Assembly (NCBI GenBank): GCA_905234745.1 | Contig: CAJOJD010000002.1 | Location: 214,635-248,062, forward strand | From: an uncultured Bacteroidaceae bacterium | GTDB lineage: Bacteria; Bacteroidota; Bacteroidia; Bacteroidales; Bacteroidaceae | Length of the DNA: 33,428 nt | Direction of reading: 5' to 3' | Shown here: in pieces, positions 1-33,428 of the stretch | How the letters are laid out: each line of letters starts with the position of its first letter | How positions within the stretch are numbered: the stretch's first letter is position 1 | Notes under the pieces: generated by a model | What the model saw: the letters and a program-made list of their open reading frames with translations, nothing else | The model's database searches: none | What the model was told of the DNA's origin: nothing | Position numbers and translations under genes: made by a program

Positions 1-1833
<1,833 letters not shown>

Positions 1834-1839
<6 letters not shown>

Positions 1840-2088
1840 GAGCTTAGCGATGTGAGCGCAGAGCTTTGACTTGAGGTTAGCGGCCTTGTTCTTGTGGATG
1901 AGCTTGGTCTTAGCCAGCTTGTCCAGCATCTTCTGAACCTTGGGATAGGTTGCAGCAGCCTCCTCCTTGTTGGTCATAGCGCGGAGTTCACGAACTGCAT
2001 TACGCATGGTCTTTGCATAATAACGGTTGTGAAGTCTTCTCTTCTCGCTCTTTCTGATAGCCTTCAGGGCTGATTTGTGGTTTGCCAT
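1834..2088 (-). CDS. rpsT: 30S ribosomal protein S20
   Basis: Small-subunit ribosomal protein that binds 16S rRNA early in assembly. The 84-residue product begins [18 protein letters not shown] and is strongly basic and helical, with the family's usual length and N-terminal motif. ATG at 2086-2088 is the only sensible start. It lies 33 nt downstream of tRNA-Glu and is probably cotranscribed from the promoter at 2237-2267. It ends ...KLA with GCG-TGA, the same codon and stop as the convergent gyrB, because both stops are inside the symmetric palindromic element at 1729-1839. Confidence 0.96.
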
Positions 2089-2121
2089 TATAAAAAACGT
2101 TTTTTATTGTTTTACTCTTTG

Positions 2122-2193
2122 TAGCGCGTATGAGAGTCGAACTCATCTTGCAAGAATGAAAATCTTGAGTACTAGCCGATATACGAACGCGCC
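2122..2193 (-). tRNA. tRNA-Glu (anticodon UUC)
   Basis: A full cloverleaf can be drawn on the minus strand. The 5' acceptor strand GGCGCGT pairs with ACGCGCT (one G-U at the first pair), with A as discriminator. The anticodon stem CAAGA/TCTTG encloses loop TTTTCAT, giving anticodon TTC. The T arm is ATGAG-TTCGACT-CTCAT. CCA is not encoded. It lies between the recO upstream region and rpsT. Confidence 0.95.
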
Positions 2194-2202
2194 ATCCTTC
2201 CA

Positions 2203-2222
2203 GGTAGCCTCAGGAGGCTGCC
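2203..2222 (-). other. Hairpin in the tRNA-Glu leader
   Basis: An 8-bp stem (2203-2210 with 2215-2222, one G-U pair) with a 4-nt loop lies between the predicted transcription start and the tRNA 5' end. It would be the first structure in the primary transcript, 9 nt before the mature tRNA. There is no T tract, so it is not a normal terminator. Its role is unknown. Confidence 0.5.
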
Positions 2223-2236
2223 CTATAAAGCGGATG

Positions 2237-2267
2237 CAAAAGTAGTTACATTTTTCCAAACGGCAAA
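2237..2267 (-). promoter_or_regulatory. Bacteroidota-type promoter for tRNA-Glu and rpsT
   Basis: Read on the minus strand, TTTG (2264-2267), a 19-nt spacer and TACTTTTG (2237-2244) match the Bacteroidetes consensus TTTG-N19-21-TAnnTTTG exactly. Transcription would begin near 2230, about 37 nt before tRNA-Glu. This is the cleanest promoter in the window and helps identify the phylum. Confidence 0.8.
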
Positions 2268-2287
2268 CTTTCTCCATTATTTTTTTA

Positions 2288-2295
2288 TATCTTCG
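2288..2295 (+). promoter_or_regulatory. Possible -7 element for recO
   Basis: TATCTTCG lies 20 nt before the recO ATG and resembles the Bacteroidetes -7 box TAnnTTTG with one change. No TTTG was found at the expected distance upstream, so this is tentative. Confidence 0.35.
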
Positions 2296-2314
2296 CTACC
2301 ACGGAAAGAAACAT

Positions 2315-3043
2315 ATGTGGCTACCTGAAAGAGGAATTCTGATATGCTCTGTCCGTCATAATGACCGGACAAGCGTGGCGCACGTATTCACGAGCGGACA
2401 CGGTATGGTGCCGTTTATCTGGTTCCTTTCCAAAACCGGAAAGAACGCAGGCCGCAACACTCTGCTCCAGCCGCTTACCCAGCTGGAGTTCCAGGCCGAA
2501 TACATTCCCACAGAATCCCTCCAGCATATCAAGGAGATAAAGAACTGCGCCCCCTATGGAGATATCCCCGGAAATCCCGTTAAAAGTGCAATCTCGCTGT
2601 TTCTGTCGGAGTTTCTCACATATGCCCTGAAGGGAGAGCAGGACAATCCGCCCCTGTTCCGGTTCCTAACCGAATCGCTCCAATGGTTTGACAATGCTCC
2701 TGAAGGCGGTTACTCAAACTTCCACATAGCGTTCATGACGGGAGTTGCGCGGCATATTGGAATATGTCCCAACATCGAGGAATACGTCCCGGGAAGCGTA
2801 CTTGACATGCGTGAAGGTCTCTTTACCCCACTGCTTCCCAAACATACCGAATACATGCCGGCGGAACTCTCCTGCAAGCTCTACCTGCTCATGAATTCCG
2901 GTTATGACGAAATAAAGGACGCGCCCCTGACTGGTCAGGAACGCGTCATGATGCTGAATGCGCTCAACACATTCTTCCGTCTTCATGTCCCCGGTTTCCC
3001 TGTTCTCAAGTCAATCGAGGTACTTGAGACGGTGTTCGGTTAA
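2315..3043 (+). CDS. recO: DNA repair protein RecO
   Basis: RecO, with RecR, loads RecA on gapped DNA in the RecFOR pathway. The 242-residue product has the family length. Its N-terminus (RGILICSVRHNDRTSVAHVFTSGHG) fits the RecO OB-fold pattern of a short strand-rich stretch ending in a Gly-containing turn. The remainder is the helical C-terminal domain; no four-cysteine zinc site is seen. ATG at 2315 gives a normal N-terminus. The stop overlaps the stop of convergent ftsZ through a shared TTAA (3040-3043), leaving no room for a terminator between them. Assignment rests on pattern and on the gyrB-rpsT-tRNA neighbourhood. Confidence 0.85.
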   Translation: MWLPERGILICSVRHNDRTSVAHVFTSGHGMVPFIWFLSKTGKNAGRNTLLQPLTQLEFQAEYIPTESLQHIKEIKNCAPYGDIPGNPVKSAISLFLSEFLTYALKGEQDNPPLFRFLTESLQWFDNAPEGGYSNFHIAFMTGVARHIGICPNIEEYVPGSVLDMREGLFTPLLPKHTEYMPAELSCKLYLLMNSGYDEIKDAPLTGQERVMMLNALNTFFRLHVPGFPVLKSIEVLETVFG

Positions 3044-4251
3044 GCACGCAGAGCCTTAAGCTCAGACAATCCCACTGTGTTACGCAGATATGTGGGTGAT
3101 GCCTCGATGGCATCAATCAGTGCGTCATTATCCAGATCGGCATCGGTCATCTCAAAGAGATAGAGCTGACGTTTGTCTACACGGTCACCGTACAGTCCTT
3201 CAATGACTGTATCCACTACCTCCTCGTCATCCATCAGAGGCAGATTGTCCATGCCGAATCCTGTAGCCAGAACGGTTATCTTGACCTCATCGGTCAGGGT
3301 GTCATCATTTGCGAGACCCCAGATAACCTCAATGTTCTTGTCCTCAAACTTGTCCATGAAGTGACGCACCTCATTCATCTCGTCAAGCATCAGCTGGTTT
3401 TCCGGCTTAGTGCTCTGGTAGATGTTGAACAGGATCTTTTTGGCTTTATGAATATCATTGTTATAGAGAAGAGGCGATTTAAGGGCAGCATCAAAAGCCT
3501 GGTTCACACGGTTTTCGCCATTGGCTACACCGGTACTCATTATCGCTACGCCGCCGTTCTTGAGAACCTTGTTCACATCACGGAAATCAAGGTTGATTAT
3601 ACCACGGCAGGTTATGAGTTCGGCTATGCTCTTGGTTGCCGTAGTCAGAGTCTCGTCAACATGCAGGAATCCTGTGGCAACGCTCTTGTCGGGGTATATC
3701 TCAAGCAGTTTCTCATTGCTGATTACAAGCAGTGCATCGACATACTGTGACATTTCACGCACGCCCTTCAGAGCCTGCTTGATCTTGGGACGCATCTCAA
3801 ACTTAAAGGGAATGGTCACGATACCGACGGTAAGCATGCCGCATTCACGGGCACATTTGGCAATCACGGGAGCCGCGCCGGTTCCTGTACCGCCGCCCAT
3901 ACCTGCAGTGATGAACACCATCTGGGTATCATCCTTGAACTGGGCCTTGATATCATCAAGACTCTCCTCGGCAGCCTTGCGCGCAACCTCGGGGTCATTT
4001 CCTGCACCCAGACCGTTGGTGGTCTCCCTTCCCAGCTGGAGCTTGATAGGTATGTCAGAGTCAGCAAGTGCCTGCTGGTCTGTATTCGCGATTACGAACA
4101 CCACGTCATGGATGCCCTCGCGGTACATGTTCTTGACAGCATTGCTGCCGCCACCGCCCACACCGATAACCTTGATTATCTTACGTGATTCGGTAGGAAA
4201 ATCAAACGGAAGGATTTCATTCTCCTCAAATTCTCTTATATCCTGGTTCAT
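3040..4251 (-). CDS. ftsZ: Cell division protein FtsZ
   Basis: Tubulin-like GTPase that forms the division ring. The 403-residue protein has the nucleotide-binding glycine loop VIGVGGGGSNAV (about 28-39), the signature GGGTGTG (119-125) and the synergy-loop region NLDFRDV. After the globular domain (to about residue 345) only some 60 residues remain, so the disordered linker is short. The tail contains an acidic stretch (DADLDNDALIDAIEASPTY) that may be the partner-binding peptide, then a hydrophobic-basic end (SELKALRA). Last gene of the dcw cluster, 12 nt after ftsA. Its stop overlaps the stop of convergent recO. Confidence 0.97.
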   Translation of the reverse strand: MNQDIREFEENEILPFDFPTESRKIIKVIGVGGGGSNAVKNMYREGIHDVVFVIANTDQQALADSDIPIKLQLGRETTNGLGAGNDPEVARKAAEESLDDIKAQFKDDTQMVFITAGMGGGTGTGAAPVIAKCARECGMLTVGIVTIPFKFEMRPKIKQALKGVREMSQYVDALLVISNEKLLEIYPDKSVATGFLHVDETLTTATKSIAELITCRGIINLDFRDVNKVLKNGGVAIMSTGVANGENRVNQAFDAALKSPLLYNNDIHKAKKILFNIYQSTKPENQLMLDEMNEVRHFMDKFEDKNIEVIWGLANDDTLTDEVKITVLATGFGMDNLPLMDDEEVVDTVIEGLYGDRVDKRQLYLFEMTDADLDNDALIDAIEASPTYLRNTVGLSELKALRA

Positions 4252-4263
4252 AGTCGTTTCTTT

Positions 4264-5712
4264 TTAGTTCCGGGTATCCTGACTCTTATCCTCCTTATCC
4301 TCAAAGAAGCTCTCGCCCATATTCATGAAATTATCCACCCAACGCTTGAAAACGCTTACCTTCTTGGGGCGGCTTTTCTCGGCTTCCTCCTTAGCGGCGG
4401 CCTCTTCCTCTTTTTGGACGGCGGCTTTCTCACGTTCCTCCTGCTCCTTGCGGTCGCGTTCAGCCTGGGCGCTCTCGCCTGCAGCGGTAAAGAGATCAAT
4501 CTGAACCACCTTATCCTGATTCTCGGCCGATATGTTCTCTATTTCATCCATCTTGGGCAGTTCGCAACAGTTCTCATCGCCGTTTGCCAGAACCGAGAGC
4601 AGTGCCAGCTGTGAGCCGTCACCGCGTTTCCAACTGGGTTCTATCCATGTCACACCGCAGGCAGGTTCAGTTGCAACCCGAGGCCTGCGCATTGAAGGCA
4701 TAAGCTTGATGAACACCTGATCCAACTGCCGCAGCTGTGAGCCGCCGCCGGTCAGGACTATGCCGGCATACAGGACCTCTCCGTATCCCGAAGCCTTTAT
4801 CTGTGCGCATACATTGCGTATTATCTCCTCGTTACGGGCCTCTATGATATCACCGATATCCTTAAGGGGCACTTTGCGGTCATTTATCACTATTGTCTCA
4901 CTGGCATCCTGACTGCCTATCAGGTTGCAAAGACCGTAAGTGCACTTCAGTTGCTCGGCCTGTTCGGGTTCTATCTTGAGTATTGTGGCCAGATCCCGCG
5001 TTATCAGCGCACTGCCCAGAGGAATTACACGCAGGAAACGAAGCATACCGTTCTTGTAAACCGATACGGTAGTGGTATCGGCACCGTAATCAACCAGCAC
5101 ACAGCCCTGCTGACGGTCATCGTCGGTCAGAATGGCATCGGCCTGAGCCATGGGGGTGACATAACCGTCGACGATATCCACCTGTGCCATCATGAAGCAC
5201 TGGGCTATATAATCGGCCACCTGTTTGCGGAGCAGGATATTCAGATAACTGCCGCCAAGCGACTGGCAGGCAACGCCAATGGGATCGGTTTCGGTTCCGC
5301 GTTTGTTGTCCACCACATACTCCTGTGACTCCTGGAACAGGTTGACATAACCGTCATACTCTATCTCACTGCACTGCTGGAACATATCGTCAATAACCTC
5401 CTGGCTCACTACAGTTTCCTCATCAAACTGATGCTCCACCTTGCTGATTATCGACTTCAGGCCCTTGGCATTGTAACCCACATAGACCTTTTCAATATTG
5501 GTGGAGAGGATGGCATTGAGCCGTTCCACCACCTCGGCTATGGCATTAGCCGTCTTGTCCAGATTGTATACAGCGCCATGACGGATGCATGACGATGATG
5601 GCACACTAGCATAAGCCAGCACCTTCAGCGAGCGGTCGGCCATGATCTGACCCGCTACGCCCGAGATCTTGGATGAGCCAAGCTCAATAGCAACAATTAC
5701 TTTCTCTTCCAT
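4264..5712 (-). CDS. ftsA: Cell division protein FtsA
   Basis: Actin-like ATPase that tethers FtsZ to the membrane and recruits later division proteins. Phosphate-1 (VIAIELGSSKISGVAG), phosphate-2 (VLVDYGADTTTVSVY) and adenosine (IVLTGGGSQLRQL) motifs of the actin fold are visible, with the SHS2/1C region between. The 482 residues include a long C-terminal extension: a Glu/Lys/Ala-rich probable coiled coil (about 415-455), then an amphipathic segment (VFKRWVDNFMNMGESFFE), a good candidate membrane anchor, and a charged tail. It follows ftsQ by 5 nt and precedes ftsZ. Confidence 0.95.
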   Translation of the reverse strand: MEEKVIVAIELGSSKISGVAGQIMADRSLKVLAYASVPSSSCIRHGAVYNLDKTANAIAEVVERLNAILSTNIEKVYVGYNAKGLKSIISKVEHQFDEETVVSQEVIDDMFQQCSEIEYDGYVNLFQESQEYVVDNKRGTETDPIGVACQSLGGSYLNILLRKQVADYIAQCFMMAQVDIVDGYVTPMAQADAILTDDDRQQGCVLVDYGADTTTVSVYKNGMLRFLRVIPLGSALITRDLATILKIEPEQAEQLKCTYGLCNLIGSQDASETIVINDRKVPLKDIGDIIEARNEEIIRNVCAQIKASGYGEVLYAGIVLTGGGSQLRQLDQVFIKLMPSMRRPRVATEPACGVTWIEPSWKRGDGSQLALLSVLANGDENCCELPKMDEIENISAENQDKVVQIDLFTAAGESAQAERDRKEQEEREKAAVQKEEEAAAKEEAEKSRPKKVSVFKRWVDNFMNMGESFFEDKEDKSQDTRN

Positions 5713-5717
5713 CTATA

Positions 5718-6455
5718 TTATTTTCGTTTCTTACATACCACCTGACCGTCGTAGGCTACACTGATTGAACGGTATTTGTTCCAGCCCACCTTGTCAAGAC
5801 CCTTTTCATAGAAGTTCATGAGACGCTCCAGTTTATCCTCCACGTCATCGGCCGTACCCAGAATCAGCAGATGGTCACCCACCCGGGGCACCAGTTCTAT
5901 CTGGCCGTCACGGGTCACGTTTATCTGCTCAATCTGCGCCTTCCAGAATTCGGAACGGTCCAATGCACGGACCACCTGCAGGAGCTCATTCGCCGCAAAA
6001 CGCCTGTCGATATATCCTGTCGCTACAGGCAACTGTACGGCAAGCGAGCGCTGTGAGAGTATCTCACCCCTGCTGTCCACATAGAAATCATTGCCCCTGT
6101 TGTTTATTACACGCACCAGAGGAACCTTGCTGGACAGGTTTATCCTGAGCATGTCACCTCCGGTCTTGTAACACTGGGCTTTGCCAACCAGCGGATGCAT
6201 AAGCAGCGTTGCCTCAATCTTCTCGGGGTCAATCTCATCCAGGGGCAAGCCCACCGGATCGACTGAATGCTCCTGGAGAACGGCAAGCACCATATCTTCG
6301 TTGATAAGGTCAAAATGGAGACTGTCCGTAATATGCAGGTCCACGCCACGGCACAGACGGGTATCCTCATGCCTGTCTGTCATTGCCAGCACCGAATATC
6401 CCAGATATCCGGCCAGCACTATAACCGATAATATGGACAGTATCTTCTTAAGCAC
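5718..6455 (-). CDS. ftsQ: Cell division protein FtsQ (POTRA domain)
   Basis: Bitopic membrane protein linking early and late divisome parts. The 245-residue product has one N-terminal membrane helix (residues about 4-25, ILSILSVIVLAGYLGYSVLAM) followed by a periplasmic POTRA/FtsQ region (from about 40) that includes VPLVRVINNRGNDFYVDSRGEIL. The start is a GTG at 6453-6455, one base after the TAA of murG-murC, which suggests translational coupling. Sequence similarity in this family is low, so the call leans on topology and on its place between murC and ftsA. Confidence 0.88.
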   Translation of the reverse strand: MLKKILSILSVIVLAGYLGYSVLAMTDRHEDTRLCRGVDLHITDSLHFDLINEDMVLAVLQEHSVDPVGLPLDEIDPEKIEATLLMHPLVGKAQCYKTGGDMLRINLSSKVPLVRVINNRGNDFYVDSRGEILSQRSLAVQLPVATGYIDRRFAANELLQVVRALDRSEFWKAQIEQINVTRDGQIELVPRVGDHLLILGTADDVEDKLERLMNFYEKGLDKVGWNKYRSISVAYDGQVVCKKRK

Positions 6456-6456
6456 C

Positions 6457-8961
6457 TTATTTCAGTATCCTGGTTATGGTTTCAACATAATCCTCCAGAT
6501 CACCTGCACCCAGAGTAACCAGCACCTGGACATCGTCCTTGATGGACTCGACCAGCTCAGGAACCTGATTGCGTGATATTATTCCCTTGCACACTCCCGG
6601 CTTCATGTTATCGGCCAGCAGGTTGCTTGTAACACCCGGTATGGGTTGCTCGCGTGCGGGATAGATCTCCAGCAGCCAAACCTCGTCAAACAACGACAGG
6701 CTGTCCGAGAACTCATTGTAGAAATCCCTTGTGCGGGTATACAGATGCGGCTGGAATATACATGTAAGCTTGCGGTCGGCATAGAGCTTGCGCAGCGAGA
6801 GAGCGCACTGGCGTATTTCCTCGGGGTGATGGGCGTAGTCACTCAGATATACCTTGTCATCCTTCTTTACGTGGAAGTCAAAACGGCGGTCACATCCGCG
6901 GAATGAGCCGATGCGCTCGCGTATGACATCGTCCGATGCTCCGCTCAACTGAGCCATTGCCATTGCAGCCACGGCATTCGTGACATTGATGGGGATAGGC
7001 ACTCCCAATTCCACATTTGAGATATTGCCGAACGGTGATATGAAATCAAACACCAGCTCACCGTTGCCTACCCTTATGTTGGCGGCATGGAAGTATCCCT
7101 CATCCTCGCCGTAAGTGTAAAGGTTCACGCCCTTCTGGAGTTGGGGCATTAACTTGTCTGCCAATCCCACATGCAGTATCAGGTCACCTCCTGGTTTTAT
7201 CAGTGAACAGTATTTGCGGAAACTCTCCACATATGCCTCATATGTACCGTAAATGTCCAGATGGTCTGCATCGACGGCCGTTATCACCGTACGCAGCGGA
7301 GTCAGATGATGGAACGAGCGGTCAAACTCATCGGCCTCGATTACCACGCGGCGGCTCTTTTTGCTTATCATCAGGTTACTGCCCGTGTTCTTGAGTATTC
7401 CGCCCAGGAATGCGTTACAGCCCTCCTGTGTGCCGTCCAGGATATATGCCAGCATCGATGACGTAGTTGTCTTGCCGTGTGTGCCGGCCACGCAGAGTCC
7501 GTCCAGCGAACGGGTAAGGGTACCCAGCACCTGGGCGCGTTTCTGCACGTCAAAGCAGTGCAGGTTGAACCAGCTCAGTATCTGATTGTCAGCCGGAATA
7601 GCCGGAGTGTAAACCACAAGTGTCGATGACTGGTCCTTGAAACAGGGATCCACCTTGTCCACATCATCCTCAAATCCAATCTGTGCGCCCTCCTTGATCA
7701 GGGCCGATGTCAGATCGGTCGATGTACGGTCATAACCTCCCACCTTGCATCCGCGAGCCAGGAAATAGCGAACCAGCGCGCTCATTCCTATACCTCCGGC
7801 ACCTACGAAATAGACGGATCTGATGTCATCAAGGCTCAGCGATCCGCTGCCGTAACCTGCCAGTCTGAGCACCTCACGGGCAATGATCTCGGCAGAATCA
7901 TGCATGGCCAGTTTAAGTATGCTCTCACGGAGCTGCTCCAGACGCGCATCGTCCTTTACCAGATCCACTGCGGCAGGAATCAGTTCCTTTTTGGCATCCA
8001 CATCACGGATATGGATTGCGGCATCCTTATCGGCCAATGCCAAAGCATTCTTTGTCTGATGGTCCTCGGCCACATTGGGTGAAGGAACCAGAATTACGGG
8101 TTTACCCAGAAGGCAAAGTTCGGATATCGTTCCGGCACCGGCGCGTGAAATAACCAGGTCGGCGGCTGCATAAGCCTGATCCATATCCTGTACGAACTCA
8201 GTAGGGAAGAGGTTGTCAACCGGCTCCACTGCTGCCAGGCGGTTCTTCATCTCCTCAAAGTAGTACTTTCCGGTCTGCCATACGAACTGCACGTCATACG
8301 ACATACGTATCAGGTCCAGATTGGCCATCACGCTCTCGTTAAGCGTACGGGCACCCAGACTGCCTCCCACGATAAGCACTGTCCTCTTGTCGGGATCAAG
8401 CCCCATGCCTGCGGCTGCTTCCTTGCGTGTAATGCCTCCCTTGGTAAGTGTGGGACGGACCGGATTACCTGTCTTGATTATCTTGTCGGCAGGGAAGAAA
8501 CGCTCCATGCCGTCATATGCAACGCAGATCTTTGACGCTTTCTTGGCCAGTATCTTATTGGTGACTCCCGCATACGAGTTCTGCTCCTGGAGCAGCGTCG
8601 GGATACCCATTTTTCCTGCTATGCGCAGCGTGGGGCCGCTGGCATAACCGCCCACACCCACTGCAACCATGGGACGGAACTGACGTATGATGCGGCGTGC
8701 CATAATCTGGCTGCGCATGATCTTGAACAGCACCACAATGTTCTTGAACGGATTCTTGCGGTCGAATCCGCAGATGGGCAGTCCTTTTATGTTGAAACCG
8801 GCCTGCGGTACGCGCTGCATCTCCATTCGCCCCTGGGCTCCCACAAAAAGGATCTCGGTTTCAGGGTTGAGTGCCTTGATTGCATGCGCTATTGATACAG
8901 CCGGGAAAATATGTCCTCCCGTACCGCCTCCGCTTATTATAATTCTAGGTTTTGAATCCAT
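6457..8961 (-). CDS. murG/murC: MurG-MurC fusion: lipid II-forming GlcNAc transferase plus UDP-MurNAc:L-alanine ligase
   Basis: One uninterrupted 834-residue frame covers two normally separate enzymes. Residues 1 to about 369 are MurG, which adds GlcNAc to lipid I at the inner membrane face: GGGTGGHIFPA at 11-21, VGVGGYASGP, VGGSLGARTLNES and the donor-binding RAGAGTISEL. Residues about 378-834 are MurC, which adds L-alanine to UDP-MurNAc: Rossmann GAGGIGMSAL (388-397), P-loop GTHGKTTTS (493-501), EADEFDRSF, and YAHHPEEI. The linker is about YGSGSLSL (nt 7830-7854). There is no in-frame ATG, GTG or TTG at the junction from which MurC could start separately. ATG at 8961 (MDSKPRIIIS) was chosen; a 35-residue upstream extension would run into ftsW. 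The gene lies between ftsW and ftsQ, where separate murG and murC usually sit. Confidence 0.93.
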   Translation of the reverse strand: MDSKPRIIISGGGTGGHIFPAVSIAHAIKALNPETEILFVGAQGRMEMQRVPQAGFNIKGLPICGFDRKNPFKNIVVLFKIMRSQIMARRIIRQFRPMVAVGVGGYASGPTLRIAGKMGIPTLLQEQNSYAGVTNKILAKKASKICVAYDGMERFFPADKIIKTGNPVRPTLTKGGITRKEAAAGMGLDPDKRTVLIVGGSLGARTLNESVMANLDLIRMSYDVQFVWQTGKYYFEEMKNRLAAVEPVDNLFPTEFVQDMDQAYAAADLVISRAGAGTISELCLLGKPVILVPSPNVAEDHQTKNALALADKDAAIHIRDVDAKKELIPAAVDLVKDDARLEQLRESILKLAMHDSAEIIAREVLRLAGYGSGSLSLDDIRSVYFVGAGGIGMSALVRYFLARGCKVGGYDRTSTDLTSALIKEGAQIGFEDDVDKVDPCFKDQSSTLVVYTPAIPADNQILSWFNLHCFDVQKRAQVLGTLTRSLDGLCVAGTHGKTTTSSMLAYILDGTQEGCNAFLGGILKNTGSNLMISKKSRRVVIEADEFDRSFHHLTPLRTVITAVDADHLDIYGTYEAYVESFRKYCSLIKPGGDLILHVGLADKLMPQLQKGVNLYTYGEDEGYFHAANIRVGNGELVFDFISPFGNISNVELGVPIPINVTNAVAAMAMAQLSGASDDVIRERIGSFRGCDRRFDFHVKKDDKVYLSDYAHHPEEIRQCALSLRKLYADRKLTCIFQPHLYTRTRDFYNEFSDSLSLFDEVWLLEIYPAREQPIPGVTSNLLADNMKPGVCKGIISRNQVPELVESIKDDVQVLVTLGAGDLEDYVETITRILK

Positions 8962-8974
8962 ATATTGTTGTTTT

Positions 8975-10249
8975 TTAAATCTCGTCAAATGATTCGTTTC
9001 CGTCAACTGCCGACGGCACTTCGGCCTGTGTTCCCAATGCCTCCTCTCCGCGCGCCTCCTTGTCAAGCACGTTGCTTATGCCAAGCAGCATACCTATGCA
9101 TCCGCTTGTCATCAGGACCGATGTTCCTCCCTTGCTTATGAGTGGCAGCGGCTGTCCCGTAACAGGGAACAGTCCCACTGCAACCGACATGTTTATGAAT
9201 GCCTGCAGCCCCAGCAGCATGCCGAGTCCCATGGCCAGGAATGCCGGATATTTCTCCTTGCAGCGCGTTGCTATACGTCCTACCCTGAAAAGCAGGATCA
9301 CATATACAAGCATCACCACGACTCCTCCGACCACACCCAGTTCCTCTATGATGATGGCATATATAAAGTCACAACTGGCCTCCTGCAGATAATCACGCTC
9401 ATGCGAGTTGCCCGGACCTTTACCCAACACATTGCTGGTGGCTATGGCTATGTTTGCATGAGTCTCCTGCGGTTTCTCAGGGGCTACGAGTTTGGCATAT
9501 TCGTATGCGTTGGGCTTGTTCTTGGTCTGGCTGAAATCCTGAAGTCTTGCCTGCCACGTGGTGGCACGTGAAGGTATGATTTTGGAATCACGGATTGTCT
9601 GTGCGGGAACGAACAGCAGCACGACCACCGCCACAATGCCTGCTCCCACCACGACTCCCGTCAGAGCGAGCATCCTGCGCCATGCTATTCCGCCCAGTAT
9701 CATCATCACGAATATAACACCTGCCAGCAGGACGGCGGTCGAGAGGTTCTCACCCACAATAAGTGCGCAGACCAGACCTGTCAGACCCAGGATCTTCCAG
9801 AAGGTATTGATCTGGCTGAGTTCATCCTCGGGCTTGAGTTTGGAGAGCCAGTATGCCACAGACATTATGACACCTATCTTTCCGAGTTCGGACGGCTGCA
9901 ACTGGAAGAATCCCAGGTTTATCCAGCGCTCGGCACCCGATGAGCCCAAACCGCGTATGGACAGATAGCCAAGCAGCAGTATTGACAACGGAACGAGCAA
10001 TACCGGGAACAGTCTGTACCACTTGTAGTGGAGCAGATGAACCAGCCACATTCCAAACAGACCTGCGCCCAGGTGAATGGTATGTGATATTATGGGAGTC
10101 AGGAAACTGCTCTTGCCGAATGTGAGACGGCTGCTGGCGCTGAACACCTCGACAAGAGATATTGCGCACAGTATGAAGACCATAGTCCAGATGGTACGGT
10201 CTCCGTTAAGCAGTTGCCTGCGTTTGGGTTTATCCTCGGTATTCTCCAT
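8975..10249 (-). CDS. ftsW: Septal peptidoglycan glycosyltransferase FtsW (SEDS family)
   Basis: Polytopic SEDS polymerase that builds septal glycan strands with its partner class B PBP. It has many membrane helices, the conserved stretch SGAERWINLGFFQLQPSELGKIG, a GENLSTAVL helix and the late PLISKGGTSVLMTSGCIGMLLGI. ATG at 10249 (MENTEDKPKRRQ) gives 424 residues and sits 8 nt after the restored murD stop; an alternative start at 10276 would overlap murD. Acidic C-terminal tail (about 25 residues). Partner ftsI is in the same cluster. Confidence 0.95.
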   Translation of the reverse strand: MENTEDKPKRRQLLNGDRTIWTMVFILCAISLVEVFSASSRLTFGKSSFLTPIISHTIHLGAGLFGMWLVHLLHYKWYRLFPVLLVPLSILLLGYLSIRGLGSSGAERWINLGFFQLQPSELGKIGVIMSVAYWLSKLKPEDELSQINTFWKILGLTGLVCALIVGENLSTAVLLAGVIFVMMILGGIAWRRMLALTGVVVGAGIVAVVVLLFVPAQTIRDSKIIPSRATTWQARLQDFSQTKNKPNAYEYAKLVAPEKPQETHANIAIATSNVLGKGPGNSHERDYLQEASCDFIYAIIIEELGVVGGVVVMLVYVILLFRVGRIATRCKEKYPAFLAMGLGMLLGLQAFINMSVAVGLFPVTGQPLPLISKGGTSVLMTSGCIGMLLGISNVLDKEARGEEALGTQAEVPSAVDGNESFDEI

Positions 10250-10257
10250 ATCTCGTT

Positions 10258-11584
10258 TTATAATGCTCTCACACACGCCTTGAACTGGTCGCCGCGGTCC
10301 TCATAGCTCTTAAAGAGGTCAAAGCTGGCACAGCAGGGACTCAACAATACAATATCGCCGCTGTGAGCCATCCTGTAGGCCGCATCCACCGCATCCTTCA
10401 TGGACTGGACATCGGCCACGGGAAGTCCGAATCCGTCAAAGAAGTCATTCGTTGTGCAGACCCATGTAAACCAATCCGCAGCATTTCTCGCGTACCAGAT
10501 CGGCTATCTCGTTGTAGTCGTTACCCTTGTCCTTGCCGCCCAGTATCAGGACGCACTTTACAGGCATGCTCTGCAAGGCATACCAGCAGCTGTTCACGTT
10601 GGTGGCCTTGGAGTCGTTGATGAAGTCAACTCCGTTAACCCTCGTAACGCGCTCCAGACGGTGCTCCACGCCCTGGAATGTCTGCAAAGCCTTGCGTATG
10701 GTCTCGCTCTTGATACCGGCTATGTTGGCCGATATACCTGCGGCCATTGAGTTGTAAAGGTTGTGCTTGCCCGTAAGTGAGAGAGACTCCTGCTCCATAT
10801 TGAAAGCGTAGGGCTTTGTAAAGTACAGGGTTCCGTCCTCGACATATGCGGCCAGATCCTCACGCTTTGCCTCGGCAAAAGGATAGAGAGTAGCCTTGAG
10901 TCCGTATCTTTTGAGTTCACGGGTGATGATGGGGTCATCGCTCCAGTAAACGAACGCATCATCCTTGGTCTGGTTGCGTATGACACGCATCTTGGCGTCG
11001 ACATAGTTCTGCATCTCATGGTCATAACGGTCCAGATGATCCGGGGTTATGTTCATGAGGATGGCAATGTCGGCCTTGAAGTCATACATGTTGTCCAGCT
11101 GGAAACTGCTCAGCTCTATCACATAGTAGTCAAAGTTCTTCTCGGCTACCTGCCAAGCCAGGCTGCTTCCGATGTTTCCGGCCAGGCCCACGTTCATACC
11201 GGCCATCTTGAATATATGGTATATGAGCGATGTGGTAGTGGTCTTGCCGTTGGAGCCGGTTATGCAGATCATCTTGGCGTTGGTGTATCGGCCGGCAAAC
11301 TCAATCTCCGAGATGATGGGGGTTCCCTGTGCCATCAGTTTCTGTATGATGGGAGCCTCCTTGGGAATGCCCGGGCTCTTTATCACCTCATCGGCAGCCA
11401 GGATCCTGGCCTCTGTATGCTGTTTCTGTTCCCACTCTATTCCGCGCAGGTCCAGTTCCTTACGGTAATGCTCCTTAATCTCGGACAGGTCCGATACAAA
11501 CACGTCGAATCCCTTGGCCTTTGCCAGAATTGCTGCGCCTGTACCGCTCTCGCCTGCTCCTAAAACTACGATCTTCTTTGCCAT
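10258..11584 (-). CDS. murD: UDP-MurNAc-L-alanine:D-glutamate ligase MurD, with a frame break near the 3' end
   Basis: Adds D-glutamate to UDP-MurNAc-L-Ala. The first 379 codons (to 10448) encode an N-terminal Rossmann region ([11 protein letters not shown]), P-loop [10 protein letters not shown] (110-119), the central domain ([10 protein letters not shown]) and C-terminal motifs including [10 protein letters not shown]. The frame then hits TGA at 10445-10447. The missing end lies in the next frame at 10258-10443: 61 residues with [19 protein letters not shown]..., typical of a MurD C-terminus, ending TAA 8 nt before ftsW. A +1 shift at TGA-C would give about 441 residues, a normal MurD length. 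MurD is normally essential, so options are a sequencing or assembly indel, programmed frameshifting, or a true mutation. The start is 5 nt after mraY. Confidence 0.9.
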
Positions 11585-11589
11585 TTCAA

Positions 11590-12876
11590 TTATCTTATCT
11601 TCAAGGTCAATATTGTAAGTGCCGCAAGACCTATGCTTATGATCCAGGTCCTGAGCGTTATCTTGGTCTCAAACTGTAACTTGTTGTCATTGCCGTGGAA
11701 CCTGACGGTGCTGGTGGGGTCAGCCTTGAGCACCTGCTCCATGCTTGTACGGTAATGGTCATGTATGGGAGTACGTTTCCAGATACGCTGATGCACGCCC
11801 TTGCGCTTGCCCAGCTTGTAATAGAAACGCTGGCATATGACCGACAGGCTCTCTACCAGGAACACACCGCAAAGGATAGGCAGCAACAGTTCCTTGTGTA
11901 TGCAGAGCGCAGCTACGGCAATGATTCCTCCGATGGTCAGACTGCCGGTATCGCCCATGAATATCTGTGCCGGGTATGAGTTGAACCAGAGGAAGCCTAC
12001 CAAAGCACCCACGAATGCGGCCATATAGACCACCACCTCCTGGCTTCCGGGTACGTACATAAGGTCAAAGTGACTTGCCGTAACCACGTTACTGGATACA
12101 TACGCAAGTATGCCCAGCGTAACTCCTATTATGGCCGAGTTGCCCGCAGCCATGCCGTCCATACCGTCATTCAGGTTGGAACCGTTCGATACCGCAGTCA
12201 CGATAAACAGGGTGAGCAGTACAAAGAACACCCAGCCTGCGGGGTACTTGGCCTTGTCGCCCAGCCAGCTGAAAGCATCGGCATAATTCAGGTTATGGTT
12301 CTTGAAGAACGGAATCGTGGTACGGGTCGATTTCACATCGGGAGTCTTTACAACTATCTCGGTGTTGTTCTCAATACGGGTCTCTACCTTCTCGTTAATG
12401 ACCACCTGGGGGCTGTAACGCAACGTAAGGCCCACTATCAGACCCAAGGCAAGCTGTCCGGCCACCTTTATCCAGCCGTTCAGGCCGTCCTTGTTCTTGC
12501 GGAAAGTCTTGATGTAGTCATCGGCAAAGCCTATGGCACCCAGGATTATGGTGGTTATAAGCATGAGCCACATGTAGACGTTCCCCAGGTCACCTATAAG
12601 CAGGCATGGAATCACAATGGCCACGATTATGATTACGCCACCCATTGTGGGAACACCCTTCTTGGTCACGCCGAACGGATCCAGCTTGACGTCACGCTGA
12701 GTCTCGGATATGTTCTTTCGCTTGAGCATGTCAATGAAATGACTGCCGAACCAGCATGAAACCACCAGTGACAGCACCAGAGCGAATATGGCCCTGAATG
12801 TCACGTAACTGAACATTCCACCACCCGGAATATCTACTCCGGCATTCTTCAAGTATTCAAACAGGCTGTACAGCAT
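11590..12876 (-). CDS. mraY: Phospho-MurNAc-pentapeptide transferase MraY (lipid I synthase)
   Basis: Integral membrane enzyme that moves phospho-MurNAc-pentapeptide onto undecaprenyl phosphate. The 428 residues contain about ten membrane helices and the catalytic and Mg-binding motifs GFADDYIKTF and SNLNDGMDGMAAGNS, plus the late loop GKRKGVHQRIWKRTPIHDHY. A polar insertion of about 60 residues (around 150-215, with ENNTEIVVKTPDVKS) makes it longer than the E. coli enzyme of about 360 residues, as I recall being common in Bacteroidetes. Starts 9 nt after murE. Confidence 0.96.
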   Translation of the reverse strand: MLYSLFEYLKNAGVDIPGGGMFSYVTFRAIFALVLSLVVSCWFGSHFIDMLKRKNISETQRDVKLDPFGVTKKGVPTMGGVIIIVAIVIPCLLIGDLGNVYMWLMLITTIILGAIGFADDYIKTFRKNKDGLNGWIKVAGQLALGLIVGLTLRYSPQVVINEKVETRIENNTEIVVKTPDVKSTRTTIPFFKNHNLNYADAFSWLGDKAKYPAGWVFFVLLTLFIVTAVSNGSNLNDGMDGMAAGNSAIIGVTLGILAYVSSNVVTASHFDLMYVPGSQEVVVYMAAFVGALVGFLWFNSYPAQIFMGDTGSLTIGGIIAVAALCIHKELLLPILCGVFLVESLSVICQRFYYKLGKRKGVHQRIWKRTPIHDHYRTSMEQVLKADPTSTVRFHGNDNKLQFETKITLRTWIISIGLAALTILTLKIR

Positions 12877-12885
12877 ATACCTTTA

Positions 12886-14334
12886 TTAAAAGCATTCACG
12901 AATTACTTCATGGTCGTCAAAATGGTGTTTGACTCCCTTTACCTCCTGATAATCCTCATGTCCCTTTCCTGCCACAAGGATTACGTCGCCCGCTCCTGCA
13001 ATCATGCAGGCGGTACGGATAGCCTCGCGGCGGTCCACGATGGATATCACCTTCTGCATATCCTCGTTCGTAAGACCGGCCAGCATATCGTTGATTATAT
13101 CCTGTGGTTCCTCAAAACGGGGATTATCGGATGTGATTATCACCTTGTCACTGTATTTTACGCTCTCCTTTGCCATAAGGGGACGCTTGCCCTTGTCGCG
13201 GTTGCCGCCGGCACCCACTACGGTAATGATCTGACCCTTACCGTCCAATACATCTACTATGGTAGTCAGCACATTGGTCAGGGCATCGGGAGTATGCGCG
13301 TAGTCCACTATCGCGGTGAATCCCTTGGGTGAGCGTATTGCGTCAAAACGTCCGTTCACCGGAACCAGGGTACTCATCACGGTAAGCACCTCCATCGGGT
13401 CGCGGCCCAGATTGACTGCCGTGCCGTAAACGGCCAGCAGGTTGCTTGCGTTGAACTTTCCTATGAACTTGAGGAACACCTCGCGTCCGTTTATCTCAAG
13501 CAGCATTCCGTCAAAACCTGATTCCAGCAGACGACCCTTGAAATCACTCATGCTGCGCAGTGAGTATGTGGTGACCTTAGCCTTGGTGTTCTGTGCCATA
13601 ACCAGTCCGTTCCTGTCATCCAGGTTGGTAACCATGAAAGCATCCTTGGGCAGATCGTCAAAGAACTTCTTCTTGGCCTTGAGATAGTTCTCGACAGTCT
13701 TGTGATAGTCCAGATGGTCACGCGTCAGATTAGTGAATATTCCGCCGGCATACTTGAGTCCGCCTATGCGCTTCTGTACGATGGCGTGTGAACTGCACTC
13801 CATGAACACGTACTTGCAGCCCTCATCGGCCATACGTCCCAGCAGGCGGTTAAGCGTCACTGCATCGGGGGTGGTATGATCGGCCGGGATGGGCTCGCCG
13901 TCTATGTAATTGCAGACTGTCGACAGCAGACCGGTCTTGTATCCGAACTTGCGGAACATGTTGTAGAGCAATGTGGCGATGGTGGTCTTGCCGTTAGTGC
14001 CGGTCACACCCACCAGTTTTACCTTATCGGTGGGATTGCCGAAGAAACGTGTGGCAACCGTGCCTACCACATCCTCGCAGTCGGGTACCTGAACGTAAGT
14101 GACTCCGCTGACGGTTTCATCGGGCATGACTTCACACAGGACCGATGTGGCACCCAGCTCTATGGCCTTGGGTATGAACTGATGGCCGTCGACGGTCGTA
14201 CCGCGCATAGCCACGAACAGGCATCCTTTGGCTGCCTTGCGTGAATCCAACTGTATATCGGTAACCTCAATGCCGGTATCACCAACCGTCCTCACCGTCT
14301 TTAGTCCTGAAATAAGCTCTCCAATTGTCACCAT
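12886..14334 (-). CDS. murE: UDP-MurNAc-tripeptide ligase MurE (probably meso-diaminopimelate adding)
   Basis: Adds the third amino acid to UDP-MurNAc-L-Ala-D-Glu. P-loop GTNGKTTIA at about 112-120, N-terminal UDP-binding region ([18 protein letters not shown]), [10 protein letters not shown], and C-terminal SDNPRFEEP near residue 405; the DNPR motif is the known hallmark of meso-diaminopimelate specificity. ATG at 14334 ([10 protein letters not shown]) gives 482 residues and lies 5 nt after the ftsI stop; an upstream GTG at 14343 would overlap ftsI and adds only three residues. Confidence 0.95.
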
Positions 14335-14339
14335 ATATA

Positions 14340-16532
14340 TCACATTGATAATGTTAACTGTATCCTGTCTCCTTTCTTGAAGCGGGTATTACGTGCAGGC
14401 ACCTGGCTCTTGACCTTACCTACTCCGTCAATGCTCACTCTCATTCCCATACGCTCCAGCAGATATAGGGCGTCCGATGCCCCCATCCCGCGAACATCGG
14501 GAACCACGCCCTCGGCGTACTCCACGAAATGCATCACGTATCGGCCCGAATCCGAAGATACCGAGCCCCATATGCTGTCTGCAACCGAACGGTCCACGCG
14601 GCGCATCAGATCCTTCTTGCCCAGACCCTTGAGTACGGTGCTTGCCTTTGCAAGATCACCGGGCATTACCTTGGGTATGAACTGTTTTGTCGAATCAAAT
14701 GCCTCATACACATCCCTCAGGTTCAGGTTTGCCATAACCTTCTCGGATATCTCATGGAACGCGGGAGCAGCCCATGTGGCACCACCCGCTGAACCGCCGT
14801 CTGTACGTACCGACACGATGCATGAGTATTGGGGATTATCGGCCGGGAAGTAACCGCAGAACGATACCATATATCTGCGCGGTCCGTTCTTGTAGCCGGC
14901 ATCACCCTGTGACAGCTGTGCAGTACCGGTCTTTCCTGCAACCGTGAAGTACTTGGAAGAGGCGTTCTTGCCTGTACCATCAAGCACCACAAGTTCCAGC
15001 ATGCTTTTTACCTTTTCGAGCGTTTCGTCCTTGCACATGTGTCGTACTACCACCTCTACCGGGAACTCCTGGACAACCTCATCCTCACGGGTAACCTTGG
15101 TTACCAGACGCGGGGCGACCATACAGCCGCCGTTGGCTATGCCGTTATAGAAAGCCAGCGTGTTTATTACCGGTAGTTGGGTGTTGTATCCTATCGACAT
15201 CCAAGGCAGACGCGTTGCGTCCCAATAACCCTCACGTCGTATCACGGGAGCCGCCGTACCTGTAAGCTGAAGTCCGAAATGCGTATTTATGCCCGTGCGG
15301 TAAACGCCGTCTACAAACTCCTGCGGATTATCCTTATATGCGGCATGTATCAGTTTTGACGTTCCTATGTTGCTGGAGTTGGCTATTATGTGCGGTACGT
15401 CCAGCCATCCGTATTCATGTGAATCGGTCATCCTGGAACCGCCGAATCCCGTATAAAGACCCTTCTCGCAATAGACGCTGTCCGTCAGTGATATCTTGCC
15501 GGCATCAAGCGCCACCATCATCGATACGGGTTTGAATGTGGAACCGGGTTCATATATCTCCCTCACCGCATTGTTCTGTATCTCGTCAAACTGACCGGGA
15601 CCGGTTTTCGTAAGACTGGCCATGGCCTTGATGTCTCCCGTCTTGACCTCCATCAGAACTACTATGCCCGAGGCAGCGTTATGTGTATCCATCACCTTGC
15701 GCAGTGCGACCTCGGCAATATCCTGCATGTCCACGTTGATAGTGGTATGTACGTCACAACCGTCAATCTGGGGGACATCGGCCACCATACGGGTCACGTT
15801 CTGTACCTTCTCCTGATGTCCGCGTCCGGGAACTCCGCGCAGAAGCGAGTCGAATGAGAGCTCCAGACCGTTACGTGCCGAGTCCTTGGCCTCATACATG
15901 CTTCCTATCGTGCGGGCAGCCAGTGCACCGAAAGGTTTCTGGCGTGATATCTTGGATTCGGCGCTGTAGAACCACATCTCATACTTGGGCTTGAGCCATA
16001 CGGTCTTTACGAGTGACTTGTACTGGTTGTATGAAATGGGGTATGAGTTCCTTGATGTTCCGGGCAGGAGCAGCCACGAGTGTGATTTGGATTCAAATCC
16101 CTTCTGGTAATGGTTGGCAAACTCCTGAATGGAATACTGGGGGAATATCTCGTGCATCTGGCGTGAGAACTCGGCCAGATGTTTCGTAAACAGGGTATCC
16201 TTGCGCATCTGGTCCTTCTGGGTACGCGCATCGGTATCCTTACCTACCGATTTGAAGTCCAGGAAAATCCTGTACTGTTTCATGCTGCTTGCCAGCAACA
16301 GGCCGTCATCGCTCAGGATGTTGCCGCGGCGGGGCTCTATAACCCTGTTGACCGGAGTCATGTTTCGCTCCACCTCGTTCCAGTACTGCCTCTCGCCGAA
16401 CATGACAAAGACCATCTTTGCAATGATGAGTATGCCCCACACGAGCATAAGCAGAAAAAGCGAGAGGTATTTGCGCGATACCCTCTTCTTTTCAAGCTTG
16501 CGCGGATCGTCCTTGCCTTTCATCATACTCAT
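14340..16532 (-). CDS. ftsI: Septal transpeptidase FtsI (class B PBP with PASTA domain)
   Basis: Cross-links septal peptidoglycan, partner of FtsW. One N-terminal membrane helix (about 22-45), a PBP dimerisation domain ([15 protein letters not shown]), then the transpeptidase with SxxK at 331-334 (STFK), SxN at 386-388 (SSN) and KTG at 534-536. The last 60 residues or so ([19 protein letters not shown]...) form a single PASTA domain, as in SpoVD-like PBPs. 730 residues. The ATG overlaps the ftsL stop as ATGA, implying coupled translation. Confidence 0.95.
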
Positions 16533-16849
16533 TTGGGCAGTTTGAACGGCGGTTCAGTGCTGGGCTGAAGACCAGAGCCGTTTCTGGTCACCACTTTCTC
16601 AACATAAGACGGCTTGCTTTTGGCCGATACGTCACTCGTGGTATTCAGTGTCTGGTACTGCATATCCACCAGTTCACGACGAAGCCTTTCGGCATAAGCC
16701 TGGTCACGCTGGTATGCATATCGGTTGCCTATGTAGAATATCACGCATGCCAGTATCTCCAGCAGCAACCAGAAATTGCGCTGGATAAGATCAGGCATGG
16801 ACTGCATCAGTCCTTTCCTGTTTTGGCTTTTCTGCGTATTGTCCTCCAT
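16529..16849 (-). CDS. ftsL: FtsL-like divisome protein
   Basis: Small bitopic membrane protein of 106 residues: short cytoplasmic N-terminus, one helix at about 26-42 (FWLLLEILACVIFYIGN), then a heptad-like stretch (RDQAYAERLRRELVDMQYQTL) and a polar tail. FtsL sequences barely conserve, so the call rests on size, topology and position between rsmH and ftsI. It starts one base after the rsmH stop and overlaps ftsI by 4 nt. It probably forms the complex that activates FtsW-FtsI. Confidence 0.82.
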   Translation of the reverse strand: MEDNTQKSQNRKGLMQSMPDLIQRNFWLLLEILACVIFYIGNRYAYQRDQAYAERLRRELVDMQYQTLNTTSDVSAKSKPSYVEKVVTRNGSGLQPSTEPPFKLPK

Positions 16850-16850
16850 A

Positions 16851-17759
16851 TCAGACCTTCTCTGCTATTCTCAGTTTTGCGCTGCGGGAACGCGGATTGG
16901 CAGCCTGCTCGGCGGCATCGGGAACAACGGGCTTCCCTATCGCCTTGAACGGCACCATGCGGTTTCCGTAGAAATCAGTTTTTATATCACCTTCAATGTT
17001 TCCGCTCTTCATCAGGTTCTTGACCATGCGGTCCTCGATGGAGTGATAGGTTATCACAACCAGACGGCCGCCCTTGTCAAGCAGTCCCACCGCACCGGTA
17101 AGCATCTCACGCAGGGCATCAACCTCATGGTTCACCTCCATGCGCAGTGCCTGGAACAGTTTGGCGGTATCTTTCTTTTCACGTTCACGGCCGATAACCG
17201 GACGAACCGCATCCAGAAGTTGGGTCACAGTCTCAAGACGGCAGTTCCTGCGGGCCCTGCCTATGGCACCGGCAATCTGGCGTCCGTTCTGCAACTCGCC
17301 ATACAGCCAGAACAGCTGTGCCAGTTTCTCCTCCGGATAGTCATTGAGTACGTCCGATGCCTTCATCCCCTCCTTCTGGTTCATGCGCATGTCAATGGGA
17401 CCCTCAAAGCGGAACGAGAACCCGCGGGTGCTGTCATCAAAGTGATGCCATGATACGCCCAAGTCGGCAAGTATGCCGTCAACCTTCTCATGGCCGTACC
17501 AGCGCATAAAATTGGACATGTATCGGAAATTGGAGTAGACGAAAGTGAAACGGTCGTCCCTGATGATGTTGTTCATGGTATCGGCATCCTGGTCGAAACC
17601 ATACAGATGACCTTTGCTGCTGAGTCTGGACACTATTTCGCGCGAGTGGCCACCACCACCGAAGGTGGCATCCACATAGACCCCGTCAGGGTCTGCTACA
17701 AGCCCTTCTACGCTTTGCTTGAGAAGGACAGGCACATGATATGTCCCGCTTGTGTCCAC
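16851..17759 (-). CDS. rsmH: 16S rRNA (cytosine-1402 N4) methyltransferase RsmH
   Basis: Methylates the P-site of 16S rRNA with S-adenosylmethionine; formerly MraW. 302 residues with YHVPVLLKQSVEGL at the N-terminus, the SAM loop DATFGGGGHSREI (about 30-42), GFDQDADTM, GILADLGVSWHHFDD, and the C-terminal VVITYHSIEDRMVKN. The start is GTG at 17757-17759: the preceding codon in frame is TAA, and the next in-frame candidate (a GTG) falls inside the conserved YHVPVLL. It follows mraZ by 25 nt. Confidence 0.96.
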   Translation of the reverse strand: MDTSGTYHVPVLLKQSVEGLVADPDGVYVDATFGGGGHSREIVSRLSSKGHLYGFDQDADTMNNIIRDDRFTFVYSNFRYMSNFMRWYGHEKVDGILADLGVSWHHFDDSTRGFSFRFEGPIDMRMNQKEGMKASDVLNDYPEEKLAQLFWLYGELQNGRQIAGAIGRARRNCRLETVTQLLDAVRPVIGREREKKDTAKLFQALRMEVNHEVDALREMLTGAVGLLDKGGRLVVITYHSIEDRMVKNLMKSGNIEGDIKTDFYGNRMVPFKAIGKPVVPDAAEQAANPRSRSAKLRIAEKV

Positions 17760-17784
17760 TTACCTGTTATGTATGTAATTCGTA

Positions 17785-18240
17785 TCACTCAGTCATAAAC
17801 TTTTTCAGACTATCAGCAAACTCTCTATCGCTCATGAAGGGTTGGTCACCCTTACCTGCAGCAACATCGGGATTCCATATCTCTATGGTCTGCTCCATGC
17901 CCACAAACAGGACATCCTGCTTAATCCCCACCTTGTCGAGCAGTGCCTTGGGCAGCAGAATGCGTCCGTTGCTGTCCAACTGCACCTCCTGAGCCTCAGA
18001 TACCAGTTTACGATACACCATCTGCTGGTTTCCGTCAAAACGGTTCAACCTGGCGCGTACTCCGGCAATCTCATCCCTCCACTGGGTGGCGGGATAAACC
18101 ACAAGACAGTTCTCAAAGTAATCCTTACGGACCACCAGAGTCTGCTCCCCCGCCTGTTGCAGCAGACGGCGGAAACCTGCCGGCATAAACGCTCTGTTTT
18201 TAGCATCCAGCCGTACCGGGAACTGTCCTATGAAGCTCAT
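17785..18240 (-). CDS. mraZ: Transcriptional regulator MraZ
   Basis: Ring-forming DNA-binding protein of the SpoVT/AbrB fold that controls dcw transcription. Two MraZ half-repeats are visible: QFPVRLDAKNRAFMPAGFR near the N-terminus and EAQEVQLDSNGRILLPKALL in the second half. ATG at 18240 (MSFIGQFPVRLD) gives 151 residues, the family length; a GTG at 18297 would add 19 residues inside the operator and was rejected. First gene of the dcw cluster, with its own operator repeats 47-71 nt upstream, so it is probably autoregulated. Confidence 0.96.
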   Translation of the reverse strand: MSFIGQFPVRLDAKNRAFMPAGFRRLLQQAGEQTLVVRKDYFENCLVVYPATQWRDEIAGVRARLNRFDGNQQMVYRKLVSEAQEVQLDSNGRILLPKALLDKVGIKQDVLFVGMEQTIEIWNPDVAAGKGDQPFMSDREFADSLKKFMTE

Positions 18241-18267
18241 TTTTTGCTGGTAATCGATATTCGGTTC

Positions 18268-18275
18268 CAAAGTTA
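18268..18275 (-). promoter_or_regulatory. -7 element of the mraZ (dcw) promoter
   Basis: On the minus strand TAACTTTG matches the Bacteroidetes -7 box TAnnTTTG, 28 nt before the mraZ ATG. No TTTG occurs at the -33 position; that stretch is occupied by the MraZ operator repeats, so repressor and RNA polymerase would compete for the same DNA. Confidence 0.6.
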
Positions 18276-18286
18276 TAACTTTTCGC

Positions 18287-18311
18287 TCCACTTTCACCCA
18301 CTTTAACCCAC
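18287..18311 (-). promoter_or_regulatory. MraZ operator, three 10-bp-spaced repeats
   Basis: On the minus strand GTGGG, GTGGG and GTGGA (18307-18311, 18297-18301, 18287-18291) recur every 10 bp with AT-rich 5-nt spacers (TTAAA, TGAAA). This is the arrangement known for MraZ binding sites (TGGG-type repeats separated by 5 nt) and it sits just upstream of mraZ, over the expected -33 region. Confidence 0.85.
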
Positions 18312-18364
18312 TTTTTATTTAAAAAAGTTTTTAACCGCCTGTTGATAACTCAGATGGTTGTTAA

Positions 18365-18412
18365 TCAAAAAGTTGGCCTGAACCAGTTAAAGCACCGGTT
18401 CAGGCCAACTTT
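18365..18412 (-). terminator. Rho-independent terminator downstream of sulP
   Basis: A 16-bp perfect stem (18369-18384 with 18397-18412) with a 12-nt loop is followed on the minus strand by five T. It would end sulP transcripts before the mraZ promoter and insulate the dcw cluster. Confidence 0.85.
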
Positions 18413-18427
18413 ATAATCTGTTGAAAA

Positions 18428-18510
18428 CGACACGTTAGGGTCAGACCCCTTTGTGTCGGGGAGACTTGGCTCAAAGGTCGTTTTTTGTTGACACAAAGGG
18501 GTCAGACCCT
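18428..18510. repeat. Palindromic element (copy 2) at the 3' end of sulP
   Basis: Two inverted 21-nt arms (18437-18457 and 18490-18510) match with one central mismatch. The left arm folds further, with outer stem CGACAC/GTGTCG (18428-18433 with 18453-18458) around inner stem GGGTC/GACCC. Compared with copy 1 at 1729-1839 the inner core is the same, while the outer stem differs at two positions that both change in a pairing-preserving way (T-A to C-G, G-C to A-T). The right core supplies the sulP stop (18502-18504). The 32-nt spacer contains GTCGTTTT, which can pair with AAAACGAC at 18424-18431 as an alternative fold. Confidence 0.8.
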
Positions 18511-20187
18511 TTGTGCGGCTAGGATCTCTTCTGCTCGTTGGAGGGCGAGGTTGATGTGACTGCAGATGTTTTCCTTTCCTACTACATCATCCATTCCGGC
18601 GTCCTCTATGACTTTCATCACCTTGGGATTGACGCCGCTCAGAACTACTTTTACGCCCATCTGGGAGCACATACGGCACATGTTCTGAAGGTTGTGCACA
18701 CCGGTAGAGTCAATGAACGGAACCTTACGCATACGGATGATGCGGACCTTGGCGCGGCCGCCCATATCACCCATCATCTCCTCGAACTTGTTTCCTATTC
18801 CAAAGAAGTACGGACCGTTTATCTCATACACCTTTACGCCCTCAGGGATTGTCAGATGATCCAGATTGCCCTGGACGTCGCTATCGGCGTTGGGATCTAT
18901 CTCATCGCTCAGGACCGATACGTTGGTGGTCTCGGCCATACGCTTCATGCAGAGCAGGCAGGCAATCAGCACGCCCACCTCGATTGCAACGGTAAGGTCA
19001 AAGATCACTGTCAGGAAGAATGTTACCAGAAGTACGATGATATCGGACTTGGGGTTCTTGAGTATGGCCTTGAAACTGCGCCACTCACTCATGTTGTATG
19101 ATACGACTACCAGAATTCCGGCCAGGCAAGCCATCGGAATGAACTTTACCAGCGGCATCAGGAACAGGTAGATGAGAGCCAATACAATGGCGTGCGCAAT
19201 ACCGGCCACGGGAGTGCGCCCGCCGTTGTTGATGTTGGTCATGGTTCGTGCTATAGCGCCTGTGGCAGGTATGCCGCCTATAAGAGGCGAAACCATATTG
19301 GCAATACCCTGTGCCACAAGTTCCTGGTTGCTGTCATGACGGTCACCAATCACACCGTCGGCTACCGCTGCGGAGAGCAGGGACTCAATAGCACCCAGCA
19401 TTGCTATCACCATAGCCGGCTGTGCCAGACGTACTATGCTGTCCCAGTTGATCTTGGGAACCTCGGCCTGAGGCAGTTCAGTGCTTATTGAGAAACGGTC
19501 ACCGATGGTCTCTATGCCCTCCACGCCTACGCCGCGCAGAATGAGGCAGACAATGGTCATTATGATGATTGCCGCCAGAGAACCCGGAAGTTTACGACTA
19601 ATCTTGGGAGTAAATACGATTATCAGTATGCTGCCCACACCCACCAGCAGTGACCACCAGCTCACGGTGTCAAAGTGACGGAAATAGACAACCCATTTGT
19701 CAAGGAAACCTGCCGGAACGTTTTCAATCTGCAGTCCGAACAGATCCTTGATCTGTGTAGCGAATATAGTCAGGGCGATACCGCTTGTAAAGCCCACTAC
19801 AATGGGATAAGGAATATACTTGATTATGGTTCCCAGATGCAGGACACCCATAAGAATGAGGAACGCGCCTGCCATGAATGTGGCTATGCAGAGACCGCTC
19901 ATTCCGTAATCCTGTATGATACCGTATACGATTACGATGAACGCTCCTGTAGGACCGCCAATCTGCACCTTGCTTCCTCCAAAGAACGAGATGATGAAAC
20001 CTGCTACAATAGCAGTGAGAATACCGGCCTCGGGGGTTGCTCCCGATGCAATACCGAATGCGATGGCAAGCGGCAGAGCCACTATGCCGACAATTACACC
20101 TGCAAGCAGGTCCTGGACTAAAGTCTGTTTGTCGTAACCGTTCTTGAGAGTTGAGAACAGTTTAGGTTGGAAACCTTTGAGATTCAT
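18502..20187 (-). CDS. SulP family anion transporter (SLC26-like) with STAS domain
   Basis: Inner-membrane anion transporter; family substrates include sulfate and bicarbonate, and the sequence does not decide between them. The 561 residues begin with the SulP N-terminal block (LVQDLLAGVIVGIVALPLAIAFG), have 10 or more membrane helices, the conserved NMVSPLIGGIPATGAIARTMTN and GRTPVAGI, and a C-terminal STAS domain (about 440-555) with FIDSTGVHNLQNM. The last residues AAQRV and the TGA are read through the arm of a palindromic element, so the natural C-terminus may have been replaced. Upstream DNA (20188-20370) has only a weak -7-like TAATTTCG at 20253-20260 on the minus strand. Confidence 0.92.
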   Translation of the reverse strand: MNLKGFQPKLFSTLKNGYDKQTLVQDLLAGVIVGIVALPLAIAFGIASGATPEAGILTAIVAGFIISFFGGSKVQIGGPTGAFIVIVYGIIQDYGMSGLCIATFMAGAFLILMGVLHLGTIIKYIPYPIVVGFTSGIALTIFATQIKDLFGLQIENVPAGFLDKWVVYFRHFDTVSWWSLLVGVGSILIIVFTPKISRKLPGSLAAIIIMTIVCLILRGVGVEGIETIGDRFSISTELPQAEVPKINWDSIVRLAQPAMVIAMLGAIESLLSAAVADGVIGDRHDSNQELVAQGIANMVSPLIGGIPATGAIARTMTNINNGGRTPVAGIAHAIVLALIYLFLMPLVKFIPMACLAGILVVVSYNMSEWRSFKAILKNPKSDIIVLLVTFFLTVIFDLTVAIEVGVLIACLLCMKRMAETTNVSVLSDEIDPNADSDVQGNLDHLTIPEGVKVYEINGPYFFGIGNKFEEMMGDMGGRAKVRIIRMRKVPFIDSTGVHNLQNMCRMCSQMGVKVVLSGVNPKVMKVIEDAGMDDVVGKENICSHINLALQRAEEILAAQRV

Positions 20188-20370
20188 AAAGTTGACATCA
20201 TTTTGCCGGCCATTTACCGACGTTGTTTTACTACATTTTCAATTTTCGGCCGCGAAATTACACATTTCTCAGCCTCATTGTAGCGATGTCAACTTTCTGA
20301 ATCACATATTATTACTACAATTATACATTTTTAACCCCATTTGTAATCCGGGGATACCAAAACGGAACGC

Positions 20371-22359
20371 TTAATGCTTATCCTCCTTGTATGCGAATAT
20401 GCTCTTGGGGCACCACTCCATGTAATCAAAGTTCATCTCGGCGTTGGGATTCTCCAATACAAGCCTCATACGCAGATAGTAGGTCTTGTCGGCCTTGAAG
20501 TAATCGGTCGTGATTATACGGCGTGCTATCAGACCTCCGTTGTAATTGCGGAACGTCTGACCATCGGAGTTCATATCGCCCGTGTAATGGGAGTCCGGAC
20601 CCTTCATGTATCCGCGGTTGTGCATAGCCTTGTCATATGCGTCAATGGCAATGGTGTCGCCGTTGAAATCATCATCGGATTTCCAACGGATATTGGGGTT
20701 ATCGGCAGCCGAATAACGCAGGTCTGTGGGTATTCCGCAGGGAGCGAGCATGAGCGGGTCATCACCGACATAATTCTGGACAACGCCGCAACCGGCCGAT
20801 CCACGGTACGACAGACGAAGTTCCCAGGTACCGTCATGCGGTACGGGAGGCAGCTTGAGCATGATGTCATAATTACCCTGCAGGTCCAGTCCGTCCACCC
20901 ACATGCAGTAATCCTGATTGAACGAATGGAAATTCGTGGGCTGCAGGAATCCTACACCCTCATAATTGCTCTCGGTCTTTTTCTGGCGTGCGCCCGATGT
21001 CATGAAATCCGGAGAAAGAGTGCAGCAGTCAATCCTGAGACGACGGTCAAGAACGCTGTTCCTTATAAAATCAGAGTACTCCAGAATGTCATCGATATAG
21101 AACATATAGCCGTTGCAGCCCTCGTTCATGGTTTCAGCCTCAACCTCCGTTATCTTTATTCCACGATAGAAATCACGGCCTATCTCACCTGCACCGTCAG
21201 GACCTACGCCGCGACGGTTTATGTAAACGCCGTTGTAATCACCGGTTTCCATGATTCTTGAGAAACGCATCAGTGAATGCGGGAGATAGGTCTCATAGTA
21301 ATCCTCGGCATCAAGTAGTGAAGTTACCACCTTGGCCTTTATGATATCTTCGCGACAGTTGAAGTTCGTGATTGAAGGCACGCTGAAAGGCAGTATATGA
21401 TAACGTACAAAACGGCGCAGCGGACAGCGGTCATCGGACCATATGGTGTCATACTTGTCACCTAATGCATCATATTCCATCTTGTAGGAATCATGATACA
21501 CCCTGTTGGCATAATCTATCAGATCCTCAAGAGTCTCTATTCCATGCTGCCTGTAAACATCATCCGTTTCGGCCATGATGGTAAAGCCGAAATTCTTCTC
21601 CGGGACATAACGGATGGTATAGTCGGAACCGCCACCCTGCTTGATTATTCCCTCATAAGCCGAGTCGTAACTTACCGAATAAGTCTTGTCATGCCATTTC
21701 TGAAGCGAATCCTGAAGACATACCAGATCCAGCGCATTGTAGAACAGGCTCACTTTGGGATTTGACTTGACGATATCATAAATGTAATCACCCGATACCC
21801 TTATCACATTGTCCACCACATGGACTACACCATTCTGCACGGTATCATCATCGTCTATCACTATGCTCTCCCTGTTGATTGTGGGGCGTGCCTTGATGAT
21901 GCCGTTGGACAGGGTATCCTCCATGTAACCCATGACAAGGAAACGGTTAAGCCTGTTGACCGATGGCAGACCGCCCTCATTCTGGTCTTTAAGGAACAGG
22001 GTGGTATTGATAAGATGGGTTCTGGCTATGGTATCGCAATCCTCGAACGACAGCGAATCGACAGAACTTATGTTTCTTGATTCAAGATATTTCTCAAAAG
22101 CCCTGTCTGTGGGAGCAAAACAGGTGTAATTACCGTAAGTTTCCAACTCACCGTATACTCTGGCTTTCTTAAGGACCTTGAGGAACGAATCAAAACGCTG
22201 GGCCGTATCCTGCTCAAGGTAATCGACTACGGTCTGTCCCTGGAACACATAATATGTGCCCGGGTGCTGCTCACTCCATATGTCTGAGCAGGCTACAAAC
22301 AATGCAGAAAAGGCTACTGCAAAGAGTGCTTTACGTAAAAACAAGCAAGTTCTTTTCAT
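20371..22359 (-). CDS. Fasciclin (FAS1) domain lipoprotein
   Basis: Predicted lipoprotein: signal peptide MKRTCLFLRKALFAVAFSALFVAC with a lipobox cysteine at about residue 24. A FAS1-type segment follows (TVVDYLEQDTAQRFDSFLKVLKKA ... YGNYTCFAPTDRAFEKYL ... THLINTTLF ... NGVVHVVDNVI), and a second degenerate FAS1-like block may occupy about 190-360 (RRFVRYHILPF). The rest, to residue 662, matches no domain I recognise. FAS1 proteins usually act in adhesion or at the cell surface; a SusD/SusC locus is not seen nearby. ATG at 22359 fits the signal peptide; extending to 22569 would run antisense through tRNA-Val and is rejected. Confidence 0.82.
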   Translation of the reverse strand: MKRTCLFLRKALFAVAFSALFVACSDIWSEQHPGTYYVFQGQTVVDYLEQDTAQRFDSFLKVLKKARVYGELETYGNYTCFAPTDRAFEKYLESRNISSVDSLSFEDCDTIARTHLINTTLFLKDQNEGGLPSVNRLNRFLVMGYMEDTLSNGIIKARPTINRESIVIDDDDTVQNGVVHVVDNVIRVSGDYIYDIVKSNPKVSLFYNALDLVCLQDSLQKWHDKTYSVSYDSAYEGIIKQGGGSDYTIRYVPEKNFGFTIMAETDDVYRQHGIETLEDLIDYANRVYHDSYKMEYDALGDKYDTIWSDDRCPLRRFVRYHILPFSVPSITNFNCREDIIKAKVVTSLLDAEDYYETYLPHSLMRFSRIMETGDYNGVYINRRGVGPDGAGEIGRDFYRGIKITEVEAETMNEGCNGYMFYIDDILEYSDFIRNSVLDRRLRIDCCTLSPDFMTSGARQKKTESNYEGVGFLQPTNFHSFNQDYCMWVDGLDLQGNYDIMLKLPPVPHDGTWELRLSYRGSAGCGVVQNYVGDDPLMLAPCGIPTDLRYSAADNPNIRWKSDDDFNGDTIAIDAYDKAMHNRGYMKGPDSHYTGDMNSDGQTFRNYNGGLIARRIITTDYFKADKTYYLRMRLVLENPNAEMNFDYMEWCPKSIFAYKEDKH

Positions 22360-22400
22360 AAGTTTATATTGGTTAGTCTTGAAAATCCTTTTTAATGCCT

Positions 22401-22408
22401 CAAATATA
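22401..22408 (-). promoter_or_regulatory. -7 element for the fasciclin lipoprotein
   Basis: TATATTTG on the minus strand matches TAnnTTTG and lies about 42 nt before the ATG at 22359. The -33 region is only TTCTG-like, so this is a moderate call. Confidence 0.5.
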
Positions 22409-22465
22409 GTATAAATATTCGAATATAGCAGAACCGCCAAGTATTGCAGATTCGGGAAATTGGTG

Positions 22466-22473
22466 TACCTTTG
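22466..22473 (+). promoter_or_regulatory. Promoter -7 element of tRNA-Val(GAC)
   Basis: TACCTTTG fits TAnnTTTG. ATTG, 19 nt upstream (22443-22446), is close to the TTTG -33 box. Transcription would start near 22480, just before the tRNA at 22494. Confidence 0.65.
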
Positions 22474-22493
22474 CAGCGCCTCAGGGCAGTACC

Positions 22494-22568
22494 GATCCTT
22501 TAGCTCAGTTGGTTTAGAGCGCTTGCTTGACAGGCAAGAGGTCAGCAGTTCAAATCTGCTAAGGATCA
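22494..22568 (+). tRNA. tRNA-Val (anticodon GAC)
   Basis: Acceptor strands GATCCTT and AAGGATC pair perfectly. The D arm has TAGCTCAGTTGGTTTAGAGC, the anticodon stem CTTGC/GCAAG holds loop TTGACAG (anticodon GAC), and the T arm is AGCAG-TTCAAAT-CTGCT. The discriminator is A; CCA is not encoded in full. Confidence 0.95.
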
Positions 22569-22570
22569 CA

Positions 22571-22604
22571 AAAAGGGAGCGGTCGCATGACCGCTCTCTT
22601 TTTA
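22571..22604 (+). terminator. Terminator of tRNA-Val(GAC)
   Basis: Stem GAGCGGTC/GACCGCTC (22577-22584 with 22589-22596), loop GCAT, extended by AAAAGG pairing with the following TCTTTTT run. Placed 3-8 nt after the tRNA. Confidence 0.88.
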
Positions 22605-22629
22605 TGATCCTTTTTCCGACCTTCTTTTA

Positions 22630-22682
22630 TTTCGCTACGCGAAAGCGCTCACTTTGTTCGCTTGGCGGCCCTCCGGGACCGC
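22630..22682 (-). other. Two hairpins in the spacer between convergent tRNA-Val genes
   Basis: On the minus strand, downstream of tRNA-Val(CAC), come a 7-bp stem GCGGTCC/GGGCCGC with a CGGA loop and one G-U pair (22665-22682), then TTTCGC/GCGAAA with a 3-nt loop (22630-22644). No T tract follows the first hairpin. They may end or process the tRNA transcript; nothing coding is supported here. Confidence 0.5.
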
Positions 22683-22703
22683 GTTTGGGGCGAATTTGCT
22701 TTG

Positions 22704-22778
22704 TGTTTCGTGGCGGATTCGAACCGCCGACCTCTTGCGTGTGAAGCAAGCGCTCTGAACCGGCTGAGCTAACGAAAC
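22704..22778 (-). tRNA. tRNA-Val (anticodon CAC)
   Basis: On the minus strand GTTTCGT pairs with ACGAAAC as acceptor, discriminator A. The anticodon stem CTTGC/GCAAG holds loop TTCACAC (anticodon CAC), and the T arm GGCGG-TTCGAAT-CCGCC is perfect. Convergent with the GAC isoacceptor, with which it shares much of the D and anticodon arms. Confidence 0.95.
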
Positions 22779-22796
22779 ATTGTATCTTTTGCTAGG

Positions 22797-22804
22797 CAAA
22801 GATA
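22797..22804 (-). promoter_or_regulatory. -7 element of tRNA-Val(CAC)
   Basis: TATCTTTG on the minus strand fits TAnnTTTG and lies 19 nt before the tRNA 5' end. It sits just past the stop codon of the lipoprotein gene at 22809. The -33 region is not clear. Confidence 0.55.
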
Positions 22805-22808
22805 CTAC

Positions 22809-23576
22809 TTATTCCCAATATTCGAACTCACGCACAAGTACTTCGACCGGCAGACGGTACTCGTTGTAGGTACGGCAGTCTTTCCAGTTGCCGTGCTCGT
22901 CCAGATCACCGTATTGGGTATAGGTTACAGTCTCCTCTTCCTTGCCATCGGCCCCGTTGTGAGTCAGGATGTGCTTCTCTATCACGTTGTGATTTTCATC
23001 AAAGATGTTGGTCTCGATGGTCTTGTTGCCGGTCTTGGGTTCCTTGATGATGATCTTGGCGGGATATCCCTGACGGTCTGTCTTGATTATGCTGATGGTC
23101 GTTACCTCGCCGTCCTCTGTTACTACGGATTTGTGCCTGTTAAAGAAAGAACTCTTCTTTACCTTCATGTGGGTTGTACGGCCGTTCATCTCCTTGTTGT
23201 ACTCAAGAGTTCCTTTGTTCTCGGCCATCAGCGAGATGCGTGCAACGGGACGGGTACCGGCTTTCTGGACACTGCGTACACAGACGTCACCTTCAAACAG
23301 GCTTTCGGCCTGAGTCACGAAACGCTCTGCGCTGTCCTGCACGGCCGAGTATATCTCATTTCCGTAAACATCATAAATAGATGTGTTGATGTACATGATA
23401 TCGCTGCCGCGCTGGTTGGCGTACCATATCTCGGGCATCAGGTGCCAGATGGTTACTTTCTGGACGCGTCCGTTCATTCCGCCGAACGGCAGTTCCTTGT
23501 AATCACTGCATGACGTAAACATGACTGAACAGAGTACAGCCACGATCATTGCAGACAGTAATACCTTTCTTTTCAT
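22809..23576 (-). CDS. Predicted lipoprotein of unknown function
   Basis: 255 residues. The N-terminus is a lipoprotein signal with Cys at about 23 (VMFTSC-SDYKE). The mature part begins with a MNGRVQKVTIWHL segment and ends with a motif typical of Bacteroidetes repeat lipoproteins (YGDLDEHGNWKDCRTYNEYRLPVE...EFEYW), in which asparagine-aspartate-glycine turns alternate with strands. No enzyme motif is seen. Its ATG overlaps the stop of the DUF3109-type gene upstream by 4 nt, so the two are probably cotranscribed. Confidence 0.75.
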   Translation of the reverse strand: MKRKVLLSAMIVAVLCSVMFTSCSDYKELPFGGMNGRVQKVTIWHLMPEIWYANQRGSDIMYINTSIYDVYGNEIYSAVQDSAERFVTQAESLFEGDVCVRSVQKAGTRPVARISLMAENKGTLEYNKEMNGRTTHMKVKKSSFFNRHKSVVTEDGEVTTISIIKTDRQGYPAKIIIKEPKTGNKTIETNIFDENHNVIEKHILTHNGADGKEEETVTYTQYGDLDEHGNWKDCRTYNEYRLPVEVLVREFEYWE

Positions 23577-24154
23577 ATTATGTTCTGTTTCTTCATTTCA
23601 CTTACGGTAAGTTCCAATTCATCATACCAATCCTGTCCGAACCGGCGGATGAGAGGCTCCTTAAGACACCTGTAAACCGGGATATGTTCCCTGTGTCCCT
23701 TAATAACGGCTGCCTGGCACACATCCCACCTGTCATAATTCAGACCCAGGTACGGACCGATCTTCTTTACGCGGATAGGATAAAGGTGGCATGAAACGGG
23801 TTTCATGAAACTGACCTTTCCCTCGCGGTAAGCCTTCTCAATCGCGCAGTAGCAGCATCCGTTCTCATCGTAGCAGGTAAAGACGCAATCCTTGCCGTTC
23901 ACAATCTGGGTAACCAGTTCGCCCTCGGGATCCGGATAGGCAATACCCTTCTCCTGAATGGCCTTAAGGGCATCGGCCGATAACATATCGCTGATAACCG
24001 GCAGGATCCGTTCTATCTCTGCAATCTCATCGGTAGTTACGGGTGCGCCGGCATCGCCTTCAACGCAGCAGGCTCCGTGACATTTGCGCAAATCACAGCA
24101 GAACTCCTTGGTTATGACATCGAGCGATACTATCGTGTCTTGGATCTGTACCAT
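23573..24154 (-). CDS. DUF3109-type cysteine-rich protein
   Basis: 193 residues with a conserved cysteine pattern: CCDLRKCHGACC near the N-terminus, then DCVFTCYDENGCCYCAIEKAYREG and CHLYPIRVKK in the middle. This matches the DUF3109 family, which is related to YkgJ-like proteins thought to bind zinc or iron-sulfur. No activity is established. ATG at 24154. A -7-like TAAATTTG at 24162-24169 would place the transcript start within a few bases of the start codon. Overlaps the downstream lipoprotein gene by ATGA. Confidence 0.85.
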   Translation of the reverse strand: MVQIQDTIVSLDVITKEFCCDLRKCHGACCVEGDAGAPVTTDEIAEIERILPVISDMLSADALKAIQEKGIAYPDPEGELVTQIVNGKDCVFTCYDENGCCYCAIEKAYREGKVSFMKPVSCHLYPIRVKKIGPYLGLNYDRWDVCQAAVIKGHREHIPVYRCLKEPLIRRFGQDWYDELELTVSEMKKQNII

Positions 24155-24208
24155 CGGAGGGCAAATTTAATGATTTTATTGCTATCTTAGCGGCAAATTC
24201 TGTAAATC

Positions 24209-24685
24209 ATGTGGTCAACCGTTTTGATAGTCCTCGCCTTTATTCTGTGCGTTTTAGGCATAATAGGCAGTATAGTTCCCGGTATGCCCGGACCGCCGCT
24301 CAGTTGGGTGGGCCTGCTGTGCATTTATCTGAGTCACAGGATGGGAGGATCGGACATGACAATGACGTTTCTTCTTATCTGGCTGGGAATTACCATCATT
24401 GTAACCATCCTGGATTACATCGTTCCGGCCAAGGTAACCAAGCTGGCGGGCGGGTCCAAAGCCGGCAGCAGGGGTGCCATGATCGGCATGATAATAGGTA
24501 TATTTTTTACTCCGTTAGGCATGATTCCCTGCAGCCTTATAGGCGCATTCCTGGCAGAGATGTTTCAGGAGAACAAACCGGCAGGTGATGCGCTGAAATC
24601 GGCTTTGGGTTGTTTTCTGGGCTTTCTGATAGGTACCGGCATGAAACTGCTGGCATCGGGTATGATGATGTACTACTTATTCTGA
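24209..24685 (+). CDS. DUF456-type small membrane protein
   Basis: 158 residues, almost wholly hydrophobic, with about four helices: 4-26, 52-72, 87-110 and 128-157. The glycine-proline loop SIVPGMPGPPLSWVGLL and the GGSKAGSRGAMIGMIIGIFFTPLGMIPCSLIGAFLAE segment are characteristic of DUF456. Function unknown. Divergent from the DUF3109 gene across 54 bp, which contains a TATCTTAG that may be its -7 element (24183-24190). Confidence 0.85.
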   Translation: MWSTVLIVLAFILCVLGIIGSIVPGMPGPPLSWVGLLCIYLSHRMGGSDMTMTFLLIWLGITIIVTILDYIVPAKVTKLAGGSKAGSRGAMIGMIIGIFFTPLGMIPCSLIGAFLAEMFQENKPAGDALKSALGCFLGFLIGTGMKLLASGMMMYYLF

Positions 24686-24694
24686 AAAATGTTT

Positions 24695-24702
24695 TAACTT
24701 TG
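24695..24702 (+). promoter_or_regulatory. -7 element for the glycine-rich hydrolase
   Basis: TAACTTTG matches TAnnTTTG and lies 53 nt before the ATG at 24756, beginning 9 nt after the DUF456 stop. No clear -33 box. Confidence 0.5.
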
Positions 24703-24755
24703 CCCGACTTGTAAGGTATTATATACGGAACATTACTTCTTAATTACACAATAAA

Positions 24756-25802
24756 ATGAAAAAGAACATTCTTCTCGTAGCGGCTATTATGATGTCGCTT
24801 ACAGGTTTCGCCCAGTTCCCGGGCGGTGGTTTTGGTGGTGGTATGCCTCAGGGCGGATTCGGCGGCGGAATGCCTCAGGGCGGTTTCGGCGGTTTCGGCG
24901 GATTCGGTGGTCCTCAGGGTGCTGCTCAGGTTGAGTGCTCCGAGAAATTCACTGACATCAACTACGCCGGTGACGACGGTCAGGTTTATCACATGCTTGA
25001 CATCTACCTGCCTAAGGAGGTTAAGGATAAGTATCCCGTTGTCGTACACATCTACGGTAGTGCTTGGGGCAGCAACAGTTCCAAGGGTATGGCCGATGTA
25101 ACCACAATCGGTCAGGCTCTGCTCAATGCCGGTTATGCAGTAGTTTGCCCGAACCACCGTTCAATCGCTGACGGCAAGTGGCCCGCACAGGTTAACGATA
25201 TCAAGGCCGTTATCCGCTTTATCCGCGCTAACGCCGACAAGTACAAATTCGACACCTCATTCATCGCAATATCAGGATTCTCATCAGGTGGTCATCTGAG
25301 TGCCGTTACAGCTCTGTCAAACGGTGTCAAGGTTGCCAAGCGCGGAACTGCCGAGTATGATATTGAGGGTAACGTAGGCCCCTACACCAAGGAGTCAAGC
25401 ATGGTCAACGCATTCTGCGACTGGTCAGGCCCCACAGAGCTTCTGCACATGGACTGCGGCAACGCCATGATATTCGGTGGTCCCGGTAACACCCCCGAGG
25501 AGCAGCTTATCGGCGCTCCCAAGGAGGGCAACGAGGATAAGTTCATGCTGCTGAGTGCCACCGGCTTCCTGGATAAGAACGATGTGGCCGGTTACATGTT
25601 CCACGGTGATTCAGATCCCATTGTAGCATCATGCGTAAGCCAGTACCTCTATGACGAGATGCAGAAGGCAGGCGTAGAGAGTTACATAGTACGCGTACCC
25701 GAGGGCAGCCACGGCGGCGCCGCTATGTACACCGAGGAGAACCTCAAGAAGATGACCGACTTCCTGGACGCTCAGCGCGCCAAGGCATCAAAGAAAAAAT
25801 AA
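24756..25802 (+). CDS. Secreted alpha/beta-hydrolase (esterase-like) with glycine-rich N-terminus
   Basis: 348 residues. A signal peptide (MKKNILLVAAIMMSLTGFAQ) is followed by a Gly/Phe/Met-Pro-Gln-rich tract (21-57), then an esterase/lipase fold. The nucleophile elbow is GFSSG at 174-178 (Ser176), the acid is probably in HGDSDPI, and the histidine in GSHGG near the C-terminus. In place of the HGGG oxyanion motif of hormone-sensitive-lipase-like esterases it has HIYGSAWGSNSS. It resembles carbohydrate (feruloyl or acetyl) esterases of gut Bacteroidales, but the substrate cannot be read from the sequence. It stands alone, with a terminator after it. Confidence 0.85.
   Translation: MKKNILLVAAIMMSLTGFAQFPGGGFGGGMPQGGFGGGMPQGGFGGFGGFGGPQGAAQVECSEKFTDINYAGDDGQVYHMLDIYLPKEVKDKYPVVVHIYGSAWGSNSSKGMADVTTIGQALLNAGYAVVCPNHRSIADGKWPAQVNDIKAVIRFIRANADKYKFDTSFIAISGFSSGGHLSAVTALSNGVKVAKRGTAEYDIEGNVGPYTKESSMVNAFCDWSGPTELLHMDCGNAMIFGGPGNTPEEQLIGAPKEGNEDKFMLLSATGFLDKNDVAGYMFHGDSDPIVASCVSQYLYDEMQKAGVESYIVRVPEGSHGGAAMYTEENLKKMTDFLDAQRAKASKKK
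24817..24922 (+). repeat. Tandem glycine-rich coding repeat
   Basis: Imperfect units encode GGGMPQGGF twice, then GGF three times, ending GGPQG. The DNA units differ mostly at third positions, so the repeat is old rather than a fresh slippage product. It forms residues 21-57 of the hydrolase. Confidence 0.75.
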
Positions 25803-25812
25803 TCTGAACAGA

Positions 25813-25856
25813 TAAAAAGAGAAACGCGGGATTCACAGTCCCGCGTTTCTTTTTTA
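25813..25856. terminator. Bidirectional terminator between hydrolase and M56 gene
   Basis: Stem GAAACGCGGGA/TCCCGCGTTTC (25821-25831 with 25839-25849), loop TTCACAG, A-rich on the left and T-rich on the right. It serves the plus-strand hydrolase and the minus-strand M56 gene, whose TAA (25854-25856) abuts the T tract. Confidence 0.92.
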
Positions 25857-28730
25857 TTCCACTATCGGCTCCAGAGTCATCTGCATGATATCACCGTTCT
25901 TTATTTCTTCAACTCCGAATCTGACTGGAGCCATGATATAGAAATGATTTCTTCCTCCGTAGTTATCGTAATATGGAGAATCCTTATCAATAATCTCCTC
26001 TATGACTCTGAATATCATTTGGTTCTTCTTAATCTTCAGAACCAACAGGTCTGGCGCATCAGGATCTTTTGCCATATCGGTTCCTTTCAATTCCTTTATC
26101 TCTGACGGATGTTTCCAAACCAAATCATATTTGCCATTGGGGAACAGACCGGATTCGTCACCGGCAAATGTTATCTTTTCTTTTTCATCAACAGTAACCT
26201 TTACTATCTTCAATGGCTTGAAACCGATAGCCTCATCATCCTCTACAACAGCTGTATGGACTTCAGCACTATAGGTACCCTGGATAATATCACCAACATT
26301 TTCTATCGTTATTCCTTCAGGCTTTCCCGGTTGCCACAGCTTGATGCTTACCGGCTCATGGCATACCGATCCGGAGAGCGTAGGAATACCCTCATCCCAC
26401 TCCTCCTCGGAAATGGCAGGGAATATCACCTGATAAGGAGATGATACCCAGTCTCCGTGACGGTCAAAGTCCTCATTTACCGGAAGTCCTTCAATCCTTA
26501 TGGCATCCAGAACCTTTCCGTTGGCAAGAGTCAGTTTGTAGTCATTGCCTATATGTCCGGGGAACGAGTGGTTTGCCCTGATGTACATAAGGCAGTAGAC
26601 GGTTGTCTCATCCTCGCCAAAATCAACCCTGTCGGCGGCAAACTCATCCTTGACATCATCATTGAGATGTGTGGTCTTAAGATAGGTATGTCCATTAACT
26701 TCAATACTGCGTACATTATCAAACATGCTGACATCCTCTGTCACCTGGATCTTCTTCATGTTTATGTTCAGCGTCTTCTCCCTGAAATTGATGTTCTTGA
26801 CATCCTTGGGCAGAGCCGGGAAGTGTATGGTCTGACAAACGAATCCGTATGTAGGATTCCAGAAATAGTGATTCAGGAAATCGTCCATTCCTTCATTCTT
26901 TATCTCTTTAATCCATTGGCCGTTAACCTCAATCTCACATTCGCTCAAACCGGTCACCCACTGATCCCTGTACTGATGGGTGGTGAACACCATAATAAAT
27001 TCATCATCGGCATTGACCAGATTCATGTAAATCCAGTCATCCTCGGGATTATAGAAAACCTTGGGGTCGTGGATATGCAATCCCTTGCCATAATACTTCT
27101 CTGTCAGGTCATACAGCATCTGCTTTGCCGCTGTCTTTGCATCCATACCCGGATAATGGCTTTCAATGTTGAAGTTCTTGGGAATGATGGTGATATTATG
27201 ATCAAAACCACTTCTGGGATTAATAGATACACCAATTCCTACTGGCACAGCTCTGATTTCTTCTTCTTCAATATCGGTTACAATTGAGAACTGATCAATA
27301 CCACGGCCAAAAGTGGCTTGGGACAGGATGTCCGCATCCCTAGCACTCATTTTATCGGGATAAATGGATACGCCGTGTCCATCGAACAGGTTTATCCACT
27401 TCTTCATCAGATTGATATCACCGGTAATTGAAGGTGTGGGATACTTGATGTATGAGCTGTCACCAAACATTGCTGCCAAGCGATTATTTGACTTAAGGTT
27501 GCAGTTCAACTCAAACCTGTACTGTCCGCCGCCCAAGTCGAATATGCGTGCGGCACGATACTCAGGCATGGTCATCTGGGTAAGGATCTCGTCGTTGTTG
27601 GCAACGCTTATGCGGATACCTTTTGCCACAAGCTGCTCGGCCAGAGGCTGGACCTCGGCCAGACCTTCAATGGGATAGGTGTACATGAGGGTCATGCGGG
27701 TGGTCTTGAAATCCTTGTAGTTGGCAAGATAATCTGCCAATTCGCTGACCTTCATGCTGGCCTCGACACCGTTGAAAGTTCTTACTTTACAGGTTCCGTC
27801 CTGGTAAATCCAGGTCTTACCGTCTTCAAATACCGGCCAGCGGAAAGTGCTGTCCTCGGCCATAGCCACATTTGCAGTCGCAAACAAGAAGAAATACGCG
27901 ATTGCAGGGATGAACAGGACTCTGAGCCTGCTCCATCCGTTTGATTGCTTTTTGTCCATCATATCTATTCTCTTTTTTAGGTTGGATTGCTTAAGCCAAC
28001 TGGTCATAGCCATTCCGCGGCTGGCAGCTACTGCGTTAACCAGCATGAGTTTATACTCCTTGGGATTGGCTCCGCTGTCAATCACCGCGCGGTCTGCCTC
28101 ATACTCGTGTATGAGCTCAAACTCCTTGCGCAGCAGTATCATTACCGGATTGAACCATTGGAATGCCGTCATGACATCGGCCATAAGAAGGTCCAGAGAG
28201 TGCCAGCGGTGTGCATGCAGGTTCTCATGTTTCCAGACCGATGCGTTCTCAGATTCCAGCCACTCGTGCGGCATGACGATGAACCGCATCCAGTTGAGCG
28301 GTCCGGGAATCTGGTCGGACTCGATTACGTCAACGCCTTCGGCGCGGTCGGCATAACGGCCCTTGCGTATGATGCGTGACATAGTCCATACTGAAAAACC
28401 CTTTTTAATGAGCACGAACAGCACACCTGCCCCGTACAACACCAAAAGTATTGCAAACAGGTTTACGGGTGCAGATGTCTGTGCGGCTGTTGCATCCATG
28501 TCAGATACAACCAACTGGGTGTTCTCTTCCACTGCGCCTGCATTATCGGCTGCAATGGGTTGTCTTGTAATATGGAAGAGAGGCAAAACAAAGGAGAGAA
28601 GAGCAATGGTTATCAGAACCAACCGGTTAAAGCGGTGGAACGTCTCACGTCCCAGCAGCAGACGGTAACCGCCAAACAGCACGGCTACAAGAACTGCCAC
28701 CTTGACCTGATATATTAACAATGCCTCCAT
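25854..28730 (-). CDS. BlaR1/MecR1-like M56 metallopeptidase with large C-terminal sensor region
   Basis: 958 residues. The first 290 or so are an M56 membrane protease: membrane helices at about 6-24, 36-52, 90-108 and 270-291, and the zinc site HENLH (168-172) with a downstream HEYEAD (208-213). In BlaR1/MecR1 systems this protease inactivates the BlaI-type repressor encoded next door. Instead of a penicillin-binding sensor, residues about 292-958 form a long extracytoplasmic region that I do not recognise; it lacks SxxK/KTG motifs. Two similar N-terminal segments (FRWPVFEDGKTWIYQDGTC) suggest beta-rich domains. It follows the BlaI-like gene by 54 bp. No target gene such as a beta-lactamase is adjacent. 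Confidence 0.85.
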   Translation of the reverse strand: MEALLIYQVKVAVLVAVLFGGYRLLLGRETFHRFNRLVLITIALLSFVLPLFHITRQPIAADNAGAVEENTQLVVSDMDATAAQTSAPVNLFAILLVLYGAGVLFVLIKKGFSVWTMSRIIRKGRYADRAEGVDVIESDQIPGPLNWMRFIVMPHEWLESENASVWKHENLHAHRWHSLDLLMADVMTAFQWFNPVMILLRKEFELIHEYEADRAVIDSGANPKEYKLMLVNAVAASRGMAMTSWLKQSNLKKRIDMMDKKQSNGWSRLRVLFIPAIAYFFLFATANVAMAEDSTFRWPVFEDGKTWIYQDGTCKVRTFNGVEASMKVSELADYLANYKDFKTTRMTLMYTYPIEGLAEVQPLAEQLVAKGIRISVANNDEILTQMTMPEYRAARIFDLGGGQYRFELNCNLKSNNRLAAMFGDSSYIKYPTPSITGDINLMKKWINLFDGHGVSIYPDKMSARDADILSQATFGRGIDQFSIVTDIEEEEIRAVPVGIGVSINPRSGFDHNITIIPKNFNIESHYPGMDAKTAAKQMLYDLTEKYYGKGLHIHDPKVFYNPEDDWIYMNLVNADDEFIMVFTTHQYRDQWVTGLSECEIEVNGQWIKEIKNEGMDDFLNHYFWNPTYGFVCQTIHFPALPKDVKNINFREKTLNINMKKIQVTEDVSMFDNVRSIEVNGHTYLKTTHLNDDVKDEFAADRVDFGEDETTVYCLMYIRANHSFPGHIGNDYKLTLANGKVLDAIRIEGLPVNEDFDRHGDWVSSPYQVIFPAISEEEWDEGIPTLSGSVCHEPVSIKLWQPGKPEGITIENVGDIIQGTYSAEVHTAVVEDDEAIGFKPLKIVKVTVDEKEKITFAGDESGLFPNGKYDLVWKHPSEIKELKGTDMAKDPDAPDLLVLKIKKNQMIFRVIEEIIDKDSPYYDNYGGRNHFYIMAPVRFGVEEIKNGDIMQMTLEPIVE

Positions 28731-28784
28731 TATATTCTCTTGAATTAATTATTAGTAAAAGGTATGATCGGGTTTGTTGAGGAT

Positions 28785-29144
28785 TTATGACTCCTCCTTG
28801 ATCCTTTTTATGAGATCCTCAAGTTCATCGACGCTTATCTTGTCATCCTTGACCAGCGCCGAAACCGCATCAATGTACGAGTTCTCAAAGCAGTGCGACA
28901 CTATACGTCCTATTGACGTGTTGCTGTACTCGTCACGGCCGATGGCTGCGTGATAGCGGTACCCCATACCCTCTTTCTCGTGACCCAGGAATCCGTTTGA
29001 CTCCAGCAGACGCACCTGGGTGGAGATGGTGTTCTGGTGAGGTTTGGGCTCCGGCAAGAGTTCCCTGAGCTCACCGACGGTCATGGCTCCGTTTTGCCAG
29101 AACAGCTCCATGATCTCTTCTTCTTTCTTACTTAATCTTTTCAT
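28785..29144 (-). CDS. BlaI/MecI family transcriptional repressor
   Basis: 119 residues, winged helix: MKRLSKKEEEIMELFWQNGAMTVGELRELLP followed by the recognition helix HQNTISTQVRLLESNGFLGHEKEG and wing YRYHA. The C-terminal helices (SALVKDDKISVDELEDLIKRIKEE) match the dimerisation region. Partner of the M56 gene. Three dyads lie upstream, so autorepression is likely. ATG at 29144 gives the normal family start and length. Confidence 0.93.
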   Translation of the reverse strand: MKRLSKKEEEIMELFWQNGAMTVGELRELLPEPKPHQNTISTQVRLLESNGFLGHEKEGMGYRYHAAIGRDEYSNTSIGRIVSHCFENSYIDAVSALVKDDKISVDELEDLIKRIKEES

Positions 29145-29146
29145 TC

Positions 29147-29252
29147 AAACTATAGTTTTTACGATCGTTTTCTTGTTTCCGATGGGACAAATATACGACT
29201 ATTTTTTATAGTTGAATCATTTTTGACGAAAAATTAACTATAAATCATAGTT
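29147..29252 (-). promoter_or_regulatory. Promoter with three ACTAT/ATAGT dyads (BlaI-type operators)
   Basis: Three inverted repeats share half-site ACTAT/ATAGT: AAACTATAGTTT (29147-29158), ACTAT-N5-ATAGT (29198-29212) and AACTAT-N5-ATAGTT (29236-29252). A -7 box TATATTTG on the minus strand lies at 29188-29195, immediately downstream of the second dyad, which therefore fills the -33/-7 interval; the first lies in the 5' leader just before the blaI-like ATG. This layout suits binding by the repressor encoded downstream. Confidence 0.75.
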
Positions 29253-29268
29253 TTTTCTTGAAAAGGAT

Positions 29269-29306
29269 AAAAAAAGCACACAAAAGAGGCTGTTTCCTTT
29301 GTGTGC
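29269..29306 (-). terminator. Rho-independent terminator after the 29332-29835 lipoprotein gene
   Basis: Stem GCACACAAA/TTTGTGTGC (29276-29284 with 29298-29306) with a 13-nt loop, followed on the minus strand by seven T (29269-29275). It lies 26 nt past the lipoprotein stop. Confidence 0.9.
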
Positions 29307-29331
29307 AAGTCTTATGATTCCTCTCAGAAAG

Positions 29332-29835
29332 TTACTTCAGACTTTTGCCGGTAAAGTAAAAGGAATTGCTGTAGTGAGGCTCACCGTTCAACTTCCAGCT
29401 GCGGTTGCATTTGGGGTTGCGGCCCTCCTTGTGGTCCGAGCAGTGGTAGTGAATGACATCGGTCGATCCGTCGGGCCAGTTCAGTGTGATATCCTCGTCC
29501 ATATCGGCGGCACCGTCTATCTCGCCGAATACAAGTCTGTATTCAGACTGGTATGTGTCATAGTCCCGCTGTACATATAATCCTTGTATTGTTGCCATAT
29601 ACGCTCGGGTCTGGACCTGGTTGCCTTTTTCGTTCAAATCCTTGACAGTATATGTTTCACCTTTGTAGGTCAGTGACATACCCGGCATTTCCGGCTGGAT
29701 TATGGAATTACCGACAGAATCAGTTGCATAGATGTATATATTGACCGGTGCCCAGTCAACGATGTAATCATCGACGATTTCCTCACATCCGGTCAGCAGA
29801 AACAAGGATAGGGCTGCAATTAAGATCTTCTTCAT
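29332..29835 (-). CDS. Predicted lipoprotein of unknown function
   Basis: 167 residues. Lipobox LLTGC with Cys at about 17 after a short signal peptide. The mature part is beta-rich with a CNRSWKLNGEPHYSNSFYF end; an HxHCSDHKEGRNPKC stretch (three His and two Cys in about 15 residues) could bind a metal, but this is a guess. No family was recognised. It begins 7 nt after the flavodiiron gene, so it is probably cotranscribed with it. Confidence 0.72.
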   Translation of the reverse strand: MKKILIAALSLFLLTGCEEIVDDYIVDWAPVNIYIYATDSVGNSIIQPEMPGMSLTYKGETYTVKDLNEKGNQVQTRAYMATIQGLYVQRDYDTYQSEYRLVFGEIDGAADMDEDITLNWPDGSTDVIHYHCSDHKEGRNPKCNRSWKLNGEPHYSNSFYFTGKSLK

Positions 29836-29842
29836 ATCCGTG

Positions 29843-31030
29843 TCATTTTATAGCATCAGCAAGAGCCTCCAAAGCCGGGATATCGGCCGCTTTCATGCGA
29901 CTCTTGATGGTAACCATAGGCTCTACAATCTCTATGTTGCTCATAGTGGAGAGCATCTCCTTCATTACGCGGCCGGCCGACGGAGCCCATGAGCCGTTCT
30001 CTATGATACCCACCTTACGGTTGCAGAATCCTTTGATCTGGAGCCGATGCAGGAACTCGTACATGGGAGTGAATACGCCTGCATCATATGACGATGCTGC
30101 CAGTACCAGTTTTGAGTGACGGAAAGCGTCCTCAACGTTTTCGGCAAAGTCCGAACGGCAAAGGTCACTTACCTCGACTTTGGGGGCACCCTTGGCACGC
30201 AGGATATCGACCAGCTTCTCGGCTGCCTCCAGAGTTCCGCCGTGGATTGATGCGCAGGCTATGAATATACCCTCGGTCTCAACCTCATAACGGCACCAGG
30301 TATTATACAGATTAAGATACTCGTCAAGATTATCCTCAAGTATTGGTCCGTGAAGCGGACGTATGGTCTTAATTGGCAACTGCGCGGTCTTGTCCAGCAG
30401 AGTACGTACGGGATTGCCGTACTTACCTACTATGTTAAAGTAGTAGCGACGAGCCTCGCAAGCCCAGTCATCATCGTCACGACCGTAGAAACCGCACTTG
30501 CTCAAGGCGCCGAACTTACCCAGTGCATCGGCACTGTAAAGAGCACCATCGGCCTCATCGAATGAAACAATCACCTCGGGCCAGTGGACCATAGGAGCGC
30601 CTATAAAGCGAAGCTTATGACTGCCAAGTTCAAGTTCCGAGCCCTCCTTTACCGCAAGGGTACGGCCGTCAACGTTCAGGTTCTCAAAGAACTGACCAAG
30701 CATCTGGATAGCCTTTGCGCTGGCCACAAGCGTAAGGGCGGGAAACTCACCCAGCACCCACTCTATCAGGGCCGAATGGTCCGGCTCCATATGATGTACA
30801 ACAAGATAATCGGGGGTACGTCCTCCAAGGGCCTCCTTCAGATTGGCTTTCCACTCATCGGCCTTGCGGGCATCGGCGGTATCCATAATGGCTACTTTCT
30901 CATCCAGAATAAGGTATGAGTTGTAGGCCATTCCCTCGGGAACTATATACTGACTCTCAAAAAGGTCCAGATCCAGGTCATCACATCCGATGTACCTGAC
31001 CTTGTCATTCAGATTCTTAACCATAACCAT
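29843..31030 (-). CDS. Flavodiiron protein (FprA family, O2/NO reductase)
   Basis: Reduces oxygen or nitric oxide to protect anaerobes. The 395 residues have an N-terminal metallo-beta-lactamase-like diiron domain with H-x-E-x-D-H (80-85, HMEPDH), a second ligand region (PMVHWPEVIVSFDEAD, then a late LHGP), and a C-terminal flavodoxin domain beginning SIHGGTLEAAEKL with ASSYDAGVFTPMYEF. Length fits a stand-alone FprA. ATG at 31030; a second ATG two codons in (31024) is equally possible. Lies 34 bp after nhaA, possibly in one operon. Confidence 0.93.
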   Translation of the reverse strand: MVMVKNLNDKVRYIGCDDLDLDLFESQYIVPEGMAYNSYLILDEKVAIMDTADARKADEWKANLKEALGGRTPDYLVVHHMEPDHSALIEWVLGEFPALTLVASAKAIQMLGQFFENLNVDGRTLAVKEGSELELGSHKLRFIGAPMVHWPEVIVSFDEADGALYSADALGKFGALSKCGFYGRDDDDWACEARRYYFNIVGKYGNPVRTLLDKTAQLPIKTIRPLHGPILEDNLDEYLNLYNTWCRYEVETEGIFIACASIHGGTLEAAEKLVDILRAKGAPKVEVSDLCRSDFAENVEDAFRHSKLVLAASSYDAGVFTPMYEFLHRLQIKGFCNRKVGIIENGSWAPSAGRVMKEMLSTMSNIEIVEPMVTIKSRMKAADIPALEALADAIK

Positions 31031-31064
31031 TGATTTGGATTACAAAAATAACCCAAATCTTTGA

Positions 31065-32471
31065 TTATTCACCGGATTGGGGCTTTTTTGAAAAAAGAGT
31101 GATAAGGAATGAGCCCAACGCACCTGCGGCAAGTGATCCGACCAGAATGGCAATCTTGCCTGCGTTGCGCATCTGCTCTACAGCCTCAGCATCCTGGAAC
31201 GACAAAGTGTCTACAAAGATTGACATTGTAAAACCGATACCACCCAGACAGGCTACGGCAAAGAACATTGCCCAACCGGCTTTCTCGGGCATAGAGCACA
31301 GGCGCGACTTGATTGCGGCCAGGCTGAAAAGCGTGATACCCAGCGGCTTGCCAAGCACCAGACCAAGGAATATGCCCAAGCCTACTCCGCCGGTAACTCC
31401 GGTCGTATTGAATATGTTGAAGTAGGATATATCGGGAATCTCCACACCGGCATTGGCCAGCGCGAATATGGGCATTATCAGGAAGTTTACCCAGGGTGAA
31501 AGTGCGTGCTCAACGCGGTAACTCATATCCAATGATCCGTAGGCGGTCTTGTGTATGCGGCGCAGGAAATGGCGCTGCGGACCGTTGGGGAACATTGTCT
31601 CATCGTCTATCTGGTCAAACGTAAGCAGTTTCTGCGAGAAGAACTTGATTTTGTGCAGCACATAAGGACGGTCATATCGGGCCTTGGACGGAATTATGAA
31701 TGCCATAACCACACCCGACATTGTAGCGTGAATGCCTGAATAATAGAACAGGATCCATACTATTACAGCCAGCGCCAGATATACCCAGATATGTTTCTGA
31801 CCCATATCTTTCAACAGCCAGGCAACCAATATCACCATTACCGACATGCACAGCAGCGTGAGGTTTATCTGTCCGCCGTAGAACAGGGCCACCACCAGGA
31901 TGGCAATAAGGTCATCGGCAATTGCCAGTGCAGTAAGGAACACCTTCAGCGATACGGGAACCCTGTCACCCAGGACAGACAGTATGCATACCGCGAAAGC
32001 GATATCGGTTGCGGTAGGTATACCCCAACCTGAAGCCTCGACAGTACCGTGATTGACCAGCGTATAGAGAAGTGCCGGCATAATCACGCCGCCGAATGCA
32101 GCAATTACCGGAAGCAACGCCTTCTTGACCGATGACAACTCGCCGTGTGCAACCTCACGCTTTATCTCCAGACCTACGGTGAAGAAGAAAACCACCATCA
32201 GGATATCGTTGATGAGCTTCTCGATGGTCATGCCATGCGGGAAGAGCCAGTCAACGCTACCCTCGGGGCTCTGCATGTGAATCTGGATGCTGGTTTCAAG
32301 GAAAGCATGGTAATAGTGACGTGTTGCGGGCAGATTGGCCAGCAGCATTGCAATTATAACGCAAAGCAGCAGCAACACGCCCTGGAACCAGGGCTGACGT
32401 GTAATACGGTCTCTTTTACGGTTAAACTCAAGGACACTGCGGTTCCAGGTATAAATGGGGATCAGCTTCAT
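31065..32471 (-). CDS. nhaA: Na+/H+ antiporter NhaA
   Basis: Inner-membrane exchanger, about 12 helices. The signature TALAIADDLIAILVVALFY contains the two adjacent aspartates of the ion site, and PTATDIAFAVCILSVLGDRVPVSLKVFLTA precedes it. A loop around 290-325 (DETMFPNGPQRHFLRRIHKTAYGSL) makes it longer than E. coli NhaA (about 390), at 468 residues. ATG at 32471 (MKLIPIYTW) was chosen; a TTG at 32489 would start inside the terminator U tract. The last residues (SKKPQSGE) are polar. Confidence 0.9.
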   Translation of the reverse strand: MKLIPIYTWNRSVLEFNRKRDRITRQPWFQGVLLLLCVIIAMLLANLPATRHYYHAFLETSIQIHMQSPEGSVDWLFPHGMTIEKLINDILMVVFFFTVGLEIKREVAHGELSSVKKALLPVIAAFGGVIMPALLYTLVNHGTVEASGWGIPTATDIAFAVCILSVLGDRVPVSLKVFLTALAIADDLIAILVVALFYGGQINLTLLCMSVMVILVAWLLKDMGQKHIWVYLALAVIVWILFYYSGIHATMSGVVMAFIIPSKARYDRPYVLHKIKFFSQKLLTFDQIDDETMFPNGPQRHFLRRIHKTAYGSLDMSYRVEHALSPWVNFLIMPIFALANAGVEIPDISYFNIFNTTGVTGGVGLGIFLGLVLGKPLGITLFSLAAIKSRLCSMPEKAGWAMFFAVACLGGIGFTMSIFVDTLSFQDAEAVEQMRNAGKIAILVGSLAAGALGSFLITLFSKKPQSGE

Positions 32472-32475
32472 ATTA

Positions 32476-32515
32476 TGAAAAAAGAACAACCGACGGCCAT
32501 CTTTCAGGCCGTCGG
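32476..32515 (-). terminator. Rho-independent terminator of gpmI, abutting the nhaA start
   Basis: Stem CCGACGGCC/GGCCGTCGG (32490-32498 with 32507-32515) with an 8-nt loop, followed on the minus strand by a T-rich tract ending about 5 nt before the nhaA ATG at 32471. The hairpin thus doubles as the nhaA leader. Confidence 0.9.
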
Positions 32516-32536
32516 ATTATGTTTGATTATCGGATT

Positions 32537-33428
32537 TTATTTTACCAGGACTTTTCCGTTCATCTCAGCCGGGATGGGCAGACCCATGACGGTGAGTATT
32601 GAAGGAGCCACATCGGCCAGGATACCTGACTCAACCTTGGCATCCTTGCGCGGGGTAACGTAGATTACCGGAACAGGATTCAGTGAGTGGGCGGTGTTGG
32701 GTGTGCCGTCAGGGTTCAGGGCGTTGTCTGCATTACCGTGGTCGGCAATGATGATAGCCTCGTAATTATGAGCCTTGGCAGCCTCGATGACATCGTGTAC
32801 GCATGCATCGACTGCAACGACAGCCTTCTCAATTGCCTCGTAAACGCCGGTATGACCGACCATATCACCGTTTGCAAAGTTCACTACGATGAAGTCATAC
32901 TTGTCGGTGCCGATGGCCTCAACCAGTTTGTCACGAACTATGTATGCGCTCATCTCGGGTTGCAGGTCATAAGTGGCAACCTTGGGTGAAGGAACCAGGA
33001 TGCGGTCCTCGCCGTCGAACGGAAGCTCGCGTCCGCCGTTCAGGAAGAATGTAACGTGAGCGTACTTCTCAGTCTCGGCAATGTGAAGCTGCTTGAGACC
33101 CTGTGCTGAAAGATACTCACCAAGAGTATTGTTCACGTTCTCCTTGTCAAACAGGATGTGTACGCCTGTGAAAGAAGCATCGTACGGAGTCAGGCAGTAG
33201 TACTGCAGACTGGGGATGGTGTGCATACCCTCGGCATCCATATCCTTCTGAGTCAGAACGATAGTGAGCTCCTTGGCACGGTCGTTACGGAAGTTGAAGA
33301 AGATGATTGCATCACCCTCCTCGATGCGGCTGTCATAAGCCTCGTTAACGATAGGCTTCATGAACTCGTCGGTAACGCCCTCGGCGTATGACTCCTCGAC
33401 AGCCTTAACCATATCGGATGCCTTGCGG
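32537..33428 (-). CDS. gpmI: 2,3-bisphosphoglycerate-independent phosphoglycerate mutase (N-terminally truncated by window edge)
   Basis: Interconverts 3- and 2-phosphoglycerate with a two-metal centre. The frame stays open to base 33428, so the start and the catalytic serine are outside the window; the ATG at 33412 is internal. The visible 297 residues include the middle phosphotransferase region ([28 protein letters not shown]) and the C-terminal metal motifs [14 protein letters not shown] and [10 protein letters not shown], then [14 protein letters not shown] good terminator follows at 32476-32515. Confidence 0.95.

Follow-up and report, generated by a model that had tools for sequence, protein, structure and literature searches.

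The window, i.e., the whole stretch of DNA that was analysed (33,428 nucleotides), carries murG and murC as one gene. MurC begins the peptide chain of the cell wall, and MurG completes the building block of the wall. Judged from the sequence, the product of the joined gene is very probably a genuine bifunctional MurG-MurC polypeptide with both predicted enzymes on one chain. The same stop-free fusion, covering residues 1-834 or nearly so, was found in 31 of the 37 genomes of the genus that were searched, and the two genes are separate in the other six.

The fused gene and its two enzyme halves

The original prediction described 834 residues in one open frame between 6457 and 8961. This proved correct for the minus strand, a strand that it had not named; frame 1 of the plus strand contains many stops over the same interval. 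The mechanical open reading frame extends further, to a TTG at 9066. The start was nevertheless set at the ATG at 8961, because the starts of close congeners fall at this position and because the extra part overlaps the end of ftsW. The predicted mass of the protein is 91.6 kDa, in line with the 91 kDa anticipated earlier. The features discussed below are the following.

5718-6455, minus strand: ftsQ, directly downstream (PF03799, E 1.1e-07), its GTG lying one base past the stop of the fused gene
6457-8961, minus strand: murG-murC fused gene, 834 codons and a stop (ATG at 8961, stop at 6459-6457)
6460-7815, minus strand: MurC half, residues 383-834, three Mur ligase domains (TIGR01082, PF01225, PF08245, PF02875; folds 2f00, 1p3d)
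7462-7485, minus strand: ATP-binding P-loop of MurC, GTHGKTTT, residues 493-500 (alignment of 46 fused proteins)
7816-7857, minus strand: linker, residues 369-382, GYGSGSLSLDDIRS, containing the former N-terminal tail of MurC
About residues 367-382: predicted tryptic peptide spanning the junction, LAGYGSGSLSLDDIR, with the cut after R366
7837-7839, minus strand: CTG codon (L375) at the usual MurC start site of split relatives, 8 codons before VYF
7870-7872, minus strand: in-frame GTG (V364), a possible internal start situated 19 codons ahead of the first MurC strand
7903-7905, minus strand: in-frame ATG (M353) within the last part of MurG, a possible internal start situated 30 codons ahead of the first MurC strand
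7858-8961, minus strand: MurG half, residues 1-368, N- and C-terminal GT28 domains (TIGR01133, PF03033, PF04101; folds 1f0k, 3s2u)
8911-8931, minus strand: glycine-rich loop of MurG, GGGTGGH, residues 11-17 (alignment of 46 fused proteins)
8975-10249, minus strand: ftsW, directly upstream (ATG at 10249; PF01098, 214.4 bits for the frame 8975-10276)

Both halves are complete enzymes by their profiles, as the original prediction had proposed, and their motifs are intact. The MurG half reaches 287.4 bits with TIGR01133 (NCBIfam cut-off 250.25) and covers positions 6-351 of the 353 of the profile. The MurC half covers positions 2-445 of the 449 of TIGR01082 (E 3.7e-96), and its 322.9 bits lie just below the cut-off of 335.1. 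This cut-off is likewise missed by the fused protein of locus L003 and by three of the four split MurC proteins tested, and the fused proteins L031 and L119 exceed it. The next-best families for the MurC half are Mpl (98.9 bits) and MurD (79.3 bits). In Pfam, both GT28 domains and all three Mur ligase domains are present, and the same five domains occur in each of ten other fused proteins scanned.

The motifs were compared in 46 fused proteins, 31 from the genus and 15 from elsewhere. In the MurG half, GGGTGGH and GGYASGP are identical in all 46, SRAGA is kept in all 46 and the G following it in 41, and the residues of DHQ are kept in 45, 46 and 46. These motifs are taken to be the glycine-rich loops and donor-site motifs of MurG. 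GTHGKT, DYAHHP and YPARE, presumably the ATP P-loop and the ligase motifs of MurC, are also identical in all 46 proteins; the last two threonines of GTHGKTTT are kept in 45 and 44. As a separate observation, the window has a threonine (T661; 6979-6981, minus strand) within the MurC motif INVTNAVAA which is absent at that position in the 45 other fused and 20 split proteins.

By sequence, the MurC half is closest to solved MurC structures from several bacteria, and the MurG half to those of the P. aeruginosa and E. coli enzymes. An AlphaFold2 model built from 86 aligned rows has a mean pLDDT of 90 and a pTM of 0.62, and matches 2f00 (E. coli MurC) and 1p3d as well as the MurG structures 1f0k and 3s2u. 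The low pTM is read from this model as two confident folds whose mutual pose is unsure.

In this assembly (79.94% complete), the fused gene is the sole copy found of both murG and murC. Further upstream, the frame of murD (10258-11584, minus strand) is broken. It stops at 10447-10445 after 379 residues, and the apparent remainder of MurD continues in another frame to about 10258. Frames at the murD locus measure 445-479 residues in the 36 remaining genomes of the genus, compared with 407 in this one. The break is probably an assembly error, but it is possibly real.

Conservation of the fusion and of its junction

The protein search covered 37 genomes of the genus, and all 37 loci were re-translated. 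A search for the joined architecture in relatives had been proposed as a check in the original prediction, and the 31 fused congeners are its outcome. They include RUG14495, Horse_feces29 MAG029 and RGIG7228 (water buffalo cecum), which are labelled as Bacteroidales or Bacteroidaceae bacteria. The members of the fused group are gut bacteria that have been recognised mostly through metagenomes.

An assembly or sequencing artefact, in which an indel or a lost stop joins two genes, would be conceivable in an assembly whose murD frame is interrupted (near 10445). However, the stop-free junction is common to all 31 genomes, and 30 of the 31 fused genes have no ATG between -12 and +9 (codons relative to the first MurC strand); one has it. 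An indel artefact is ruled out by the recurrence of the same fusion, and the chance of any such error having produced it is negligible. The earlier rejection of an artefact, argued from the frames around a single indel, thus holds on better ground. The out-of-frame ATG on which that argument drew was found at 7829-7827.

The frame has stayed open in the 31 genomes across synonymous distances that range from about 0.5 up to saturation (19 pairs computed), which is more than chance would allow. Between the window and L003, dN and dS are 0.034 and 0.84 for MurG, and 0.052 and 0.717 for MurC. For both halves, dN is far below dS wherever dS can be estimated among the 19 pairs, some distant ones being saturated. 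At the level of substitutions, such low dN against high dS shows that selection acts on both halves. Further matches in the 31 fused genomes are weak, reaching at most 45.8 bits, and concern the Mur ligase part only. The most complete of these genomes, G017 (100%) and G007 (97%), each have the fused match and one weak match. Two essential activities therefore probably depend on the fused gene alone, as far as these matches indicate.

At the junction, YGSGSLSL connects the last MurG helix (EVLRLAG) with the MurC strand VYFVGAGGIGM. The octapeptide, already recognised in the original prediction, corresponds to residues 370-377 (7854-7831). In the split congener L113, MurG ends with EVLKLADNG and a stop, and MurC begins with M-EINQIKSVYF, its ATG being 8 codons ahead of VYF. 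The linker of the 31 fused genes comprises 14 residues in 27 genes; three genes have a linker of 13 residues and one has 15. In 15 of the 19 pairs its dN is higher than that of either enzyme, the exceptions being four close pairs. Against L022, L023, L025 and L029, for instance, the linker dN is 0.48-0.67, compared with 0.145-0.23 for the enzymes.

A short, variable linker, modelled by AlphaFold2 with lower confidence than most of the chain, could be the target of a protease releasing free MurG and MurC. Yet no cleavage motif shared by the 31 linkers was seen by eye, and the length of the linker is almost constant among them; such processing is very unlikely.

Internal initiation is the other way in which free MurC could arise, and the fusion would then matter little. 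The original prediction had stated that MurC has no in-frame start. This is inexact for the window itself, where the ATG at 7905 and the GTG at 7872 lie in frame upstream of MurC, and from which MurC with a short tail of MurG could be made. A CTG might serve as well, and a fusion in another genus (G720) retains an ATG at the former MurC start. Neither codon is conserved in the 31 fused genes. An ATG at the distance of M353 is found in 16 of them, and a GTG at the distance of V364 in 13 (14 if the linker of L026, shorter by one codon, is allowed for).

The codon at the former MurC start also varies freely: CTG occurs seven times, CTC six, CTT and CTA five times each, GTG three times and TTT twice, with TTA, TTG and AAC once each. 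The position is a leucine-rich one where the codon is freely chosen, and not a start. Counting ATG, GTG and TTG, with rarer start codons outside the counts, 13 of the 31 fused genes, the window included, are devoid of any from -12 to +9. From -26 to +9 this applies to three genes, and from -50 to +9 to two (L009 and L020). The next in-frame ATG is at +10, within the nucleotide-binding loop GAGGIGM. A conserved internal MurC start as a general explanation is ruled out by this codon variation. Since the candidate starts are unconserved and lacking altogether in some fused genes, free MurC made by usual initiation is no general feature of the clade. It may be made in the window itself, but internal initiation as the explanation is improbable.

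Origin within the genus and spread beyond it

Trees of MurG and MurC hinted at two origins within the genus. In the tree of 55 genomes, 29 fused members of the genus group together and L031 and L112 stand apart. In the tree of 47 rows, two changes are needed, and one-change trees were recovered in none of 200 bootstraps. Nevertheless, the best MurG+MurC tree uniting all 31 fused genomes has a log-likelihood lower by only 0.06 (AU p 0.5). Two origins were not hinted at by the dcw tree, which was built from FtsZ, FtsA, FtsW, MraY, MurE, FtsI and RsmH (3243 columns). It included ten of the 31 fused genomes, with L031 and L112 among them, the six split congeners and five outgroups, one of which was 26% filled. 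The ten fused genomes form one clade in it, with support of 100/99. The 21 fused genomes outside this tree lie inside the main fused clade in the MurG+MurC trees. The single clade of the dcw tree suggests that one origin without reversal is the best reading of these sequences.

Split relatives with a MurC start of their own, which the original prediction would have counted against the fusion, do exist (6 of 37); yet they lie outside the fused clade of the dcw tree and show no artefact in the fused ones. In these six, the likely start of MurC is 1-11 bases past the stop of MurG, or overlaps it, out of frame. A single fusion at the base of the fused clade would thus have started from tightly packed or overlapping genes, and would have removed the stop codon of murG and the start codon of murC. 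Given the spacing in the split congeners, a small indel at such a tight junction is a plausible route.

Outside the genus, surveys were made at several levels. In a protein search of genome contigs, 80 named loci comprised three fusions, those of the three genus members with names given above, and 77 split pairs. The surveys of the order, family and phylum list strong contiguous matches only (E up to 1e-200, 1e-230 and 1e-160, respectively), and fusions with long linkers or from distant groups may be missed by them.

In the family (399 genomes, E up to 1e-230), G720 alone among the genomes of other genera gave a full-length match free of stops. Among the matches listed, it is also the only fusion in the 99 genomes of its own genus (g26), of which 78 were judged from the search matches listed and 20 from fetched regions. 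Long open frames had hinted at additional fusions in g26, but all 20 fetched regions (12 chosen for this reason and eight others) are split. The G720 gene (L122) keeps its ATG at the former MurC start in frame, and could yield both fused and free MurC. A search with the MurG half in 151 genomes of the family gave frames of at least 780 residues in six, all of the window's genus (nine drawn).

The survey of the order, which drew on 393 genomes with E up to 1e-200, revealed three other fusions, in G229, G233 and G086. The family of G229 (f91) has at least 12 fused genomes among 45, these 12 being verified by translation; two of the 45 gave no match. The f91 fusions (L119, L152-L160, L162 and L163) have linkers diverse in length and sequence, and split members are intermixed with them. 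One of the three genomes searched is fused in the family of G233, as is the single genome searched in the family of G086. Several independent fusion origins in Bacteroidales are likely.

No further fusion was found in the phylum among 395 genomes (E up to 1e-160), nor by a search with the MurG half in 148 genomes, 145 of which had a match. Eight MurG frames of at least 524 residues in the phylum survey were considered, and MurC is a separate open reading frame in each; no Pfam domain was detected ahead of MurG in the four of these eight that were scanned. The 614-residue frame of G437 contains MurG only and is not a fusion. In the frame of G441 (L176:432-2447, 672 residues), the front part of MurG runs straight into the second and third domains (middle and C-terminal) of MurC. 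This frame was not counted, as the parts facing the junction are missing, and is probably a deletion or a misassembly. A fusion of FtsW with MurG was also considered, and an FtsW domain was found in none of six frames scanned.

Proposed working and comparison with known Mur fusions

The two domains are expected to fold and act much like the free enzymes, with a short and variable tether between them. The main effects of the fusion would be that the two enzymes are made in a fixed 1:1 ratio and that MurC is positioned beside membrane-bound MurG and its partners. MurG is located at the inner leaflet of the membrane according to passages of two papers (PMC8256705, PMC6420597); MurC should therefore sit there too, at a ratio of 1:1. 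It is plausible that MurG tethers MurC to the membrane in this way. In a 2019 paper, MurG binds MurE-MurF with KD values of 0.57 and about 0.97 uM, and a scaffold role is proposed for it (PMC6420597). It is equally possible that the fusion is close to neutral and simply tolerated.

The original prediction suggested that tethering could favour channelling, which, in passages of a 2016 review, is proposed for Mur fusions generally (PMC4929429). In the strict sense, i.e., as the selected function of two coupled active sites, it is not supported here. The reactions of MurC and MurG are not consecutive, as MurD, MurE, MurF and MraY intervene (PMC6420597, PMC4929429), and the excerpted text of the review notes the same for MurG/MurC (PMC4929429). 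Direct hand-over of the MurC product to MurG is unlikely given these intervening enzymes. Moreover, the model places the two halves with no mutual confidence (pTM 0.62), and strict channelling is hardly credible. A looser idea is that the fusion is an evolved control device. It would pin the first ligase, at a strict ratio of 1:1, to the place where lipid II is made, and would so couple the entry into the lipid II pathway with the exit from it. This state would have been reached more than once in Bacteroidales as the genes adjoin. This idea is tentative, and we consider it rather unlikely.

The architecture itself is not new, and the fusion in the window is a well-supported further case. The original prediction had called it uncommon, which is fair, but it is already in print: a passage of the 2016 review describes MurG/MurC fusions found by its authors, C. 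gilvus being named in the legend of its Figure 3 (PMC4929429), and a passage of the 2019 paper counts MurG/MurC among the known Mur fusions (PMC6420597). Mur fusions that have been tested are MurE-MurF (PMC6420597), MurB/C (PMC4803751) and MurC-Ddl, which is named in PMC4803751. No experimental study of a MurG-MurC fusion was found in the open-licence literature among the matches listed, as judged from titles and the starts of abstracts.

In the actinomycete C. gilvus, the genes of MurG and MurC are likewise fused within the dcw cluster, but the organism belongs to another phylum, and the comparison is with the description in the excerpted review (PMC4929429). The split congeners and the members of the family point to an origin of the window's fusion inside its own genus, as far as their sequences tell. 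MurE-MurF of Bordetella pertussis also combines two mur genes in one chain and is tied to a complex centred on MurG; its reactions are, however, consecutive, and MurG is a separate protein there, according to the passages concerned (PMC6420597). Verrucomicrobium spinosum MurB/C is similar in that MurC is part of a lineage-restricted fusion, which is reported to complement murB and murC mutants of E. coli. It differs in its partner, in having MurC first, in a linker of about 100 residues and in its consecutive reactions, as stated in excerpts of the source (PMC4803751).

The MurC-Ddl of Chlamydia (NF011171) resembles the present case, as MurC is joined to a non-consecutive enzyme of the pathway, but partner and order are different. 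The window's protein matches NF011171 with its MurC part only, at positions 7-440 of 809, with 180.6 bits against a cut-off of 1015, i.e., below the level for membership.

The known picture of the pathway is unchanged by the fusion. The join of MurG and MurC can persist across at least 31 species-level genomes, and it occurs elsewhere in the order. The existence of a membrane-bound complex of Mur enzymes is still debated. This question has a natural test case in a lineage whose MurC is apparently unable to leave MurG and whose genus also contains split species for comparison.

Two other frames of the window deserve mention. The frame at 20371-22569 (minus strand, 732 residues) has a fasciclin domain (PF02469) at residues 125-256 only and is elsewhere without a Pfam match. 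The frame at 25854-29144 (minus strand, 958 residues) contains an M56 (BlaR1-like) peptidase domain at residues 11-257, followed by a long remainder without assignment. Adjoining it is a short frame (28785-29144), which presumably resembles a BlaI-type repressor.
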